NCBI GenBank assembly: GCA_002737725.1
Contig: NSIP01000001.1
Span: 62,001-126,000, forward strand
DNA length: 64,000 nucleotides
Reading direction: 5' to 3'
Source: Rhodospirillaceae bacterium
Lineage (GTDB): Bacteria; Pseudomonadota; Alphaproteobacteria; Rhodospirillales; Rhodospirillaceae
Under the pieces are notes generated by a model, which saw only the letters and a program-made list of their open reading frames with translations, was not told the DNA's origin and searched no databases. Below, one piece after another: positions 1-64,000 of the stretch (its first letter is position 1; each line of letters begins with the position of its first letter). A program made the position numbers and the translations under genes.

Positions 1-1
1 T

Positions 2-160
2 GTAGACGCCGCCACCGCTGAGTTGCAATCGCACGGTCTGAAGCTACACCCCGACACCGCGCAGGCTTTGCGCGGGGGCAACGGGGGGGCGTGGGGCCGC
101 TGGATACCGTGGCTGGCGATTGGCGCGCTGGTGATTGCCCTGCTTGTCGAGCGGAATTAG
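2..160 (+). CDS. ubiB: C-terminal end of probable UbiB kinase-like protein (partial)
   Basis: The frame is open from the window edge to a TAG at 158-160, giving 52 residues. The tail holds one hydrophobic segment (WIPWLAIGALVIALLV) followed by a short polar end, which is how ubiquinone-biosynthesis UbiB proteins finish. In alphaproteobacteria ubiB usually lies just before coaBC, as here with a 39-nt gap. The kinase-like core is outside the window, so the call rests on the tail and the neighbour. Confidence 0.45.
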   Translation, partial: VDAATAELQSHGLKLHPDTAQALRGGNGGAWGRWIPWLAIGALVIALLVERN

Positions 161-199
161 TTTAGTCTGAGGTTTATCTTCTGATCAGGTGTAAAGCAC

Positions 200-1411
200 G
201 TGCTGCACAACAAACGTATTCTTCTCATCGTCGCGGGCGGGATTGCCGCCGTAAAAGTGCCCGACCTGATCAGGCGCTTGCGTGAACGCGGGGCCAGTGT
301 GCGATGCATCCTCACCAAGGGCGGCGCGCAGTTTGTGACGCCACTCTCGCTGGCAGCCCTTTCAGGTCAGCACGTTTATCAGGATTTATTCTCGCTGACC
401 GATGAAAGCGAGATGGGCCATATTCGACTGTCGCGCGAAGCCGATATTATTTTAGTGGCCCCGGCCACCGCCGACATGATAGCCAAGATGTCTCATGGCA
501 TCGCCGACGATTTGGCGACCACTGCATTGTTGGCCACCGACAAGCCGGTGATGATTGCGCCGTCGATGAATGTGATGATGTGGACACACCCTGCGGTGCA
601 AGTAAATTTGGAAACACTCAAAGCCCGCGGCGTGAGTGTTTTTGGGCCCGGCGCGGGGGACTTGGCCTGTGGCGAAGTGGGCGACGGGCGTATGGCTGAA
701 GTGATGGATCTGGTCTCAGCGTTGGGAAGACACTTTCAAAAGCAACGTGGCGATGGTGCCTTGGCGCGCTTTCGCATTGTTGTGACCAGTGGGCCGACCA
801 TTGAGCCCATTGATCCGGTGCGTTACATCGCCAATCGGTCGTCGGGCAAACAAGGCCATGCCATCGCCGCTGCATTGGCCGACATGGGCGCGCAAGTGAC
901 ACTGGTTTCTGGCCCCACGCAAGAAGCCGATCCGGATGGAATCACGGTGGTGAAAGTTGAAACAGCCGCGCAGATGTTAAAAGCGGTGCGCGCCGCATTG
1001 CCTTGTGACATCGCGGTATGTGCTGCCGCCGTGGCCGATTGGCATGTGGCCGATGTCAGCAAGATTAAGCTGAAAAAAAGCACAGCGCCGCCACGCATTA
1101 ACTTAGCGCCAAATCCTGATATTTTGGCAACGTTGGCCCAGCCAGGCAAACAACGCCCTAGCCTCGTGATTGGCTTTGCGGCTGAAACCAGCGATGTGAT
1201 TGAAAAAGCCAAAATCAAACGCGCCGAGAAAAACTGCGATTGGATTGTTGCCAATGACGTCTCGCCGGGCTCGGGCACCTTCGGCAGCGAGAACAACACT
1301 GTTCATGTGATTACGGCTGAGGGTGTGCAAAATTGGCCGACCATGACAAAGCGCGAGGTCGCCGAAAAACTGGCTGATCTCGTGGCCACCTTCGCTGCCA
1401 AAAAACTCTAG
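200..1411 (+). CDS. coaBC: Bifunctional phosphopantothenoylcysteine decarboxylase / phosphopantothenate-cysteine ligase
   Basis: Makes 4'-phosphopantetheine for coenzyme A in two steps: CTP-dependent ligation of cysteine to phosphopantothenate, then FMN-dependent decarboxylation. The N-terminal flavoprotein half (about 1-185) has the active-site His74 in GHIRLS, the PSMN motif (family usually PAMN) and the catalytic Cys157 in [11 protein letters not shown]. The CoaB half starts near residue 193 with [23 protein letters not shown] and a KIKLKK stretch near 288. At 403 aa it is full length. The start is GTG at 200. It is followed 16 nt later by dut, an order common in alphaproteobacteria. Confidence 0.96.
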
Positions 1412-1427
1412 AGAACCACCAGGCCCC

Positions 1428-1886
1428 ATGACTCAAGCATTGACCGTTGCCATTCAACGCCTGCCCGGCGCAGAGGATTTACCGCTGCCCAAGTACGCCA
1501 CGGCGCAAGCTGCTGGGATGGATTTGTGCGCGGCTGTGAAAACAGACGTGGTATTAGCCCCTGGTGCCCGTGCAATTATTCCAACGGGCTACGCGATCGC
1601 CTTGCCTGTGGGAACAGAAGCCCAAGTAAGGCCACGGTCGGGGTTGGCTGCGAAAAATGGCATCACCGTCCTGAATTCGCCGGGCACGATTGATGCCGAC
1701 TATCGCGGCGAAGTGGGCGTGATTCTCATAAACCATGGCACCGAGCCCTACACGATCACACGCGGACTACGCATCGCGCAGATGGTGATTGCGACATACG
1801 CCACCGTAACCTGGAGCAAAACCGCGACATTGCCTGAAACCGCGCGCGGTGCAGGCGGCTTTGGATCGACGGGACAAAAAAGTTAG
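1428..1886 (+). CDS. dut: Deoxyuridine 5'-triphosphate nucleotidohydrolase (dUTPase)
   Basis: Hydrolyses dUTP to dUMP and pyrophosphate, keeping uracil out of DNA and feeding dTMP synthesis. All five trimeric dUTPase motifs are visible in 152 aa: [37 protein letters not shown] and the flexible C-terminal [10 protein letters not shown] that closes over the nucleotide. ATG start. It lies 16 nt after coaBC and is probably cotranscribed. Confidence 0.97.
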
Positions 1887-1912
1887 CGCACAACATACCG
1901 ATAAGGACACAT

Positions 1913-2003
1913 CCCCCTCACCCAGCTTCGGGTAAGCTCGGCCTACGCCTCGCTAACCCTGTGCATCCCTCTCCACCCGCCATGGGGGGTCGGGGTGAGG
2001 GGG
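1913..2003. repeat. REP-like palindromic intergenic element
   Basis: An 11-bp perfect inverted repeat (CCCCCTCACCC at 1913-1923 and GGGTGAGGGGG at 1993-2003) encloses a GC-rich core that contains a smaller AGCTT/AAGCT hairpin near 1924-1938. It fills the dut-moeB gap and codes for nothing visible. Such compound palindromes are common extragenic repeats in alphaproteobacteria. Only one copy of this type was found in the window. Confidence 0.5.
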
Positions 2004-2028
2004 CCAGAACGCAAACAGCTGGGCCCAC

Positions 2029-2808
2029 ATGGATTTCACCGAAAACCAGATTCAACGCTACGCCCGCCACATCCTGCTGCCGGAAGTTGGTGGCGTGGGC
2101 CAAGAAAAATTACTGAAAGCGCGCGTGCTGGTGGTGGGTGCGGGTGGCCTTGGCTCGCCGTTAATTTTGTATCTCGCTGCAGCCGGCGTGGGCACCATTG
2201 GGGTGATTGATCACGACAGCGTGGATCTCTCCAATTTGCAGCGCCAAATCCTGCATACGACAGCACGCATTGGATTGCCGAAAGTTTACAGCGCCCAAGC
2301 GGGGGTCGCGGCTATCAACCCCGATGTGAAGCTGATCGCGCACAAAGAGAGATTGAGCGTTCACAACATCGAGTCGCTCTTAGCCAGTTACGACATCGTG
2401 GCCGATGGCTCGGACAACTTCGCTACGCGGTTTTTGGTGAATGATGCCTGCTTCTTCGCCAAAAAAACTCTGGTCAGCGCTGCGGTGCTGCGTTTCGATG
2501 GCCAGCTTGCGACCTACAAATCGCACGTGCGCGGACCCTGTTACCGCTGCCTGTACCCCGAAGAGCCCGCTGCGGGGCAAATTCCCACCTGTGCCGAAGC
2601 CGGGATTTTGGGAGCTGTGGCAGGTGTGATGGGCACGCTGCAAGCCACCGAAGTGTTAAAAGAAATTTTGGGTATTGGCGAAAGTATGGCCGGACGCTTA
2701 ATGATTTACGACGCCCTGAGCACTTCAACCCGCGTGGTGAAGGTCAACCGCGACCACGCCTGCGCGCTGTGTGGCGACGCGCCGACGATTAAAGATTTGT
2801 CGAAATAA
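2029..2808 (+). CDS. moeB: MoeB/ThiF/HesA-family adenylyltransferase
   Basis: An E1-like enzyme that adenylates the C-terminal Gly-Gly of a small sulfur-carrier protein (MoaD or ThiS) for molybdopterin or thiamine synthesis. The 259-aa protein has the nucleotide loop GAGGLGSP at 37-44, the SNLQRQ arginine-finger region, two zinc CxxC pairs (CYRC and CALC) and the conserved PTCAEAGILG segment with the candidate catalytic Cys. No rhodanese domain follows, so it is the short MoeB/ThiF form. Sequence alone does not settle whether MoaD or ThiS is the partner; a MOSC protein elsewhere in the window suggests that molybdenum cofactor is used. Confidence 0.9.
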   Translation: MDFTENQIQRYARHILLPEVGGVGQEKLLKARVLVVGAGGLGSPLILYLAAAGVGTIGVIDHDSVDLSNLQRQILHTTARIGLPKVYSAQAGVAAINPDVKLIAHKERLSVHNIESLLASYDIVADGSDNFATRFLVNDACFFAKKTLVSAAVLRFDGQLATYKSHVRGPCYRCLYPEEPAAGQIPTCAEAGILGAVAGVMGTLQATEVLKEILGIGESMAGRLMIYDALSTSTRVVKVNRDHACALCGDAPTIKDLSK

Positions 2809-2817
2809 ACTCAACAC

Positions 2818-2904
2818 GTCACCCTCGGCCCGACGCGAGGGTCCAGGGCAATAGTCACGATTGGGGATTAAACCCTGGATACCCCGGTCAAGCCGGAGGA
2901 TGAC
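2818..2904. repeat. Compound palindromic intergenic element (GTCACCC...GGATGAC type)
   Basis: The convergent moeB/pal gap is filled by nested inverted repeats: ACCCTCG (2821-2827) with CGAGGGT (2836-2842), CCAGGG (2843-2848) with CCCTGG (2873-2878), and CCGG/CCGG around 2884-2896. The outer ends GTCACCC and GGATGAC are near-complementary. The GGATACCCCGGTCAAGCCGG core resembles a widespread alphaproteobacterial repeat. It could also fold as a transcription barrier between the convergent genes. Confidence 0.5.
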
Positions 2905-2918
2905 AAAAAAAGAAAAGT

Positions 2919-3480
2919 TTATTTCTCGAATACCACATCGACGCGGCGATTTTTTTGTTCTTTGACGCCATCGCCAGATTTCACCGTTGGGCGTTCTTCG
3001 CCATAAGCCTCAATGCGCATCTTGTTTTGAGACACGCCTTCTTTGGTCAGCGCGTTGGCCACGGTCTCGGCGCGTTTTTGCGACAAGACTATATTGCTAT
3101 CGCCAACGCCAGACGTATCGGTATGACCTACTACCATGACGGTGGATGGATTATATTTTTTATAAGCCGCGCCAATATCGGTGACGGTCTTGCGGGCTTC
3201 AGGCGTGAGGGCAGAGCTGTTGAATGTGCTTTTGCAGGCTTCAATGTCTTTGGGTTGGAAATTTTCTTCTTGTTGTTCCATCCAGCAATCAACGGCCGTC
3301 TGCGCTAGCGAGGCTTGGGCTGGTAAGGCCTTGCGATTGTCGTCGGTCAGCACCGCCATCAAACGTGTGCGCGCTTCGGTGATGTCGCGCACCGCAGGCT
3401 GAGGAAGGCGGCCCCTTTGTTCGGCATGGCGCGAACGGCATCGACATCACCCGACCCGGCGCAGGCACTGAGCAGACCCG
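2919..3480 (-). pseudogene. OmpA/Pal-type peptidoglycan-binding lipoprotein gene, frameshifted
   Basis: The C-terminal 157 codons (3392 down to 2919) encode an OmpA-like domain with the peptidoglycan-contact segment VVGHTDTSG and the basic NRRVDVVFEK end. The N-terminal part lies in another frame: TPAGLLSAC is a lipobox followed by AGSGDVDAVRAMPNKGAAF. That frame runs into a TAA a few codons upstream with no start codon between, and must slip near 3395-3410 to join the OmpA domain. So at least one indel separates the two halves and the signal peptide is damaged as well. An intact version would be an outer-membrane lipoprotein tethering the envelope to peptidoglycan. Decay and sequence error are both possible. 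Confidence 0.65.
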
Positions 3481-3646
3481 CCGGTGTGGACTGTTAGTTT
3501 TATCGTTCGGCCCTGAATAGAGACAAGAAGCGATGCCAGCCAAGGACTTAGGCCGCTTTTGAACCCAACCCCTGGTCAATATGGCATCAGGCTTTATGGC
3601 CTTCGCGTTTGTCACAAAGGGGGGTTTGAGCGTATAGGACCCCATT

Positions 3647-4825
3647 ATGAGACCCAAAGACGCCCCCCACGCCCCCACCGACACCCGCACCGCGCTGGTA
3701 GGGTTAAGCCGTGGCGAATTGGCCGCGGAGCTGGCCAGCTTGGGCGAGAAGGCCTTTCGCACCAAACAGGTCTGGCATTGGCTGTATCACCGGGGGGCCA
3801 AAACTTTTTCCGAGATGACTGACCTGGGCAAAGAGCTGCGCGCCAAGCTTGATGAACGCTACATTGTGGGTCGCCCGACGGTCGCGCGCGAGCAAACGTC
3901 CACCGACCGCACCCGCAAATGGCTGATGGCGTTTGGTGACGGCCAAAAGGCCGAGACGGTGTTCATCCCCGAGGACGATCGCGGCGCAGTGTGTATTTCA
4001 AGCCAAGTGGGCTGCACGCTGACATGCCGGTTTTGCAACACCGGCACTCAGCGCTTGGTGCGCAATCTGACGGCGGCGGAAATTTTGGGCCAGTTCATGA
4101 TTGCGCGTGACAGCTACGGCGAATGGCCCACGCCTACCGATGAGCGGCGCATGCTCTCGAACATTGTGATGATGGGCATGGGCGAGCCGCTGTACAATTT
4201 TGATAACGTCGCCAAAGCCTTGAAGATCGTCATGGCCGATGACGGCATCGCATTGGGAAAACGCCGCATCACGTTGTCCACATCAGGCGTGGTGCCCGAA
4301 ATTCGCCGCTGCGGCGCGGAGTTGGGCGTCAACTTGGCCATCTCGCTACATGCGCCCGACGACGATACGCGCACAGCCATTATGCCGATCAACAAAAAAT
4401 ATCCGCTGAAAGAATTGATTGCCGCATGCCGCGATTACCCAGGCCTTCAGAATTCGCGACGCATTACGTTTGAATATGTGATGCTCAAAGGCATCAACGA
4501 CTCAATGAGCCACGCGCGCGCGTTGACAAAACTGGTGGCCGGTATTCCAGCCAAGTTCAATCTGATCCCCTTCAATCCCTGGCCGGGATCTTTATACGAA
4601 TGTTCCGACGCCGAGACCGTCAGTGATTTTTCAGAAACGCTATATAAGGCGGGCTATACCGCCACCATCCGCACCCCGCGCGGGCGCGATATTTTAGCCG
4701 CCTGTGGGCAACTGCGCACCGATAGCGAGCGTTTGTCGGCCAAAGAAATGCGCGAACGCGAAACCGAAGAACGCAAACTCGCGCAAGCGGCGTGGGATGA
4801 AAAAGAAGCCGCTTTAAAGGCGTAA
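3647..4825 (+). CDS. rlmN: Dual-specificity RNA methyltransferase RlmN
   Basis: A radical-SAM enzyme that methylates C2 of A2503 in 23S rRNA and A37 in some tRNAs. The 392-aa protein has the [4Fe-4S] motif CTLTCRFC with Cys at 123, 127 and 130, [13 protein letters not shown] and STSGVVPEI. The C-terminal AACGQLR contains the conserved cysteine that carries the methyl intermediate. The N-terminal accessory domain ([16 protein letters not shown]) is complete. ATG at 3647. A charged extension after residue 365 is unremarkable. Confidence 0.97.
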
Positions 4826-4844
4826 ATTCTTCATCGACATGCCC

Positions 4845-4872
4845 TTGCACCGCGCACCTTGCTCCGTATACT
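4845..4872 (+). promoter_or_regulatory. Probable sigma-70 promoter for argG
   Basis: TTGCAC (4845-4850), a 16-bp spacer and TATACT (4867-4872) lie about 45 bp before the argG start, in the gap after rlmN. Both hexamers are close to consensus. No operator was recognised. Confidence 0.5.
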
Positions 4873-4915
4873 GCGCCCGATTTTCAACCCCTCCCTCCAC
4901 GTTTGACGCGAGTTC

Positions 4916-6145
4916 ATGACCATGGCCACTGCCGCCAAAAAAGCCCCCAAGAAAGTCGTGCTGGCCTATTCCGGTGGCCTGGATACATCGATCATTCTGC
5001 GTTGGCTGCAGGTGGAAAAAGGCTGCGAAGTCGTGACCTTCACCGCCGACTTGGGCCAAGGCGAAGAGTTGGAGCCGGCGCGTAAAAAAGCCGAGCTGAT
5101 GGGGATTAAACAAATCTACATCGAAGATTTGAAAGAAGAATTCATTCGCGATTTCGTGTTTCCGATGTTTCGGGCCAACGCGTTGTATGAGGGCGTTTAT
5201 TTGCTGGGCACATCAATCGCGCGCCCGCTGATTGCAAAACGTTTGGTCGAGATCGCCAACGAAACCGGAGCAGACGCCATTTCCCATGGCGCCACGGGCA
5301 AAGGCAACGATCAGGTGCGCTTTGAGCTGACCGCCTATGCCTTGAAACCGGAAGTGAAAATCATCGCGCCGTGGCGCGAGTGGGACATGACCTCGCGCAC
5401 ACAAATGATCGAGTACGCCGAGAAACATCAAATTCCGATCCCGCGCGATAAGCGCGGCGAAGCGCCCTATTCAATGGATGCGAACCTTTTGCACATTTCC
5501 TACGAAGGCAAAGCGCTGGAAGACCCCTGGGTCGAGGCCAGCGAAGAGATGTTCCGCTTGACCGTGTCGCCGCAAAAAGCCCCCGACACGCCCGAGTATG
5601 TTGAAATCGAATTCGCCCAAGGCGACGCGATGGCTGTGAATGGTGTGAAGTTGTCACCGGCGAAGTTGCTGGCGAAGCTCAATGAGTTGGGCGGCAAGCA
5701 TGGCGTGGGCCGTTTGGATTTGGTGGAAAACCGTTACGTCGGCATGAAGAGCCGTGGCGTTTACGAAACACCAGGCGGCACAATTTTGCATGCGGCACAC
5801 CGGGGCATCGAGTCGATCACGCTCGACCGCGAAGCCATGCACCTGAAAGACGAGCTGATGCCGCGTTACGCCAAGATGGTGTACACTGGCTATTGGTTCG
5901 CGCCCGAGCGTGAAATGTTGCAAGCGGCTATCGACCAAACCCAAGCACGCGTCAACGGCGTGGTCCGCATTAAGCTGTTCAAGGGCGTGGCGGCAGTAGT
6001 GGGTCGTAAGTCGCCCAATTCGCTGTACCGCTTGGACTACGTGACCTTCGAAGAAGACTCGGTCTACGACCAACACGATGCCGAAGGGTTCATCAAACTC
6101 AATGCGCTGCGCCTGCGCCTGGGCAAAATGGCACAAGGCAAGTAA
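4916..6145 (+). CDS. argG: Argininosuccinate synthase
   Basis: Joins citrulline and aspartate with ATP to form argininosuccinate, the penultimate step of arginine synthesis. The 409-aa protein opens with the N-type ATP pyrophosphatase loop AYSGGLDTS at 17-25. It contains the [17 protein letters not shown] and [15 protein letters not shown] blocks typical of the family. Two in-frame ATG codons (4916 and 4922) could start it. It is preceded by its own probable promoter and followed 6 nt later by a HAD phosphatase gene. Confidence 0.98.
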
Positions 6146-6151
6146 CGGCCT

Positions 6152-6823
6152 ATGACGCGCGCTATCATTTTTGATTGTGATGGCGTGCTGGTAAACAGCG
6201 AAGAGATTTATCGAAAGATCGAATTCGGTTGTCTGACCGAGATTGGATTGGTTTTCGATCCGCATGATTATGCCGATCGGTTCTTAGGCTTGACGCTGGA
6301 GGCTTATCTCGCAGGCCTGAATGATGATCACGTTAGTCAGTTCCAGCGCCCTTTGCCCGATGGCTTTTTGGACCGCATGCTGGCGCTGACCGCTGCGGAG
6401 CTTGAGACGTCGTTGCTGGCCCACGACGGCGTCTATGACGCCATCGTCGCAGTTGCAGGACCAAAGGCTGTGGCGTCGTCATCAAGTCATGATCGCCTGG
6501 TCAAAAAACTCAAGCACGTCGGTTTGTTCGACATCTTTGGGCCGCATGTGTACTCGGCTGAGGCCGTGAAACATGGAAAACCCGCGCCAGATTTGTTCTT
6601 GCATACCGCTGACAAGTTGGAGGTTTGTGCATCAGCGTGCATTGCGGTCGAAGACAGCGTGAACGGCGTCAAAGCTGCGGTTGGTGCCAACATGACCGTG
6701 ATCGGATACGTGGGGGGCCGACATTGTACCCCGCGCCAGGCCGAGAAATTACGCGCGGCAGGGGCTGTAAAGGTGATCGATCACATGAACGATTTGCTGC
6801 AGGCCATGACTGAAATCGGCTAG
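6152..6823 (+). CDS. HAD-superfamily phosphatase (beta-phosphoglucomutase-like subfamily)
   Basis: The 223-aa protein has the HAD motif I FDCDGVLVNSE with the nucleophile Asp8 and Asp10, a helical cap, motif II Ser in ASSSSHDR, motif III Lys in KHGKPAPD and motif IV acidic residues in CIAVEDSVNG. These are those of the phosphoglycolate phosphatase and beta-phosphoglucomutase group. The substrate cannot be read from the sequence. It follows argG by 6 nt and is probably on the same transcript. Confidence 0.85.
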   Translation: MTRAIIFDCDGVLVNSEEIYRKIEFGCLTEIGLVFDPHDYADRFLGLTLEAYLAGLNDDHVSQFQRPLPDGFLDRMLALTAAELETSLLAHDGVYDAIVAVAGPKAVASSSSHDRLVKKLKHVGLFDIFGPHVYSAEAVKHGKPAPDLFLHTADKLEVCASACIAVEDSVNGVKAAVGANMTVIGYVGGRHCTPRQAEKLRAAGAVKVIDHMNDLLQAMTEIG

Positions 6824-6861
6824 CATTGGCTGACCTCATCATTTCATGTTTTGGGCGGGCC

Positions 6862-7629
6862 ATGACCGATTATATCCAGACTGAACGCGACGGCGCCGTG
6901 CTGACCATCCGGCTTAATCGCGCCGACAAAAAAAACGCCATTACGGCCGCAATGTATTCGGCCATGGCAGCAGCATTGCGTTCGGCAGACATCGATTCAT
7001 CGGCGAAGGTAGCCATCCTGACCGGCTCGGGCGATTCGTTTACCGCAGGCAACGATCTGAAAGATTTTGCCGAGAACCCACCGACGGACCCATCGGCGCC
7101 TGTGTTTCAATTCATGGATGCCATGGCGAGCTTTACCAAGCCCATCGTCGCAGGCGTGAATGGCGTGGCGGTGGGCATTGGCACGACATTATTATTGCAT
7201 TGCGATTGGGTGATCGCCGTCCCTAGCGCAAAGTTTGCGTTGCCGTTCGTCAATTTCGCGCTGGTCCCAGAATACGCTTCAAGCTTGCTCTTGCCGCGCT
7301 TTATTGGGGCACGCAAAGCGCAGGAATTATTGATGAGCGGCGAGGCTTTTGATGCCGAGAGTGCCCTGACGTGGGGCTTGATCGGAGCGGTCGTGGCCGC
7401 CGATCAACTTGAATCAGCCATCAAAACCAAAGCAATGATGCTGGCCGCCAAGCCGCCCTCAGCGTTGCGTCACACCAAATCTTTGCTCCGTGGTGATCTA
7501 GCCCAGATCAAAGCTGTCATCGCCGCGGAGGCAAAAGTCTTTGGCGCACAACTGAAGTCTGCTGAACTGCAAGAGGCCGTCTCGGCTTTCTTCGCCAAAC
7601 GCCCCGCTGATTTTTCGAAGTTTAGTTAA
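6862..7629 (+). CDS. Enoyl-CoA hydratase/isomerase family protein
   Basis: A 255-aa crotonase-fold protein that probably hydrates or isomerises an acyl-CoA. It shows the oxyanion-hole segment [10 protein letters not shown] and the second oxyanion region [20 protein letters not shown]. The [18 protein letters not shown] block keeps the glutamate of the (N/G)LxPE motif. The ATG at 6862 fits the family N-terminus ([20 protein letters not shown]) better than the upstream TTG at 6826. It converges with folD, and the two stop codons overlap. Confidence 0.88.
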
Positions 7630-8537
7630 GCTTTCGGCAGCAGGCGCAGCGGGATGGTAACATCCTTAATGCCGTGCTGCTGACACGCAGCCTTCAGCGT
7701 GTTCACCATCAAGCAGGCAATCGTCATAGGCCCAACGCCGCCGGGAACCGGCGTGATGGCGCCCGCCACCTTTGACGCTGCAAGGTAATCCACATCGCCC
7801 ACCAGCCTGCCTTTGCCGTCGGGCGTGGGAATGCGGTTGATGCCCACATCAATCACGGTGGCACCCGGCTTGATCCAGTCGCCCTTGACCATTTCAGCCT
7901 TACCAACCGCGGCCACCAAAATGTCGGCGCTGCGACACAGAGCGGGCAAATCTTGAGTTTTGGAATGGGCCATGGTCACGGTGCAGTTTTCATTCAGCAA
8001 CAACAGCGACACAGGCTTGCCCACCAAAATGGACCGGCCCAACACCACCGCATGTTTGCCTGCGATGGCGGGCATCACATCGTTGATCAACATGATGCAG
8101 CCCATGGGCGTGCACGATACCAACGAATCTCCGCCCGCCAGCAACCGCCCCGCGCTTTCTGGGTGAAGACCATCAACGTCCTTAGCCGGAGCAATTGCGG
8201 TGATAATGGCAAATTGATCGATGTGCTTGGGCAACGGCAGCTGAACCAAAATGCCATGCACGGCAGGGTTGGCGTTGAGCTTGCGTACCAACACCAGCAA
8301 ATCGTTTTGTGACGTCGTGACGGGTAAGTCGTGCTGAAAGGAATTCATGCCCGCAGCCGTAGCGGTTTTCTGTTTGCTGCGCACATACACTTGGCTGGCG
8401 GGGTCTTCACCCACCAGCACCGTCGCCAAGCCCGGCACAATATTGTGTTTCGCCTTCAGGGCGGCGACGGAAATGGCAATGGCCGTTTTCAGACGGCTTG
8501 ATGCTTCTTTGCCATCAATGATGATTGCTGAACTCAT
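7626..8537 (-). CDS. folD: Methylenetetrahydrofolate dehydrogenase / methenyltetrahydrofolate cyclohydrolase
   Basis: Interconverts 5,10-methylene-THF and 10-formyl-THF using NADP for one-carbon supply. Family motifs are clear: YVRSKQKTA with the catalytic Lys, [30 protein letters not shown] in the nucleotide-binding half, and PGGVGPMT near the end. The ATG at 8537 ([10 protein letters not shown]) gives 303 aa; an ATG four codons further upstream is equally possible, and neither has a clear Shine-Dalgarno. It follows yggT on the same strand, an alphaproteobacterial arrangement. Confidence 0.97.
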
Positions 8538-8580
8538 GTTGGGTTCCATTGCTGTGCACGGGCCACGAGCGGGGGGCGAG

Positions 8581-8883
8581 CTAACCCGCCATCAGCCAGG
8601 CCCGGAACACGGCTAAATACTCGCGCACCAGATACAGAGATAACAGCAATAGGATTGGCGAGAAGTCGATGCCGCCGAAAATGGGCACATAGCGACGAAT
8701 AATACGCAACAAAGGTTCGGTCATTTGATTGACCGCACTGCCGATCATGTACACGACGCGGTTTTGGGTATTGATGACATTGAATTGCACCAGCCAGCTC
8801 ATCACCACCGAGATAATGATCACCCACCAGTACATACCCAGCAGGATGTCGATCACGTTCACGATAGGGACGAGGAGCATCAT
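8581..8883 (-). CDS. YggT-family integral membrane protein
   Basis: A 100-aa protein with two hydrophobic spans, about 3-30 ([22 protein letters not shown]) and 70-95 ([17 protein letters not shown]). Between them lies the family segment [21 protein letters not shown], then [18 protein letters not shown]. YggT proteins are small inner-membrane proteins of unsettled role, linked to osmotic or K+ stress and division factors. It is the first gene of the minus-strand pair yggT-folD. The DUF167 gene often found between them is absent. Confidence 0.88.
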
Positions 8884-8983
8884 ATCGATTTTCCTGCAAA
8901 TTTTTTACCAAGGCCTGTCGCATGGCCATATAGACTGTTGGCGTAACCTAATGAGCGCGCCCAGCGCGCGCAAGGGAGCGTCA

Positions 8984-10132
8984 ATGAAACTCAAGACGAT
9001 CGGGCTTATCGCCAGGGTGATGGGGCTTGGCCTCTCGTCGGCAGGAGCGGGTCCTTACAACAAAAGCGTCGTGGTGAGCGGTATTGCGGGCGCCGTGACT
9101 GGAATTTCACCCCATGGCATCACCGGTTTAAACTTCGGGCCGGACGGCATGCTTTACGCCGGAAGCGTGATTAGCCCAGGCATTACCCCATCAATGTGAA
9201 AACCGGCGCGCTCGAGGAAGTGGTGGGCGGGATGGCAGGCGAATCCGATGACGTGGCCATCAGTGCGGATGGAACGTTGGCTTGGACCGCCATTTTATCG
9301 GGCACATTGGCGCGCACGCCGCCCCAACGGGACAATTGAAACGTGGGCGGCAAACTTGCCGATGATCAACCCCGTGAACTTCACCGCCGAAGGGCGTTTG
9401 TTCACGGGTCAAATCGGTAAACCTGACACCCTGATTGAGATCGATCTGACGGGTAAAAAACCGCCGCGCACGATTGCCAGCAACATAGGCTGCATCAACG
9501 CCTTCGACGACGACGGACAGCGCGGGGATCAGGCCGGGCTCTATGTGCCCTTAGCCGACAAGGGCGCGGTGGGTCGTGTCGATTTGGCAACCGGAACTGT
9601 GTGCGTCATTGCTGACGGCTTGGGCCAGCCCGTGAGCGTGGTAGCCAACGAGCGTAGTGATATTTTTGTCGCCGACTACGGCAGCGGAGAAATTCTGAAA
9701 CTGAAGCCAGGCGCAACACCCGACAGGCACATTGTCGTTTCAGGGCTTCAGAGGCCTGTCGGCTTGGCTTTAGATAAGTCAGGGCATCTTGTTGTCAGTG
9801 AAGCCATAAGCGGAACACTCAGCCGAATTAATTTATCAAACAGAGTCAAATAGGTTCTTGTGCGTGATCTGGCCTAACCCGAGGGGTTGGCACTGTTGCC
9901 TGATGGCAAGGTCGCCGTGGCTGACGTGGGCGCGAAGCAATTGGTGGTGATCGACCCGACAACGGGCTTCCGCGTGGTGGTGGCTGAGAATTTACCCATC
10001 GACGCGGTGTTCACGCACGCACCGGCGCCCGTATACTTGCCGACAGGTGTGGTCGCCGATGAAACTGGTGCGATCTACCTGTCATGCGACGCTAATAATT
10101 CAGTTTTAAAATTCACCCCACAGGCACCGTAA
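8984..10132 (+). pseudogene. Secreted NHL/SMP-30-like beta-propeller gene, multiply broken
   Basis: The ATG at 8984 begins a signal-peptide-like segment followed by propeller sequence (FGPDGMLYAGSV). The frame is lost near 9180, continues as YPINVKTGALEEVVGG in the next frame, stops around 9340, and resumes in a third frame (NPVNFTAEGRLFTGQ) until a TAG near 9850. It then restarts as PEGLALLPDGKVAV to the TAA at 10130. At least two frameshifts plus an additional stop are needed to read it through. The protein is clearly related to the intact product of the next gene, so this is the degenerate member of a tandem duplication. Confidence 0.75.
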
Positions 10133-10136
10133 TCAC

Positions 10137-11831
10137 ATGCGCTTTAGAATTCTCATCGCAACCATCATCACCCTTGGGATTACGTCGACCGCTGAGGCTG
10201 GATACAAAGCCCGCGTGCTTGTGCCTGCTGGGCCATTTCATGGGGTTCATGGCTTAGCCTTCGGGCCTGATGGATATTTATATGCGGGCGATATTATGGG
10301 TTCGACCGTCCATCGCGTTGATGTGGCGACGGGCGCGCATCGCGTTGCCGTTGGCGCACCCTTGGGCATGGCCGATGATGTGGCCTTCGCGCCTGCTGCG
10401 TCAAAATTCGCGGGCACAATGGTATGGACCAGCGTGGGCGTGGGTCGTCTTTATGCACAGTCAGAGGGCGGACAGCCTCGCGTTTTGGCTGACAGCTTAC
10501 CCAATGTAAACACGGTTGGATTTTCACCTGATGGAAAGCTTTATGTCACCCAAACCGGGCGCGGCAATAACGCGCTGTGGCTGTTTGATCTTGCGGGACA
10601 AGCGCCACCAAAAAAAGTGTGGGAGGGCAATTTGAATGGGTTTGTTATTGCCGCCAATGGATTTTTATATGGGCCTCAGCCGGATTTAGGGGCCGTCATA
10701 CGAATCAACCTCGACACCTTCGAAACCAAACTCATCGCCGAGGGCTTTGCATGGCCGACAGCGGTTGAAATGGATGATCAGGGTCTTTTGTATGTTCTTG
10801 ATTTTAACGCAGGCACAGTTACGCAACTGAATAAGGACACAAGCGATAAAAACATCATCGCCACCATCGAGCCTGGCCTCGACAACATGGCCATGGGACC
10901 TAAAAATTTCCCTTATGCCAACAAGCTGTACGTCTCGAGCATTGGCAAAAATGGCATCTTTGAAATTGATCTGAACACAAAAGCGCTGCGCACAGTGGCG
11001 GCAGGCCGACTGACCGCGCCTGGTGGTGTGGCCGTCCTGGGCACTGGTGACGCAACACGCGTTTTTGTCGCTGATATGTTTTCACTGCGCGAAGTGAATG
11101 CCGCGACAGGTGTCGTGAAAAACTTGATCAATGTGGATGGAATGGGGATTTATCCGTCGAGCGTTCATGCCGGCAAGCTTAAGGGCCGCGATATTTTAGT
11201 GACGGCAGGTTGGTTTACGGGTCGCGTTCAAATCATCGACCCAAGCAATGGCGCGGTCGTACGCGAGGAGAAGAATTTTTCAGCTCCACATGACGTGGTG
11301 GTGCTGACCGATGGCTCAATGATCGTCGCCGAGGCGGGTGTAAAAAAACTAACGCGCGTTTTATCAGATGGTGCCCGCGAGACCTTTGCCGACGGATTTC
11401 AGTTTCCCGCAGGCCTCGCGCTAGCCGACGATTCGCTTTACGTCACGGATACCGAGGCAGGCTCTGTCATCGCCATTCATCTTACGACTCGAGAGCGCCG
11501 TGACGTCGTCAAAGGCCTAAAACAGCCCGAGGGCATTGCCCTGTTGGCCGATGGCCGCCTGGCTGTGGTTGAGGTTGGGGCGAAAGCTGTACGCGCCATC
11601 ACCATCGCCAGCGGCAAAGTCGATGACATTGCCACCAAGTTTGATGTGGGGCTGAGTGTTGCCGAGCCCCTGCCCAAGACCTGGATTTTTAGCGGCATTG
11701 CCGAAGGTCCTGACGGGGCGGTTTACCTGCCCTCCGACACACAGTCTGCGCTTTACGTGCTGAAAACCTCCGTCGGACCCAGCTCATTTCTGGGGGCCTT
11801 GCGCAGCTTGACTTCGGGGATGTTTCGATAA
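10137..11831 (+). CDS. Secreted NHL/SMP-30-like beta-propeller protein
   Basis: A 564-aa protein with a Sec signal peptide (hydrophobic 4-17, likely cleavage after AEA at about 21). Repeated blades have the form GLAFGPDGYLYAGD, VGFSPDGKLYVTQ, PAGLALADDSLYVTD and EGIALLADGRLAVVE. This is a periplasmic or secreted six- to ten-bladed propeller of the NHL/gluconolactonase-like class, usually binding or hydrolysing small ligands. No metal-site residues could be assigned with confidence, so the activity is unknown. It starts 4 nt after the broken paralogue, to which it is similar throughout. Confidence 0.75.
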   Translation: MRFRILIATIITLGITSTAEAGYKARVLVPAGPFHGVHGLAFGPDGYLYAGDIMGSTVHRVDVATGAHRVAVGAPLGMADDVAFAPAASKFAGTMVWTSVGVGRLYAQSEGGQPRVLADSLPNVNTVGFSPDGKLYVTQTGRGNNALWLFDLAGQAPPKKVWEGNLNGFVIAANGFLYGPQPDLGAVIRINLDTFETKLIAEGFAWPTAVEMDDQGLLYVLDFNAGTVTQLNKDTSDKNIIATIEPGLDNMAMGPKNFPYANKLYVSSIGKNGIFEIDLNTKALRTVAAGRLTAPGGVAVLGTGDATRVFVADMFSLREVNAATGVVKNLINVDGMGIYPSSVHAGKLKGRDILVTAGWFTGRVQIIDPSNGAVVREEKNFSAPHDVVVLTDGSMIVAEAGVKKLTRVLSDGARETFADGFQFPAGLALADDSLYVTDTEAGSVIAIHLTTRERRDVVKGLKQPEGIALLADGRLAVVEVGAKAVRAITIASGKVDDIATKFDVGLSVAEPLPKTWIFSGIAEGPDGAVYLPSDTQSALYVLKTSVGPSSFLGALRSLTSGMFR

Positions 11832-11903
11832 ATTATCCGCGCGCTTCGGCCAGCTCGGCACTTTTCCTGGATTTCTTGGGGCAGCGAAGACGACGATGGA
11901 TCA

Positions 11904-11979
11904 GGGGCTGTAGCTCAGTTGGGAGAGCGCGGCGTTCGCAATGCCGAGGTCAGCGGTTCGATCCCGCTCAGCTCCACCA
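11904..11979 (+). tRNA. tRNA-Ala (anticodon CGC)
   Basis: A complete 76-nt cloverleaf with encoded CCA. The acceptor stem GGGGCTG pairs with CAGCTCC and includes the G3:U70 wobble that identifies alanine tRNAs. The D arm is GCTC/GAGC. The anticodon stem CGGCG/TGCCG closes the loop TTCGCAA with anticodon CGC at 11937-11939, reading GCG codons. The T arm contains GGTTCGATCC. It stands alone after the propeller gene. Confidence 0.97.
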
Positions 11980-12109
11980 TCGTTTGAGTTTTCGGCACCG
12001 CAAATCTGATTCTTAAGTTTGTCGCTGGCTGATCGATCTTTTGGTTTGGCCCGCTCGCTTCGCTCGTTGGGCTTAGCCCGCTCAGATTCATCATCGTTCA
12101 TCAACACAG

Positions 12110-13012
12110 TTAATCTATCGAACGTGCCACACGGAACCCCATGCTGTCGAAGTGTAGGCCGGGGCTGTTGCGCCCACGATTGGCCGGGCGATGTTCGCCG
12201 TCGCCATCCGCATCACCGGGCCCATTGAGCCAGCCGCCGCCGCGTACGGTGCGCCGTTTACAGTCGGGCGTGACCCAGGCTGATCCATCCGTTGGCGCCC
12301 CAGTGTAGGCTCGTGATAGCAATCTTGCGTGAACTCCCACTCATTGCCCTGCATGTCGTGCAAACCAAACCCATTGGCCGCAAACGAGCCCACCGGGGCG
12401 GTGGCAAAGCCAAACCTATCATCGCAGCCGGGCACAGGTGACGGCCAAGCGAGCGCATCGGCTTTCAATACGCGGTCAGCCACATTCCCGCGCGCACATA
12501 GTTTGTCTGCGCCCTGTGCAGCACGCGCGGCATATTCCCATTCTGCTTCGCTGGGCAGACGATAACTCTGATCTGTTTTCTTTGCCAACCACGCCACATA
12601 AGCATTGGTGTCTTCACGACTGACACACAACACCGGATGTCGCGGGCTTTTCGCAAAAATATCATTGCGCCAATTTGTGCCTTGGGCTGGCTCTGTTTTT
12701 GTTTTGGTCGCATTCCAATGCGGGCAAGCGTTGGACGCGGTGTAATTCGTTGCTGCCACAAAGGCCGCGAACTTACCCACCGTCACCTCGAATTTTCTCA
12801 GCGCAAACGCTTTTGTGATTGTGACCTGATGCTGCGGACCCTCTTTGGTTTCGCACCTCGCTTCGTTGTCGGACGAGCCCATCATGAAACTTCTGGGCGG
12901 AACAACCACCATCTCGGGGCACTCGGCACAATCACGCAGCAGCGCACCTGCTGTTTGCACATGGGCAACGCCGGCGAAGAATTAAGACGGCGATGAGGGC
13001 GAACAGACCCAT
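12110..13012 (-). pseudogene. SUMF1/FGE-sulfatase-domain protein gene, frameshifted
   Basis: A long central ORF (12960 down to about 12313) encodes a SUMF1-type fold: CAECPEMVVVPPRSFMMGS, YRLPSEAEWEYAARA and GLHDMQGNEWEFTQDCYHE. Two frame changes break it. Near the start, MGLFALIAVLI (ATG at 13012) must slip around 12977-12990 to join FFAGVAHVQTAGALLRDC. Near 12313, HE must slip to AYTGAPTDGSAW to reach the expected end RTVRGGGWLNG and MGFRVARSID at 12110. It lies directly after an intact paralogue and is the decayed copy of that pair. Confidence 0.75.
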
Positions 13013-13074
13013 CAGTCTTTTTTGTTTGGTCGCATTTTCCACGCCAACCGGTCCCCACTTGTCGGGGAAATGCC

Positions 13075-14025
13075 CTATTTCTTCTTCTCGGCCAAAGCAG
13101 CCAAGCGAAAGCCGATCCAGCCTTGGCGAGCATCGATGCGTGGATCTGGCCCACCGCGCGAGGATGAGCGCATGAATTTCGGACCAGTTCCGTAGGCGCC
13201 GCCGCGCAAGGGAGCATGGGTGCAGTCGCCTATTTGAATCGCCGCCCCGTCACTGCGTTGGCCTTTGTTATCCGTCACCCAGCAATCGGCAATCCATTCC
13301 CAGGCGTTGCCTATCATATCGTAAAGACCCCAGGGGTTAGGCTTTTTCATGCCCACCGGCGCGGTGTAGAGAAATTTGTCGTCGCAGGTGAAGCTGGGAC
13401 GACCTGTGTGCTTGGCGCTTAAGCTAGCATCGGCAACATTGCCATAGGCGCAAATGCCCTCAGGGTCCGTGCCCCAAAAATAGGGCGTATTTGTGCCCGC
13501 GCGATAAGCGTATTCCCACTGCGCGTTGGATGGCAGGTAATAGGTGCGCCCGGTTTTGAGCGTCAGCCAATCGGCATAAGCTTGGGCGTCCACCCAATCG
13601 ATGCAAACCACTGGATGATCGCCACGTTGATCGAGGTCGTTCTTGGTCCAGGTTTGATCGCTTGAGCGAATCCAATCGCCCTTCCACAGCACACAGCCGG
13701 GCTTGATCTCGTGCTTCGAGGCTTTCATGAACGCTTCAAACTGATCGCGCGTGACTTCAAACACACCGATTGCAAACGACTGCGCGATGGTGACGTTTAT
13801 TTGTGGCGTTTCCCAGGTCAGGCGCTGGCGTTCGATGTCGGTGGACCATTTCACTTCGTTGACCAGCGATTCAGGCGCCCCCATCACGAACGGGCCCGCC
13901 GGAACAATTTTCATTTCCGGGCAATCGGCACAATCGCGGAAAATCGCGGGGTCGGGCTTTTGCTCCTGCGCCGACGCGGCCCCCATGAATGCGAGCAGCG
14001 CGAACCCTAAAACATCAAACCGCAT
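13075..14025 (-). CDS. Secreted SUMF1/FGE-like domain protein (catalytic cysteines not seen)
   Basis: A 316-aa protein with a signal peptide (MRFDVLGFALLAFMGAASA). The SUMF1 fold follows: CADCPEMKIVPAGPFVMGA, FEVTRDQFEAFM, YYLPSNAQWEYAYRAGTNTPYFWG, WGLYDMIGNAWEWIADCW and RGGAYGTGPKFMRSSSR, ending WIGFRLAAL. True formylglycine-generating enzymes carry a redox Cys pair in the late GGSFLC..YC region. Here that segment reads RGGAYGTG and has no Cys, so sulfatase activation is unlikely. Export to the periplasm suggests binding or a different oxidation chemistry. It is the intact partner of the broken gene downstream. Confidence 0.75.
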   Translation of the reverse strand: MRFDVLGFALLAFMGAASAQEQKPDPAIFRDCADCPEMKIVPAGPFVMGAPESLVNEVKWSTDIERQRLTWETPQINVTIAQSFAIGVFEVTRDQFEAFMKASKHEIKPGCVLWKGDWIRSSDQTWTKNDLDQRGDHPVVCIDWVDAQAYADWLTLKTGRTYYLPSNAQWEYAYRAGTNTPYFWGTDPEGICAYGNVADASLSAKHTGRPSFTCDDKFLYTAPVGMKKPNPWGLYDMIGNAWEWIADCWVTDNKGQRSDGAAIQIGDCTHAPLRGGAYGTGPKFMRSSSRGGPDPRIDARQGWIGFRLAALAEKKK

Positions 14026-14217
14026 GAAATCCCCCCATCAATTTGCCATCAGCCTAGCCCCTGATGCCATCTGATTGAAGTGAGTTTTCACCTCACCGCC
14101 TCGCGGTCACGGTCCTGCTGATTTTCAGCTTTGTCGAGATTATTGACAGGCGTCAGTGCCTCGACCTCGCCGCTACGCGAGGATTTACAAAGTTCAGGCC
14201 CCAGAAGGAGATCGCCC

Positions 14218-14505
14218 ATGATCACATTCGAAGAATGTATTGGGTTTTGTGAATTATACGATGATGAAGTGGCCGCTATTGCCGAGCACGAGCACATTCC
14301 GGCCCTGGCCGCAGCGGAACTTGAAAACTATCTTTTACAGGCACCCGGCGGTGGGGTGCGAATCTCTGAGATGATTCGCGACGACATCGAGGCGGCGGCG
14401 TCCCACCGCGACGTTAATTATGCTGCAAAATTGAAAATGGCGCTGAAGTACTTCCTTCTCGTACATCCAGATCCATCACTCGAGCCAATCCCCTTGGCCG
14501 CATAA
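14218..14505 (+). CDS. Small hypothetical protein, conserved-looking
   Basis: A 95-aa acidic protein (MITFEECIGFCELYDDEVAAIAEHEHIP...) without signal peptide or membrane span, apparently mostly helical. The ATG at 14218 is chosen because AGAAGGAGAT lies just before it. The ORF is open further upstream, but that part reads like noncoding DNA. I do not recognise a family. It stands alone between the divergent SUMF1-like gene and the convergent peptide transporter. Confidence 0.65.
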   Translation: MITFEECIGFCELYDDEVAAIAEHEHIPALAAAELENYLLQAPGGGVRISEMIRDDIEAAASHRDVNYAAKLKMALKYFLLVHPDPSLEPIPLAA

Positions 14506-14518
14506 GATTGGGTTTTCT

Positions 14519-16072
14519 TTAGCGCACCCCGCCCATCATGGCAGTCATCCGTTTGGCGAGCAGCAGCATGACGATGCCAGCCACCACCGGCAGAATGCTG
14601 ACCACGCCGAACAATTGCGCCAGCGGCATCGATTCGTAGAGCGTCGCCATTTGGCCCGCGAAGAAATTACCGACCGAAGCCCCCAGGAACCACACGCCCA
14701 TCATGGAGCCGACGATGCGGGTGGGGGCCAGTTTGGTCATGGAACTCAGACCGACCGGACTAAGGCACAACTCGGCCCAGGTGTGGATGAGATACACAAA
14801 GGTGAGCCACAGGGGGCCGACCAGCTGGCCAGCGTCGGCTTCGATGGCGGCAATCGCCATCACCCAAAATCCGACACCAGCACCGATGAGACCAATAGCG
14901 AACTTCACCGGGCTTGACGGCTGCTTGTCGCCCAGCTTCACCCACAAAGCGGCGAACACAGGAGCAAAGATCACAATGAACAGCGGATTGAGCGACTGAT
15001 ACCAGGCGCTGGGAAAAGTATAGCCGAGAACCTGATTGTCAGAGTTCCGATCAGCAAACAACGACAAGGTCGAGCCAGCCTGATCAAACACCGACCAGAA
15101 CACGGCCGCGCAAATAAAGAAGGCAAAGATGACCCACAAGCGGCTGCGTTCTTCTGGCGTCCAGCTTTTGTCGAGAAAGAGTCGGGCGAAAAAAACAACT
15201 GTTATGACGAGCAGGACGGACCCTGCTGTGTCACTAATCAAGTTCGGCGTGATGGTGAGTAGCCCCACCGCACTTGCCAGAGCGACCAGCGCGACCACAC
15301 CCACAGCAACGCCGCCATACAAAATCGCTTGGCGTTTAAATTGAGCCATCGACTCGGGCGTCGTGGCTGCACCGGGAACCACACCCGCTGTACCGAGGGT
15401 GTGGCCTCCGAGAACATATTGGATGACACCTAACGTCATGCCGATACCCGCAGCACCAAAGGCCCAATGCCACGTCATGTTGGGGTCCATGCCCCAGCCC
15501 ACGATAATGTCGCGAAAGCCAGCATCTTGCGCGAGATAGCCCGTGACCAACTGGCCGACGAACGAGCCTAAGTTAATGCCCATGTAGAAAATGGAATAAG
15601 CCGCATCACGTCGCGTGTCGGTTTGTGAATACAGCTGGCCGACGATGACGCTAATGTTGGGTTTCAGCAGCCCAGTACCCAACACAATCAGTACCAGTCC
15701 AAACGCAAACAATTCATTGACCGGAATAGCGAGCGAAAAGTGCCCGCAGGCGATCAGAATGCCGCCATAAAGCACGGCCTTGCGTTGACCCAGGACCTTA
15801 TCTGCAAGCCAACCGCCAGGCACGTTCATCAAATACGCCATGGCGGTGTAGGTGCCGTAAAGGGCGCCGGCGGTTGCAATATCCAAGCCCAGGCCGCCAA
15901 GCTGGAGGCTTGTCGTCATGAACAAGATGAGCAGCGCACGCATCCCGTAATAACTGAAGCGCTCCCACATTTCGGTGAGAAATAAAGTCGACAGCCCGCG
16001 CGGATGGCCGAAGAAAGAACGATCCGATGTCGCGTCGCTTAAACCACTCTGTGCATTTGATGATGACGTCAC
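14519..16072 (-). CDS. POT-family proton-dependent oligopeptide transporter
   Basis: An inner-membrane symporter importing di- and tripeptides with protons. The 517-aa protein has the family signature EMWERFSYYGMRALLILFM at the first helix (ExxER motif), GGWLADKVLGQRKAVLYGG, and the PTR signature region FYMGINLGSFVGQLVTGYLA. About 12-14 hydrophobic spans are visible. The GTG at 16072 is preferred because GGGGGGAATACC just upstream serves as a ribosome site; a TTG five codons earlier is the alternative. Confidence 0.93.
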   Translation of the reverse strand: MTSSSNAQSGLSDATSDRSFFGHPRGLSTLFLTEMWERFSYYGMRALLILFMTTSLQLGGLGLDIATAGALYGTYTAMAYLMNVPGGWLADKVLGQRKAVLYGGILIACGHFSLAIPVNELFAFGLVLIVLGTGLLKPNISVIVGQLYSQTDTRRDAAYSIFYMGINLGSFVGQLVTGYLAQDAGFRDIIVGWGMDPNMTWHWAFGAAGIGMTLGVIQYVLGGHTLGTAGVVPGAATTPESMAQFKRQAILYGGVAVGVVALVALASAVGLLTITPNLISDTAGSVLLVITVVFFARLFLDKSWTPEERSRLWVIFAFFICAAVFWSVFDQAGSTLSLFADRNSDNQVLGYTFPSAWYQSLNPLFIVIFAPVFAALWVKLGDKQPSSPVKFAIGLIGAGVGFWVMAIAAIEADAGQLVGPLWLTFVYLIHTWAELCLSPVGLSSMTKLAPTRIVGSMMGVWFLGASVGNFFAGQMATLYESMPLAQLFGVVSILPVVAGIVMLLLAKRMTAMMGGVR

Positions 16073-16096
16073 CGGTATTCCCCCCAAGCCCTGATA

Positions 16097-17095
16097 TTAT
16101 TTTCGCGCCGCGAACTCTTTCTTCCCCGCTTGTACCAGCGCATAAATCCTCTGCGCCGCGGGCCCCAAGCGCTCTAAGACGGCACGATGAATAGGCTGGG
16201 CAGCCGCTTCCCAGCGTTGGCGTTGCGCTGGCGTTAAGTCATGGGTGATCACGCCCTTGGTTTTTGAGTCGGCGAGCTCTTGGACTAACGATGCTCGCGT
16301 ATCGCTGCGAATGTAAGCTTGATCAGGAAAAGCAGACATCACAATCGCCCGGTCTTCCGGCGACAAGCGCGCGAGCCAGCGTTTATTGGCGAAGAACCCT
16401 GAGGTGGCATAGGAATGCTGCGTCAGCGTGAGATGCGGGGCATAGTCGACAAGGCCGGTACGGACATACATCAGCAGCGAAGATTCACCCCCGCTGATCA
16501 GCCCAGTTTGCAAAGCCGGAATAACATCTGGCGTGGGCATGACAATGGTATCGGCCCCCACCACCTTCAAGAACGCCTGGCTGGCCTCGTACGGCAAAGC
16601 GCGCATCCGGTAGCCTTGCGCATTGGGCGGTTCGGTCAGCGCTTTTTTTCCATAGAGGTGCATCCAGCCGATCTCGACCCATTGCAGCAGAACGATATCG
16701 CGGCTATCGGCAATGCGTTTGGCCTCGGGCGTCCAGATATTATCGAAAATAAAATCGCATTCTTCGGCGGACGAAAATAAAAACGGCAGATTCAACACCG
16801 ACGCTTCGGGGATCACTTGGGCAAAGCCATTTTCGCCGGCGATTCCCATTTGGCCGCGACCCTTGCGAATAGCCTGAAAACCGACATCGTCGCCGCCTAG
16901 TTCGCCGTGGACCAGTTTTTTGACATGAATACGTCCAGCCGCTTTGGCCGTAATATTGTCCTCGAACATGCGCCAAAGTTTGTCGCCCGGTCCGCCGGGG
17001 GGTGAATTCGCAACCAACGTTAAGTCGGCATCTGCGGCGCTGGTTGGTGTTGCAAGCAGCGCAACCATCAGCACAAAGAGAGCATGTTTCATCAT
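16097..17095 (-). CDS. TRAP transporter solute-binding protein (DctP family), orphan
   Basis: A 332-aa periplasmic binding protein with a signal peptide (HALFVLMVALLATPTSA). The DctP fold shows in the TLVANSPPGGPGDKLWRMFEDNI start, the GELGGDDVGFQAIRKGRGQMGI block, and RMRALPYEASQAFLKVVGADTIVMP with the conserved ligand-binding Arg. DctP proteins feed small organic acids to a DctQ/DctM permease. Neither permease gene is nearby, so the partner must lie elsewhere or be lost. The ATG at 17095 (or 17092) begins 5 nt after the stop of a 28-codon ORF with a strong ribosome site. Confidence 0.85.
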   Translation of the reverse strand: MMKHALFVLMVALLATPTSAADADLTLVANSPPGGPGDKLWRMFEDNITAKAAGRIHVKKLVHGELGGDDVGFQAIRKGRGQMGIAGENGFAQVIPEASVLNLPFLFSSAEECDFIFDNIWTPEAKRIADSRDIVLLQWVEIGWMHLYGKKALTEPPNAQGYRMRALPYEASQAFLKVVGADTIVMPTPDVIPALQTGLISGGESSLLMYVRTGLVDYAPHLTLTQHSYATSGFFANKRWLARLSPEDRAIVMSAFPDQAYIRSDTRASLVQELADSKTKGVITHDLTPAQRQRWEAAAQPIHRAVLERLGPAAQRIYALVQAGKKEFAARK

Positions 17096-17099
17096 TTTT

Positions 17100-17186
17100 T
17101 TATTTCTGCGCGAAAAATTCAATGCTTGCCCCGTTGGGCGCCTTGACGGTGAGGATATCGATCATGATTAAATTTCGAAGCATCAT
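17100..17186 (-). CDS. Possible 28-aa leader peptide or VOC-protein remnant
   Basis: AAGGAGG followed by AGCAAA leads directly into ATGATG at 17186, an almost ideal ribosome site. The frame encodes 28 residues ending APNGASIEFFAQK and stops 5 nt before the TRAP protein start, so translation could be coupled. The end resembles the last strand of glyoxalase/VOC proteins (DPNGxxIEF), so it may be a relic. I cannot tell which. Confidence 0.35.
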   Translation of the reverse strand: MMLRNLIMIDILTVKAPNGASIEFFAQK

Positions 17187-17320
17187 TTTGCTCCTCCTTG
17201 TTCTGCCCAAAGCAAACGGTAACGAACTCAGACTCAGATCGCCATAGCCAAATGTGGCAGCAGACCCCACGCGCGAAAGAGCCCAGGACACGCTTTCGCG
17301 GACAAATTGATACAATAACT

Positions 17321-17464
17321 ATGGCCCGCGTAATTCACGTCATCAATGCAGCAAACACGCGCTCCATCGTCGTGGCTAAGAAACTCGGATCACGACAAGA
17401 TGGCGTGTGGGTGCGTGAGGGCAAAGAATTATTGATTTACGCCCAGATCAATCCCCCAATTTAA
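17321..17464 (+). pseudogene. C-terminal fragment of a GNAT (RimJ/RimL-like) acetyltransferase
   Basis: An isolated 47-codon stretch reads MARVIHVINAANTRSIVVAKKLG, then SRQDGVWVREGKELLIYAQ. This matches the last motifs of RimJ/RimL-type N-acetyltransferases (the N-x-xS-x-xVAxKLG acetyl-CoA segment and final strand). The first two thirds of the domain are missing upstream. It ends against the convergent rsmB stop. Confidence 0.6.
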
Positions 17465-18835
17465 TTACGATACTTTGCGCAACACGGCTGCATAGAAACC
17501 GTCGAGCCCGCCACGATCAGCCCATTGCGATGGCATGCTACGTAAGTCGCCAGCTGGCGTGAGAAAACTCAAGAGCTCGATGGACTTTGATATTCTTTCA
17601 CGGCGCAAGCTTGGATCGGCCATCAGGGCCGCCGTGACCGCGCCCTCACCCTCGTCTTGCTCTAGTGAACATACGCTATAAACCAATAGTCCACCCGGCT
17701 TGAGCATCGCCGTTGCGGCTTTGATCAACTCGCGCTGACGCTGAGCCAAGCGCGGAATATCAACGGCATTCTTCAAATGCGGCAAATCAGGATGGCGGCG
17801 AATCGTGCCGGTCGACGAGCACGGCGCATCGAGCAAAACAGCATCGGCCAGTTTTGTGGGGCGCCAATCCAACGCGTCGGCTTTGATGACGTTTGCGGCC
17901 AAGCACATACGTTTGAGGTTCTCGTCAACAAAGGCAAGCCGCTTGGCCGAGGTGTCGAGCGCCGTGACATCACAGCCTGCTGCTACCAGTTGCAAGGTTT
18001 TGCCTCCGGGTGCGGCACACAAATCAATGACCGATTTTCCGATGGGATCGCCCAGTGCGGCCAGAAGTGCGCGAACCGGCAAGGCCGCCGCCGCATCTTG
18101 CACCCACCACGCGCCTTCAGCGAAGCCAGGCAATTGATCGATGCGGCCATGATCACCCAATCGCAAGCTGCCCGTCGGCAGCACCTGCGCTGAAAGCTGA
18201 GAGGCCCATATGTCTGCTGACGCACGATCCTTCAGGCTGAGATCCACGGGGGCTTCGACAAGATGCGCTTCTGCCAGGGCGCGTGCGCGTTCTGCCCCGT
18301 ATGCGCCGAGCCAACGCTCCCACAGCCAAGGCGGCGTATTGAGTTTTGCAGCATCTTGTGCGGCGATCAGTTCTGCTCCGCGTTCGGTTAAGCGGCGGAG
18401 CACAGCATTGACGAGGCCCGCGAATTTCATGTGTGTGCCGCGTTTGGCGAGGTCTACGCCGGTGGCTACCGCCGCATGAATGGGCGTGCCGACAAACAAG
18501 ATCTGCGCCGCACTGAGCCGGAGAACGTCTTGAATGCTGGGCGGTGGTATACGCTCGAGAAACCCTGCCAAAGCGGCATCAATTTGCCCGAGGCGGCGCA
18601 GTGTGGTGGCGACCAAAAGTCGTGTAAAGGCCCGATCGCGCGGCTCAAGGCCTGCAGCGGCGCCATCAAATGCGTCGTCGATTGCGCGGTCTTGGCGCAG
18701 AACGCCCGAGAGCAACGACAGCGCCGCAAGCCGCGCGTCGGCCCCAGTATTCTGAGGGCGATTTTGAGCCCCGCGATGCTGGCGTATTTCGGGATTCATG
18801 TGTAGAGATGCGGCTGGATCTTCTTTTGTTGTCAT
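17465..18835 (-). CDS. rsmB: 16S rRNA (cytosine-967-C5)-methyltransferase RsmB family
   Basis: A 456-aa protein with an N-terminal NusB-like RNA-binding domain (about 35-165) and a C-terminal class I SAM methyltransferase. The SAM loop is DLCAAPGGKTLQL. The two cysteines of m5C enzymes are in DAPCSSTGT and YSVCSLEQDE. The ATG at 18835 (MTTKEDP) is preferred to the upstream GTG/ATG options because it sits next to the divergent gene start at 18842. The usual htpX neighbour is separated from it by about 3.3 kb of accessory genes. Confidence 0.93.
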   Translation of the reverse strand: MTTKEDPAASLHMNPEIRQHRGAQNRPQNTGADARLAALSLLSGVLRQDRAIDDAFDGAAAGLEPRDRAFTRLLVATTLRRLGQIDAALAGFLERIPPPSIQDVLRLSAAQILFVGTPIHAAVATGVDLAKRGTHMKFAGLVNAVLRRLTERGAELIAAQDAAKLNTPPWLWERWLGAYGAERARALAEAHLVEAPVDLSLKDRASADIWASQLSAQVLPTGSLRLGDHGRIDQLPGFAEGAWWVQDAAAALPVRALLAALGDPIGKSVIDLCAAPGGKTLQLVAAGCDVTALDTSAKRLAFVDENLKRMCLAANVIKADALDWRPTKLADAVLLDAPCSSTGTIRRHPDLPHLKNAVDIPRLAQRQRELIKAATAMLKPGGLLVYSVCSLEQDEGEGAVTAALMADPSLRRERISKSIELLSFLTPAGDLRSMPSQWADRGGLDGFYAAVLRKVS

Positions 18836-18841
18836 GTCCGC

Positions 18842-19603
18842 ATGAGCGCAGACCTTCAAGCAAAAATCAAAGCGATTCCGTTCTGGTATCACCGCATTGA
18901 GCTGCCTGGTGGCGTTGTCACACCCGGCTGGGCCCCGCTGAACCCAAAAAGCTACGGTGTGCCAGGGCGTTTAGATGGTCAGCGCGTTCTGGATGTCGGT
19001 GCCTGGGACGGCTATTGAACGTTCGAGGCCCTGAGGCGTGGGGCCAAAGAAGTGGTGGCGATTGATGATTTTTCCGACAGCCTCGACAAAGAGACAAACC
19101 TTCCACGCGGCAGTTGGACCAACTTCGACCTCTGTAAAGAAGCGTTAAGCTATACAGACGTGCAGTGTTCGCGCCGCGAGATGAGCGTTTACGATGTCTC
19201 ACCCAAGGAATTGGGCACCTTCGACACCTTGTTGTTTTTCGGTACGCTGTATCACCTGCGCTACCCGCCGTTGGTGCTCGACTACTTATCGTCTGTTTGT
19301 AAACGGTGGATCTTTGTTGAAAGCGCCGTCCTGGACGATCACAGCCTCTATCGTGGCGGTGTCGGCAAAGGTTACCTCGAGGGCAATCAGCTGCTGATGG
19401 GGTTCTATCCCGACAACCAATACGGCGATAACCCAACCAATTGGTGGGCACCAACGTTGAAGTGCCTTATTCACATGGTCCGCGCGGCAGGCTTCAAGGA
19501 TGTCTCGGGATAGAAACTGGTCGATAAGCCTGACCGTGTTTCCCACTGTCGGGGATTTGCGGCCGCCTGCAAACCCGACGCGGCCTCCATTCCAGGCCTT
19601 TAG
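18842..19603 (+). pseudogene. DUF1698-like SAM methyltransferase gene with two in-frame stops
   Basis: One uninterrupted frame runs from ATG 18842 to TAG 19601 except for two stops. IPFWYHRIELPGGVVTPGW and RVLDVGAWDGY, the SAM loop of the CmoB/DUF1698 kind, lead to TGA at 19016-19018. The frame continues TFEALRRGAKEVVAIDDF to GFKDVSG and TAG at 19511-19513, then KLVDKPDRV. The first stop replaces a position that is expected to be Trp in this family, and the second may too, so both fit single G-to-A changes in TGG. No indel is needed. It would be a recently inactivated methyltransferase. Confidence 0.7.
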
Positions 19604-19605
19604 TT

Positions 19606-20385
19606 TTACTTACTCGGCATCGAGGCAAATAACTGCTTCCAGTCAGCCGTCGCTGGGCCGTCGCTATTGATGACGGTGAAGACTTTGTTGGCTGCGCCTT
19701 CATTTGTCAGGGCTTCGATGCACACAGCTGCAGTATCGGCTCGTGTGATCTTCTGCCCGGCGACATAATCTTTGCGCGCAATGATTTTGATATTCTGGCC
19801 AGCGGGCTCGTCCGTCATACCCGCAGGGCCGATAATGGTGTAATTGAGGCCCGAGGCCATCAACGCCTCTTCGGCCAGGCCTTTGTAGATCAAAACATTG
19901 CGACCGATTTTATTGAGAAAGTGATCTTTCTGACCTGAGACAGACGACGTGATAATCACATACTTCTTCACACCCGCAGCTTTGGCAGCGGCGATCATGT
20001 TTTTCGTGCCTTCAAGATCAACGGCTTCGGGACGATTGTCGCCCAAAACACCCGTGGCCGCTTTGGCGTCGATAATGTAATCAACGCCCGCCATTACTTT
20101 GGTCAGTGTTTCGGGTTTCAGGACGTCGGCTTCGTGCCAGTTAGCCGTGCTCCCATACTTCGAAACAGCAGCGGCTGAATCACGCGTCATGGCCCGCACA
20201 TCATAAAGCTGGCCCGGCAGAGCCTGTAAGGCTTGCAAGACCACATGCCCGTTCTTGCCCGTGGCCCCAGCCAGGAGCGCCACTTTTTTGGCAGGCGGTA
20301 CGGCGGGGGCGGGGGCGTCTTGCGCGGCGACGGAGAACGAGAACATCAATGCCAACGCGGCAGCAAAAAATCGAATGGCGGTCAT
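19606..20385 (-). CDS. NAD(P)-binding SDR-like protein with signal peptide
   Basis: A 259-aa protein starting with a hydrophobic export signal (AIRFFAAALALMFSFSVAAQ), followed by a proline/alanine linker and an atypical short-chain dehydrogenase fold: VALLAGATGKNG is the NAD(P) loop, and the rest resembles NmrA/TMR-type proteins (KYVIITSSVSG, YTIIGPAGMTDEP, ADTAAVCIEAL). A dinucleotide-binding domain behind a signal peptide is unusual, because NAD(P)H is scarce in the periplasm. Either the signal is an uncleaved anchor or the protein acts as a redox or chaperone factor. Confidence 0.75.
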   Translation of the reverse strand: MTAIRFFAAALALMFSFSVAAQDAPAPAVPPAKKVALLAGATGKNGHVVLQALQALPGQLYDVRAMTRDSAAAVSKYGSTANWHEADVLKPETLTKVMAGVDYIIDAKAATGVLGDNRPEAVDLEGTKNMIAAAKAAGVKKYVIITSSVSGQKDHFLNKIGRNVLIYKGLAEEALMASGLNYTIIGPAGMTDEPAGQNIKIIARKDYVAGQKITRADTAAVCIEALTNEGAANKVFTVINSDGPATADWKQLFASMPSK

Positions 20386-20470
20386 CGGGGCAACCCTTCA
20401 ATAAATTTCGCGAGCATATTGACGAGCATGGGACATGGACACCACTCGCTGTTTTCAATCGCAACCACGG

Positions 20471-21289
20471 TTAGGGCGCGTCTAGAAAGCCGCGCACCAG
20501 CTTAGCCGTCTCCGTGGTCTTCACATCCAAAAACCCATGGCTCCAACCCGGCAAGTCATGAATATGCCCGTTCTTGAGTGTGGCTTTGGCGCGGGGCGTA
20601 AAGTCCCACAGATCGTCTTGGGGGTTAAGAATCAGAATTTCGTGATCAATTTTTTCCAGCGCGACGGCTGTCTTATAACCAAACGCCGCGTTATGCCCCC
20701 ACCAGGAAATGTCGGGGCGCATAGTGCGAGCGTAAAACCCATCGGCCATCTGCTCGAGTGTGCGGCCCTTCATGCTCCATCTCCCGACCGCTCTCCACCA
20801 TTTGACGAGGTGCGAGCCATCGGCAGCGACTTCTGCCTTGGCGAACTGAGCGCGATGTTCGATGAGTTCTTCATCGGTCCAAATCGCCGCCGAAATCATA
20901 ATAATTTTGCGCACCTGTTCAGGACGTTGAAGACACAGATCTAACCCAATTTTTGAGCCCGTGTGATAGCCCATCACATCAACACCGCGCAGTTTAAGGC
21001 CGTCCAGCAAGTCACCCATAGCAGCTGCATATTGCTGGATCGTCGGTGGAACTAGTGGCGCATCAGAATTCCCAAAGCCTGGCGTATCAACGGCAATGAC
21101 AACACGATCACGGCCAAGATCAGCCATCAGGTTTTCATAAATCACGCCCGAATAAGGGCTCATGTGAAACAAAATGAGAGGGGGGTGATTTGAAGGAACA
21201 TCGGGCGCAGCGCGCCGATAATGAATCTGCCCAAAGCGGCCTTGACCATAATGTTTGGTGACGCGAACGTTGTCGACAGATTGGTTCAT
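20471..21289 (-). CDS. Alpha/beta-hydrolase fold protein with His at the nucleophile position (copy 1)
   Basis: A 272-aa protein of the alpha/beta-hydrolase fold: PPLILFHMSPYSG forms the first strand and oxyanion loop, and VDTPGFGNSD the loop after strand 4. The nucleophile elbow reads GVDVMGYHTGSKIG, so the usual G-x-S-x-G has His109 in place of Ser. The acid (NPQDDLWDF) and the late His (PGWSHGFLD) are kept. ATG 21289 is preferred, with GGAG about 11 nt upstream. The neighbouring gene is a paralogue with the same substitution, so it is a conserved trait and not an error. Substrate unknown. Confidence 0.8.
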   Translation of the reverse strand: MNQSVDNVRVTKHYGQGRFGQIHYRRAAPDVPSNHPPLILFHMSPYSGVIYENLMADLGRDRVVIAVDTPGFGNSDAPLVPPTIQQYAAAMGDLLDGLKLRGVDVMGYHTGSKIGLDLCLQRPEQVRKIIMISAAIWTDEELIEHRAQFAKAEVAADGSHLVKWWRAVGRWSMKGRTLEQMADGFYARTMRPDISWWGHNAAFGYKTAVALEKIDHEILILNPQDDLWDFTPRAKATLKNGHIHDLPGWSHGFLDVKTTETAKLVRGFLDAP

Positions 21290-21296
21290 GGAGGCT

Positions 21297-22100
21297 TCAT
21301 CTCCCATCATCAAGAAACGCGCAGACCTTGGCACAAGCCACTGTGGTATGAACATCGAGAAAACCATGCCCCCAGCCTTGAAGATGATCAATACGACCAT
21401 TTTTCATCAAGGGAGCCGCCCGACACGTCTGGGTATGTAAATCATCGTCAGGATTAAACACCAAGACTTGCTGGTTAACACGCTTAAGCGCTTCCGCCAT
21501 ATCAAAATTAAATGCTGCATTGTGGCCCCACCACGCAATTGAAGGATTGCGTAGCGCATCATTAAATTGCTCGGCCACATAGGCCATCGTCCAGCCTGGC
21601 CCCGCCCAATGCAAATGGCCCCTCCATTTTTTCGCCAGATGTGACCCATCTTGAGTTAACTGATCGCGGGTGTAGTGAGCGCGAAATTCGTGAAGTTCGG
21701 CATCAGTAAATATCGGCGCTGAGATAAGGATGACTTTACAAATCTGTTCAGGTCGTGCCAAAGCCAGCGCGACACAAATTTCCGCGCCAGTGTGATAACC
21801 CATCACATCCACAGATCGTAATTTGAGGGCGTCGATGAGATCGCCCATCGCATCCGCATAGTTATTGATCGTGGGTGGATGCGATGGAGGGGATGAATCA
21901 CCAAAACCCGGCGTATCAGGCGCAATGCATAATCTACTTTCGCCAATTTTGCCCAAGAAGGTTTCATAGATCCGCCCAGAATTGGGACTCATATGAAACA
22001 TCATCAACGGTGGGTTATTCTTTGGTTGTGACGGTTCAGCACGGCGATAATGGATCTGCCCGAAACGCACCTCGGCGTAGTGCTTGGTCGTTTTGGCCAT
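21297..22100 (-). CDS. Alpha/beta-hydrolase fold protein with His at the nucleophile position (copy 2)
   Basis: A 267-aa paralogue of the next gene downstream. Shared blocks include FGQIHYRRAEP, MMFHMSPNSGRIYE, DTPGFGDSSPP, AWWGHNAAFNFD and LQGWGHGFLDVHT. The elbow is VDVMGYHTGAEI with His103 at the nucleophile site. ATG 22100 follows GGGAGAA at a good distance, so the earlier in-frame ATG at 22133 is less likely. It ends 7 nt before the second copy begins, so the pair is probably one transcript. Both sit in the region inserted between htpX and rsmB. Confidence 0.8.
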   Translation of the reverse strand: MAKTTKHYAEVRFGQIHYRRAEPSQPKNNPPLMMFHMSPNSGRIYETFLGKIGESRLCIAPDTPGFGDSSPPSHPPTINNYADAMGDLIDALKLRSVDVMGYHTGAEICVALALARPEQICKVILISAPIFTDAELHEFRAHYTRDQLTQDGSHLAKKWRGHLHWAGPGWTMAYVAEQFNDALRNPSIAWWGHNAAFNFDMAEALKRVNQQVLVFNPDDDLHTQTCRAAPLMKNGRIDHLQGWGHGFLDVHTTVACAKVCAFLDDGR

Positions 22101-22163
22101 CGCGACATTCTCCCGTATGATTATAGAATGCAAACTTGCGGGGCGCGAGATGTACTTTAAGTT

Positions 22164-23050
22164 TTAACCCCAGGGCCCACGACGCGCAGACACAGGCGCA
22201 ACACCCTGTGCGCTGCCCGCCAACTCTTGCAACCTTGCGATACGGTTGGCGGTTGAGGGATGTGTGGAGAACAAACCATCAGCCGCATGGGCATGGAGCG
22301 GATTGACAATAAACATGTGCGCCGTGGCGGGGTTGGCTTCGGCGGCATGGTTGTCGATGCGCTTGGCCCCTTGATCGAGTTTTGCCAACGCCGACGCCAA
22401 CGACATGGGGTTGCCACTGATCTCGGCCCCGGCAGCATCTGCGCCATATTCACGCGTACGCGAAATCGCCAATTGCACCAGCGTCGCCGCAAGTGGGGCT
22501 AGAATGATCACAGCCAGAACACCCACAATCCCAAGCGGATTATTGCGGGTGTTACAGCGACCAAAAAACATCGCTAAGTTTGCCAGCATCCCAATCGCAC
22601 CAGCCAAGATGGCGGTGATAGTCATAACCAGTGTGTCACGGTTTTTCACATGCGCGAGTTCATGGGCCATCACGCCTGCGATTTCGTCGCGCGTCAGCAA
22701 GCGCAGAAAGCCAGAGGTGGCGACTACGGCGGCGTTCTCGGGGTTGCGGCCGGTGGCAAGGCGTTGGGCAGATCGCTGTCGATGATAAAAACTTTCGGCA
22801 TGGAGAGCTGCGCGCGGGCAGCTAAGTGTTCTACCAAACTATAGAATTCCGGCGAGTCGGATGCGCTGACTTGGCGCGCGCCATAGATCCGCAACACCAT
22901 TTTGTCAGAATTCCAGCAGGCAAAGGCGTTCATGGCTAAAGCCGCCATGAAAGCGATCAACATGCCCTGCTCGGCCCCCATCAAATAACCAATGCCCATG
23001 AATAGCGCGGTCATGGCCGCAATGAGCAAGCTGATTCGCATGGTGTTCAT
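22164..23050 (-). pseudogene. htpX: Protease HtpX gene split by one frameshift
   Basis: The N-terminal part (23050 down to about 22760) has two membrane spans and ends [13 protein letters not shown]. The rest lies in another frame ([18 protein letters not shown], then [23 protein letters not shown]) to 22164. The catalytic zinc motif HELAH and the later membrane spans are intact. A single missing base near 22755 explains everything. HtpX is a membrane zinc protease in quality control and is usually next to rsmB. The lesion may be real or a base-calling error. Confidence 0.75.
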
Positions 23051-23117
23051 GGCTTAGCGTCCATTTTCAAAGCGACCGGTTATAGAGAACTCACTCTATA
23101 TGTGGTATGTCTTGGTT

Positions 23118-23315
23118 ATGAAATCGCAGGACCCATTATCCCCACCGCCCCTTGGGCTCAGCCCAGATGCCGCGGCGTTGAAACCAAGAACCCCGTTGCC
23201 GGTAGGGCAACAGCCTAATGACCCTCAGCCTGTGACTGAGACCGGCGGACCCCAAGGGGCTGAGCCCACACGCTTTGGCGATTGGGAACGTAAAGGCCGC
23301 TGTTCGGATTTCTAA
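23118..23315 (+). CDS. DUF1674 / SDHAF4-like succinate dehydrogenase assembly factor
   Basis: A 65-aa protein ending GPQGAEPTRFGDWERKGRCSDF, the diagnostic C-terminus of DUF1674. That family includes the mitochondrial and alphaproteobacterial SDHAF4 proteins, which protect flavinylated SdhA before complex II assembly. The N-terminus is proline-rich and disordered. ATG 23118 is chosen; an in-frame ATG at 23100 is possible. It sits divergent to htpX, as in many alphaproteobacteria. Confidence 0.85.
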   Translation: MKSQDPLSPPPLGLSPDAAALKPRTPLPVGQQPNDPQPVTETGGPQGAEPTRFGDWERKGRCSDF

Positions 23316-23373
23316 TATCACGGTGCGGCGACTTACCGTCTCAAGAATTTCTTAAATCCATCCGGCTAATCTT

Positions 23374-23877
23374 TTGATTACAACCCTATACTTTTGCACC
23401 GCGCTGAAAACACGGCTGGATTTAGCTCTTCATATTATGGCCGAGATCAACAAAGACAAGCGTTACCTGGACGAAGCCACAGAAGTATTCGGCCAGGCCA
23501 TGTCAATTTGGACGATCACCGAATCACCCGAGCGCGGGGCGGACATTCAAAACTCGCTGGGTGGGCTGCTGATCACCATGGGCAAGCTGACCAATCAGTC
23601 GGGCTTGTTCGATAAAGCCGTCGGCGTGTTCATCAAGATTGTGGAAGTTATGAGCCGTCGCAGATCACCCTTGGTGTAGGCGACGACACTGGCCAACATC
23701 GGAGCGGCGCTGAAAAAAAAGGGCAAAGCCGTTCACAGCCAAGATTATTTAAAACAAGCCGTCGCGGCCTTCGACCAGGCCGGGCAAGTGTTCAGCGAAC
23801 TGAACCTGGAAGGCAATGCACGCCTTGTGGAAAATCAACGCGCTGCGGTGATGCAGTTGCTACGGGCGCGGGGTTAA
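23374..23877 (+). pseudogene. Remnant of a TPR-repeat protein with an in-frame amber codon
   Basis: A single frame encodes degenerate tetratricopeptide repeats of the type YLDEATEVFGQAMSIWTI, then ADIQNSLGGLL and GLFDKAVGVF. It is cut by TAG at 23677-23679 and resumes as ATTLANIGAALKKKG to a TAA at 23875. The family normally has PLxWAxTxxNLG at this point, so the stop replaces Trp (TGG to TAG). Upstream of 23374 nothing recognisable remains. It overlaps the convergent acs stop by 4 nt. Confidence 0.6.
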
Positions 23878-25814
23878 GTGCCGAGTCGGTTCCTGACTAA
23901 ATCATCGACCACACTGGGATCAGCTAACGTCGAGATGTCGCCGAGGTTCGACACATCATTCTCGGCGATTTTGCGCAAAATACGCCGCATGATTTTTCCC
24001 GAGCGGGTTTTAGGCAGACCCGGCGCCCATTGTAATACATCGGGTTTGGCAATGGCGCTGATGTCTTTGGACACCCATGTCAATAATTCGGCCCGCAGAG
24101 CATCGGTAGCTTCAATTCCTAACTTCAACGTAACATAAGCGTAAATGCCCTGACCTTTGAGATCGTGCGGATAGCCCACCACAGCCGCCTCGGCCACAGC
24201 CTTGTGACCAACGAGCGAGCTCTCAATTTCTGCCGTACCCAAACGATGCCCCGAGACGTTGATGACATCGTCGACGCGGCCTGTAATCCAATAATAGCCA
24301 TCAGCATCGCGACGACAGCCATCGCCGGTAAAGTATTTGCCCGGATAGGTTTTAAAATACGTATCGATAAAGCGTTGATGATTGCCATAGACCGTGCGCA
24401 TTTGCCCAGGCCAAGATTCGGCAATGCACAAATTGCCGCTGGCCGCGCCTTCCAGCACATTGCCTTCTGCGTCGACCAAACACGGGCGAATGCCAAAGAA
24501 GGGCAGCGTGGCCGACCCGGGTTTCAGCTTGGTCGCGCCGGGTAAGGGCGAGATGAGGATGCCGCCTGTTTCGGTTTGCCACCATGTGTCGACAATCGGA
24601 CAACGGCTATCACCAACAACACGGTGATACCATAACCAAGCCTCGGGGTTGATGGGCTCGCCCACACTTCCAAGAATTCGTAACGTCGCGCGCGACGTGC
24701 GCTTGACCGGTTCATCGCCATCGCGCATCAGGGCGCGCAAGGCTGTGGGTGCCGTATAAAAAATATTCACTCCGTGTTTGTCAATGACCTGCCAAAACCG
24801 AGAACTGTCAGGATAATTGGGCACGCCCTCGAACATCAGCGTGGTAGCGCCGTTCGCCAGTGGGCCATAGACGATATAACTGTGGCCCGTGACCCAGCCC
24901 ACATCGGCGGTACACCAGTAGATGTCGCCATCTTTGTAATCAAAAACGTACTGATGCGTCATCGCCGCATACACCAAATACCCCCCGGTCGTGTGAAGCA
25001 CGCCTTTGGGTTTGCCGGTTGAGCCTGAGGTATAGAGAATAAACAGCGGATCTTCCGCGTTCATCTCCACAGGGTCGCAGAACTTATGCGCACCTGTGGT
25101 CATGAGATGATACCAAACGTCGCGCGGCTGCGTCATACTGACCGCACCGCCTGTGTGTTTGACCACGACAACGTGCTTAATCGACGGCGTTTTTTTTAAG
25201 GCTTCGTCGACATTAGCTTTGAGCTGGATTTTTTTGCCGCCACGCACGCCCTCATCAGCCGTGATCACAATATTCGCTTTGCAATCATTGATCCGGTCCG
25301 CCAAAGCGTGAGGCGCAAAGCCACCAAAGACAACGGAATGGATGGCCCCAATGCGCGCACACGCCAGCATGGCCACCGCCGCTTCGACAATCATGGGCAG
25401 GTAAATGCAAACGCGGTCACCTTTATTGACGCCGAGTGTTTTCAGCACGTTGGCAAGCCGACATGTCATTTCGTGCAATTCGGCATAGGTGACGTACTTG
25501 CTGTGTTTGGGATCATCGCCCTCCCAGATGATGGCCGTCTGGGTCGCGCGCGCCGCTAAATGCCGATCAAGGCAATTCATCGAAGCATTCAGCGTTCCAT
25601 CATGGTACCAGCGGATATGCAAATCCTCGGCTTTGAACGAGACATCCTTGACCGAGCGATAAGGCACAAACCATTCTAAGCGCTTGCCGTGTTCGCGCCA
25701 AAACCCCAGGTGATCTTTGACCGAGGTTTCGTACATCTCGCGGTAAACACGCTCATCGGCGTGCGCGTTTTGTGCAATCGATTTTGGAATGTCGATAACG
25801 ATATCGTCGGCCAT
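23874..25814 (-). CDS. acs: Acetyl-coenzyme A synthetase
   Basis: Activates acetate with ATP and CoA through acetyl-AMP. The 646-aa ANL-family enzyme has the P-loop-like [11 protein letters not shown], the A5 motif [10 protein letters not shown], the hinge [18 protein letters not shown] and the C-terminal [11 protein letters not shown] with the catalytic Lys that is commonly acetylated to switch the enzyme off. The conserved YFTGDGARRD reads GDGCRRD here, a mild variation. ATG 25814 follows AAGGAGAAACCC. It is the last gene of a minus-strand run with Rieske and MOSC genes upstream. Confidence 0.97.
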
Positions 25815-25879
25815 GGGTTTCTCCTTACACGCAAGATAAACGCAACGGGCGCACAGAGTCACGCTCCCGAGATCACAGC

Positions 25880-26212
25880 TTATGACGATGCGGTGACGTT
25901 TGGGCCCTCGACAGCAACCGGATACGCCGTCAACGACTTGCCTTTGCAGGGACCGCGGACACATTGGCCGGTTTGAATGTCGAAATAGGCTGAATGGTTA
26001 GCGCAAAGCAGATACAGCCCGGTGACGTCGAAGAATTGGTCATCGCGCCAGTTCAGCGGCAACCGCGCGTGAGGGCAGGAATTCACATAACCGCGTATCG
26101 CGCCCTCATACTTCACGACAAAAATCGAGACGCGCTCTCCCTTATCGTCAAATACGATTTCTTTTGCCTCGGTCTGGTCGAGGTCCTCAAGTGTGCAAAG
26201 GATACGGGTCAT
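25880..26212 (-). CDS. Stand-alone Rieske [2Fe-2S] protein
   Basis: A 110-aa cytosolic protein with the Rieske ligand boxes [12 protein letters not shown] and [15 protein letters not shown]. The first box is C-x-H and the second is C-x2-H, as in ferredoxin-type Rieske proteins. No membrane anchor is present. Its ATG overlaps the stop of the MOSC gene (ATGA at 26209-26212), so the two are translationally coupled. A role as electron donor to the MOSC partner is inferred. Confidence 0.9.
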
Positions 26213-26964
26213 GAGGTCGCGATTGCGTCACCGACATGAATCTCGCCTCCGACACTTACCTCAGCGAATATACCACAATCGATATGCCCATAGTGCTGAC
26301 GAAGCAAAGTTGGCACATCGAGGTCACGCTGGGCCGTGATGGGGTTGACGGCTGTGGCAGCACAGCGCTCGATGCATTTGGGTACCATCATGGCGACTGA
26401 TCCGATACGAATGGTTTTGCCAACCCAATCAAATTCGGCCCATGGCGCGAGGCCGTCTAAAATAATGTTGCCCCGAAATCGAATCACATCGACCGGCTGT
26501 CCGATTTTATCCGCGAGGTCCCTGAGCGAGGCAAGATTGATCATGGAAATATAAGGCTGTTGCATGTCCGTGAGCGCAATGTCCGCAGCATCCACCATCT
26601 GCAAAGCCCCGCGCGCATCCTTGATGACGGCGTTGATCGCGCTTTCGGCGACGCTTCGCTCTGACGCACTGAGGACATTGCCTGCAAACACCGTTTGGCC
26701 CGCCACACCGATGCGCATCATTCCGGTGTCGGAATCAAGCGTCGTTTGCAGCTTGGCAAGCTCTGCTGTGTGCGCCAGCATGGCGAATTCACGTTTGCGT
26801 TGCCACGCCGGCGACGCAAGATCAAAGACGCTGTTGGCATGGCGCAATGCAAAACGTCGGTCGCCGGGCAGCGCGTGGCAAGGCGCAAGCGCGACGTGCA
26901 TGATGTTTTCCGGACTGAGGCCTTTGATGGGATAACGGTAGAGATGGACGATCGTGATAGCCAT
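26209..26964 (-). CDS. MOSC-domain molybdenum-cofactor protein (YcbX/mARC-like, without ferredoxin domain)
   Basis: A 251-aa protein starting IVHLYRYPIKGLSPE, the beta-barrel N-domain of the YcbX/mARC family, followed by a MOSC domain. PKCIERCAATAVNPITAQRD contains the Cys expected to ligate Mo. These enzymes reduce N-hydroxylated compounds and similar substrates. E. coli YcbX carries a C-terminal [2Fe-2S] ferredoxin, which is missing here, while a Rieske gene follows with a 4-nt overlap. The yciI gene ends 13 nt upstream. Confidence 0.85.
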   Translation of the reverse strand: MAITIVHLYRYPIKGLSPENIMHVALAPCHALPGDRRFALRHANSVFDLASPAWQRKREFAMLAHTAELAKLQTTLDSDTGMMRIGVAGQTVFAGNVLSASERSVAESAINAVIKDARGALQMVDAADIALTDMQQPYISMINLASLRDLADKIGQPVDVIRFRGNIILDGLAPWAEFDWVGKTIRIGSVAMMVPKCIERCAATAVNPITAQRDLDVPTLLRQHYGHIDCGIFAEVSVGGEIHVGDAIATS

Positions 26965-26977
26965 CGAGGGTTCCGCC

Positions 26978-27262
26978 TTAGTCTTTGGGCAAAACTTTAC
27001 GCGTGGGCTGAATCATCACGCTTTGGAATAAGCCGGCATGGGCGTACGGGTCACGGCTGGCGAAAGCTTTGGCAGCATCCAAGCTTTCAAAATCTACGAT
27101 AAACAAAGAGCCAATGGGAGTTTGACCATCGTCGGCCAAGATCGGCCCAATGAAGAGGGCCTTGGGGTTTTCTTTATCCATCCATTCCAAATGCGTGGGG
27201 CGCGTTTTCATCCTCAGTTCGACTTGATTGGGTTTATCGTGTGCAATAATAGTGCAAAGCAT
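26978..27262 (-). CDS. YciI-family protein
   Basis: A 94-aa ferredoxin-like-fold protein: HLEWMDKENPKALFIGPILADDG and GSLFIVDFESLDAAKAFASRDPYAHAGLF carry the His and Asp typical of YciI/YCII proteins. The biochemical role of most members is unknown. In alphaproteobacteria yciI often follows gpsA; here manC and a propeller gene lie between. It sits in the minus-strand run toward MOSC-Rieske-acs. Confidence 0.88.
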   Translation of the reverse strand: MLCTIIAHDKPNQVELRMKTRPTHLEWMDKENPKALFIGPILADDGQTPIGSLFIVDFESLDAAKAFASRDPYAHAGLFQSVMIQPTRKVLPKD

Positions 27263-27274
27263 GGTCGTGTTCCT

Positions 27275-28285
27275 TTAACCGGCGAATTGGGCAATGGCCG
27301 AAATGCATTTCGGCGATATCTTGGTTTGAGCCAAGCTGGCGCCATCGGCCAAGGATATTTTGGCCACATCACCCGTGAACCAATTGGCGACATAGGCAAA
27401 AGCACCGTCAAAAAAAGCTATGATGACAGCCCACCCAAACGCTGGGAGTGGAAAACTGGCGAGATCCTGGCCTGACTTTTCATCGACCACCGCAAGCTTA
27501 TTGCCAAGCGGCAGAAAAATTTTAGTCCCGGTGCACGCCACATCGAGAAACATCGCCGGTGGTCCGCCCTGCGAGGGAGGCGGTGTTTTCAGATCAGGCG
27601 GTGGCTTGGCAGCAGCAACGTCAAAGCGCATTAAGCGCGGGCCGGTTTCAGAGGTGTAAATCAGCGTTTTGCCGTCGCTGGCCAGAATAGCATGCGTAAT
27701 GGCCATACTGCGCGACATGCCGCCATGCACATCGGGTGTATAGGTGCGCACCAGTTTGTCTTTTACATCGAACTCGTAGATCTGACCGACACCGAGTTGG
27801 CCCGGGTGATCGGACAATGTTTGATGGCGTGTGGTCAATGTTTCGGTCTGTACTTCACCATTGAAGTATTCCGTGAATAAAAAATGCTCGCTAGCGAGAA
27901 ATTGCACCTTTCCGATGACGCGATCTAAGAATCGCTTGGTCCATTTTTGCTTTCCGTCGCGACCGACGGTGAGTGCAAACCAACCTAAATTATCGAAGGC
28001 CCAAAGTGTGCCGTCGGGTGCAAAAGTGAGACCGCCCACCACATGCGTGGTGCCCGTCACCCACAGCGCGCCCTTCTCTATCAACTCGGCATCATACTGA
28101 AAAATGCGCCCAAGGCCGTCATGATCGTCTTGCGGGTTATTTAACAAGGTCGCGCCCACAAACACATCGCTTTTGGGGAAGGACTGCATGGTGGAGAGTA
28201 TTTGTTCTTGAGCATTGGCTATCATAGCATGAATGCTAAAAGCGGCGCTGCCCACGAGAACGTGGCGACGATGAAGCTGGGCCAT
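27275..28285 (-). CDS. Exported beta-propeller-like protein of unknown function
   Basis: A 336-aa protein beginning MAQLHRRHVLVGSAAFS and ending its leader near IANA, which resembles a Tat signal (RR followed by hydrophobic residues). The mature part has propeller-like repeats such as GLTFAPDGTLWAFDN and HAILASDGKTLIYTSETG. It resembles SMP-30/NHL proteins only distantly. ATG 28285 is chosen over upstream in-frame codons because it gives the signal sequence. It ends 12 nt before yciI. Confidence 0.65.
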   Translation of the reverse strand: MAQLHRRHVLVGSAAFSIHAMIANAQEQILSTMQSFPKSDVFVGATLLNNPQDDHDGLGRIFQYDAELIEKGALWVTGTTHVVGGLTFAPDGTLWAFDNLGWFALTVGRDGKQKWTKRFLDRVIGKVQFLASEHFLFTEYFNGEVQTETLTTRHQTLSDHPGQLGVGQIYEFDVKDKLVRTYTPDVHGGMSRSMAITHAILASDGKTLIYTSETGPRLMRFDVAAAKPPPDLKTPPPSQGGPPAMFLDVACTGTKIFLPLGNKLAVVDEKSGQDLASFPLPAFGWAVIIAFFDGAFAYVANWFTGDVAKISLADGASLAQTKISPKCISAIAQFAG

Positions 28286-28320
28286 AGTGAATATTGCATC
28301 ACACAATTTTTCTGCCTGAT

Positions 28321-29892
28321 CTAGCGCCGTCGCGTGGTACGGCGCCGCGCACTGCGACGTTTGGCAGTTACCGCGCCCGCTTTGCGGCGGCCTTTTCGTT
28401 TCAGCTTTGGCCTTTTTTTCACTTTGGGTTTGGACGTCCCCTTATCCGATGCCTTACTTCCGCCAGTGGCGCGGCCGTAGTCATCGGCTAAGCGCACAAT
28501 ATCGTCTTCACCCACATAAGACCCAGATTGAACCTCGATCATATGCAACTCTTCCGTCCACGGATTTGCCAGCCGATGGACTGCGCCCGCGGGAATGAAG
28601 GTCGATTCGTTTTCGTGCAAAAAGAAATCCTCGCCGTCGCAGCTCACCCACGCCTTGCCTGTCACCACAACCCAATGCTCCGATCGATGGGCATGTTTTT
28701 GCAGCGAGAGTTGCCCGCCCGGCTTGACACAAAGCCTTTTCACTTTGAAACACAGTCCTTCGTCGGTGGTTTCAAACCACCCCCAGGGGCGAAAGGTTCG
28801 GGCCTGCTGTCTTGCGACCATGCAATTCTTGGCTTTGAGATGATCAACAATAATTTTTACGTCTTGATCGCGTGATTTATCAGCCACCAGAACCGCATCA
28901 GATGTGACGACGACCGTGAGATTCTTCACACCAAGCGTGGCAACGGTCTGCTTGGTGCTACGGATATATGAGTTATGCGTATCAATAGCGAGAATATCGC
29001 CGATCAACGCATTCCCGTGAGAATCGGTTTGCGTTTCAGCATGCAAGGCTGACCACGAACCGACATCAGACCAGCCCATATAAACAGGCACGATAGCAGC
29101 CTTGCTGGTCCGCTCCATCACGGCGTGATCGAGCGACCGGCTATGAATTTTGGCGAAAATCTCGGCGTCAAGCCGAAAGAAAGAAAGGTCGTCCTTTCCG
29201 CGCTGCAGGGCCGCTTGGCAGCCTGCAGCAATGTCAGGCTCAAACCTGGTCAATTCGTCGAGAAAGAGCTGCACGGGAAACAAAAAGATGCTGGCATTCC
29301 AGTCATAGCCGCCATCTTTCAAGTATGCGTTCGCTGTTAAGGCATCTGGCTTTTCAACAAAGCGCTCGACAGCAAACCCTTGCGTGCCTGCAATGGCCTC
29401 GCCGCGTTTGATGTAGCCGTAGCCGGTTTCAGGGTAAGTCGGTTTAATCCCAAACGTCACTAACCAACCCGATTGCGCGACGGGAATGGCGGCTGTCAGG
29501 GCCGCGCGAAACGCCTCGGGTTTACGAATAATGTGGTCAGACGCCATAGAAAGAAACAGTGCGTCGGGCTCGTCCTTCAGCAACAAGGCCGCCGCAGTGA
29601 TGGCAGGCGCAGTGTTGCGGCCCTGAGGCTCAATCACAATTGCTTTGGGTTCAATACCCACAGCGCGCAGCTGCTCAGTGACAATAAAGCGATGGGCCTC
29701 ATTACAAACGATGATCGGCGCCTCGACCTTTGGATTTGCGCCCATCAATCGCAATGCGGTTTCTTGAAGGAGCGTTTTGTCTGTGACCAGTGCTTGAAGT
29801 TGTTTTGGAAAATCTTCGCGCGACAAAGGCCAGAGCCGCGAGCCAGAGCCGCCAGAGAGGATGATGGGGTAGATTTTAGGATTTTTTGCCAC
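28321..29892 (-). CDS. manC: Mannose-1-phosphate guanylyltransferase / mannose-6-phosphate isomerase with Lys/Arg-rich tail
   Basis: Makes GDP-mannose for polysaccharides. The N-terminal nucleotidyltransferase has LSGGSGSRLWPLSRE and the later VEKPD. The C-terminal cupin-type isomerase has RPWGWFET and LSLQKHAHRSEHWVVVTG. The family usually ends soon after residue 475. Here about 45 extra residues follow, very rich in Lys and Arg (VKKRPKLKRKGRRK, then AKRRSARRRTTRRR). It lies 24 nt after gpsA and leads the run toward acs. Confidence 0.94.
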   Translation of the reverse strand: MAKNPKIYPIILSGGSGSRLWPLSREDFPKQLQALVTDKTLLQETALRLMGANPKVEAPIIVCNEAHRFIVTEQLRAVGIEPKAIVIEPQGRNTAPAITAAALLLKDEPDALFLSMASDHIIRKPEAFRAALTAAIPVAQSGWLVTFGIKPTYPETGYGYIKRGEAIAGTQGFAVERFVEKPDALTANAYLKDGGYDWNASIFLFPVQLFLDELTRFEPDIAAGCQAALQRGKDDLSFFRLDAEIFAKIHSRSLDHAVMERTSKAAIVPVYMGWSDVGSWSALHAETQTDSHGNALIGDILAIDTHNSYIRSTKQTVATLGVKNLTVVVTSDAVLVADKSRDQDVKIIVDHLKAKNCMVARQQARTFRPWGWFETTDEGLCFKVKRLCVKPGGQLSLQKHAHRSEHWVVVTGKAWVSCDGEDFFLHENESTFIPAGAVHRLANPWTEELHMIEVQSGSYVGEDDIVRLADDYGRATGGSKASDKGTSKPKVKKRPKLKRKGRRKAGAVTAKRRSARRRTTRRR

Positions 29893-29916
29893 GCGATTCT
29901 TTCTAGTAGAACAGAT

Positions 29917-30909
29917 TCAAGCATCCAATTCATCACGCAAGGGACGATTCAACAAACTATGCAGCTCAGCATTAATCGCTGCATTTCGATTCAAGATTCG
30001 ATCCATCGCCACAAAAATCGGCATATCAACCTCTTTTTGGTGGGCCAGCTCCACCACCGCCTCGGCGGTATACACGCCTTCCGTCACGGCGCGCCGCGCG
30101 CCTAAAATTTGATCCAGGCTTTGGCCCTTACCCAACGCCACACCCAGCGAATAGTTACGCGACTGCATGGAGGTGGCCGTGAGAACCAAATCACCCAAAC
30201 CTGCGAGGCCCATGAGTGTCTCAGCGCGACCGCCGCAGGCCACCGTAAGGCGTACAATCTCGGCCAGGCCTCGGGTGAGAAGCGCGGCGCGGGCATTGGC
30301 ACCCAGGCCCTTGCCATCGGCTATGCCGCAACCGATGGCCAGCACGTTCTTCGCAGCGCCGCCCACTTCCACACCAATCGGATCGCACGAAACATAAGGC
30401 CGGAAGGTTTTGGTTTTCAGCGCCTCGGCGATCACCCGGCCCAACTCGGGCTCGGTCGTGGCCAAGGTCACGGCGGTGGGTAGGCCCAGCGCGACATCTT
30501 TAGCAAACGTCGGGCCTGAAAGAATCAATGCAGGGTGGTTGGGCAGTATCTCTTCAACAATCAAGGTCATTAAGGCACACGTGCCCTTCTCGATGCCCTT
30601 GGCGCAAATCACCAATGGAATATCAGGGGGCAAAAGTGGCTTGAGAGCGCGGCACGTGGCGCGCAGGTGCTGGGCAGGCGGAACGAGCAGCAACACGTCC
30701 GCCCGAGCTGCCAGAGCGAGATCACCCGTGGCGATAATGGTTGGGTCGAGTGGAATGTTAGGCAGAAAAATCTGATTGCGGTGAGTCCGGGTGATGGCCT
30801 CGACCACTTCAGATTCAAGCGCCCACAACACCACATCACGCCCCGCGCGATGGGCGGTGAGCGCAAGCGCCGTTCCCCAAGCCCCGGCACCGATAACGCC
30901 TACACGCTG
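29917..30909 (-). CDS. gpsA: NAD(P)-dependent glycerol-3-phosphate dehydrogenase
   Basis: Reduces dihydroxyacetone phosphate to sn-glycerol-3-phosphate for phospholipid synthesis. The 330-aa protein has the Rossmann loop GAGAWG at 8-13, LSGPTFAKDVALGLPTAV and the catalytic-Lys segment EVGGAAKNVLAIGCGIADG, and GLAGLGDLVLTATS. ATG 30909 is chosen by family length. The usual neighbour tsaD is separated from it by an epimerase gene on the opposite strand. Confidence 0.97.
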   Translation of the reverse strand, partial: QRVGVIGAGAWGTALALTAHRAGRDVVLWALESEVVEAITRTHRNQIFLPNIPLDPTIIATGDLALAARADVLLLVPPAQHLRATCRALKPLLPPDIPLVICAKGIEKGTCALMTLIVEEILPNHPALILSGPTFAKDVALGLPTAVTLATTEPELGRVIAEALKTKTFRPYVSCDPIGVEVGGAAKNVLAIGCGIADGKGLGANARAALLTRGLAEIVRLTVACGGRAETLMGLAGLGDLVLTATSMQSRNYSLGVALGKGQSLDQILGARRAVTEGVYTAEAVVELAHQKEVDMPIFVAMDRILNRNAAINAELHSLLNRPLRDELDA

Positions 30910-31052
30910 CATATTCACAATTGCCCCATGATCATCATCCCTCAAAATCCATGAAGACAGACAAGATATCAAGGTCGAGGTGGATTAATGTCGCCCCTGA
31001 TGGATATACTTATTCTAGAGGTTCACGAGAAACCTAAGGTTTTGGCGGTCGT

Positions 31053-32081
31053 ATGAGCAGTAAAGATAGCAAGATCGTCGTCACGGGCGCAGCAGGCTTC
31101 GTCGGCGCGGCAGTCACCGAGCGACTGCTGGCGGATGGGTACCAAGTTGCCGGGATCGACAACTTCAATGCTTATTATGATCAGGACCTGAAAGAAGCGC
31201 GCTGGGCACGCCTGGCCGCTCACCCCAACTTTCGGGGACAACGCGTTGATTTAGCCGACCGCGACCTGACAATGGCAGCCTTTGATAACGCCGAACCATC
31301 CCACGTGGTCCATTTGGCCGCCCAGGCGGGCGTGCGTTATGGGTTGGAAAACCCCCAAGCCTACGTCGATAGTAATTTAGTGAGCTTTGCCAACATCCTG
31401 GAAGTCTGTCGCGCGCATCGCGTTGCGCATCTGGTGTTTGCCTCCTCCAGTTCGGTCTACGGCGCAAATCGCACAACACCATTTTCTGAAAACCACAGCG
31501 TTGACCACCCCTTGAGCTTGTATGCCGCCACCAAACGCAGCAACGAGCTTTTGGCGCACTCTTATGCACATCTGTTCAAAATTCCCTGCACGGGGTTGCG
31601 GTTCTTTACTGTTTACGGCCCTTGGGGTCGACCAGACATGGCGCCTTATAAATTCACCGCCCGCATTCTCGCGGGGCAAAGCATCGACGTGCATCACGGC
31701 GGACATATGCAGCGCGACTTCACTTTCATTGACGATATTGTTGAGGGCGTCGTGCGCGTGATAGGCCACGTTCCCGTGGTCGACGAAAGTTGGAATGCCT
31801 TCGATCCGTTTCCCGATGGCAGCGGGGTTGCGCCCTATCGCATTTTCAACATCGGGCGCGGTGTACCTGTGGAATTGATGGACTTCATCCGGACCATCGA
31901 GAAACATACCGGCAAGAAAGCTGATCTGAATTACATCCCGATCCAGCCGGGGGAAGTCGAAGGAACGTGGTGCGATGTCTCGGCACTGGAACGCGCCGTT
32001 GGCTATCGGCCCAAAGTCTCGCTCGATGAAGGTTTGGCGAAAACCGTTGCGTGGTTTCGCCAGTACCACAAAATCATATAG
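31053..32081 (+). CDS. NAD-dependent UDP-glucuronate 4-epimerase family protein
   Basis: A 342-aa extended SDR: the NAD loop GAAGFVGAAV, HLAAQAGVRYGLENP, the SSSSVYG serine and the YAATK catalytic Tyr/Lys pair. RFFTVYGPWGRPDMA and DFTFIDDI are characteristic of UDP-glucuronate (or galacturonate) 4-epimerases for capsule or LPS sugars. With manC nearby it suggests surface polysaccharide synthesis. It lies between tsaD and gpsA, which are often adjacent in related genomes, so an insertion is likely. Confidence 0.9.
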   Translation: MSSKDSKIVVTGAAGFVGAAVTERLLADGYQVAGIDNFNAYYDQDLKEARWARLAAHPNFRGQRVDLADRDLTMAAFDNAEPSHVVHLAAQAGVRYGLENPQAYVDSNLVSFANILEVCRAHRVAHLVFASSSSVYGANRTTPFSENHSVDHPLSLYAATKRSNELLAHSYAHLFKIPCTGLRFFTVYGPWGRPDMAPYKFTARILAGQSIDVHHGGHMQRDFTFIDDIVEGVVRVIGHVPVVDESWNAFDPFPDGSGVAPYRIFNIGRGVPVELMDFIRTIEKHTGKKADLNYIPIQPGEVEGTWCDVSALERAVGYRPKVSLDEGLAKTVAWFRQYHKII

Positions 32082-32082
32082 A

Positions 32083-32127
32083 GCTTCGTGCCGAAAAGTG
32101 GCCTTCCGGTTTTCGGCAAAACGAAGC
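32083..32127. repeat. Nested-hairpin palindromic element, copy A
   Basis: GCTTCGT (32083-32089) pairs with ACGAAGC (32121-32127), and inside it CCGAAAA (32091-32097) pairs with TTTTCGG (32110-32116), all perfectly. It begins within a base or two of the epimerase stop and shares the core AGTGG-C-CTTCC and the trailing GCGACCA with two other copies at 50318 and 58031. It may act as a terminator for the epimerase gene. Confidence 0.6.
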
Positions 32128-32178
32128 GACCACAATTAGATAGAGCAGGCAGCCGATTCCAACATCACGCTGCTTTCT

Positions 32179-33237
32179 CTAGGCCTTCACGCCCGCGCCG
32201 ATGGACGGCGTTGCGCTTGGGTCCAGTGGCCAGCGAGGCCGCGGCTTGAAGTCAAGTGAATCAACCAGCCCTTTGCGCAAGCGCTCAATACCCGCCCAAG
32301 CGATCATCACCGCATTGTCGGTACACAGTCTTAATGGTGGTGCAATAAAATCGAGGCCCGCTTGTTGTGCTGTCGCTTTCAGTTGGGCGCGCAATGCTGT
32401 GTTCGCTGCAACACCACCTGAGACCACAACTGATTTTCCGTTGGGATATTCATCTTTGAATCGACTAACCGCATTTTTGACGCGCTTGGCAATAGAATCG
32501 ACGGCGGCTGCTTGAAACGAGGCCGCCAAGTCAGCCACGTCTTGAGCCAGAAACGCGCCCGCTGGCATTTTCTCGGCTGCTAAACGCACGGCGGTTTTAA
32601 GGCCTGAGAAAGAAAAGTCATAGCCGGGCTTGCCCGACATGGGCCGCGCGAAAGCAAAGCGCTTAGCGTTGCCCGACATCGCAGCCTGTTCGATGGCGGG
32701 TCCGCCGGGATAACCTAAGCCCAGCATCTTGGCGACCTTATCAAAGGCTTCGCCTGCCGCATCATCAAGCGTTGTGCCCCAGCGGCGATAGACATTGACG
32801 TCTTCAGCCACCAACAGTTGACAGTGCCCGCCCGAGACTAAAAGCAGCAAAAAAGGAAAATCAGCTTGATCGGTCAACCGTGCTGTCAGGGCGTGGCCTT
32901 CCAGATGATTGACGGCAACAAACGGAATGCGATGCACCGCTGAGATGGCCTTGGCCGTCATGACACCGACCATGACCCCACCGATGAGACCTGGCCCGCC
33001 GGTTGCAGCGATGGCTGATAAATCCCCGAAATCGACGTCGGCATCGCGCATGGCTTTTTGAATCAAGGCGTCAAGATGCGCGAGGTGCGCACGGGCCGCC
33101 ACCTCGGGCACGACACCGCCAAAGGGCCGATGCTCGGCCACCTGCGAGAGCACCGCCTCGCCCAAAATACGCCGCTCGGCCGACACCACAGCGGCGGCCG
33201 TTTCATCACAACTGGTTTCAATGCCGAGAACAATCAT
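32179..33237 (-). CDS. tsaD: tRNA N6-adenosine threonylcarbamoyltransferase TsaD
   Basis: Transfers threonylcarbamoyl to A37 of ANN-decoding tRNAs, working with TsaB (encoded at 37880), TsaE and TsaC. The 352-aa ASKHA-fold protein starts [17 protein letters not shown] and has the iron-binding HLEGH motif, [12 protein letters not shown] and the C-terminal [16 protein letters not shown] 33237. It is divergent to the hemD remnant. Confidence 0.97.
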
Positions 33238-33350
33238 GAGCGCTCGTTAGTTTTGGCCGAATCGAAAGGGAATCAGCTTTTTCGGTGCAGCCGCACCCTC
33301 TACAATAGACAGCAAGACTTAAGGCAATTGGCATTATATAACAGCACGGA

Positions 33351-34063
33351 ATGCGGGTTCTCATCACACGACCGGCGGGGGATGTGCAAGCGGCAGCCGA
33401 GAGCTTGCGCGCCGGGGTCATGATGTGCTGGCGTGCCCGCTGATCAAGATTGAGAAAACGCCAGAGCAGAAGATTGGCCTGGTAGCCACGCAAGGCTTCA
33501 TTGTCAGCGATGCGGACGACGCCCGGGCCCTGGCTGATGAGGTGGGCGTGCGCACCTTTCCGGTCTTTTGCGAGAGCGCGGGGACGGCTGCGGAACTCAA
33601 CCGGCTCGGCTTTCAAGGTGTCCGCAGCGCAGAAGGTGACGCATCATCGATCGCGCGCTCATCGAGCGCAGCCTATCGCCCAAATTGGGCGGCTTAGTTT
33701 ACGCTTGCAGCACAAGCGCGCCGATGAATCTGTCGGCGATGTTAGGGAACATGGGGCTTTCTGCGCGCATGACGCCGCTATAAGCCGTGAACCGCGCCGA
33801 AGCGTTGCCACAGCACATCATTGCGGCGTTAAAGACCGAAGCGCTCGAAAGAGCTGTGTTGTTCTCGGCTGATGAGGCGCGCGCGTTTGCCATGCTTGTG
33901 CAACGCGCAAACCTTGACGACACGACGACACGATTAATCGCGGTGGTCGCCTCGCCGGTGGTGGCGGCCCCGCTGACCGTTTTGAAGTTCGCGCGCGTGG
34001 TTAGTGCACCGAAATCTGATGCCGCCACCGTGACGGCGATGGTCGACGACGCGCGTTATGCCA
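33351..34063 (+). pseudogene. hemD: Uroporphyrinogen-III synthase gene, multiply broken
   Basis: MRVLITRPAGDVQAAAESLRA starts at 33351. The frame shifts near 33415 to HDVLACPLIKIEKTP and GLVATQGFIVSDADDARAL, and again near 33655 to LIERSLSPKLGGLVYACSTS. That frame is stopped by a TAA near 33780 and resumes as AVNRAEALPQHIIAAL and LFSADEARAFAMLV. Its place before mitofilin-like and hemY genes, opposite tsaD, is the standard location of hemD. The enzyme closes the tetrapyrrole ring for haem. Loss would be severe, so sequence error must be considered. The 3' end is approximate. Confidence 0.7.
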
Positions 34064-34346
34064 GCCCGAGCCTGAGCCCGCGCCATCCGTGCCGAGCAAA
34101 ACTTTATTTGAAAAAGCACGGCGATTTTTTGCACACCAGTCGATCACCTCGCCAAAACCGACAACACGCTTAGGGGCAAAGCGCGGGCAAGACACAGAGC
34201 CAGGCCTCGTCGCCGCCGAGTTGCAGTAAGAGATTACCGATGAAGGAAAAATTGAGGCCTCCACGAGTGATGAACCTGTGGTCGATTAGGCGCCGCTGAT
34301 TGTAGAACATACGCCCGAACCAGAGCCGCAGCCCCCGCCTCTTGAG

Positions 34347-35942
34347 GTGGTGGAAGGCGCCCGACAAGCACCGCCCACACCGGAGGAAGCGCATGATGTG
34401 CTGCCAATACCTGACGCGGTTACAATTGCGAGTGTGGTTGAGTCCGAAGCCCGAACCTTGTCACAAGAGAAGATTGCCCCACAGGAGAGCCCCTTGTCAC
34501 CAATGCCAATTGCGGCGAGCATCACCACCGCTGACGGACCCAAACCTCAATTGAACGATGCGCAGCCGCAAGTCGAACTGGACATCATAAAGGATCGTTT
34601 TACACCTCCCATGGCGACACCTCAGGACGACCCAGAGAAAGAAGCACCAAACGACGCCGAGACCCCACGCATGGTGCGTGGAGGAGGCCATTCAGCCCGC
34701 CTGCTAGCCGAGGATGCGGCCGACGCGCGTGCGTTGAACCAACGCTTCAAGATGCCAGGCAGCGAGCCGCTGCCCGAAGCAGAGCCCCTTGAAACCCTCT
34801 CAACCATGGCCGGCGCAGGTGCCACAACGTCTCGCACCGCGCGGCGCTCACCGCGTATCGTTTATGTCTTGCTGGCTTTGATTGTCATCATCGTCGTCGG
34901 CGTTGTAACCGCACCGCGCTGGGCCCCACAAATTCGTAACGCGTTGAACGTATCAACCCCAACAACAAATGTGCCAATACCAACACCTGCGCCAGTACAA
35001 AGTTCTGAGACATTCATGGCCCCCCAAGCTCGTGCAGACGGCTTGGCAAAAGACGTAGCCGCACTGAATGCGCGACTGGTCGCCATCGAGCAACGCCCCG
35101 CAACAGCGGGAGCTGCTGAGACCATGGCACTTGAGCAACGCATTACAGCGCTGGAAACGGCCACCAAAGCAAAGTCGCCCGATGATTTAAGCAGCGGCGT
35201 CACCAACCAAGCTCGCCAACTGACGAATGTCTCGGCCCGCATTGCAACGCTAGAAAGCGCCATCGGGAACGTGGCGAAACTCGAAGATGTGGCGACGCGC
35301 CTGAGCGCTTTGGAAGGTAAAAGTGCTGAGGCCAACAGTGTGTTGGCCTTGGGTGAGCGCGTAACAAGCATCGAGAAACGCGATAGCATTGCTGCAACCG
35401 CCCTTGTCGTGGCGACCGCTCAATTGCGCGATGCCGTGCGCGCAGGACGCCCCTATTCGGTGGAATTGGAAACCGTGAACCAATTGGCTTTGCGCGCAAA
35501 TGTCGTGTTCGAGGCCAGCGCGCTGACGAACAACGCGACCAAAGGCTTTACCCAGGTCGATGCCTTAAAGGCTACGTTCCCCGATATGGTCGCAGCTGCT
35601 GTGCGCAGCGCGGCGGTTCCGGGCGAGGCGGCGAGTTGGTACCGGACGATCTTGGATCGCGCCTTCTCCATCATCAGCATCCGACCCTTCGGCAATGTCG
35701 AGGGTACGACACCGGGCGCCATTATGGCCCGCGCCGAGCAAGCCTTGCGGTCGAACAATATGGCGCAAGCTGTCAGAGAGATCGAAACGCTGAGCGGACC
35801 GCCCGCGAGCGCCGCCGTATCATGGTTGCAAATGGCGAAAGCTTATGTGACGGCCGAGCGCGCGCTTGATGATCTGGTCATGCGCAGCCTGGGTGCCATG
35901 AGTGCGATTTCGCAAACCAAGCCGACGACACCAGCGCCATGA
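34347..35942 (+). CDS. Mitofilin/COG4223-like inner-membrane protein, 5' end damaged
   Basis: The open part encodes 531 residues: an acidic proline-rich N-terminal region, one membrane span near 170-190 (IVYVLLALIVIIVVGVV), a long coiled-coil stretch and a C-terminal mitofilin-type helical domain. The same frame continues upstream to about 34059 with similar composition (QPEPEPAPSVPSKTLFEKARRFF) but carries TAA at 34227 and TAG at 34287. So the original N-terminus is probably cut off and a GTG at 34347 may now serve. In alphaproteobacteria this gene links hemD and hemY and relates to membrane curvature. Its end overlaps hemY (ATGA). Confidence 0.7.
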   Translation: MVEGARQAPPTPEEAHDVLPIPDAVTIASVVESEARTLSQEKIAPQESPLSPMPIAASITTADGPKPQLNDAQPQVELDIIKDRFTPPMATPQDDPEKEAPNDAETPRMVRGGGHSARLLAEDAADARALNQRFKMPGSEPLPEAEPLETLSTMAGAGATTSRTARRSPRIVYVLLALIVIIVVGVVTAPRWAPQIRNALNVSTPTTNVPIPTPAPVQSSETFMAPQARADGLAKDVAALNARLVAIEQRPATAGAAETMALEQRITALETATKAKSPDDLSSGVTNQARQLTNVSARIATLESAIGNVAKLEDVATRLSALEGKSAEANSVLALGERVTSIEKRDSIAATALVVATAQLRDAVRAGRPYSVELETVNQLALRANVVFEASALTNNATKGFTQVDALKATFPDMVAAAVRSAAVPGEAASWYRTILDRAFSIISIRPFGNVEGTTPGAIMARAEQALRSNNMAQAVREIETLSGPPASAAVSWLQMAKAYVTAERALDDLVMRSLGAMSAISQTKPTTPAP

Positions 35943-37189
35943 TTCGCATCGTTTTTTATGTTGCCCTTTTAGCCACCGCGACCGCCATTGCGGTGTGGTT
36001 AGCCAACAATCCAGGCGAGGTAATGGTGCTGTGGCGCGGCTGGCGAGTTGACACATCCGTTGGAATTCTATTGGGGCTGATGACGGCGAGCGTTCTCGTC
36101 ATCCTGGGTATCGCAAAATTGATTGCGATCATTCGCGGCTCGGTCGATGTCTTTGCCACTGCCCGTAAGGATCGACGCGCCCAACAAGGTTTGACGGCGC
36201 TGGGCCACGGGTTTGCGGCTGTGCATGCCGGGCAAGCTGTTTTGGCGCGCAAATATGCGAAAGATTCCGCGGCCCTTCTGGGCGATAGTGCCGCAACGCA
36301 GCTGTTGCGGGCGCAAGCCGCCGCGGCCAACGATGACGGTGCACGCTTACGCACCGAGGCCATTCATCTGCTTGAAAAGCCGGAAACTGAGCTTGCTGCG
36401 CTGCGCGCCCTATCTGCCCGTGCGTCAAAAGAAGGCGACATCGTCGGTGCGCTGAACTACGCCAAACGTGCGCTGGCGCGCAAAGACGCGCCTCAATGGG
36501 CTATGGAGTTGGTGCTAGATGTGCAAATCGCTAATGGGCGGTGGGGCGATGCACTGAGTGCGCTTGATAGCAAAATTGGGCGCGATCATTTTGGAACTGC
36601 GAACCATCAGAAACTGAAGGCCGAGCTACTGACACGATTGGCCGAGGAGGCGCTGGGGCATGGCGACGCGGCAGCGGCTGAGAATCACGCGCACAAAGCG
36701 CTGGATGCGGGCGGTGGCGAGCGCGCCATCATTGCGCACGCACGTTCCCTGATGCTGCAGACCAAAACAAAGAAGGCCGTGACTGAAATTGAAAAGGCCT
36801 GGGGTAGCGCGCCAAGTGCTGCGCTTTTGCGCACCTATTTAGCGGCGATCCCAAATGAGTCCGCACTGGAACAAGCCAGGCGCGTTGAGAATCTTGTGAG
36901 CGTCAATTCTGACGACACCGAAAGTCGCCTTGCGCTCGCGGAAGTGTCACTGAAAGCACAATTGTGGGATCAGGCTCGCAATCGCCTTGCACCACTGCTC
37001 GGTGAAGACGTTTCTAAAAATGTGCAGGCACGCGCCGCAGTCATCATGGCCGAGTTGGAAACAGCCGAACATAAAGACACCGCCGCCGGGGCAAGTTGGC
37101 TGAAACGAGCTATAGATCGCACTGAAGCTCGGGGGCCAGAGACGAAAAGCCCGCGCACGGTTGGCGATTTGATCGCCATGATTCCATAG
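35939..37189 (+). CDS. HemY-like TPR membrane protein
   Basis: A 416-aa protein with two N-terminal membrane spans (FYVALLATATAIAVWLA and VGILLGLMTASVLVILGIA) around the family segment NNPGEVMVLWRGWRV, followed by tetratricopeptide-like helices. This is the HemY N-terminal domain family of the haem cluster. Despite the name it is not protoporphyrinogen oxidase; its function is uncertain. It overlaps the preceding gene by 4 nt. Confidence 0.88.
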   Translation: MIRIVFYVALLATATAIAVWLANNPGEVMVLWRGWRVDTSVGILLGLMTASVLVILGIAKLIAIIRGSVDVFATARKDRRAQQGLTALGHGFAAVHAGQAVLARKYAKDSAALLGDSAATQLLRAQAAAANDDGARLRTEAIHLLEKPETELAALRALSARASKEGDIVGALNYAKRALARKDAPQWAMELVLDVQIANGRWGDALSALDSKIGRDHFGTANHQKLKAELLTRLAEEALGHGDAAAAENHAHKALDAGGGERAIIAHARSLMLQTKTKKAVTEIEKAWGSAPSAALLRTYLAAIPNESALEQARRVENLVSVNSDDTESRLALAEVSLKAQLWDQARNRLAPLLGEDVSKNVQARAAVIMAELETAEHKDTAAGASWLKRAIDRTEARGPETKSPRTVGDLIAMIP

Positions 37190-37193
37190 CCGG

Positions 37194-37796
37194 TTAGATA
37201 TATTTCGCTTTCGTTTGGGCAGCGCGATTCTTTACCTCAGGCGACATCATGGGCTGGGCCAGAACAGCATCGCTGAGTACGAGATATTTTCTACGCGGGC
37301 TAAAAAGCTGGTAGTGCCACCACTCATTGCGGAAAAAATCCCACCCGGCGGCACTCATCAGCCCCAAAAGCAATAAACGATTGTGCTGAGCAGCCACAGG
37401 AATCTCGGTGCTGCCGTGGTGCGAGAGCGGTGTGAAAGCATCAAAACCTGTGCCCATATCCAGCTCACGGCCCGCCGAATCGATTAACGTCAAATCGACC
37501 GCAGCCCCCATCGAGTGGGGGGACCCGCGCTTAGGGTCAGCCAAGAAATCGGGGTCGGGCGTGTGCGCCCACAAGACCCACTGGGCCTCGGCCGGGCGAA
37601 ATGCATCAAAAATCTTCAATCGCAGCCCGAGCGGCTGGGCAAGCGCGATGGTTCGTCGCAATAATGCTGCAGCATCGGGGTGCAGATAACATCCGGGTCG
37701 GCTATACACCGGCTGCCCGGTAAAGTTATCAGCAGTGGCATAGGCAATCGACAGATCCACGTCAAAGGCAGGCGGGAGTATCTCGACTAGGGACAT
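37194..37796 (-). CDS. ddpX: D-alanyl-D-alanine dipeptidase (VanX/DdpX family)
   Basis: A 200-aa zinc dipeptidase that hydrolyses D-Ala-D-Ala released during peptidoglycan recycling. Zinc ligands are in SPHSMGAAVD (His and Asp) and EWWHYQ (His, with the catalytic Glu), and FDAFRPAEAQ holds the conserved Arg. No vanA/vanH genes are nearby, so recycling or nutrition rather than glycopeptide resistance is likely. It converges with hemY and is divergent to tsaB. Confidence 0.92.
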   Translation of the reverse strand: MSLVEILPPAFDVDLSIAYATADNFTGQPVYSRPGCYLHPDAAALLRRTIALAQPLGLRLKIFDAFRPAEAQWVLWAHTPDPDFLADPKRGSPHSMGAAVDLTLIDSAGRELDMGTGFDAFTPLSHHGSTEIPVAAQHNRLLLLGLMSAAGWDFFRNEWWHYQLFSPRRKYLVLSDAVLAQPMMSPEVKNRAAQTKAKYI

Positions 37797-37879
37797 ATGA
37801 ACGATTTCTTCTCACGATTGAAGCTCAAGGGCCAGATTGCATCAAATATCAGGCGCGCTCAAATGAAGCCTGTGACCCG

Positions 37880-38560
37880 ATGATTGTGCTGGCGTTCGAC
37901 ACAGCTTTAGCCGCCTGCACCGCCGGGGTGTGGCACGACGGCGTTATACTTGCCTGCCAAAGCGTCAACACGCCACAAGGCCATGCCGAAGCGCTGATGC
38001 CCATGATTGAACGTATGATGACGTCGGCGGGGCTTATCTATGGCGACCTTGATCGTATTGCCGTCACCGTCGGGCCAGGATCATTTACGGGCTTGCGCGT
38101 TGGCATTGCAACGGCGCGCGGGCTTGCCATGGCGTCGCAAAAACCTGCCATTGGTGTGACCACGACGGAAGTTTTGGCGGCTGCCGTGCCCTTGTATGAG
38201 TATGGTGATGCTGAGGGCGGCGAGCGGCGAATCTTAAGCGTCGTCGATAGCAAGCGAGATGATGTTTTCGCGCAGGTCTTCACAGCAGATGGTTTGGCCG
38301 CGTCAGAAATTCTCAATCTCGGCTATGATGCATTAGCAGGCACCTTCACGGGCAACCTGATCGTTGTCGGCGATGCGGCACAACGTGCGGTGATATCTTT
38401 AGGTCAGAATGCTGAAGCCTCAAGCGCATCGGCGCTTTGCGCGGTAGAACACATCGCTTTTATTGCATCAGCGCGGCCGATTGATCCGCGTGGGCCCTTA
38501 CCCATTTATGTCCGATCACCTGATGTCACATTACAGCCGGGCGGCGGGGCCCTGCGGTAA
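37880..38560 (+). CDS. tsaB: tRNA t6A biosynthesis protein TsaB
   Basis: A 226-aa ASKHA-fold partner of TsaD: MIVLAFDTALAACTAGVW at the start, TVGPGSFTGLRVGIATARGLA with the family GxGSFTGLRxG motif, and VVDSKRDDVFAQVF. It stimulates TsaD within the t6A complex. It overlaps rimI (TAATG) as in many alphaproteobacteria. Confidence 0.95.
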   Translation: MIVLAFDTALAACTAGVWHDGVILACQSVNTPQGHAEALMPMIERMMTSAGLIYGDLDRIAVTVGPGSFTGLRVGIATARGLAMASQKPAIGVTTTEVLAAAVPLYEYGDAEGGERRILSVVDSKRDDVFAQVFTADGLAASEILNLGYDALAGTFTGNLIVVGDAAQRAVISLGQNAEASSASALCAVEHIAFIASARPIDPRGPLPIYVRSPDVTLQPGGGALR

Positions 38561-39006
38561 TGAGCGCGGTTGTTGTGACGCAAGACACAGAAACACTGTC
38601 GGCCATCCACGCCAGTAGCTTTCCGGATTCTTGGACTGCACTTTTTTTTGGCGCACTGTTAGCCCAGCCTGGTGTTTTTGCCTTAGCCACATCCGAGACT
38701 TATCCAGCCGGGTTTATTCTGATTCGAGTCGTTGCAGATGAAGCAGAGATTCTGACGTTAGCCGTGAAACCTGACCAGCGTAGCCACGGCCATGGACGGG
38801 CGCTGATGACAGCGGCCATGAAGCTGATGATCGAATCCCATGTCGAGCGGTGTTTCCTCGAGGTCTCGGTTGATAATGTGGCGGCGATTGGCCTGTACAC
38901 ACGCACTGGCTTTGCGACCTGCGGGCGTCGTCGCGATTATTACCAGCGTGGTTTAGGCCATATTGATGCGATCATGATGGATCGTCAGCTTAAGTCTGCG
39001 TCGTGA
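38560..39006 (+). CDS. rimI: Ribosomal-protein-alanine N-acetyltransferase RimI family
   Basis: A 148-aa GNAT protein: AEILTLAVKPDQRSHGHGRALM contains the acetyl-CoA loop (R/Q-x-x-G-x-G/A), and FLEVSVDNVAAIGLYTRTGF is the usual late motif. By context with tsaB it is RimI, which acetylates the N-terminus of S18 and some other proteins. The start codon overlaps the tsaB stop. Confidence 0.88.
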   Translation: MSAVVVTQDTETLSAIHASSFPDSWTALFFGALLAQPGVFALATSETYPAGFILIRVVADEAEILTLAVKPDQRSHGHGRALMTAAMKLMIESHVERCFLEVSVDNVAAIGLYTRTGFATCGRRRDYYQRGLGHIDAIMMDRQLKSAS

Positions 39007-39012
39007 TTTTAA

Positions 39013-39267
39013 TTAGTTTCGCTTGATGGTCAGAATATGCGCGAAGGTGTCGTCTGTTTCACCTGCAACTTCGGGGGTCAGCGAGATCACGTCATGGCCA
39101 TGGGCAAGAATGGAGCGCGGCACATTCTCGAGCGGTTCAACGCCTTTGAGTCGAACTGTCGCGATGGCGCCGACCGGCATTTTTTCAAGCATTAATTTCG
39201 TTTTGACGAAGGTGATCGGGCACACATCGGCTGTGATATCGAGGTCATATTTTTCGCGTTGGTTCAT
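39013..39267 (-). CDS. TusA-family sulfur-carrier protein (CPIT variant)
   Basis: An 84-aa TusA-fold protein with DVCPITFVKTKLMLEKMPVG. The persulfide-carrying Cys and first Pro of the CPxP motif are present; the second Pro is Thr, as in an alphaproteobacterial subgroup. It probably relays sulfur for tRNA or cofactor thiolation. ATG 39267 is preferred to an upstream codon by family length. It is convergent to rimI and lies before fur on the opposite strand. Confidence 0.85.
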   Translation of the reverse strand: MNQREKYDLDITADVCPITFVKTKLMLEKMPVGAIATVRLKGVEPLENVPRSILAHGHDVISLTPEVAGETDDTFAHILTIKRN

Positions 39268-39525
39268 GCGTGATCTGCAGTGTGGGAATTTGTGATTTTC
39301 ATACTGGCCCACCCTTATGTCTGGTTGATCAATTTAATGTGTTTTGGGGCCGGTAAGGTTGAGGGATATCAAGAAAGATCGTGGGATGTTGTTGTATCAA
39401 GAATCGCACATTTCAGCGATTGTGCGAGCAGTGAATCTGTCGATCTCGCCCAAAAACGGGCGCGGCGCGCTTTTCTCAGGCGTTGCGCTTGCTTATGATG
39501 GGAACTGAAGATTACCGGAGCAGAA

Positions 39526-39987
39526 ATGAACCAAAGCGCTGCAATAGCCAATAGCGCATCCCGGATTGAAGCCCGGTGTGTCGACAAGGGCATGAAAATG
39601 ACCGAGCAACGCCGGGTGATTGCCCGCGTGCTGTCGGCGGCGGCCGATCACCCTGATGTGGAAGAAGTGCATCGCCGGTCAATCGAGACTGACCCTCGTA
39701 TTAGCATTGCAACCGTCTATAGGACTGTGCGGCTATTTGAAGAATCAGACATCATTAAGCGCCATGATTTCGGCGACGGGCGCGCCCGCTACGAGCCGAC
39801 GCCCGACAATCACCACGACCATCTGATCGATGTGCGTTCGGGAAAAGTAATCGAATTTCAGAACGATGATATTGAGCGGTTACAACAAGAAGTCGCACGC
39901 TCCTATGGCTATAAGCTGGTCGGCCACCGGCTTGAACTGTTCGTCGAGCCCTTGGATGACCCTGCCAAGACCGCAATAAAACAATAA
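39526..39987 (+). CDS. fur: Fur-family metal-responsive repressor
   Basis: A 153-aa regulator: N-terminal winged helix (TEQRRVIARVLSAAADHPDVEEVHRR, SIATVYRTVRLFEESDIIKRH) and a C-terminal dimerisation domain with the HHDHLIDVRSGKVIEF metal site. It lacks the CxxC zinc pairs of E. coli Fur, as is usual in alphaproteobacterial Fur/Mur. Iron or manganese sensing cannot be told from sequence. A Fur-like motif lies 57 bp after its stop, in the olsB promoter. Confidence 0.9.
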   Translation: MNQSAAIANSASRIEARCVDKGMKMTEQRRVIARVLSAAADHPDVEEVHRRSIETDPRISIATVYRTVRLFEESDIIKRHDFGDGRARYEPTPDNHHDHLIDVRSGKVIEFQNDDIERLQQEVARSYGYKLVGHRLELFVEPLDDPAKTAIKQ

Positions 39988-40040
39988 CAAGATCGTTACA
40001 GAACAATCACACAATATGTAGTGTCTTTTGCGCTACATCA

Positions 40041-40069
40041 TTGTGAGAATGATTGCGCGGTCTTAAAAT
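40041..40069 (+). promoter_or_regulatory. Probable sigma-70 promoter of olsB with a Fur-like motif
   Basis: TTGTGA (40041-40046), a 17-bp spacer and TAAAAT (40064-40069) form a good promoter about 80 bp before olsB. The spacer and -35 edge contain TGAGAATGATT (40044-40054), which matches one half of the Fur-type TGAGAAT-N-ATTCTCA operator; the second half is poor. A short inverted repeat ATGTAG/CTACAT precedes it near 40017-40039. Confidence 0.45.
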
Positions 40070-40150
40070 CTGCGTAATTGGGGTGAAGAATATGCCCATT
40101 GCCCCGAAACGGGGATTGGTCGCGAAAACTCGACAGTAACAAGGCATATC

Positions 40151-40987
40151 ATGACGGCTTTTCAAGCCTCTCTGATTCCCCAGCCCACCCTCGGTGTTTC
40201 GATACCAACTTATTTTACCCCCGTTACCGCAGGACAACAGGTGTTGCGCCTGGCCGAGTCAGATGCCGATATCGCCGCCGCCCAGCGGTTACGTTACCGG
40301 GTTTTTTATGACGAGTTGGGTGCGCACCCCAGCCCAGAGATTGCCGCTCACCGACACGATGTGGACGCGTTCGACGGTATCTGTGAGCATCTGATTGTTG
40401 AGGACATGGCGTTGCCAAAGGGCGAGCGCGTCGTGGGAACCTACCGCTTTCTGCGCCGCGAACATGCCACCATTGCGGGGGGATTTTACACCGCCAATGA
40501 ATTTGATATTGGCCCTCTGCAACGCAGATCTGGCGCAATTATGGAGTTGGGCCGCAGCTGTGTCGATATTAGCTACCGCGATCGTAGCACCATGCAGTTA
40601 CTCTGGCGTGGCATCGCCGAGTATGTGATGGCCCATCGGATTGAAGTCATGTTTGGCTGCGGCAGTTTGTCGGGCACAGACCCAAATCGGCACGCCCTCG
40701 CCTTGTCTTACCTTTATTATAACCACCTCGCCCCGGAAGACTTGAGAGTCAAAGCGCTGCCAGAGCGTTATATTGAAATGCGCCGGGTCAACCCCGAGAC
40801 GATTGACGCCCGCAGGGCCTTGGTCGCCTTGCCGCCCTTGCTGAAGGGTTATTTGCGTGCCGGTGCGTTCATTGGCGATGGCGCGGTGATTGATAAGCAA
40901 TTTAACACCATCGATATTTGCGTGATCGTGAAAACCGACCTCATCACCGGGCGTTACACGCGCCACTACGACTTAGCCCAGGCCTGA
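40151..40987 (+). CDS. olsB: L-ornithine N(alpha)-acyltransferase OlsB
   Basis: First step of ornithine-lipid synthesis: transfers a 3-hydroxyacyl group from acyl-ACP to ornithine. The 278-aa GNAT-like (hemolysin-related) protein has LRYRVFYDELGA, YRFLRREHA, GAIMELGRSCVD and VMFGCGSLSGTDP, all family blocks. OlsA follows after 8 nt, confirming the pathway. These phosphorus-free membrane lipids often replace phospholipids under phosphate limitation; no Pho box was seen. Confidence 0.93.
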   Translation: MTAFQASLIPQPTLGVSIPTYFTPVTAGQQVLRLAESDADIAAAQRLRYRVFYDELGAHPSPEIAAHRHDVDAFDGICEHLIVEDMALPKGERVVGTYRFLRREHATIAGGFYTANEFDIGPLQRRSGAIMELGRSCVDISYRDRSTMQLLWRGIAEYVMAHRIEVMFGCGSLSGTDPNRHALALSYLYYNHLAPEDLRVKALPERYIEMRRVNPETIDARRALVALPPLLKGYLRAGAFIGDGAVIDKQFNTIDICVIVKTDLITGRYTRHYDLAQA

Positions 40988-40995
40988 GGCCAGAT

Positions 40996-41856
40996 GTGAG
41001 TTCGCGCGCACTTACTTCTGAAATCACGCTTCCAACAGCACCATCAGATACATTGCTGGCCATCGCGCGGCTAATCATTTTCCTGATCAGCACATTGTCA
41101 ATCGTGGCCGTGATCGTGATTTGTTTGGCCGTTCGCCTTCCAACGGCTGGGCTGCGCCGAGCGTACTACAGCTTTATGTTAAAAGTTTTAGGGTTTCACT
41201 TGATCGTGCGGGGGCAGCCCAGCGCGAAACAACCGATGTTGTATGTGTGCAATCATATTTCATACTTGGATATCGTCGCCATCGGGGCCGTGGTCAAAGG
41301 CGCGTTTGTCGCCCGTGGCGACATGGCCGATTGGCCCCTCTTCGGTTTTATGGCCAAAGCAGGCCGGACCGTGTTTATTGATCGCAGCCGCAGTTCCGCC
41401 AGAAAAGCCAAAGATCAAATTCAAAATCGGCTGAATGAAGGGAGCGCCCTCATTATGTTTCCTGAATCCACCTCGGGCGACGGCAACCACATTCTGCCTT
41501 TCAAAAGCGCGCTGTTTGCCGTTGCTGAGAAAGAAGTCAATGGCAAGGCGCTGTATGTACAGCCCATGTCGATCGCCTACACGCGCATCAACGGCTTGCC
41601 CGTTGGCGTGGGGTGGCGGTCGTTTCTGGCTTGGTACGGGGACATGACGCTGGGGCCACATTTGTGGCAATTCCTTAAACTGGGCGTGACCACAGTTGAG
41701 ATTGAGTTCCATGAGCCGGTGACGATGGCAGATATGGGCGGGCGTAAGGCCTTGGCGGCCCACTGCCACAAGCTCTCGCGTCAAGGTTTCGCGCGGCTTT
41801 TAGCAGGGCGGGCCGCACCGGCCAGGCCATTATTAACCGCCCCCCCATTAAGTTAG
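40996..41856 (+). CDS. olsA: Lyso-ornithine lipid O-acyltransferase OlsA (PlsC family)
   Basis: Second step of ornithine-lipid synthesis. The 286-aa protein has N-terminal membrane spans (LIIFLISTLSIVAVIVICLAV) and the acyltransferase motifs NHISYLD (NHx4D), RTVFIDRS and FPESTSGDG. The GTG at 40996 follows TGAGGCC and gives the family N-terminus. It is coupled to olsB. A general lysophosphatidate acyltransferase is the alternative, but the pairing makes OlsA more likely. Confidence 0.9.
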   Translation: MSSRALTSEITLPTAPSDTLLAIARLIIFLISTLSIVAVIVICLAVRLPTAGLRRAYYSFMLKVLGFHLIVRGQPSAKQPMLYVCNHISYLDIVAIGAVVKGAFVARGDMADWPLFGFMAKAGRTVFIDRSRSSARKAKDQIQNRLNEGSALIMFPESTSGDGNHILPFKSALFAVAEKEVNGKALYVQPMSIAYTRINGLPVGVGWRSFLAWYGDMTLGPHLWQFLKLGVTTVEIEFHEPVTMADMGGRKALAAHCHKLSRQGFARLLAGRAAPARPLLTAPPLS

Positions 41857-41910
41857 CTCCCTTTGCTTTTTTGGGCCAATCCGGGATATACACCGCCCGT
41901 CGCAACGCCC

Positions 41911-43278
41911 ATGACCGCATCGACCCCACCACCGCCGCCACGTCGCAAGCTGTTCATCAAGACCTACGGGTGTCAGATGAACGTCTATGATAGCGCGCGC
42001 ATGGCCGACGTTCTAGCGCCTCAAGGATTTGTCGCGACCGAGAGCCCGGACGATGCGGATATGGTGATTTTAAATACCTGCCACATTCGCGAGAAAGCAG
42101 CAGAAAAAGTGTTTTCGGACTTAGGCCGCCTTCGCGCCCTCAAAGACACACGCCGCAATGGCCAAGACATGACCATTGCTGTCGCCGGGTGCGTGGCCCA
42201 AGCCGAAGGTGCCGAGATTAGCGCACGCGCACCTTACGTCGATATATTGGTGGGGCCACAAAGCTATCACCGCTTGCCCGAATTAGTGGCTCGTGCGGCG
42301 CGCAAGCAGGGCGTCGTCATCGATACTGATTTTCCGTCCGAGCCTAAATTTGATTATTTACCCACACCGCGCGCCGAAGGGCCAACCGCCTTTATATCGG
42401 TCCAAGAAGGCTGCGATAAATTCTGCACCTTTTGCGTGGTGCCCTACACGCGCGGCGCAGAATATTCGCGCCCGGCCGCCGATGTATTGCGCGAAGCTCG
42501 CGGACTAGTGGCCGCAGGCGTGCGCGAAATCACGCTGCTCGGCCAAAACGTCAATGCCTATCACGGCGAAGCACCAGATCGATCCACCTGGGGCTTGGGG
42601 AGGTTGATGCGTGAACTTTCAGACATCGATGGCCTTGCGCGGATTCGCTACACCACCTCACACCCACGCGACATGGACGAAGAGTTGATGGCCGCCCACC
42701 GGGACGTGCTGCAGCTCATGCCGTTCTTGCATCTTCCCGTTCAATCGGGATCTGACAAAATTCTTGCCGCGATGAACCGACAACACACGCGTGATGATTA
42801 TCGCCGCGTGATTGATCGCTTGCGGAACTATCGGGCCGATCTTGTGCTGTCATCAGATTTTATTGTTGGCTTTCCAGATGAAAGCGATGCGGACTTCCAA
42901 GCGACGATTGATTTGATCGAAGAGATTAAATTCGCGCAGGCCTATTCGTTCAAGTACAGCCGACGCCCCGGCACACCTGCAACAGCCATGAAAAGCCAAG
43001 TTTCAGAAACGATCAAGGCCGAACGCTTGGCCATTCTTCAAACACTCATCGATCACCAACTCGAGACCTTCAACGCGTCTTGTGTTGGTCGTGAGTTTGA
43101 TGTGTTGTTGACACACGCAGGGCGACACTCGGGTCAATTGGTAGGGCGAAGCCCCTACTTGCAGCCCGTCTATGTCAACGCCGACAAACAGCTGATTGGC
43201 CAGGTCGTCAAACTGCGCATGACTGAAGTTGCCACCTATAGCTTGGGCGCTGAACTCATTGATGCCAAGGCGGCATGA
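41911..43278 (+). CDS. miaB: tRNA-2-methylthio-N6-dimethylallyladenosine synthase MiaB
   Basis: Radical-SAM methylthiotransferase acting on i6A37 of tRNA. The 455-aa protein has the auxiliary cluster cysteines in YGCQMN, NTCHIRE and AGCVAQAEG, the radical-SAM CDKFCTFC, and a C-terminal TRAM domain ([13 protein letters not shown] onward). ATG 41911 ([20 protein letters not shown]) is preferred to an upstream TTG. PhoH starts 30 nt downstream. Confidence 0.97.
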
Positions 43279-43308
43279 GCTTGCTGTGACCGCGCAAAGT
43301 ATTCAGAA

Positions 43309-44268
43309 GTGACATCAGACCATTATATCACGTGCACGTTAGACGATAACGCTGTGGTACAGGCCCTCGTCGGCCCACAGAACCAGAATTTGATCCGGTT
43401 GGCCCAACGCCTCGGCGTGACACTCAACCTGCAAGGCAATATTGTGGCCATCGCGGGAGACAAACAACAAGTGGCGAAAGCGCAAACGGCACTGATGACA
43501 CTTTATAAGCGCGCGGCCAGTGCGCAAAGCATTGACAGTGGCGAAGTCGACGCCGCAGCTCGTTTGTCGACGGAGCCCAAAGACATCACGGACCTGACTC
43601 TGCGCACACGCAAAAAGCATGTCGCGCCGCGCACACCGCGGCAATCGGCCTATTTGCGTACCCTTGCCGATCACGAACTAGTCTTCGCGCTTGGCCCCGC
43701 GGGCACAGGCAAAACTTATCTGGCTGTCGCCAAGGCCGTGGCGATGAAGCTCGCCGGCCATGTCGACCGCATTGTCCTTTCGCGCCCTGCGGTCGAGGCT
43801 GGCGAACGATTAGGGTTTTTGCCCGGCGATATGCGCGAGAAAGTCGATCCCTACTTACGGCCGTTATATGATGCGCTATTTGATATGATGCCTGGCGATC
43901 AAGTGGCGCGAAATTTGGAATCTGGCGATATTGAAGTTGCGCCATTGGCCTTCATGCGTGGGCGGACATTATCAAATGCGTTCGTCATTCTCGATGAAGC
44001 GCAAAATACAACCCCCGTTCAAATGAAAATGTTTCTGACGCGCTTGGGCGAAAGATCACGTATGGTTGTGACCGGTGATTTGAGTCAGATAGATTTGCCC
44101 GTTGGCGCACGCTCGGGCTTGGAAGATGCGCTTGATATCCTCAAAAGCGTAAAGGGCGTGGGGCGGATTTCGTTTACGTCAGCCGACGTCGTTCGGCACG
44201 ACCTGGTCGCACGCATCGTCGAGGCCTACGATGCCGCTGGCCCTGGGGCGAACCGTAAATCGCGATGA
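43309..44268 (+). CDS. PhoH-like P-loop ATPase
   Basis: A 319-aa protein with an N-terminal KH-like region and a PhoH domain: Walker A GPAGTGKTYLA, RPAVEAGERLGFLPGDM, Walker B FVILDEAQN and TGDLSQIDLP. PhoH proteins pair with YbeY in RNA metabolism; the exact activity is unsettled. The start is GTG at 43309. It overlaps ybeY by 4 nt (ATGA), the usual arrangement. Confidence 0.94.
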   Translation: MTSDHYITCTLDDNAVVQALVGPQNQNLIRLAQRLGVTLNLQGNIVAIAGDKQQVAKAQTALMTLYKRAASAQSIDSGEVDAAARLSTEPKDITDLTLRTRKKHVAPRTPRQSAYLRTLADHELVFALGPAGTGKTYLAVAKAVAMKLAGHVDRIVLSRPAVEAGERLGFLPGDMREKVDPYLRPLYDALFDMMPGDQVARNLESGDIEVAPLAFMRGRTLSNAFVILDEAQNTTPVQMKMFLTRLGERSRMVVTGDLSQIDLPVGARSGLEDALDILKSVKGVGRISFTSADVVRHDLVARIVEAYDAAGPGANRKSR

Positions 44269-44870
44269 CTCAGCTCGCCGCACACATTGAGATTTCAATT
44301 TTAACCAAGCGTTGGGTCCGAGCTGAGAAACAGATCGTCGCACTCTGTCGACGCAGCGCCAAAGCAGCATTGCGCGTTGGATTAGCGCACATTCCCAAGC
44401 ACAAAAACTTACACGCGGAAGGCCGCCGCCAGGAGGTGTCCATCGCGCTGGCATCAGATGCCCGCGTCTGCACACTGAACCGCACGTACCGTGGCAAAGA
44501 CAAACCAACAAATGCGCTCTCGTTTCCCATGGACAGCCATTCGTTAGCGCCGCCGGCAACGCGAGACAAACCCATTTTACTGGGTGATGTCATTTTAGCT
44601 TTTGAAACCTGCAAGCGCGAGGCCGCCTCCGAAAGAAAACCTTTTCAGGCCCATGCCGCCCACCTTGTGGTGCATGGTGTTTTGCATCTCTTAGGTTATG
44701 ATCATGTCGTGGAACGCGACGCTCGTAAAATGGAACGCCTTGAAAAACTGACGCTCGATGGCCTTGGTTTTCCAGACCCCTATGCCGAAACGGCGCCAAA
44801 ACGCATGTCCCCGTCGCGACCACAATCACCTCAATCTCTTCGCATGAAAAGTCGACCATCAAAACGATGA
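44265..44870 (+). CDS. ybeY: Endoribonuclease YbeY (rRNA maturation factor)
   Basis: A metal-dependent RNase for 16S rRNA 3' processing and ribosome quality control. The 201-aa protein has the zinc motif HGVLHLLGYDH and the family LNRTYRGKDKPTNALSFP block. A basic tail of about 30 residues after PYAETAP is longer than usual. Overlaps phoH and corC by 4 nt on each side. Confidence 0.96.
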   Translation: MTQLAAHIEISILTKRWVRAEKQIVALCRRSAKAALRVGLAHIPKHKNLHAEGRRQEVSIALASDARVCTLNRTYRGKDKPTNALSFPMDSHSLAPPATRDKPILLGDVILAFETCKREAASERKPFQAHAAHLVVHGVLHLLGYDHVVERDARKMERLEKLTLDGLGFPDPYAETAPKRMSPSRPQSPQSLRMKSRPSKR

Positions 44871-45847
44871 GTGAACACATCACGACGTCACCTGAGACGA
44901 CAGACACGACGAAAGGCGCATCGACCGAAAAAGGCCCAGGACTCATCGCACGCTTGCGACGACTGATTAAGCCCGAGACCCCGGAGCAAGAGACGGTCCG
45001 CGAAGTTATTGAAGAACTCATCGAAGAGCGCATCGAGGAGCACTCCGGCCGAGATGTGTCGGTGATTGAGCCCAACGAGCGATTGCTTCTGGCTAATGTG
45101 TTGAAGTTGCGAGACATGACGGCGGAAGACATTATGATTCCGCGTGCTGACATTGTTGCGGTCGACGCCGACACGCCGTTTCATGAGGTGTTGAAGTTGC
45201 TCGCCGCCGATGGCCATTCCCGCTACCCGGTTTATCGGGGGCGACTCGATGATGTGGTCGGCATGCTCCACATGAAAGATCTGGCCAGGGTCGTGGCTGA
45301 AAATGGCATCGCGGTTGCTTATGAAGGCCAAGAAGACGCGCCGTCAGCGCCCAATCTGGCGGCCTTGCTGCGCAAAGTCATGTTCGTCTCGCCGGCCATG
45401 CGCGTGCTCGACCTTTTATTGGAAATGCGCATCAAACGCACTCACATGGCTTTGGTGGTCGATGAGTTTGGCGGCATTGATGGGCTCCTCACCATCGAAG
45501 ATGTGGTGGAGCAGATTGTCGGTGAGATCGAGGACGAACACGACAGTGATGTTGAATTAGAACTCTCCCAGAGCGCCGACGGATCGGTGACCGCCGATGC
45601 GCGCGTTTCTTTAGAGGATTTTGAGGCCCGATTTGGATCTTTGTTTTCAGACGAGCAACGCGAGGAGACCGACACGCTCGGCGGCCTTGTCATTCGCTTG
45701 GCGGGCCGCGTCCCCAGTCGCAGTGGGTTGGTGAAACACAGCTCTGGCTTGGAGTTTGAAGTGATTGACGGAGATCCGCGTCGTGTCCGTCGTGTGCGTA
45801 TCCGCAATCTCCCACCACCGCCGAGCGCCAGCGATATCGAATCATGA
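44867..45847 (+). CDS. CorC/HlyC-family protein with CBS pair
   Basis: A 326-aa cytosolic protein: acidic N-terminus, the RDMTAEDIMIPRADIVAVD lead-in, two CBS domains (about 85-205) and a C-terminal transporter-associated CorC_HlyC domain (VSLEDFEARFG, DTLGGLVIRLAGRVP). The family is linked to Mg/Co efflux and ion sensing. No membrane DUF21 part is present, as usual for the form upstream of lnt. Four-nt overlaps tie it to ybeY and lnt. Confidence 0.93.
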   Translation: MSEHITTSPETTDTTKGASTEKGPGLIARLRRLIKPETPEQETVREVIEELIEERIEEHSGRDVSVIEPNERLLLANVLKLRDMTAEDIMIPRADIVAVDADTPFHEVLKLLAADGHSRYPVYRGRLDDVVGMLHMKDLARVVAENGIAVAYEGQEDAPSAPNLAALLRKVMFVSPAMRVLDLLLEMRIKRTHMALVVDEFGGIDGLLTIEDVVEQIVGEIEDEHDSDVELELSQSADGSVTADARVSLEDFEARFGSLFSDEQREETDTLGGLVIRLAGRVPSRSGLVKHSSGLEFEVIDGDPRRVRRVRIRNLPPPPSASDIES

Positions 45848-47445
45848 TTGCGAAGCTACACACCCGATTGTTAGGTTTGAAGACCTGGCAACGCCTTCCG
45901 TTGGGATTCGCCTTGGGCGCGATGTCGACCTTCGCAATGCCGCCTTGGCATTGGCTGCCTTTGTTATGGATCGCTTTTCCGGCTTTACTTTGGATGCTCG
46001 AAGGATGCCGGAACTCGAAAGATGCAACATTGCTGGGCTGGAGCTTTGGCTTTGGTCATTTTGCGATCGGACTCAGCTGGATCGCCAACGCCTTTTATGT
46101 CGATGCAGATACCCATGGCGTATTTGCAATTCCCGCGGTCGGCGCCCTGTGTGCGCTGTTTGGTCTGTTTATCGCAGTTGTGTGCGTGATTGTTCATCAC
46201 ATTGATCACGAGACTGATGGACTCCCCTGTGACCGCACACCCACGGCCCTCATCAGGGCCGTTGCGTTCGCGCTGGTGTGGGCGGTGGTGGAGTGGGTTC
46301 GTAGCTGGCTCCTGTCTGGATTTCCGTGGAATCCCATCGGCTCGGTATGGACTGCCTGGCCCTCCATGATTCAAGTAACGAGTATCGTTGGGACGCTCGG
46401 ATTAAGTGTCTTCACAATCCTGGCCGCGGCCCTGCCTTCGATTTTAGGTCCGTATCCGCGCATGCGTCGCGCATGGCTTTACGCCGCCATCCCAACATTG
46501 ATGTTGTTCATCTTCGGCGGCGGCGGCGCGTTACGCTTAAATCCGGCCCAGATCGAGATGGTCCCAGGAATTGCGTTACGACTGGTTCAACCGAACATTG
46601 CCCAAGCCGACAAATGGCGCCCTGGCTTGCGTGATCAACATTTTATGGATCATGTGCGCTTGAGTAGCGAGCCTGGGATCGAGAACGTGACCCACGTGAT
46701 TTGGGGTGAATCCGCTGTCGCCTTTGCACTTGATCGCGACGAACCACGCCGACGTTTAGCCGTCTCGATGTTACGCCCTGGCGGTGCGCTCATCACCGGT
46801 GCGCCTCGCGCCGCAGTCGGCAACGGCGGGTTAGGGGACATTTTTAATTCCATGTTGGTCATCGCCCCCGATGCAACCGTGGCCGCAATCTATGACAAGA
46901 CGCATCTGGTCCCCTTTGGTGAATATCTGCCTTTACGTTTGCTGATTCCTTTTCCCAAGCTCACGGAAGGGACAATGGATTTTAGCGCGGGCTCGTCTCG
47001 CACAACGCTCAATGTGAGCGGGCTCCCGCCCTTTAGTCCTTTGATTTGTTACGAGGCGATTTTTTCCGGAGCGGTGACGGGGCCATCCGTCCAAGGCCAT
47101 CGACCGCAATGGTTACTCAACATCACCAATGACTCCTGGTTTGGCAATAGCTCAGGGCCACGCCAACATTTGGCTGCAGCACAATTGCGCGCCGTGGAGG
47201 AAGGCCTGCCCCTGATCCGGGTCGCCAACACTGGAATTTCGGCGGTGATCGACCCATATGGTCGGATTTTGGGGCGAATTGAACTGGGCCAACGCGGCTT
47301 TCTCGACGCGCCCCTCCCGCAAGGCCTCAAGAGCCCAACACCCTTTAGTCTGACCGGGCAATCAGGGCCCTTAGCCCTGATTGCCGCCAGTCTCATAGGG
47401 TTAATTGTGATGATTCGGCGTAGGCAGGCTGCGGGCCAATCCTGA
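45844..47445 (+). CDS. lnt: Apolipoprotein N-acyltransferase
   Basis: Adds the third acyl chain to the N-terminal Cys of lipoproteins in the inner membrane. The 533-aa protein has six or so N-terminal spans, a periplasmic nitrilase-like domain with the catalytic Glu in VIWGESAVAF, Lys in YDKTHLVPFGEY and Cys in LICYEAIF, and a C-terminal anchor (ALIAASLIGLIVMIRRR). It is the last gene of the miaB-phoH-ybeY-corC-lnt run. Confidence 0.96.
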   Translation: MIAKLHTRLLGLKTWQRLPLGFALGAMSTFAMPPWHWLPLLWIAFPALLWMLEGCRNSKDATLLGWSFGFGHFAIGLSWIANAFYVDADTHGVFAIPAVGALCALFGLFIAVVCVIVHHIDHETDGLPCDRTPTALIRAVAFALVWAVVEWVRSWLLSGFPWNPIGSVWTAWPSMIQVTSIVGTLGLSVFTILAAALPSILGPYPRMRRAWLYAAIPTLMLFIFGGGGALRLNPAQIEMVPGIALRLVQPNIAQADKWRPGLRDQHFMDHVRLSSEPGIENVTHVIWGESAVAFALDRDEPRRRLAVSMLRPGGALITGAPRAAVGNGGLGDIFNSMLVIAPDATVAAIYDKTHLVPFGEYLPLRLLIPFPKLTEGTMDFSAGSSRTTLNVSGLPPFSPLICYEAIFSGAVTGPSVQGHRPQWLLNITNDSWFGNSSGPRQHLAAAQLRAVEEGLPLIRVANTGISAVIDPYGRILGRIELGQRGFLDAPLPQGLKSPTPFSLTGQSGPLALIAASLIGLIVMIRRRQAAGQS

Positions 47446-47503
47446 TTATTCATATATTAGTTATATAAATCAGTAACATGGGTACTTATGGCGTGAATTG
47501 CGT

Positions 47504-47533
47504 CACTTCTCGTTTTTGTCAAAAAAGAGAGTG
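47504..47533. other. Hairpin in the lnt-XRE intergenic region
   Basis: CACTTCTCGTTTTT (47504-47517) and AAAAAAGAGAGTG (47521-47533) form a long near-perfect stem with a 3-nt loop, within an AT-rich gap (47446-47703) that otherwise shows only another short repeat, ACTAAT/ATTAGT, near 47540-47562. No T-run follows, so a simple terminator is not supported; it may be a leader or protein-binding structure for the XRE gene. Confidence 0.35.
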
Positions 47534-47703
47534 AAGACACTAATCTTACAACTATTAGTATATGTCTTTGCTTTACTGGGGGCTGTCATAGATGATCGCG
47601 GTACTAAAAATGTCCGCGCGATGATGAGATGCGAAGGGGTGTTTTCGTCGGCATAGCCGCTTACAGAGAACGCTTATACACACAACTTGAGGGAGGAGAC
47701 CCG

Positions 47704-48204
47704 ATGGTACTATCCCAAGAAGAGGAATTAGATGAAGAGGGCGGCTTTTCACGCTCGCGGCGCGGGCGGATGCCCTCGGGTAAGCCGAATCCCGTGGATG
47801 TCCACGTGGGTTCTCGGGTTCGCCTGCGGCGGACACTACTGGGCATGAGCCAAGAGAAGCTGGGCGAAGCTTTGGGTCTGACCTTCCAGCAAGTGCAGAA
47901 ATATGAACGCGGCGCGAATCGTATCGGCGCAAGCCGCTTGTGGGACTTAAGTCGGGTGTTGGACTGCGCCGTGCAGTTTTTCTTCGACGAGATGGATGAC
48001 GCCACACAAGGGTCGAGCCCGCGGAATTTATCTGAAACGTCTCGCGACGTCGATTTGCCTGAAAACGATCAGATGACCAAACGCGAAACGCTTGAGTTGG
48101 TGCGCGCCTATTACCGCATCAAAGATTATCACGTGCGCCGGCGCATTTATGACCTGGCAAAATCACTGGCCACCAGTGACGATATCGACATAGGCGAACA
48201 ATAG
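47704..48204 (+). CDS. XRE-family helix-turn-helix regulator
   Basis: A 166-aa protein with a Cro/CI-type HTH at about 40-95 (VGSRVRLRRTLLGMSQEKLG, LTFQQVQKYERGANRIGASRL). An acidic linker follows, then a C-terminal helical segment (RETLELVRAYYRIKDYHVRRRIYDLA). ATG 47704 follows GAGGGAGGAGACCC, a strong ribosome site. Regulators of this type are conserved between lnt and metK in alphaproteobacteria; the target is unknown. Confidence 0.9.
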   Translation: MVLSQEEELDEEGGFSRSRRGRMPSGKPNPVDVHVGSRVRLRRTLLGMSQEKLGEALGLTFQQVQKYERGANRIGASRLWDLSRVLDCAVQFFFDEMDDATQGSSPRNLSETSRDVDLPENDQMTKRETLELVRAYYRIKDYHVRRRIYDLAKSLATSDDIDIGEQ

Positions 48205-48212
48205 CCCTGATC

Positions 48213-48967
48213 ATAGGCTTCCCACCCGACATTCAATTTGCCAACGAAGAGTCCAGCTGGAACTACGAAATCGGCACCAAGAATACATTCTTAGATGGTC
48301 GATTGGTTGCCAATTCTCCGGCCAATACATTGACTGGTCGAATCAACAACTGACCACAAACTTTATTTTCCCAACGGGCGGCAAGGCCTCTTATCTGATT
48401 AACGCCGGGAAAACGCGCGCGAAGATCGTTGAAGCAAGACTTAACGCTGCAGTCAATGAGTACCTGACGGCGGGTGCATCATTGGCGATCAAAAATGCGA
48501 AATTCCGCATCCTGAATGACCCGGAAGCCACCGAGCTGTTTGGAAACCCATCCCTCAAAGGAAAGCACACACCGAATGCGCCAAAATATCAGTCCACTGT
48601 TTTTGGAAAGACCACCTATCCGTTAAACGATCAGGCCAATTCGTTTTCATGAACTGATGTGGCCTACAACGGGCGAAAGTTTGATCAGATCCTCAACCTC
48701 GCCCATACCGGCGAGCATTACCTCGTGAATATGAAGCTGGGTGTTGAAACTGATACGTGCAACGTGACTCTTTTTATCGACAATCTGACAAACGATAAAA
48801 CGCCCTCGATGGTGGTCCGGCACGTGGACCAAATGCACTTAAACGTGACGCCCAAGCCCAATGCAGCACTGAACAATGTCCCGGGCACAACGATGCAAGA
48901 GCGAGCCTTTCGGTATCCTTTGGCGGCGAAGCGGCGGTTCGGAGTGACTGCGACTTATAATTTCTAA
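48213..48967 (+). pseudogene. C-terminal remnant of a TonB-dependent receptor
   Basis: GFPPDIQFANEESSWNYEIGTKN and TFLDGRLVA are typical late-barrel sequence in one frame. The reading then shifts near 48310 to another frame (IDWSNQQLTTNFIFPTGG, KNAKFRILNDPEAT), hits TGA at 48650-48652 and continues TDVAYNGRKFDQILNLAHTG to RRFGVTATYNF and a TAA at 48965. The last residue Phe is the outer-membrane barrel signature. The plug domain and most strands are missing. It fills what would otherwise be a 0.9-kb gap before metK. Confidence 0.7.
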
Positions 48968-48991
48968 GCCTTGAAAACCTGTGATTGTGAG

Positions 48992-49018
48992 AGAGGTCCT
49001 GTCAAGCGCGGGGCCTCT
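48992..49018 (+). terminator. Terminator-like hairpin before metK
   Basis: AGAGGTCC (48992-48999) pairs with GGGCCTCT (49011-49018), 8 bp with one G-U, followed only by TGATTT. It may stop transcription entering from the receptor remnant. The T-run is weak. Confidence 0.4.
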
Positions 49019-49072
49019 TGATTTGAGGGCCATCGTTCGAGCCCGGGCCAGCCCTTGCCAGAACCGCTATTT

Positions 49073-49119
49073 TTCGATAACCCCAACCCCCATATGAGGC
49101 CTTTATCGGGACTATCGAA
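49073..49119 (+). promoter_or_regulatory. metK leader with two mutually exclusive hairpins
   Basis: TTCGATA (49073-49079) can pair with TATCGAA (49113-49119). The overlapping CGATAA (49075-49080) can instead pair with TTATCG (49103-49108). The two structures exclude each other and lie 24 nt before the metK start. The arrangement resembles an attenuation switch. It does not match a SAM riboswitch class that I recognise. Confidence 0.35.
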
Positions 49120-49142
49120 TTCTGGCCTTAACGGAGCATCCA

Positions 49143-50315
49143 GTGTCGAAGAAGAACTATATTTTTACGAGCGAGTCCGTGTCCGAAGGGCATCCAGACA
49201 AAGTCAGCGATCGCATCTCTGATTCGATCGTTGATTTGTTTCTGGCCGCAGACCCTTATGCCCGTGTCGCGCTGGAAACCTTGTGCACAACCAACAGAAT
49301 TGTTCTGGCCGGCGAAGTTCGCGGACCGGCCAGCATTACGCACGATAAAATGGCAGCGGCTGCCCGCCAGGCCGTGAAAGATATTGGTTACGAACAGGAC
49401 GGGTTTCACTGGAAGAACGCCGTCGTTGATTGTCACGTCCACTCGCAATCAGCCGACATCGCAGTTGGTGTTGATGCGGCGGGAAACAAGGACGAGGGAG
49501 CCGGCGACCAGGGCATCATGTTTGGTTTTGCCGTGAACGAAACGCCTGAACTAATGCCTGCGCCGATTCACTATTCGCATCAGATTTTGAAAGTCCTAGC
49601 CGACGCGCGTCACGCCAAAGATGTTCCGTTCCTTGGGCCCGATGCCAAAAGTCAGGTCACCCTTCAATACGAAAATGGACACCCGGTGCGCGCCACATCC
49701 ATCGTTGTGTCAACGCAGCACACGCCTGAGGTCGATCAGGAAACCATTCGCAACTATGTCCGCAAACATGTTTTGAACGTTTTGCCAGAAGGCTGGATGT
49801 GCCCCGAGGAAGAATTTTATGTGAACCCCACGGGTCGATTTGTCATTGGCGGGCCAGACGGTGATTGCGGACTGACGGGACGAAAAATTATTGTCGACAC
49901 ATACGGCGGGGCAGCACCCCATGGCGGCGGCGCATTCTCGGGCAAGGACCCAACCAAGGTTGATCGTTCGGCGGCCTATGCCGCGCGCTACCTGGCCAAA
50001 AATGTTGTGGCTGCTGACTTAGCTGACAAGTGCCTCATCCAGCTGTCGTACGCCATTGGCGTTGCAAAGCCATTGTCGGTCTATGTTGATACGCAAGGCA
50101 CCGGTCGGGTCGATGAAGATAAGCTGTCAAAGGTTCTGCAAGAGCTGATGAACCTGAGCCCACGCGGAATTCGTGAACACCTGAAGCTCAACCGCCCGAT
50201 TTACACCCGCACGTCTTCATACGGGCATTTTGGGCGTGAACCCGATGGTGCAGGTGGGTTTAGTTGGGAGCGCTTAGATTTGGTTGATGCGCTCGAATCA
50301 GCCTTCGGTGTCTAG
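49143..50315 (+). CDS. metK: S-adenosylmethionine synthetase
   Basis: Makes SAM from methionine and ATP. The 390-aa protein has [20 protein letters not shown] at the start, the [12 protein letters not shown] signature and [19 protein letters not shown]. The start is GTG at 49143. A palindromic repeat begins 2 nt after its stop. Many SAM-dependent enzymes in the window (RlmN, RsmB, MiaB, TrmB) depend on it. Confidence 0.98.
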
Positions 50316-50317
50316 GA

Positions 50318-50360
50318 GCATTTTCCCGAGAAGTGATCTTCCACTTTGCGTGAAAAATGC
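50318..50360. repeat. Nested-hairpin palindromic element, copy B, overlapping the trmB start
   Basis: GCATTTT (50318-50324) pairs with AAAATGC (50354-50360), with an inner AAGTG/CACTT stem (50331-50335 and 50342-50346). It starts 2 nt after the metK stop. The trmB ATG (50357-50359) lies inside the distal arm, so folding would hide the start codon. Same family as copies at 32083 and 58031. Confidence 0.65.
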
Positions 50361-51067
50361 AACCAATCAATAATCCATCCGAACATCGTGTTCTTTATTA
50401 CGGTCGCCGCAAGGGAAAGCCCCTCACCGCGGCCCGTCAGGATGTTGTTGAACGCCTCCTGCCACGCCTGAAGATCAATGCACCTCCCAGTGGCAGCACG
50501 CTTGATCCGCAGAGTCTCTTTCCAGAGTCGATTAAAGAGATCTGGCTTGAGGTTGGGTTTGGTGGCGGTGAGCACTTGGCCGCGCACGCCGAAACGAACC
50601 CAACCGTTGGTATCATTGGCGCTGAGGTTTTTTTGAACGGCGTTGCTTCGCTGGCCCGGCATATCGAACAAAAGTCGCTCGGCAATGTACGTATCTTCAA
50701 CGACGATGTGCGATTCTTACTGCCCGCACTTCCCGACCAGTGCCTGTCGCGGGTTTTTGTCATGTTTCCCGACCCCTGGCCCAAGGCACGGCATGCCAAA
50801 CGCCGGTTCATTGGCCCGGAAAACTTGAAAAGCTTGGCGCGCTTGATGCGGGCGGGGGCAGAATTGCGGGTGGCTAGCGACCACCCGGTCTATATCCAGT
50901 GGGTGATGGAGCAAATGAGCGCGCACCCCAACTTTGAGTGGGGCGCCCAAGGACTAAAAGACTGTTTAAATGCGTCTGCGGACCATGCGGTGACCCGTTA
51001 CCAACTCAAGGCTCAAAAAGAAGGCCGAAAGCCGCATTTTTTTCGATTTTTTCGTAAAGTTGGCTAA
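50357..51067 (+). CDS. trmB: tRNA (guanine-N7-)-methyltransferase
   Basis: Methylates G46 of tRNA. The 236-aa protein has WLEVGFGGGEHLAAHA as the SAM loop, IGAEVF, FPDPWPKARHAKRRF and the late ASDHPVYIQWV. RVLYYGRRKGKPL near the N-terminus is the family RxxGRRxG segment. ATG 50357 is the first possible start, as a TGA precedes it in frame by two codons. That ATG lies within a palindromic repeat. Confidence 0.96.
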   Translation: MQPINNPSEHRVLYYGRRKGKPLTAARQDVVERLLPRLKINAPPSGSTLDPQSLFPESIKEIWLEVGFGGGEHLAAHAETNPTVGIIGAEVFLNGVASLARHIEQKSLGNVRIFNDDVRFLLPALPDQCLSRVFVMFPDPWPKARHAKRRFIGPENLKSLARLMRAGAELRVASDHPVYIQWVMEQMSAHPNFEWGAQGLKDCLNASADHAVTRYQLKAQKEGRKPHFFRFFRKVG

Positions 51068-51159
51068 TCATCCGACACCCCGAAGCCCCGGGGAGCCCTT
51101 GCAAACTGCGGGAAATCGCACTACATGTACCTCTGACTTTCACTGTCGGACGACTGAGG

Positions 51160-51187
51160 AAGTGGCCCCACTCGGCCACTTTTTTTA
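51160..51187 (+). terminator. Rho-independent terminator after trmB
   Basis: AAGTGGCC (51160-51167), loop CCACTC, GGCCACTT (51174-51181), then a run of T to 51186. The stem is perfect. It separates metK-trmB from the rimP-nusA-infB operon. Confidence 0.85.
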
Positions 51188-51250
51188 TTGCCTAAACGAT
51201 GGCGATTCGCGCGGTCTGCCCAACATTGAAAGTGGCTTTTGGGACATGCT

Positions 51251-51775
51251 GTGGAACGACTCCTCTCACTGGAAGACCGCGTTGCGCCGATACTTGAATC
51301 GATGGGGTTCGAGGTGGTGCGCATTGCGTTAACGAAGGCCAGTGGTGATGGACACCGGACGATGCAAGTCATGGCTGATCGCCTGGATGGCCACCTGATC
51401 TCGATCGAGGATTGCGAAGCCATCAGTTACACGCTGTCGGCGATTTTCGATGTCGAGGAACCGATCACAAACGCCTACGATCTTGAAGTGAGCTCGGCTG
51501 GCATTGATCGACCGCTGACGCGCGCCAAGGATTTTGTGAGGTACGCGGGGTTCGAGGCGAAGGTTGAACTTAAGCTCGCCATTGATGGGCGGCGGCGGTT
51601 CAAGGGAATCGTCAAAGGTCTGGGCGAGAATGGGAATGTGGTTGTGATTGTTGATGGTGTCGATGTGCAATTGCCACTCGACAACATCACGCAAGCAAAA
51701 TTGGTACTCACGAATAATTTAATGGCGGCGATGGCCAAGGGCCTTCCACCCCAGAGTGAAAAAAATAAAGACTAG
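51251..51775 (+). CDS. rimP: Ribosome maturation factor RimP
   Basis: Assists 30S assembly. The 174-aa protein has VAPILESMGFEVVRIAL, ISIEDCEAISYTLSAIFDVE and LEVSSAGIDRPLTRAKDF, all family blocks. The GTG at 51251 follows GGGAC; a TTG at 51239 is the alternative. It opens the nusA-infB operon 64 nt after a terminator, so its promoter should lie between 51182 and 51250, though no clear hexamers were seen. Confidence 0.95.
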   Translation: MERLLSLEDRVAPILESMGFEVVRIALTKASGDGHRTMQVMADRLDGHLISIEDCEAISYTLSAIFDVEEPITNAYDLEVSSAGIDRPLTRAKDFVRYAGFEAKVELKLAIDGRRRFKGIVKGLGENGNVVVIVDGVDVQLPLDNITQAKLVLTNNLMAAMAKGLPPQSEKNKD

Positions 51776-51798
51776 AAGAAGGGCTAGGAGAAAAAAAC

Positions 51799-53337
51799 AT
51801 GGCACAAAGCATTGGTATGGCGCGTCCCGAATTGGTCCAAGTGGCCGACACGGTTGCTCGCGACAAAAACATCGACCGCGAGGAAGTCTTCATCGCCATG
51901 GAGCAGGCGATTCAAAAAGCGGGTCGCTCTAAATACGGTCATGAAAAAGATATCCGCGCCGCCATTGACCGTAAGAATGGTGAAATTCGTTTGGCACGTT
52001 ATGTCACCGTCGTCGACACGGTCGAAGACGAAAACACCCAAATCACCGTTGCTGGGGCGCAGAAGAAAAACCCCGGCATTAAAGCCGGCGAAGAAATTGT
52101 CGACCCCTTGCCGCCGATCGATTTCGGTCGCATCGCGTCACAAACCGCCAAGCAAGTCATCGTGCAGAAGGTGCGTGATTCAGAGCGTGCGCACCAGTTC
52201 TCGGAATACAAGGACCGCGTCAGTGAAGTGGTCAACGGCTTGGTGAAGCGTGTTGAATTCGGCAATGTCGTTGTCGATTTGGGGCGCGCCGAAGGCATGC
52301 TGCGTCGCGACGATTTGATCCCACGCGAGCATTTCAAAAACGGCGATCGCGTTCGTGCGCTCATCGCAGCCGTGCGCCAGGAAGCGCGTGGACCACAAAT
52401 CTTTTTATCACGCACCGCGCCCGATTTCATGAAATCGCTGTTCACACAAGAAGTGCCTGAAATTTACGACGGCATTATTGAAATCCGCTCGGTCGCGCGT
52501 GACCCCGGCAGCCGTGCTAAAATTGCCGTGATCTCGAACGACTCCTCGATTGATCCGGTCGGCGCGTGTGTTGGGATGCGCGGCAGCCGCGTTCAAGCCG
52601 TTGTCGCTGAGTTGCAGGGCGAGAAAATCGACATCATTAATTGGAACGAAGACCCGGCGACGTTTGTTGTTAACGCTTTGGCCCCCGCAGAAGTTTCAAA
52701 GGTTGTGCTCGACGAAGATGCGGGCCGTATCGAGGCTGTGGTGCCAGATGATCAATTGTCATTGGCCATTGGTCGTCGCGGTCAGAACGTGCGCTTGGCC
52801 TCGCAGCTCACCGGTTGGTCCATCGATATCCTGACCGAAGCCGAAGAGTCCGAGCGTCGTCAGGAAGAGTTCCGCGTTCGCTCGCAGCTCTTCATTGACG
52901 CCCTGGATGTGGACGATGTGTTGGCGCGCCTGCTCGTGACCGAAGGCTTTACGTCCGTTGAAGAAGTGGCGTTCGTGCCGGTCGAAGATATCGCAGAGAT
53001 CGAAGGGTTGGATGAGGATGTGGCCAATGAATTAAAGAATCGTGCCCAGGTCTTTATCGAAGAAGAAAACAAGAAAACCGAGAGCCGCCTGAAAGAACTG
53101 AAGGTCGCAGCTGACCTGAAAGGTGCCGAAATCGAGGGGCTCGACGTCAAGAAAATCCTGGCCTTGGCTGAAAGGGGTGTCAAAACCTTAGATGATTTGG
53201 CCGATCTGGCGGGTGATGAATTGGTGGAAATGCTAGCTCCCACGGTGATAACCCTGGAAGCAGCCAACAAAATCATTATGGCGGCCCGTGCGCATTGGTT
53301 CCCGGAGGCTCCTGCGGCCGATAGCGGCGGGGCGTAA
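51799..53337 (+). CDS. nusA: Transcription termination/antitermination protein NusA
   Basis: Binds RNA polymerase and RNA to modulate pausing, termination and antitermination. The 512-aa protein has the N-terminal RNAP-binding domain, an S1 domain (about 135-200, VEFGNVVVDLGRAEGML), two KH domains (GACVGMRGSRVQAV and LAIGRRGQNVRLAS) and two C-terminal acidic repeats with helix-hairpin-helix character. ATG 51799 follows CTAGGAG. Confidence 0.97.
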   Translation: MAQSIGMARPELVQVADTVARDKNIDREEVFIAMEQAIQKAGRSKYGHEKDIRAAIDRKNGEIRLARYVTVVDTVEDENTQITVAGAQKKNPGIKAGEEIVDPLPPIDFGRIASQTAKQVIVQKVRDSERAHQFSEYKDRVSEVVNGLVKRVEFGNVVVDLGRAEGMLRRDDLIPREHFKNGDRVRALIAAVRQEARGPQIFLSRTAPDFMKSLFTQEVPEIYDGIIEIRSVARDPGSRAKIAVISNDSSIDPVGACVGMRGSRVQAVVAELQGEKIDIINWNEDPATFVVNALAPAEVSKVVLDEDAGRIEAVVPDDQLSLAIGRRGQNVRLASQLTGWSIDILTEAEESERRQEEFRVRSQLFIDALDVDDVLARLLVTEGFTSVEEVAFVPVEDIAEIEGLDEDVANELKNRAQVFIEEENKKTESRLKELKVAADLKGAEIEGLDVKKILALAERGVKTLDDLADLAGDELVEMLAPTVITLEAANKIIMAARAHWFPEAPAADSGGA

Positions 53338-53373
53338 GGGCATATCGGTCAAGTCGAGCGGCAGACCAACGCC

Positions 53374-53958
53374 ATGCCGCACGAAGAAAACAACCGAACC
53401 TGCATCGTTTCGGGTGAAATTCACCCGAAAGAGGAGATGATTCGCTTTGTGGTCGGGCCCGACGATGTGCTTGTCGCCGACGTGGCCGGGCGCTTACCGG
53501 GCCGGGGTTTGTGGTTGAGCGCCCGTCGCGATATGATAGAAACAGCCGCAGAAAAACGGCTGTTTTCAAAGGCTGCGCGTCAGCTCGTTCACGTTCCCGA
53601 TGATTTAGCGATTACAGTGGCGGACCTTCTCAAACGTCGCTGCCTCGATATGCTGGGGTTAGCGCGCCGCGCCGGGTTGACGGCGATCGGCGCTGACAAG
53701 GTTCGAACTCAAGCGGCGGCTGGTAAAACGGTGGTTCTGGTCGAAGCTGCTGATGGCTCTCGCGCAGAGCGCGACAAAATGGCTGCGGCTGCACGTGGCG
53801 CGAAGGTGATAGATACATTCGAGCGCCAGGACTTAGGTGCCGCTGTGGGACGTGAAGAGGCCGTGCATATCGGCTTAGAGCAAGGTGGCCTGACGAAAAA
53901 TTTTGTGGTTGAGGCCGGACGATACGACGGGGTGCGCTTACGAGCCGCGCAACCTTAG
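53374..53958 (+). CDS. YlxR (DUF448) RNA-binding protein fused to an L7Ae-like domain
   Basis: A 194-aa protein: the N-terminal YlxR domain has the NRTCIVSGE and LPGRGLWLSARRD blocks; the family CxxC is reduced to one Cys. The C-terminal L7Ae/L30e-like domain reads RRCLDMLGLARRAGLTAIGAD. This fused form between nusA and infB is standard in alphaproteobacteria. It probably binds RNA; the exact role is unknown. Confidence 0.92.
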   Translation: MPHEENNRTCIVSGEIHPKEEMIRFVVGPDDVLVADVAGRLPGRGLWLSARRDMIETAAEKRLFSKAARQLVHVPDDLAITVADLLKRRCLDMLGLARRAGLTAIGADKVRTQAAAGKTVVLVEAADGSRAERDKMAAAARGAKVIDTFERQDLGAAVGREEAVHIGLEQGGLTKNFVVEAGRYDGVRLRAAQP

Positions 53959-54008
53959 CGGGCTAGACAGAAACGCTGTTGATTTTATCAGAGACGATTG
54001 AGAGCAGA

Positions 54009-56555
54009 ATGCCAAACGACACGACGACCGATAACAAAGCCAAAGCTCCGCTGACCCTGGGCTTGGGAAAACTTGGCCTCAAGAAAACTGAGGTTGAGAC
54101 CGGACAGGTCCGACAAAGCTTTTCCCATGGCCGCTCAAAGGTGGTGCAGGTCGAGCGCAAGCGCCCGCGCAAATTCGAGATTGGCCCCGACGGCAAATTT
54201 CTGGAACTCAAAGCCCCAGCTGTTATCGCTCCAAAGCTTGAACTTTCGATCAAAGACCTCGCTGCCCACGGCAACCTCACCGATGAGGAAAAGGAGCATC
54301 GCCTGAAAGTCCTTCAGGCCGCCATGAAGGCTGACGAAGAGGCCCGGAAGTTCGCCGACGATGATTCTGAGCGTCGCGCCGAGGAAGACGCGCGGCGCGG
54401 CGAGGAAGAGAAGCGGCTGGCTGCAGAAGCCGCCGAGCAGGCCAAAGCCGCTCCTACCGTGGCACCCGGGCCAGTTGCGAAGCCTGCTGAAGGCCATCAC
54501 ACCATTGCCCGTATTGTGACGGAACAACGTCCAGTTCAGACTCCCACACCGGGTCTGCGCGCTGTCGTGGAAGAAGAAGACGATGAGCCCCGGCGCAATC
54601 AAAGCAAAACAGGCTATAAGCCGCCGCGGACAAGCCGTGTCGAGCCACGCCGCCGCGAAGGTAAACTAACGATCTCTGCAGCGTTAGATGCCGACGAGCG
54701 TGTCGAGCGCGGGCGCAGCGTTGCAGCCATGCGCCGTGCTCTTGAGAAAGAGCGCCGCAAACTGCAAGTCAACCAGGGCGGCCTGCCCGAAAAAATCGTT
54801 CGTGAGGTTGTGGTTCCGGAAACCATCACCGTACAAGAATTTTCGAACCGAATGGCCGAGCGTTCGTCCAACGTCATCAAAGCACTTATGAAACTTGGTG
54901 TCATGGCGACGATCAACGAAGTCATCGATGCCGATACCGCCGAGCTGGTGGCCCAGGAATTCGGCCATAAGATCAAGCGCGTCACGGACTCAGACATTGA
55001 AGACGGATTGAAATTACAGATCGATGACACTGGGAAAGAAAAATCACGTCCGCCGGTGGTGACCATCATGGGTCACGTTGACCACGGCAAGACATCGCTG
55101 CTGGATGCGTTGCGCGAAACCGACGTGGCGGGTGGCGAAGCGGGCGGTATTACCCAACATATCGGCGCTTATCAGGTCAAGTCACCGAAGGGCGGCGTGA
55201 TCACCTTTATCGACACCCCCGGCCATGAAGCATTCACCGCCATGCGTGCGCGCGGTGCGAAAGTGACCGACATTGTTGTGCTGGTCGTGGCCGCCGATGA
55301 CGGCATCATGCCGCAAACAATTGAAGCAATCCGTCACGCCAAAGCCGCAGATGTGCCCATCATCGTGGCCATCAACAAAATCGACAAGCCCGGTTCCAAC
55401 TCGACCAAAATTCGCAACGACCTGTTGCAACACGAGGTGGTGCTTGAGGAAATGGGTGGCGATACCATGAGCGTCGAGGTCTCGGCGCTGAAGAAAACCA
55501 ACCTCGATAAACTCGTCGAGCTGATCTTGCTGCAAGCCGAAGTGTTGAACTTGAAAGCCAACCCCAACCGCGCGGCAGAGGGCGCAATTATTGAAGCAAA
55601 GATGGAAAAGGGCGTTGGCCCTGTAGGTTCCGTCTTGGTGCAACGTGGCACGCTGAACGTAGGTGATATTTTCGTGGCCGGCTCTGAGTGGGGCCGCATT
55701 CGCGTGCTGATCGACCACACCGGCGCACAAATTAAATCTGCTGCGCCGTCAACTCCGGTGGAGGTGGTTGGTTTTTCGGGAGTGCCATCGGCGGGCGATG
55801 ACTTCATCGTTGTGGAAAACGAAGCCCGCGCCCGTGAAGTCTCGGAGTTCCGCACACGCAGGCAGCGCATTGCAGGTCAGGCCGGTAGTGTTGGTACGAC
55901 CACCATGGAACAGATGTTCGCCAAAATCAAAGCGGGCGACGCCAAAGAACTGGCCATCGTGATCAAGGCCGACATGCAAGGCTCGGTTGAAGCGTTGGCC
56001 GGAACGCTGCTGAAAATCAGCGGCGACGAGGTCAAAGTCAACGTGATTTACGGTGCCGTGGGCGCCATCAACGAATCGGACGTAACGCTGGCAAAGGCAT
56101 CGAAGGCGGTGATTATCGGCTTCAATGTTCGCGCCAACGCACAAGCCCGCGAAGTTGCAAAACGCGACGGCATTGATATTCGCTATTACTCGATCATCTA
56201 CGCTGTTGCCGATGATGTGCGCAGCGTGGTCACGGGTATGTTGTCGCCGACCTTCAAAGAAAACTTTATCGGCTACGCCGAAGTTCGTGAGGTCTTCAAT
56301 ATCACCAAAGTCGGTAAAGTTGCCGGTTGCCGCGTCACGCAAGGCGTCATTAAACGTGGCTGTAAGGTTCGGTTGCTGCGTGAGAACGTTGTTCTTCACG
56401 AAGGCGATCTGTCGCAGCTCAAACGCTTCAAGGACGACGTCAAAGATGTCCGCGAAGGTTACGAGTGCGGCATTGCGCTGGCCAATTACAACGATATTCA
56501 AAAAGGCGACATGATAGAGTGCTTCGAGATCGAGCGCGTAGCCCCATCGCTCTAA
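54009..56555 (+). CDS. infB: Translation initiation factor IF-2
   Basis: GTPase that places initiator tRNA on the 30S subunit. The 848-aa protein has a charged, repetitive N-terminal region ([20 protein letters not shown]), an IF2_N domain ([20 protein letters not shown]) and the G domain with [17 protein letters not shown] and NKIDKPGS. Domains II to IV follow, ending [14 protein letters not shown]-like ([14 protein letters not shown]). ATG 54009 ([10 protein letters not shown]) follows GAGAGCAG and is preferred over the TTG at 53979. Confidence 0.98.
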
Positions 56556-56660
56556 ACCATAATCTCGCTCCTGGTCGTTTCGTTTGATACGACCAGCGCG
56601 TTTTCAGATTCTCTGCGCACCGTCTAAAAACGCCACACATGAGGAACGACGGGAATCGTT

Positions 56661-57089
56661 ATGCCCCGCAGCCGCAACAATCGTCAGCCTCCGGGACAAC
56701 GCCTGCTTCGTGTCGGCGAAGAAATTCGCCACGCCCTTGCCGCTGTGTTCGAACGCGAGACCTTCCGTGACCCGGACTTGGCCAACGTCAGAATTACTGT
56801 GACCGAAGTTCGCCCCAGCCCCGATCTTCGCCACGCGCGCGTTTATATCGTGCCGTTGGGCGGTGGTGATTCAAAGCCTGTGTTAGAGGGATTGAGACGG
56901 GTGAAACCGTTCTTGCGGCGCCGCATTGCAGAAATGATTCATATGAAATTTCTTCCCGACTTGGTGTTTTCTGCAGATACAACCTTCGACCAGGCCGAGC
57001 ACATTGCCACGCTGTTGCATCGCCCCGAAGTCGCGCGCGACCTTCAAGGCTCCGATGTATCAAGCGACGCGCGCGAAGAAGAAGAATAA
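56661..57089 (+). CDS. rbfA: Ribosome-binding factor A
   Basis: Cold-shock and 16S maturation factor. The 142-aa KH-like protein has QRLLRVGEEIRHALAAVFER, VRITVTEVRPSPDLRHARVY and LRRRIAEMIHMKFLPDLVF. It lies in the standard infB-rbfA-truB order, with an acidic C-terminus. Confidence 0.96.
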   Translation: MPRSRNNRQPPGQRLLRVGEEIRHALAAVFERETFRDPDLANVRITVTEVRPSPDLRHARVYIVPLGGGDSKPVLEGLRRVKPFLRRRIAEMIHMKFLPDLVFSADTTFDQAEHIATLLHRPEVARDLQGSDVSSDAREEEE

Positions 57090-57097
57090 AGAAGCAG

Positions 57098-58024
57098 ATG
57101 GGCAAGCGCCGGGGGCAGCCGATTCACGGCTGGATTGCGATCGATAAGCCAGAGGGCTTGTCGTCGGCCGCCGTGGTCGCGCGCGTTCGCAGATTTTTGG
57201 ATGCAGCCAAGGCTGGCCATGCGGGGACTTTGGATCCGCTCGCGACCGGCATCATCCCCATTGCCTTGGGCGAGGCGACCAAAACTGTTTCTTTTGCCAT
57301 GGATGGGCACAAGACCTACGAGTTCACCGCCGTGTGGGGCGTGGCGACAGACACCGACGACCGCGAAGGCAAAACCACGACGACCTCAGACGTGCGTCCG
57401 ACTCGGGAGGCGATCTTGGCCGCTTTGCCGCGATTCGTCGGCGAAATTGACCAGGTTCCCCCCATCTATTCGGCTATCAAGGTTGATGGCGAGCGCGCCT
57501 ACGCCTTGGCCCGAGGGGGTGAGAATTTTGAGTTAAAGTCGCGCAAAATAAACGTCTACTCATTTGATTTGATTAGTGAAAACGAATCTGAAACTACTTT
57601 TTTTAGAGTCCATTGCGGCAAAGGAACTTATATCCGCTCCCTGGTTCGAGATCTGGCGCAAGCGCTGGGAACGGTGGGGCATATTGGTACTTTGCGGCGC
57701 ACGGCTTGCGGTGTTTTTAACGAATCGGCGGCAATTTCGCTGGATAAATGGGAGGCCCTTGGGCATAGTCCTGACGCCTTGGCTTACCTGAGGCCGGTTC
57801 GAACCGTGCTGGACGACATCCCGGCTCTGGCTCTGACCCCGCAGGAAGCGCACCGCCTTCGCCACGGACAAAGCATTGCTTTGTTTCCGCTGGCCCAGCG
57901 AAACCCTCAGGCCAAACTTACACAGGGAATGCCTGTGCAAGCTGTGCTGGGGGAAACGTTGGTGGCGTTAGCCGAGGTGGGCAACGGCATCCTGCTGTCC
58001 TCGCGCGTCATGGCTTACGAGTAA
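57098..58024 (+). CDS. truB: tRNA pseudouridine(55) synthase TruB
   Basis: Forms pseudouridine 55 in the T-loop of tRNAs. The 308-aa protein has IHGWIAIDKPEGLSSA, the catalytic HAGTLDPLATG with the nucleophile Asp, PPIYSAIKVDGERAYALAR and CGKGTYIRSLVRDL. Its 5' end follows rbfA by 8 nt. A palindromic repeat begins 6 nt after its stop. Confidence 0.97.
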   Translation: MGKRRGQPIHGWIAIDKPEGLSSAAVVARVRRFLDAAKAGHAGTLDPLATGIIPIALGEATKTVSFAMDGHKTYEFTAVWGVATDTDDREGKTTTTSDVRPTREAILAALPRFVGEIDQVPPIYSAIKVDGERAYALARGGENFELKSRKINVYSFDLISENESETTFFRVHCGKGTYIRSLVRDLAQALGTVGHIGTLRRTACGVFNESAAISLDKWEALGHSPDALAYLRPVRTVLDDIPALALTPQEAHRLRHGQSIALFPLAQRNPQAKLTQGMPVQAVLGETLVALAEVGNGILLSSRVMAYE

Positions 58025-58030
58025 CCGCGA

Positions 58031-58075
58031 GCATTTTCCCGAGAAGTGGTCTTCCGCTTCGGCCGTGGAAAATGC
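58031..58075. repeat. Nested-hairpin palindromic element, copy C
   Basis: GCATTTTCC (58031-58039) pairs with GGAAAATGC (58067-58075), and the inner GAAGTGG (58043-58049) with CCGCTTC (58054-58060). It begins 6 nt after the truB stop and ends 22 nt before rpsO. It shares the core GAGAAGTGGTCTTCC and the trailing GCGACCA with the other two copies. Confidence 0.65.
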
Positions 58076-58097
58076 GACCAACATATAGGAGTACCCG

Positions 58098-58367
58098 ATG
58101 TCGATTACCCCAGAGCGCAAACAAGCGCTGATCCAAGAGTATGCCACGAAAAAGGACGATACCGGCTCGCCGGAAGTTCAAGTGGCTGTGTTAAGCGAAC
58201 GCATCAAAAACCTGACCGAACACTTGAAGGGCCACATTAAAGATAACCATTCACGCCGTGGCCTCTTGGTGATGGTGGGACAACGTCGCCGGATGTTGGA
58301 CTATCTCAAAACCATTTCATCTGCGCGTTACGACACTTTGATCGGTCGCCTCGGATTGCGGCGCTAG
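58098..58367 (+). CDS. rpsO: 30S ribosomal protein S15
   Basis: An 89-aa primary 16S-binding protein: [20 protein letters not shown], then [20 protein letters not shown] and [19 protein letters not shown], near-identical to the family. ATG 58098 follows TATAGGAGTACCCG. S15 often represses its own mRNA through a leader structure; copy C of the palindrome lies in that leader. Confidence 0.98.
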
Positions 58368-58410
58368 TCCGCACGATGCACAACCCCTGACGGCACAAGC
58401 CGCCAACACG

Positions 58411-58431
58411 CTGCCCGCATGGTGCGGGCGG
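58411..58431 (+). terminator. Terminator-like hairpin after rpsO
   Basis: CTGCCCGCA (58411-58419) pairs with TGCGGGCGG (58423-58431) with one wobble pair, followed by AAGTTTTGG. It may partly stop transcription or mark an mRNA processing end in the rpsO-pnp gap. Confidence 0.4.
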
Positions 58432-58595
58432 AAGTTTTGGCGCTGTTTGTTTGCGGCAGACGTCGGGTGTTCGAGATTTACAAGCTCTGCCGTGCGTGGC
58501 CCGGCTCGGAAAGCCCAAGGCGCGCAACAACCGCGTGCGCGCTGCCAAGGAAAATTCTTTGGTCGTGACGCGGAGGATCGAAATCCCGGCTTGGA

Positions 58596-58621
58596 GGACA
58601 TCTGTCATGCGACAGATGTCC
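58596..58621 (+). promoter_or_regulatory. Perfect 11-bp hairpin in the pnp leader
   Basis: GGACATCTGTC (58596-58606), loop ATGC, GACAGATGTCC (58611-58621). It lies 58 nt before pnp in a 312-nt gap without a gene. In E. coli an RNase III-cleaved stem in the pnp leader allows PNPase to repress itself; position and form are analogous here, though the stem is shorter. Confidence 0.5.
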
Positions 58622-58679
58622 CGACAGCAAACCGGGAGCGCAATCCGGCGCCGGTCCATGACGGAAAAGGAATACCAAT

Positions 58680-60803
58680 ATGTCGATGTTCAAAACGTTC
58701 CGCAAAGAAATCGAGTGGGGCGGGCGTAAGCTCGTTCTCGAAACCGGCAAGATCGCCCGCCAGGCCGATGGCTCGGTGATGGTGACCTACGGCGAGACAA
58801 CCGTGCTGTGCACGGCTGTGGGTGCCAAGTCGCCCAAACCTGGAATCGATTTCTTTCCACTGACGGTGAACTACCAAGAAAAAGCTTTTGCCGCAGGCAA
58901 AATTCCCGGTGGCTTCTTCAAGCGTGAAGGCCGCCCGTCGGAAAAGGAAGTGCTAGTCAGCCGCCTCATCGACCGCCCCATCCGCCCGCTGTTCCACGAT
59001 AACTACCGCAATGAAACCCAAGTCGTTTGTACCGTGTTATCGCACGACCTAAAAAATGACCCCGATGTTGTGGCCATGATTGGCGCATCAGCAGCGCTGA
59101 CGATTTCGGGTCTGCCGTTTATGGGCCCGATTGCAGCTTCGCGCGTCGGCTACATCAATGGCCAATATGTTTTGAACCCCACGGGTGAAGAACTCAAAAC
59201 ATCCGATCTCGACTTGGTTGTCGCTGGTACAGCAGAAGGCGTCTTGATGGTTGAATCCGAAGCCAAAGAACTTTCGGAAGACATCATGTTGGGTGCCGTC
59301 AATTTCGGGCACGACTCGATACAGGTCGTGATCAAAGCCATCATTGAGTTGGCTGAAAAATGCGCCAAAGAGCCCTTTGAGCTTTTGCCCGAAGCGCCCG
59401 CCGTTGCGGTTGTGAAAGACAAGTTCAAAGCGTTTGAAGCCGATATGGCGGCTGCTTACAAACACGTCATCAAACAGGAGCGTTATGCCGCCGTGAGTGC
59501 GGTCAAGAAAAAGGCCATCGCGAGCTTAGTCGACGCCCCTGACCAAACCGCCGTAGCCAGCGGCGTCTTAAAGCACATGGAAAGCGATATCGTTCGCAAT
59601 GCCATTCTCGATACCGGCCGCCGCATCGATGGCCGTGATACCAAGACCATTCGCCCCATCGAAGTCGAAGTGGGTGTGCTGCCACGCGCGCACGGCTCGG
59701 CACTGTTCACACGCGGTGAAACGCAAGCCTTGGTCACCGCCACGCTGGGCACGGGCCAAGACGAGCAAGTGATTGATGCGCTGGAAGGTGAGTACATGCA
59801 GTCGTTCATGCTGCATTACAACTTCCCTCCGTATTCAGTGGGTGAAGCTGGCCGTATGGGCAGCCCAGGGCGTCGCGAAATCGGCCACGGCAAATTAGCC
59901 TGGCGCTCGGTTCATCCGTTGATGCCCTTGGCCGAGAAGTTCCCCTACACGGTTCGCATTGTGTCTGAAATTACCGAGTCCAATGGATCGTCATCCATGG
60001 CCAGCGTTTGCGGGTCATCTTTGGCGCTGATGGATGCGGGTGTGCCGCTGACACGCCCCGTGGCTGGCGTGGCCATGGGCCTGATCAAGGAGGGCGAGAA
60101 ATTCGCCGTGTTGTCCGATATCATGGGTGATGAAGATCATCTGGGCGACATGGATTTCAAGGTGGCCGGTTCTGAGGCCGGGATCACGGCGTTACAGATG
60201 GACATTAAAATTACGTCCATTACCCGCCAGATCATGGAAATCGCTCTGCGTCAGGCCAAAGACGGCCGTTTGCACATTTTGAATGAAATGAGCAAAGGCC
60301 TAAACACCGCACGTGAAGGCGTGTCGAGCCATGCCCCGCGCATTACCGTGATCCAAATTCCGAAAGATAAAATCCGCGAAGTCATTGGCAGCGGCGGAAA
60401 AGTAATCCGCGAATTGCAAGAAAGCACCGGCACTAAGATCGACATCGAAGACGATGGAACGATCAAAGTGGCCTCGGCCGACGAGAACGCCACGAAACTG
60501 GCGTTGCAAAAAATTCGCGAGATTGTGGCCGAGCCAGAGTTGGGCGTGGTTTACACCGGAACGGTTGTCAAAATCATGGAGTTCGGTGCGTTCGTGAACT
60601 TCCTGGGCAAGCGCGATGGCCTAGTGCACATCTCGGAGCTGGCTGCCAGTCGCGTGAAGCAAGTCAGCGATGTGGTGAAAGAAGGCGACGTGGTCAAAGT
60701 GAAGTGCCTTGGCATGGATGACCGCGGCAAGGTGAAATTGTCGATGAAGCGTGTAGATCAAGCCACGGGCGCTGACCTCGACGAAGCTCCGCCCGCCGCT
60801 TAA
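58680..60803 (+). CDS. pnp: Polyribonucleotide nucleotidyltransferase (PNPase)
   Basis: Phosphorolytic 3'-5' exoribonuclease of the RNA degradosome. The 707-aa protein has two RNase PH domains, the second with the phosphate-binding [19 protein letters not shown], a KH domain ([20 protein letters not shown]) and an S1 domain ([19 protein letters not shown]). ATG 58680 follows AAAAGGAATACCAAT. Confidence 0.98.
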
Positions 60804-60831
60804 AGACTATTCTCCTTAAGGCGACCCAGCT

Positions 60832-61572
60832 GTGAGTTTGAAGATTCCGAAAATCATCGCTCATCGCGGGTCGCCGCGGGAGGCGCCGGAGAACACCCTG
60901 GCCTCGTTCCGCCGCGCGAAGGCAGCCGGGGCGACATGGGTTGAGTTTGATGTTGCTTTAACCCGCGATGCACGCCCTGTGGTTTTTCATGATGATGCGT
61001 TAGATCGCACGTCAGACGGGCAAGGGCTGCTGGCTGAAACCGATTTTGAGATTGTGAAGCATCTTGATGCCGGCACGTGGTTCGGCCCTCAGTTCGCGGG
61101 CGAGCCGATTCCGACGCTGGAGGAAACTTTAGAACTTCTGGCTGAGCTAGGTTTAAGCTTCAACATGGAGATTAAGACCGATCCGGGCCGTGAAGCTGAG
61201 CTGGCAAAGCTCGCTCTGCCGATTGCGCGCGATATTTGGCCAGAGATGCTGCCCACTCCATTGATCTCAAGTTTTTCACGCATCGCCGTTGCGGCAGCAC
61301 GCGAGGTTGCCCCTGATTGGCCGATGGATGTGATCTATGATCGAATCCCCGCCGAATGGAAAGATGACGCCAAAACCTTGGACCTGGCTGCCATCGGCGC
61401 CAACCACAAACACCTGACGCGCGAGCAGGTGATGGAAATCCGGGGCTTTGGCTTAAAGCTGAGCTCGTACACCGTCAATGAGATCGAGCGCGCAGACCTG
61501 CTGTTTCAGTGGGGGGTCGATGCGATTTTTACAGATGTTCCCGGTGATATGGTGCGTCACTTTGGAAACTAA
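60832..61572 (+). CDS. ugpQ: Glycerophosphodiester phosphodiesterase
   Basis: Hydrolyses glycerophosphodiesters to glycerol-3-phosphate and an alcohol. The 246-aa TIM-barrel protein has IAHRGSPREAPENTLASF with the catalytic His and Arg, VEFDVALTRDARPVVFHDD and FNMEIKTDPG. The start is GTG at 60832. No signal peptide, so it is cytosolic. It follows pnp by 28 nt. Confidence 0.92.
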   Translation: MSLKIPKIIAHRGSPREAPENTLASFRRAKAAGATWVEFDVALTRDARPVVFHDDALDRTSDGQGLLAETDFEIVKHLDAGTWFGPQFAGEPIPTLEETLELLAELGLSFNMEIKTDPGREAELAKLALPIARDIWPEMLPTPLISSFSRIAVAAAREVAPDWPMDVIYDRIPAEWKDDAKTLDLAAIGANHKHLTREQVMEIRGFGLKLSSYTVNEIERADLLFQWGVDAIFTDVPGDMVRHFGN

Positions 61573-61628
61573 AGCCTTTCAACGGCTGTCCATAAGACGG
61601 CAAGGCCCAGAAATCTTGAGGCTTTGCA

Positions 61629-61656
61629 TTGTTCGGACACCGATTGCGCCTATATT
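61629..61656 (+). promoter_or_regulatory. Probable sigma-70 promoter of the nitronate monooxygenase-like gene
   Basis: TTGTTC (61629-61634), 16-bp spacer and TATATT (61651-61656), 27 bp before the GTG start. Hexamers are near consensus. No operator recognised. Confidence 0.45.
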
Positions 61657-61683
61657 AGAGAGATTAGAACAAGGACCACGGAC

Positions 61684-63081
61684 GTGAAGGCACTGAACTC
61701 CATTCTGATGTCGGGCGCAGAAGTTCTGCCCCTGATCGAAGGCGGCAAGGGAGTCAGCATTTCAAATGGCCCCAGCTCTGGCGCATGGGCTGCGGCTGGC
61801 GGTGTGGGAACCTTCTCGGGCGTGAATGCAGATTCATTCGGCGCCAGCGGTAAAGTAATTCCTCAGTTTTATCATGGCCGCACGCGTAAAGACCGCCACG
61901 AAGAGTTAGTGAAATACGCTATCGATGGCAGCATCACGCAGGCACGGATCGCCCACGAAACGCGCGGCAACGCCGGGGCCCTTCATATCAATGTGCTTTG
62001 GGAAATGGGTGGTGCCGAGCGCGTGCTGCACGGCGTTTTAGAAAAGTGCCGCAATATCATTCACGGAATCACCTGCGGTGCGGGCATGCCCTATCGTCTC
62101 GGCGAAGTGGCCGCAAAATACGGGCTGTATTACTACCCCATCATTTCCTCGGGCCGTGCTTTCCGTGCGCTGTGGAAACGCGCTTACCATAAATTCTCCG
62201 AGCTGCTGGGCGGCGTTGTGTACGAGGACCCCTGGTTGGCGGGCGGACATAACGGACTTTCGAACTCGGAAGATTACCGCGTTCCTGAAGACCCCTATTT
62301 GCGTATCGTTGAGCTACGCAAAGTGATGAACGAAGCGGGCTTGCAACGCACGCCGATCATTATGGCTGGTGGGGTGTGGTGGCTGTCGGAGTGGGAACAC
62401 TTCCTGGACAACCCTGAAGTCGGACCCATTGCATTCCAGTTCGGCACGCGGCCCTTGTTGACCAAAGAAAGCCCGATTTCTGACGTCTGGAAGAAAAAGC
62501 TGATGGAGCTGAAGAAGGGCGACGTTTTGTTGCATCGCTTCAGCCCCACTGGTTTTTATTCTTCTGCTGTGCGCAATACCTACCTGAACGAACTCGAACA
62601 GCGCAGTGATCGGCAAGTTCCATTTTCAGTCGAGCCCTTGGGCGAGCACACCTCAGCCCTTGATGTGGGCTTGCGTAAAAAGCAGGTCTACGTCACGCCC
62701 CATGATAAGGAACGTAGTGATGCCTGGCGCGCGCAGGGCTTCACCGACGCTATGAAAACGCCCGACTCGACTTTAATTTTTGTGGCGCCAGAAAAAGCCG
62801 AAGAAATTCGCGGCGATCAAACTGCATGCATGGGTTGCTTGTCGGCCTGTGGTTTTTCAAACTGGTCGCAGAATGAAGAAGGCAGCACCGGCCATAAGGC
62901 CGATCCACGCAGCTTTTGTATCCAAAAGACTCTGCAGAACATTGCACACGATGGAAACATCGATAACGAGCTGATGTTTGCAGGCCACAATGCTTACAGG
63001 TTTGGATTAGACCCCTGGTACAAAAACGGGCTCGTTCCCACTGTGAAGCAGTTGGTGGAACGCATCGCGAGTGGGTGGTAG
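61684..63081 (+). CDS. Nitronate monooxygenase / 2-nitropropane dioxygenase-like flavoprotein
   Basis: A 465-aa FMN-dependent TIM-barrel protein. NGPSSGAWAAAGGVGTFSGVN is the N-terminal flavin loop, HGITCGAGMPYRLGEVA and PIISSGRAFRALWKRA the middle, and PIIMAGGVWW plus FQFGTRPLLTKESP the phosphate-binding end. The C-terminal part with two Cys (ACMGCLSACGFSNW) is longer than in classic nitronate monooxygenase, so a related oxidoreductase is possible. The GTG at 61684 follows AAGGACC; upstream codons are unlikely. Confidence 0.82.
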   Translation: MKALNSILMSGAEVLPLIEGGKGVSISNGPSSGAWAAAGGVGTFSGVNADSFGASGKVIPQFYHGRTRKDRHEELVKYAIDGSITQARIAHETRGNAGALHINVLWEMGGAERVLHGVLEKCRNIIHGITCGAGMPYRLGEVAAKYGLYYYPIISSGRAFRALWKRAYHKFSELLGGVVYEDPWLAGGHNGLSNSEDYRVPEDPYLRIVELRKVMNEAGLQRTPIIMAGGVWWLSEWEHFLDNPEVGPIAFQFGTRPLLTKESPISDVWKKKLMELKKGDVLLHRFSPTGFYSSAVRNTYLNELEQRSDRQVPFSVEPLGEHTSALDVGLRKKQVYVTPHDKERSDAWRAQGFTDAMKTPDSTLIFVAPEKAEEIRGDQTACMGCLSACGFSNWSQNEEGSTGHKADPRSFCIQKTLQNIAHDGNIDNELMFAGHNAYRFGLDPWYKNGLVPTVKQLVERIASGW

Positions 63082-63091
63082 ATCGCTGATA

Positions 63092-63412
63092 TTAGGCGTT
63101 ATCTTCCCCTTCCCAATAATCCATCGCCATGTCCATGCGACCGATGAACTGCACGACCTCGGGCTTGCCATCTTTGCCAACCGGGTGACGCGCGATCACG
63201 CCGAATTTAGCCGAGTCAGGATATTCAGCGATTTCAGGCGATTGCATGGTGCTGACCGCTAGGAATTTGAGTTCTGCCGTTGTCGACGTGTTGATGATTT
63301 GATGGGCGGTGTCGGGCCCGCCAGCAGGGCAGGCGATAAAGTCGCCTTGGCGAATGGCATGGGTTTGATCGCCCATGCGAATTTCGCCAGCCCCTTCCAG
63401 CACAAAAAACAT
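63092..63412 (-). pseudogene. Cupin-domain protein, N-terminally truncated
   Basis: The open frame begins MFFVLEGAGEIRMGDQTHAI and continues through a cupin motif 2 (HQIINTSTTAELKFLAV) to a long tail. Cupins of this sort normally have about 50 more residues before EMFFVLEG, with the first metal motif (HxH). Upstream the coding sequence reads only RAWAE before it runs into a tRNA-like palindrome at 63430-63490. The gene therefore seems to have lost its start. A short product from the internal ATG cannot be excluded. Confidence 0.6.
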
Positions 63413-63421
63413 TTCTGCCCA

Positions 63422-63491
63422 GGCCCGGGGTGAGTAGCTCAGCCAGGCGGGTATGATACCGCTTGTGTTACCGCTAAACTACAGGCCAGCG
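63422..63491 (-). other. tRNA-like palindromic segment, not a functional tRNA
   Basis: On the minus strand, GGCCTGTAGTTTAGCGGTAA resembles the 5' part of a tRNA with its D arm, and GCGGTATCATACCCGC resembles a disturbed anticodon stem. On the plus strand, GAGTAGCTCAGCCAGGC also looks like a D arm. No T-arm consensus (GGTTCRA) or CCA end is present. It abuts the broken end of the cupin gene. Confidence 0.35.
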
Positions 63492-63758
63492 GCGCAAGCG
63501 TAAGCTGTCCCAAATGATCTGACGACGCACACGTTCCTCCGTCACTGCGATGAGACCACCCCCCCTTACTCACCACCCTAATTCTGTCTCATAGGCGCTG
63601 ACGGCGTACATCCGCCGCCCGCAGAGGCATCACGCTTCCTTTGCACCCCGGGGGGGCCGCAGAAGCATTTTTCAGCCCCGCTGACGGGGCCCGTTAAGGC
63701 TTTGAACGCCCAACGTGTGCTAAAGCCCATAGTTCCGCCGAACGCATAGCAAACGACC

Positions 63759-63787
63759 AATATATGCATAAAAAATATGCATATATT
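63759..63787. repeat. AT-rich 12-bp perfect palindrome
   Basis: AATATATGCATA (63759-63770), a loop of five A, and TATGCATATATT (63776-63787). It stands out in a GC-rich 575-nt gene-free region (63413-63988). A small GCCCCG/CGGGGC hairpin (63675-63690) is the only other feature between it and the tRNA-like segment. It may bind a regulator for the gene at the right edge. Confidence 0.45.
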
Positions 63788-63888
63788 TAGGGTGTTTTAA
63801 ATTTAGGCAATTTCCCCGACTATAGGGGCTGTCGTGATGTGTTCAGGCCGCTAGGGATTCCGACACTTTTTCAACCCCCAACACCGTT

Positions 63889-63913
63889 GCAATACTCCCT
63901 CTAGAAATATTGC
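63889..63913. promoter_or_regulatory. Inverted repeat upstream of the sigma-54 promoter
   Basis: GCAATA (63889-63894) and TATTGC (63908-63913) are separated by 13 bp, just upstream of the -24 element. Sigma-54 promoters need an enhancer-bound activator; this could be a half-site pair, but it does not match the NtrC consensus well and is closer to the promoter than usual. Confidence 0.3.
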
Positions 63914-63925
63914 GTCGCACAAAGC

Positions 63926-63941
63926 TGGCACGGGGATTGCA
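63926..63941 (+). promoter_or_regulatory. Sigma-54 (RpoN) promoter
   Basis: TGGCACG (63926-63932), GGGA, TTGCA (63937-63941): the -24 GG and -12 GC are exactly 12 bp apart, and almost every consensus base is present. Transcription should start near 63952 and read off the right edge. Genes with such promoters often serve nitrogen assimilation, flagella or other activator-controlled functions. Confidence 0.8.
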
Positions 63942-63994
63942 ATTACCTCCTGCGGGCCGGCCAAGTCCCAACCTGAACTCAGAGGAGTATGCAC

Positions 63995-64000
63995 GTGAAT
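63995..64000 (+). CDS. First codons of a gene running off the window
   Basis: GAGGAG at 63982-63987 is followed after 7 nt by GTG (63995), with an ATG at 63989 too close to it to be favoured. Two codons are visible, so the product is unknown. It should be transcribed from the sigma-54 promoter just upstream. Confidence 0.4.

Follow-up and report, generated by a model that had tools for sequence, protein, structure and literature searches.

The tRNA methyltransferase gene trmB of this Rhodospirillaceae genome most probably owes its present start codon to a small palindromic repeat, a reading to which we assign a probability of roughly 0.8. A repeat seated on the stop codon of the upstream metK gene would have cut off the older GTG start of trmB, and an ATG in the arm of the repeat would have become the start in its place. 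The replacement of a start codon by a repeat arm is the best part of the finding and is supported by the empty sites of related genomes. The junction can be viewed as a natural experiment, in which a small palindrome appears to have broken an overlapping, probably coupled gene pair and to have replaced the start of a conserved methyltransferase gene.

The metK-trmB junction

All coordinates refer to the window, i.e., the whole stretch of 64,000 nucleotides that was analysed. The features of the junction, and the copies of the repeat in the window, are listed below.

49143-50315, + strand: metK, methionine adenosyltransferase (TIGR01034, 498.9 bits)
50308-50310, + strand: putative old trmB start GTG, in the last codons of metK (same-place GTG in four of four genus-mates)
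50313-50315, + strand: metK stop TAG, made of TA and the first G of the repeat (other copies share this register)
50314-50318, + strand: AGGAG, resembling a Shine-Dalgarno sequence, at the hairpin's 5' foot (from the sequence; role putative)
50314-50371, + strand: 58-bp inserted stretch (from comparison with genus-mates; 58 is 1 modulo 3)
50315-50370, + strand: palindromic repeat copy B (48 of its first 52 bases agree with the typed family consensus, without indels)
50318-50324, + strand: proximal arm GCATTTT (sequence and fold)
50326-50352, + strand: inner stem-loop, in which 50326-50328 and 50330-50335 pair with bases of 50342-50352 (fold and family covariation)
50351-50353, + strand: in-frame TGA barring any earlier trmB start (sequence)
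50354-50360, + strand: distal arm AAAATGC, containing the trmB start (sequence and fold)
50357-50359, + strand: trmB start ATG as it now stands, the sole usable in-frame start before codon 74
50357-51067, + strand: trmB, tRNA (guanine46-N7)-methyltransferase, 236 aa (PF02390, 138 bits)
13016-13080 (- strand), 50311-50376 (+ strand) and 58024-58091 (+ strand): copies of the repeat in the window, as matched by the family model

The trmB gene cleared the PF02390 threshold comfortably, scored 109 bits against TIGR00091, slightly below the cut-off of 112.65, and is the single match to its family in the genome at E <= 0.001. The encoded protein is intact and shares 77% identity with the orthologue of the genus-mate G004, with a pN of 0.16 against a pS of 0.74, the latter being near saturation and mostly predating the insertion.

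A preliminary description of this DNA had proposed that ATG 50357-50359 is the only plausible trmB start, that it belongs to an arm AAAATGC pairing with GCATTTT, and that an in-frame TGA excludes any earlier start, all of which the sequence bears out. One codon separates the TGA from the ATG, and in the first 100 codons scanned the next in-frame ATG, GTG or TTG is a TTG at codon 74, which falls past the conserved YGRRxG motif (residues 15-20). Among CTG, ATT, ATC and ATA, an ATC at codon 4 (50366) is the single occurrence before codon 35. Ribosomes would then be expected to initiate at ATG 50357. The same description saw no separate Shine-Dalgarno sequence; this holds at normal spacing, but an AGGAG does occur further off, at the hairpin's 5' foot and 38 nt ahead of the ATG. 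Since Shine-Dalgarno-like 4-mers precede just 10 of 50 control starts (crude longest-ORF calls in this window), the lack of such a sequence is the usual condition here.

Empty sites in related genomes

Four genomes of the same genus were available for comparison (G001-G004, the window's own genome being G000). The repeat is absent from the metK-trmB junction in all of them, and in each the GTG of trmB sits within ...GGTGTCTGA, overlapping the end of metK by 8 nt. Among the matches listed for the 29 relatives L019-L047, the last start before YGRRxG was judged by eye to overlap metK in 17.

We propose the following course of events. Before the insertion, trmB would have begun at a GTG in the last codons of metK. 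A REP-like palindromic repeat, belonging to a genus-wide family, would have inserted at the metK stop codon and completed a new stop from TA and its own G. As the insert measures 58 bp, which is 1 modulo 3, the old GTG would have been thrown out of frame with trmB; the ATG of the distal arm would have chanced to be in frame and open and become the trmB start, the first two residues of TrmB being replaced by M-Q-P-I-N. When the 58 bp were deleted in silico, GTG TCT joined AAT CCA in frame with trmB, and the resulting product VSNPSEHRVLYYGRRKGK aligned with VSEPETTSRVLYYGRRKG, VSETNTGPRVLHYGRRKG, VSERKEGQRLLYYGRRKG and VSEASQAPRVLYYGRRKG of the relatives.

The boundaries of the insert are ambiguous by 1-2 nt because TA stands on both sides of copy B, and the reconstructed pre-insertion sequence assumes a TAA where the four genus-mates have TGA; a TAA at the metK stop position is present in one family member (L028). 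The junction is known from one assembly, of one genome of the species. A TA target-site duplication was also considered as a rule of the repeat family and was not upheld, TA preceding only 35 of the 94 scored copies on the 5' side. Since the family does not typically show a clear target-site duplication, the choice between insertion and other rearrangements rests on the empty sites.

Translation of trmB could still begin at the old GTG 50308 if a +1 slip at the A-run 50353-50357 restored the frame, or if the present frame were an assembly error. The GTG frame can indeed be read through the repeat as far as the TAA at 50371-50373, and it shares AAAAA with the trmB frame, but the A-run is short, no stop or obvious stalling codon follows it, and a simple ATG is available. 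Moreover, over 52 bases copy B is neither longer nor shorter than the consensus, which makes an assembly indel within the core an unlikely cause of the frame. We consider this the least probable of the alternatives examined, and start replacement by the inserted repeat is retained as the preferred reading.

A related palindrome was spotted by eye in Caulobacter vibrioides T5M6 (L062, about 2944-3003), one of the eight Caulobacter loci examined, where it lies between metK and trmB in the opposite orientation; it is probably an independent arrival.

The repeat family

The junction DNA, used as a query, matched 17 places in the same genome, and a covariance model built from 15 of these found 30 copies in the genome and 27, 7, 11 and 26 copies in G001, G002, G003 and G004, respectively. 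Overall, 99 distinct copies from the five congeneric genomes (loci L068-L121 and L139-L184) were analysed, after four of 103 model matches (L169 and the second matches of L110, L116 and L163) had been dropped as duplicates of the same copy or opposite-strand matches; the genus search counted 101 places, the difference of two being due to overlapping tandem neighbours in contigs C55 of G004 and C31 of G001. At E <= 1e-4 the model matched 8 of 41 genomes of the bacterial family, four of which, the window's own included, belong to this genus; the repeat is rare in the family outside the genus. A model match usually covers about 66 nt, and copies with extra internal sequence reach 80-82 nt (L090, L091, L112, L175, L184) or 108-112 nt (L088, L149, L180, L182), hence the family tolerates inserts within the palindrome.

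Two-sided changes occur in 12 of the 13 stem pairs (103 rows, 101 distinct), none of 500 shuffles reached any of five covariation measures, and two-sided cells numbered 31 against 20 in the best slid version, in a test favoured by an alignment fitted to the structure from 15 of the same copies and by the relatedness of the rows. DNA mobility may account for the conservation of the stem just as well as a function of the RNA.

Position of the repeats on stop codons

In 63 of the 99 copies, an open frame of 100 codons or more, with no start codon required, has its stop between -10 and +4 relative to the repeat's first G (22 of 30 copies in the window's own genome, 41 of 69 in the genus-mates). 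The distribution peaks where the stop ends exactly on the first base of the repeat, as it does in 28 copies (22 TAG, 6 TAA). An opposite-strand stop lies at the other end in 50 of the 99 copies; both ends are so occupied in 29 and neither in 15. Random 12-nt windows from the same loci, most of which must fall inside genes, matched stops in 69 of 1980 draws at a limit of 80 codons. Where TA precedes GGAGC (35 copies), it is part of a stop codon in 28, compared with 48 of the 338 TAs in non-coding DNA of the window. Some copies are orthologous between genomes and thus not independent, so that a binomial value exaggerates the contrast; in the window's own genome alone the count is 13 of 14.

Copy B obeys this rule with respect to metK, and trmB was struck because its start overlapped the metK stop. 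A seat on stop codons suggests why the repeats are mostly tolerated, overlapping genes being the exception.

Predicted fold and accessibility of the start

The outer arms GCATTTT and AAAATGC make up an imperfect palindrome together with the inner stem. Folded alone, the 60-nt stretch reached -16 kcal/mol (z -3.3, one of 200 shuffles as good), and the signal was weaker with 111 nt of context (z -1.7, 11 of 200 shuffles as good). Opening the trmB start region was calculated to cost 11.6 kcal/mol, compared with a median of 10.3 kcal/mol for 50 crude control starts of the window, 23 of which cost as much or more, and with 12.3-19.8 kcal/mol for the GTG starts of the four genus-mates. This opening cost being ordinary, the hairpin does not leave the trmB start unusually hidden, and the concealment of the start in the folded RNA, as put forward in the preliminary description, is average for the window and not exceptional.

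The hairpin could also be a selected switch that conceals the trmB start as long as metK is not being translated, TrmB production thus following synthesis of the SAM synthase; such a view is compatible with the insertion history proposed above. In the free RNA both AGGAG and ATG are predicted to be partly paired (unpaired probabilities of 0.31 and 0.17, respectively), the stem is conserved across the repeat family, and coupling by RNA unfolding is treated as a recognised model in a review (PMC12548453). This conservation, however, is a property of the dispersed family and not of the metK-trmB site, the relatives overlapped more tightly before the repeat, and the opening cost is average. Covering 50295-50321 in silico raised the unpaired probability of the trmB ATG from 0.17 to 0.69, whereas with the cover extended to 50325, 50327 or 50330 a small local hairpin re-paired the ATG (unpaired probability <= 0.033); cover of the 5' arm therefore frees the ATG at one of the four footprints tried. 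Coupling via unfolding of the hairpin is possible according to these models, while a switch maintained by selection appears unlikely.

A further role for the fold was considered, in which the inner stem-loop would bring the AGGAG foot near the ATG, at about 12 nt when the inner stem alone is formed. A Shine-Dalgarno sequence bridged by a hairpin in this way has a precedent in gene 38 of phage T4. The AGGAG of 50314-50318 is exact, the geometry fits, and the motif stands at the 5' foot in 30 of the 99 copies; yet the outer arm must open while the inner stem holds, the model requires about 16 kcal/mol to keep 50305-50325 and 50354-50372 open at the same time, and the AGGAG is merely the 5' end of the repeat joined to an A. 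We regard such bridging as quite improbable. More doubtful still is the broader idea that this stop-seeking mobile element is also a portable start, with an initiation site composed of the AGGAG foot, the arm ATG and the stem that bridges them; if so, insertion between overlapping genes would swap termination-reinitiation for hairpin-gated initiation, and trmB would be the first fixed case.

An Rfam scan of 48900-51300 matched no family up to E = 1 and lends no support to a riboswitch or other known RNA, and no terminator-like site was found in 50100-50420. A repeat finder with a 9-base seed reported nothing in 49900-51500, probably because the arms measure just 7 bases. The repeat might instead carry a promoter, from which a leaderless trmB transcript would begin at the ATG, and other small mobile repeats do carry promoters (reviewed in PMC10969869); nevertheless, a scan of 50100-50420 for sigma-70-like sites, the one promoter type searched, returned none, and we hold this origin of the transcript to be very unlikely.

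Consequences for coupling

Under start replacement by the repeat, the spacing between metK and trmB passes from -8 nt, as in the four genus-mates, to +41 nt, which lies outside the overlap or very short gap of termination-reinitiation pairs. An ancestral overlap of 8 nt is an arrangement that favours termination-reinitiation. In six native pairs, taken from E. coli and Haloferax volcanii, a separation of about 20 nt is reported to almost abolish this process (Huber et al. 2023, PMC10666635), and a structure directly after the upstream stop is described in a review as lowering coupling (PMC12548453). As the start has moved to +41, the most likely effect is weaker coupling, and the repeat has probably weakened an ancestral termination-reinitiation coupling and not created one. 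The earlier proposal that a mobile-type repeat had become the initiation region of trmB gains from the four empty sites out of four and the older GTG, whereas its second half, that the repeat couples trmB to metK, is not supported, given the change from -8 to +41 nt. Since the adjacency of metK and trmB is older than the repeat, the special link to SAM supply suggested at the same time is not needed.

As for the working mode today, we would give even odds to ordinary, Shine-Dalgarno-poor initiation of trmB on a metK-trmB transcript; a ribosome terminating on metK and covering the 5' arm perhaps helps. The empty sites in close relatives make the effect of the insertion on coupling measurable.

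Arm start codons elsewhere in the family

Searched with a heuristic script, the 99 copies showed an arm ATG on 65 of their forward and 59 of their reverse sides; 19 outward frames that run for at least 70 codons beyond +60 are in phase with such an ATG. Nine of these were recognised, namely trmB, Oxidored_molyb, nth in two genomes, S49 peptidase in two, His_biosynth, IMPDH and, weakly, Creatinase_N, the second nth (L180) and the second S49 peptidase (L111) being assigned by orthology outside the Pfam scan. All eight recognised genes besides trmB have a further in-frame start 9-27 nt downstream. The other ten frames gave no Pfam match. Eight of them (L142, L113, L085, L177, L153, L148, L146 and L101, the last with an overlap of about half) lie opposite a recognised gene and are for this reason probably spurious; in L164 the arm ATG is the only listed start and the opposite frame is also without a match, and the frame of L088 is short. 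At several recognised genes next to copies, for example ffh, pth, holC and, in another genome, guaB, the arm ATG is out of phase or lost. By inspection, no clear excess of in-phase arm ATGs was seen among the 99 copies. A role of the arm ATG as a general start donor was thus not supported, as the other eight recognised genes keep a second start.

The orthologues of the molybdopterin oxidoreductase in G002, G003 and G004 have no repeat and a start codon near the downstream one, and no match to this gene was found in G001. The nth repeat occupies a site common to G000 (L079/L122) and G003 (L125/L180) and is absent there in G004 and G002. In G000 and G003 the arm ATG of nth is in frame (MFLM.. 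and MLLM..), three codons ahead of the usual start. Upstream of the S49 peptidase, G004 carries two head-to-tail repeats (L128, G004:C55:5500-5626) compared with one in G000.

Comparison with known repeats

Judged from its sequence, the repeat can be called REP-like in a broad sense, as a dispersed palindrome with many copies near gene ends (30 in the genome, and 63 of the 99 on stops), and falls outside the GTAG, CGTC, RAYT and CIR definitions. With the GTAG and CGTC REPs (Di Nocera et al. 2013, PMC3733652) it shares the form of short dispersed palindromes, mostly intergenic and close to the 3' termini of the adjoining genes; in GTAG REPs the TAG stop is often contributed by an end of the repeat, and most conv-REPs lie within 20 bp of both flanking 3' ends in two species. 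GTAG is found at the 5' end of 2 of our 99 copies, and CGTC or GACG, the motifs counted, anywhere in 9 of 99. CGTC REPs, their TGTC and CCTC variants included, have a stem of 8-9 bp and a loop of 4-5 bases, in contrast to the longer, interrupted stem of the present repeat. A RAYT-driven REP was ruled against by the Y1 tyrosine transposase search (PF01797), with no match in the window's genome, an assembly of 37 contigs and about 98% completeness in which a gene may be missed, and with positives in 5 of 14 known control genomes.

The same paper describes some REPs at predicted protein N-termini, and many of these probably lie outside the true coding region (PMC3733652). At trmB, where the sequence offers no alternative start downstream, this escape appears closed.

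Alphaproteobacterial intergenic palindromes also include Bru-RS (PMC2267715) and the CIR elements found in Caulobacter and Brucella (Chen and Shapiro 2003, as described in PMC2229807). A CIR element measures about 110 bp and has two stem-loops and a conserved GANTC, which sets it apart from the present repeat of about 56 bp, with a single stem (about 50 bp) and GANTC in 23 of 99 copies. Correia- and RUP-type MITEs are reported to be dispersed, hairpin-forming and bordered by TA at many ends (PMC2229807, PMC10969869); here TA was counted ahead of the copies as given above, and the transposase search covered Y1_Tnp. An IS630-type MITE with TA as its target would show the duplication at both ends; copy B has TA on both sides, and the count of 35 in 94 scored copies refers to the 5' side.

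Stop codons supplied by palindromes are already known from REPs (PMC3733652), while for an arm-donated start, or for this repeat family, we found no printed description in the portions of the open-access literature consulted (including PMC2229807, PMC2267715, PMC10969869, PMC3733652 and PMC2817692). In the in-frame gene fusions of Rickettsia palindromic elements, as described in two of these sources (PMC2229807, PMC3733652), a palindrome adds residues to a conserved protein, sometimes at its N-terminus; at trmB, by comparison, the palindrome would give the start codon itself and the residues that follow, after the old start had been cut off.
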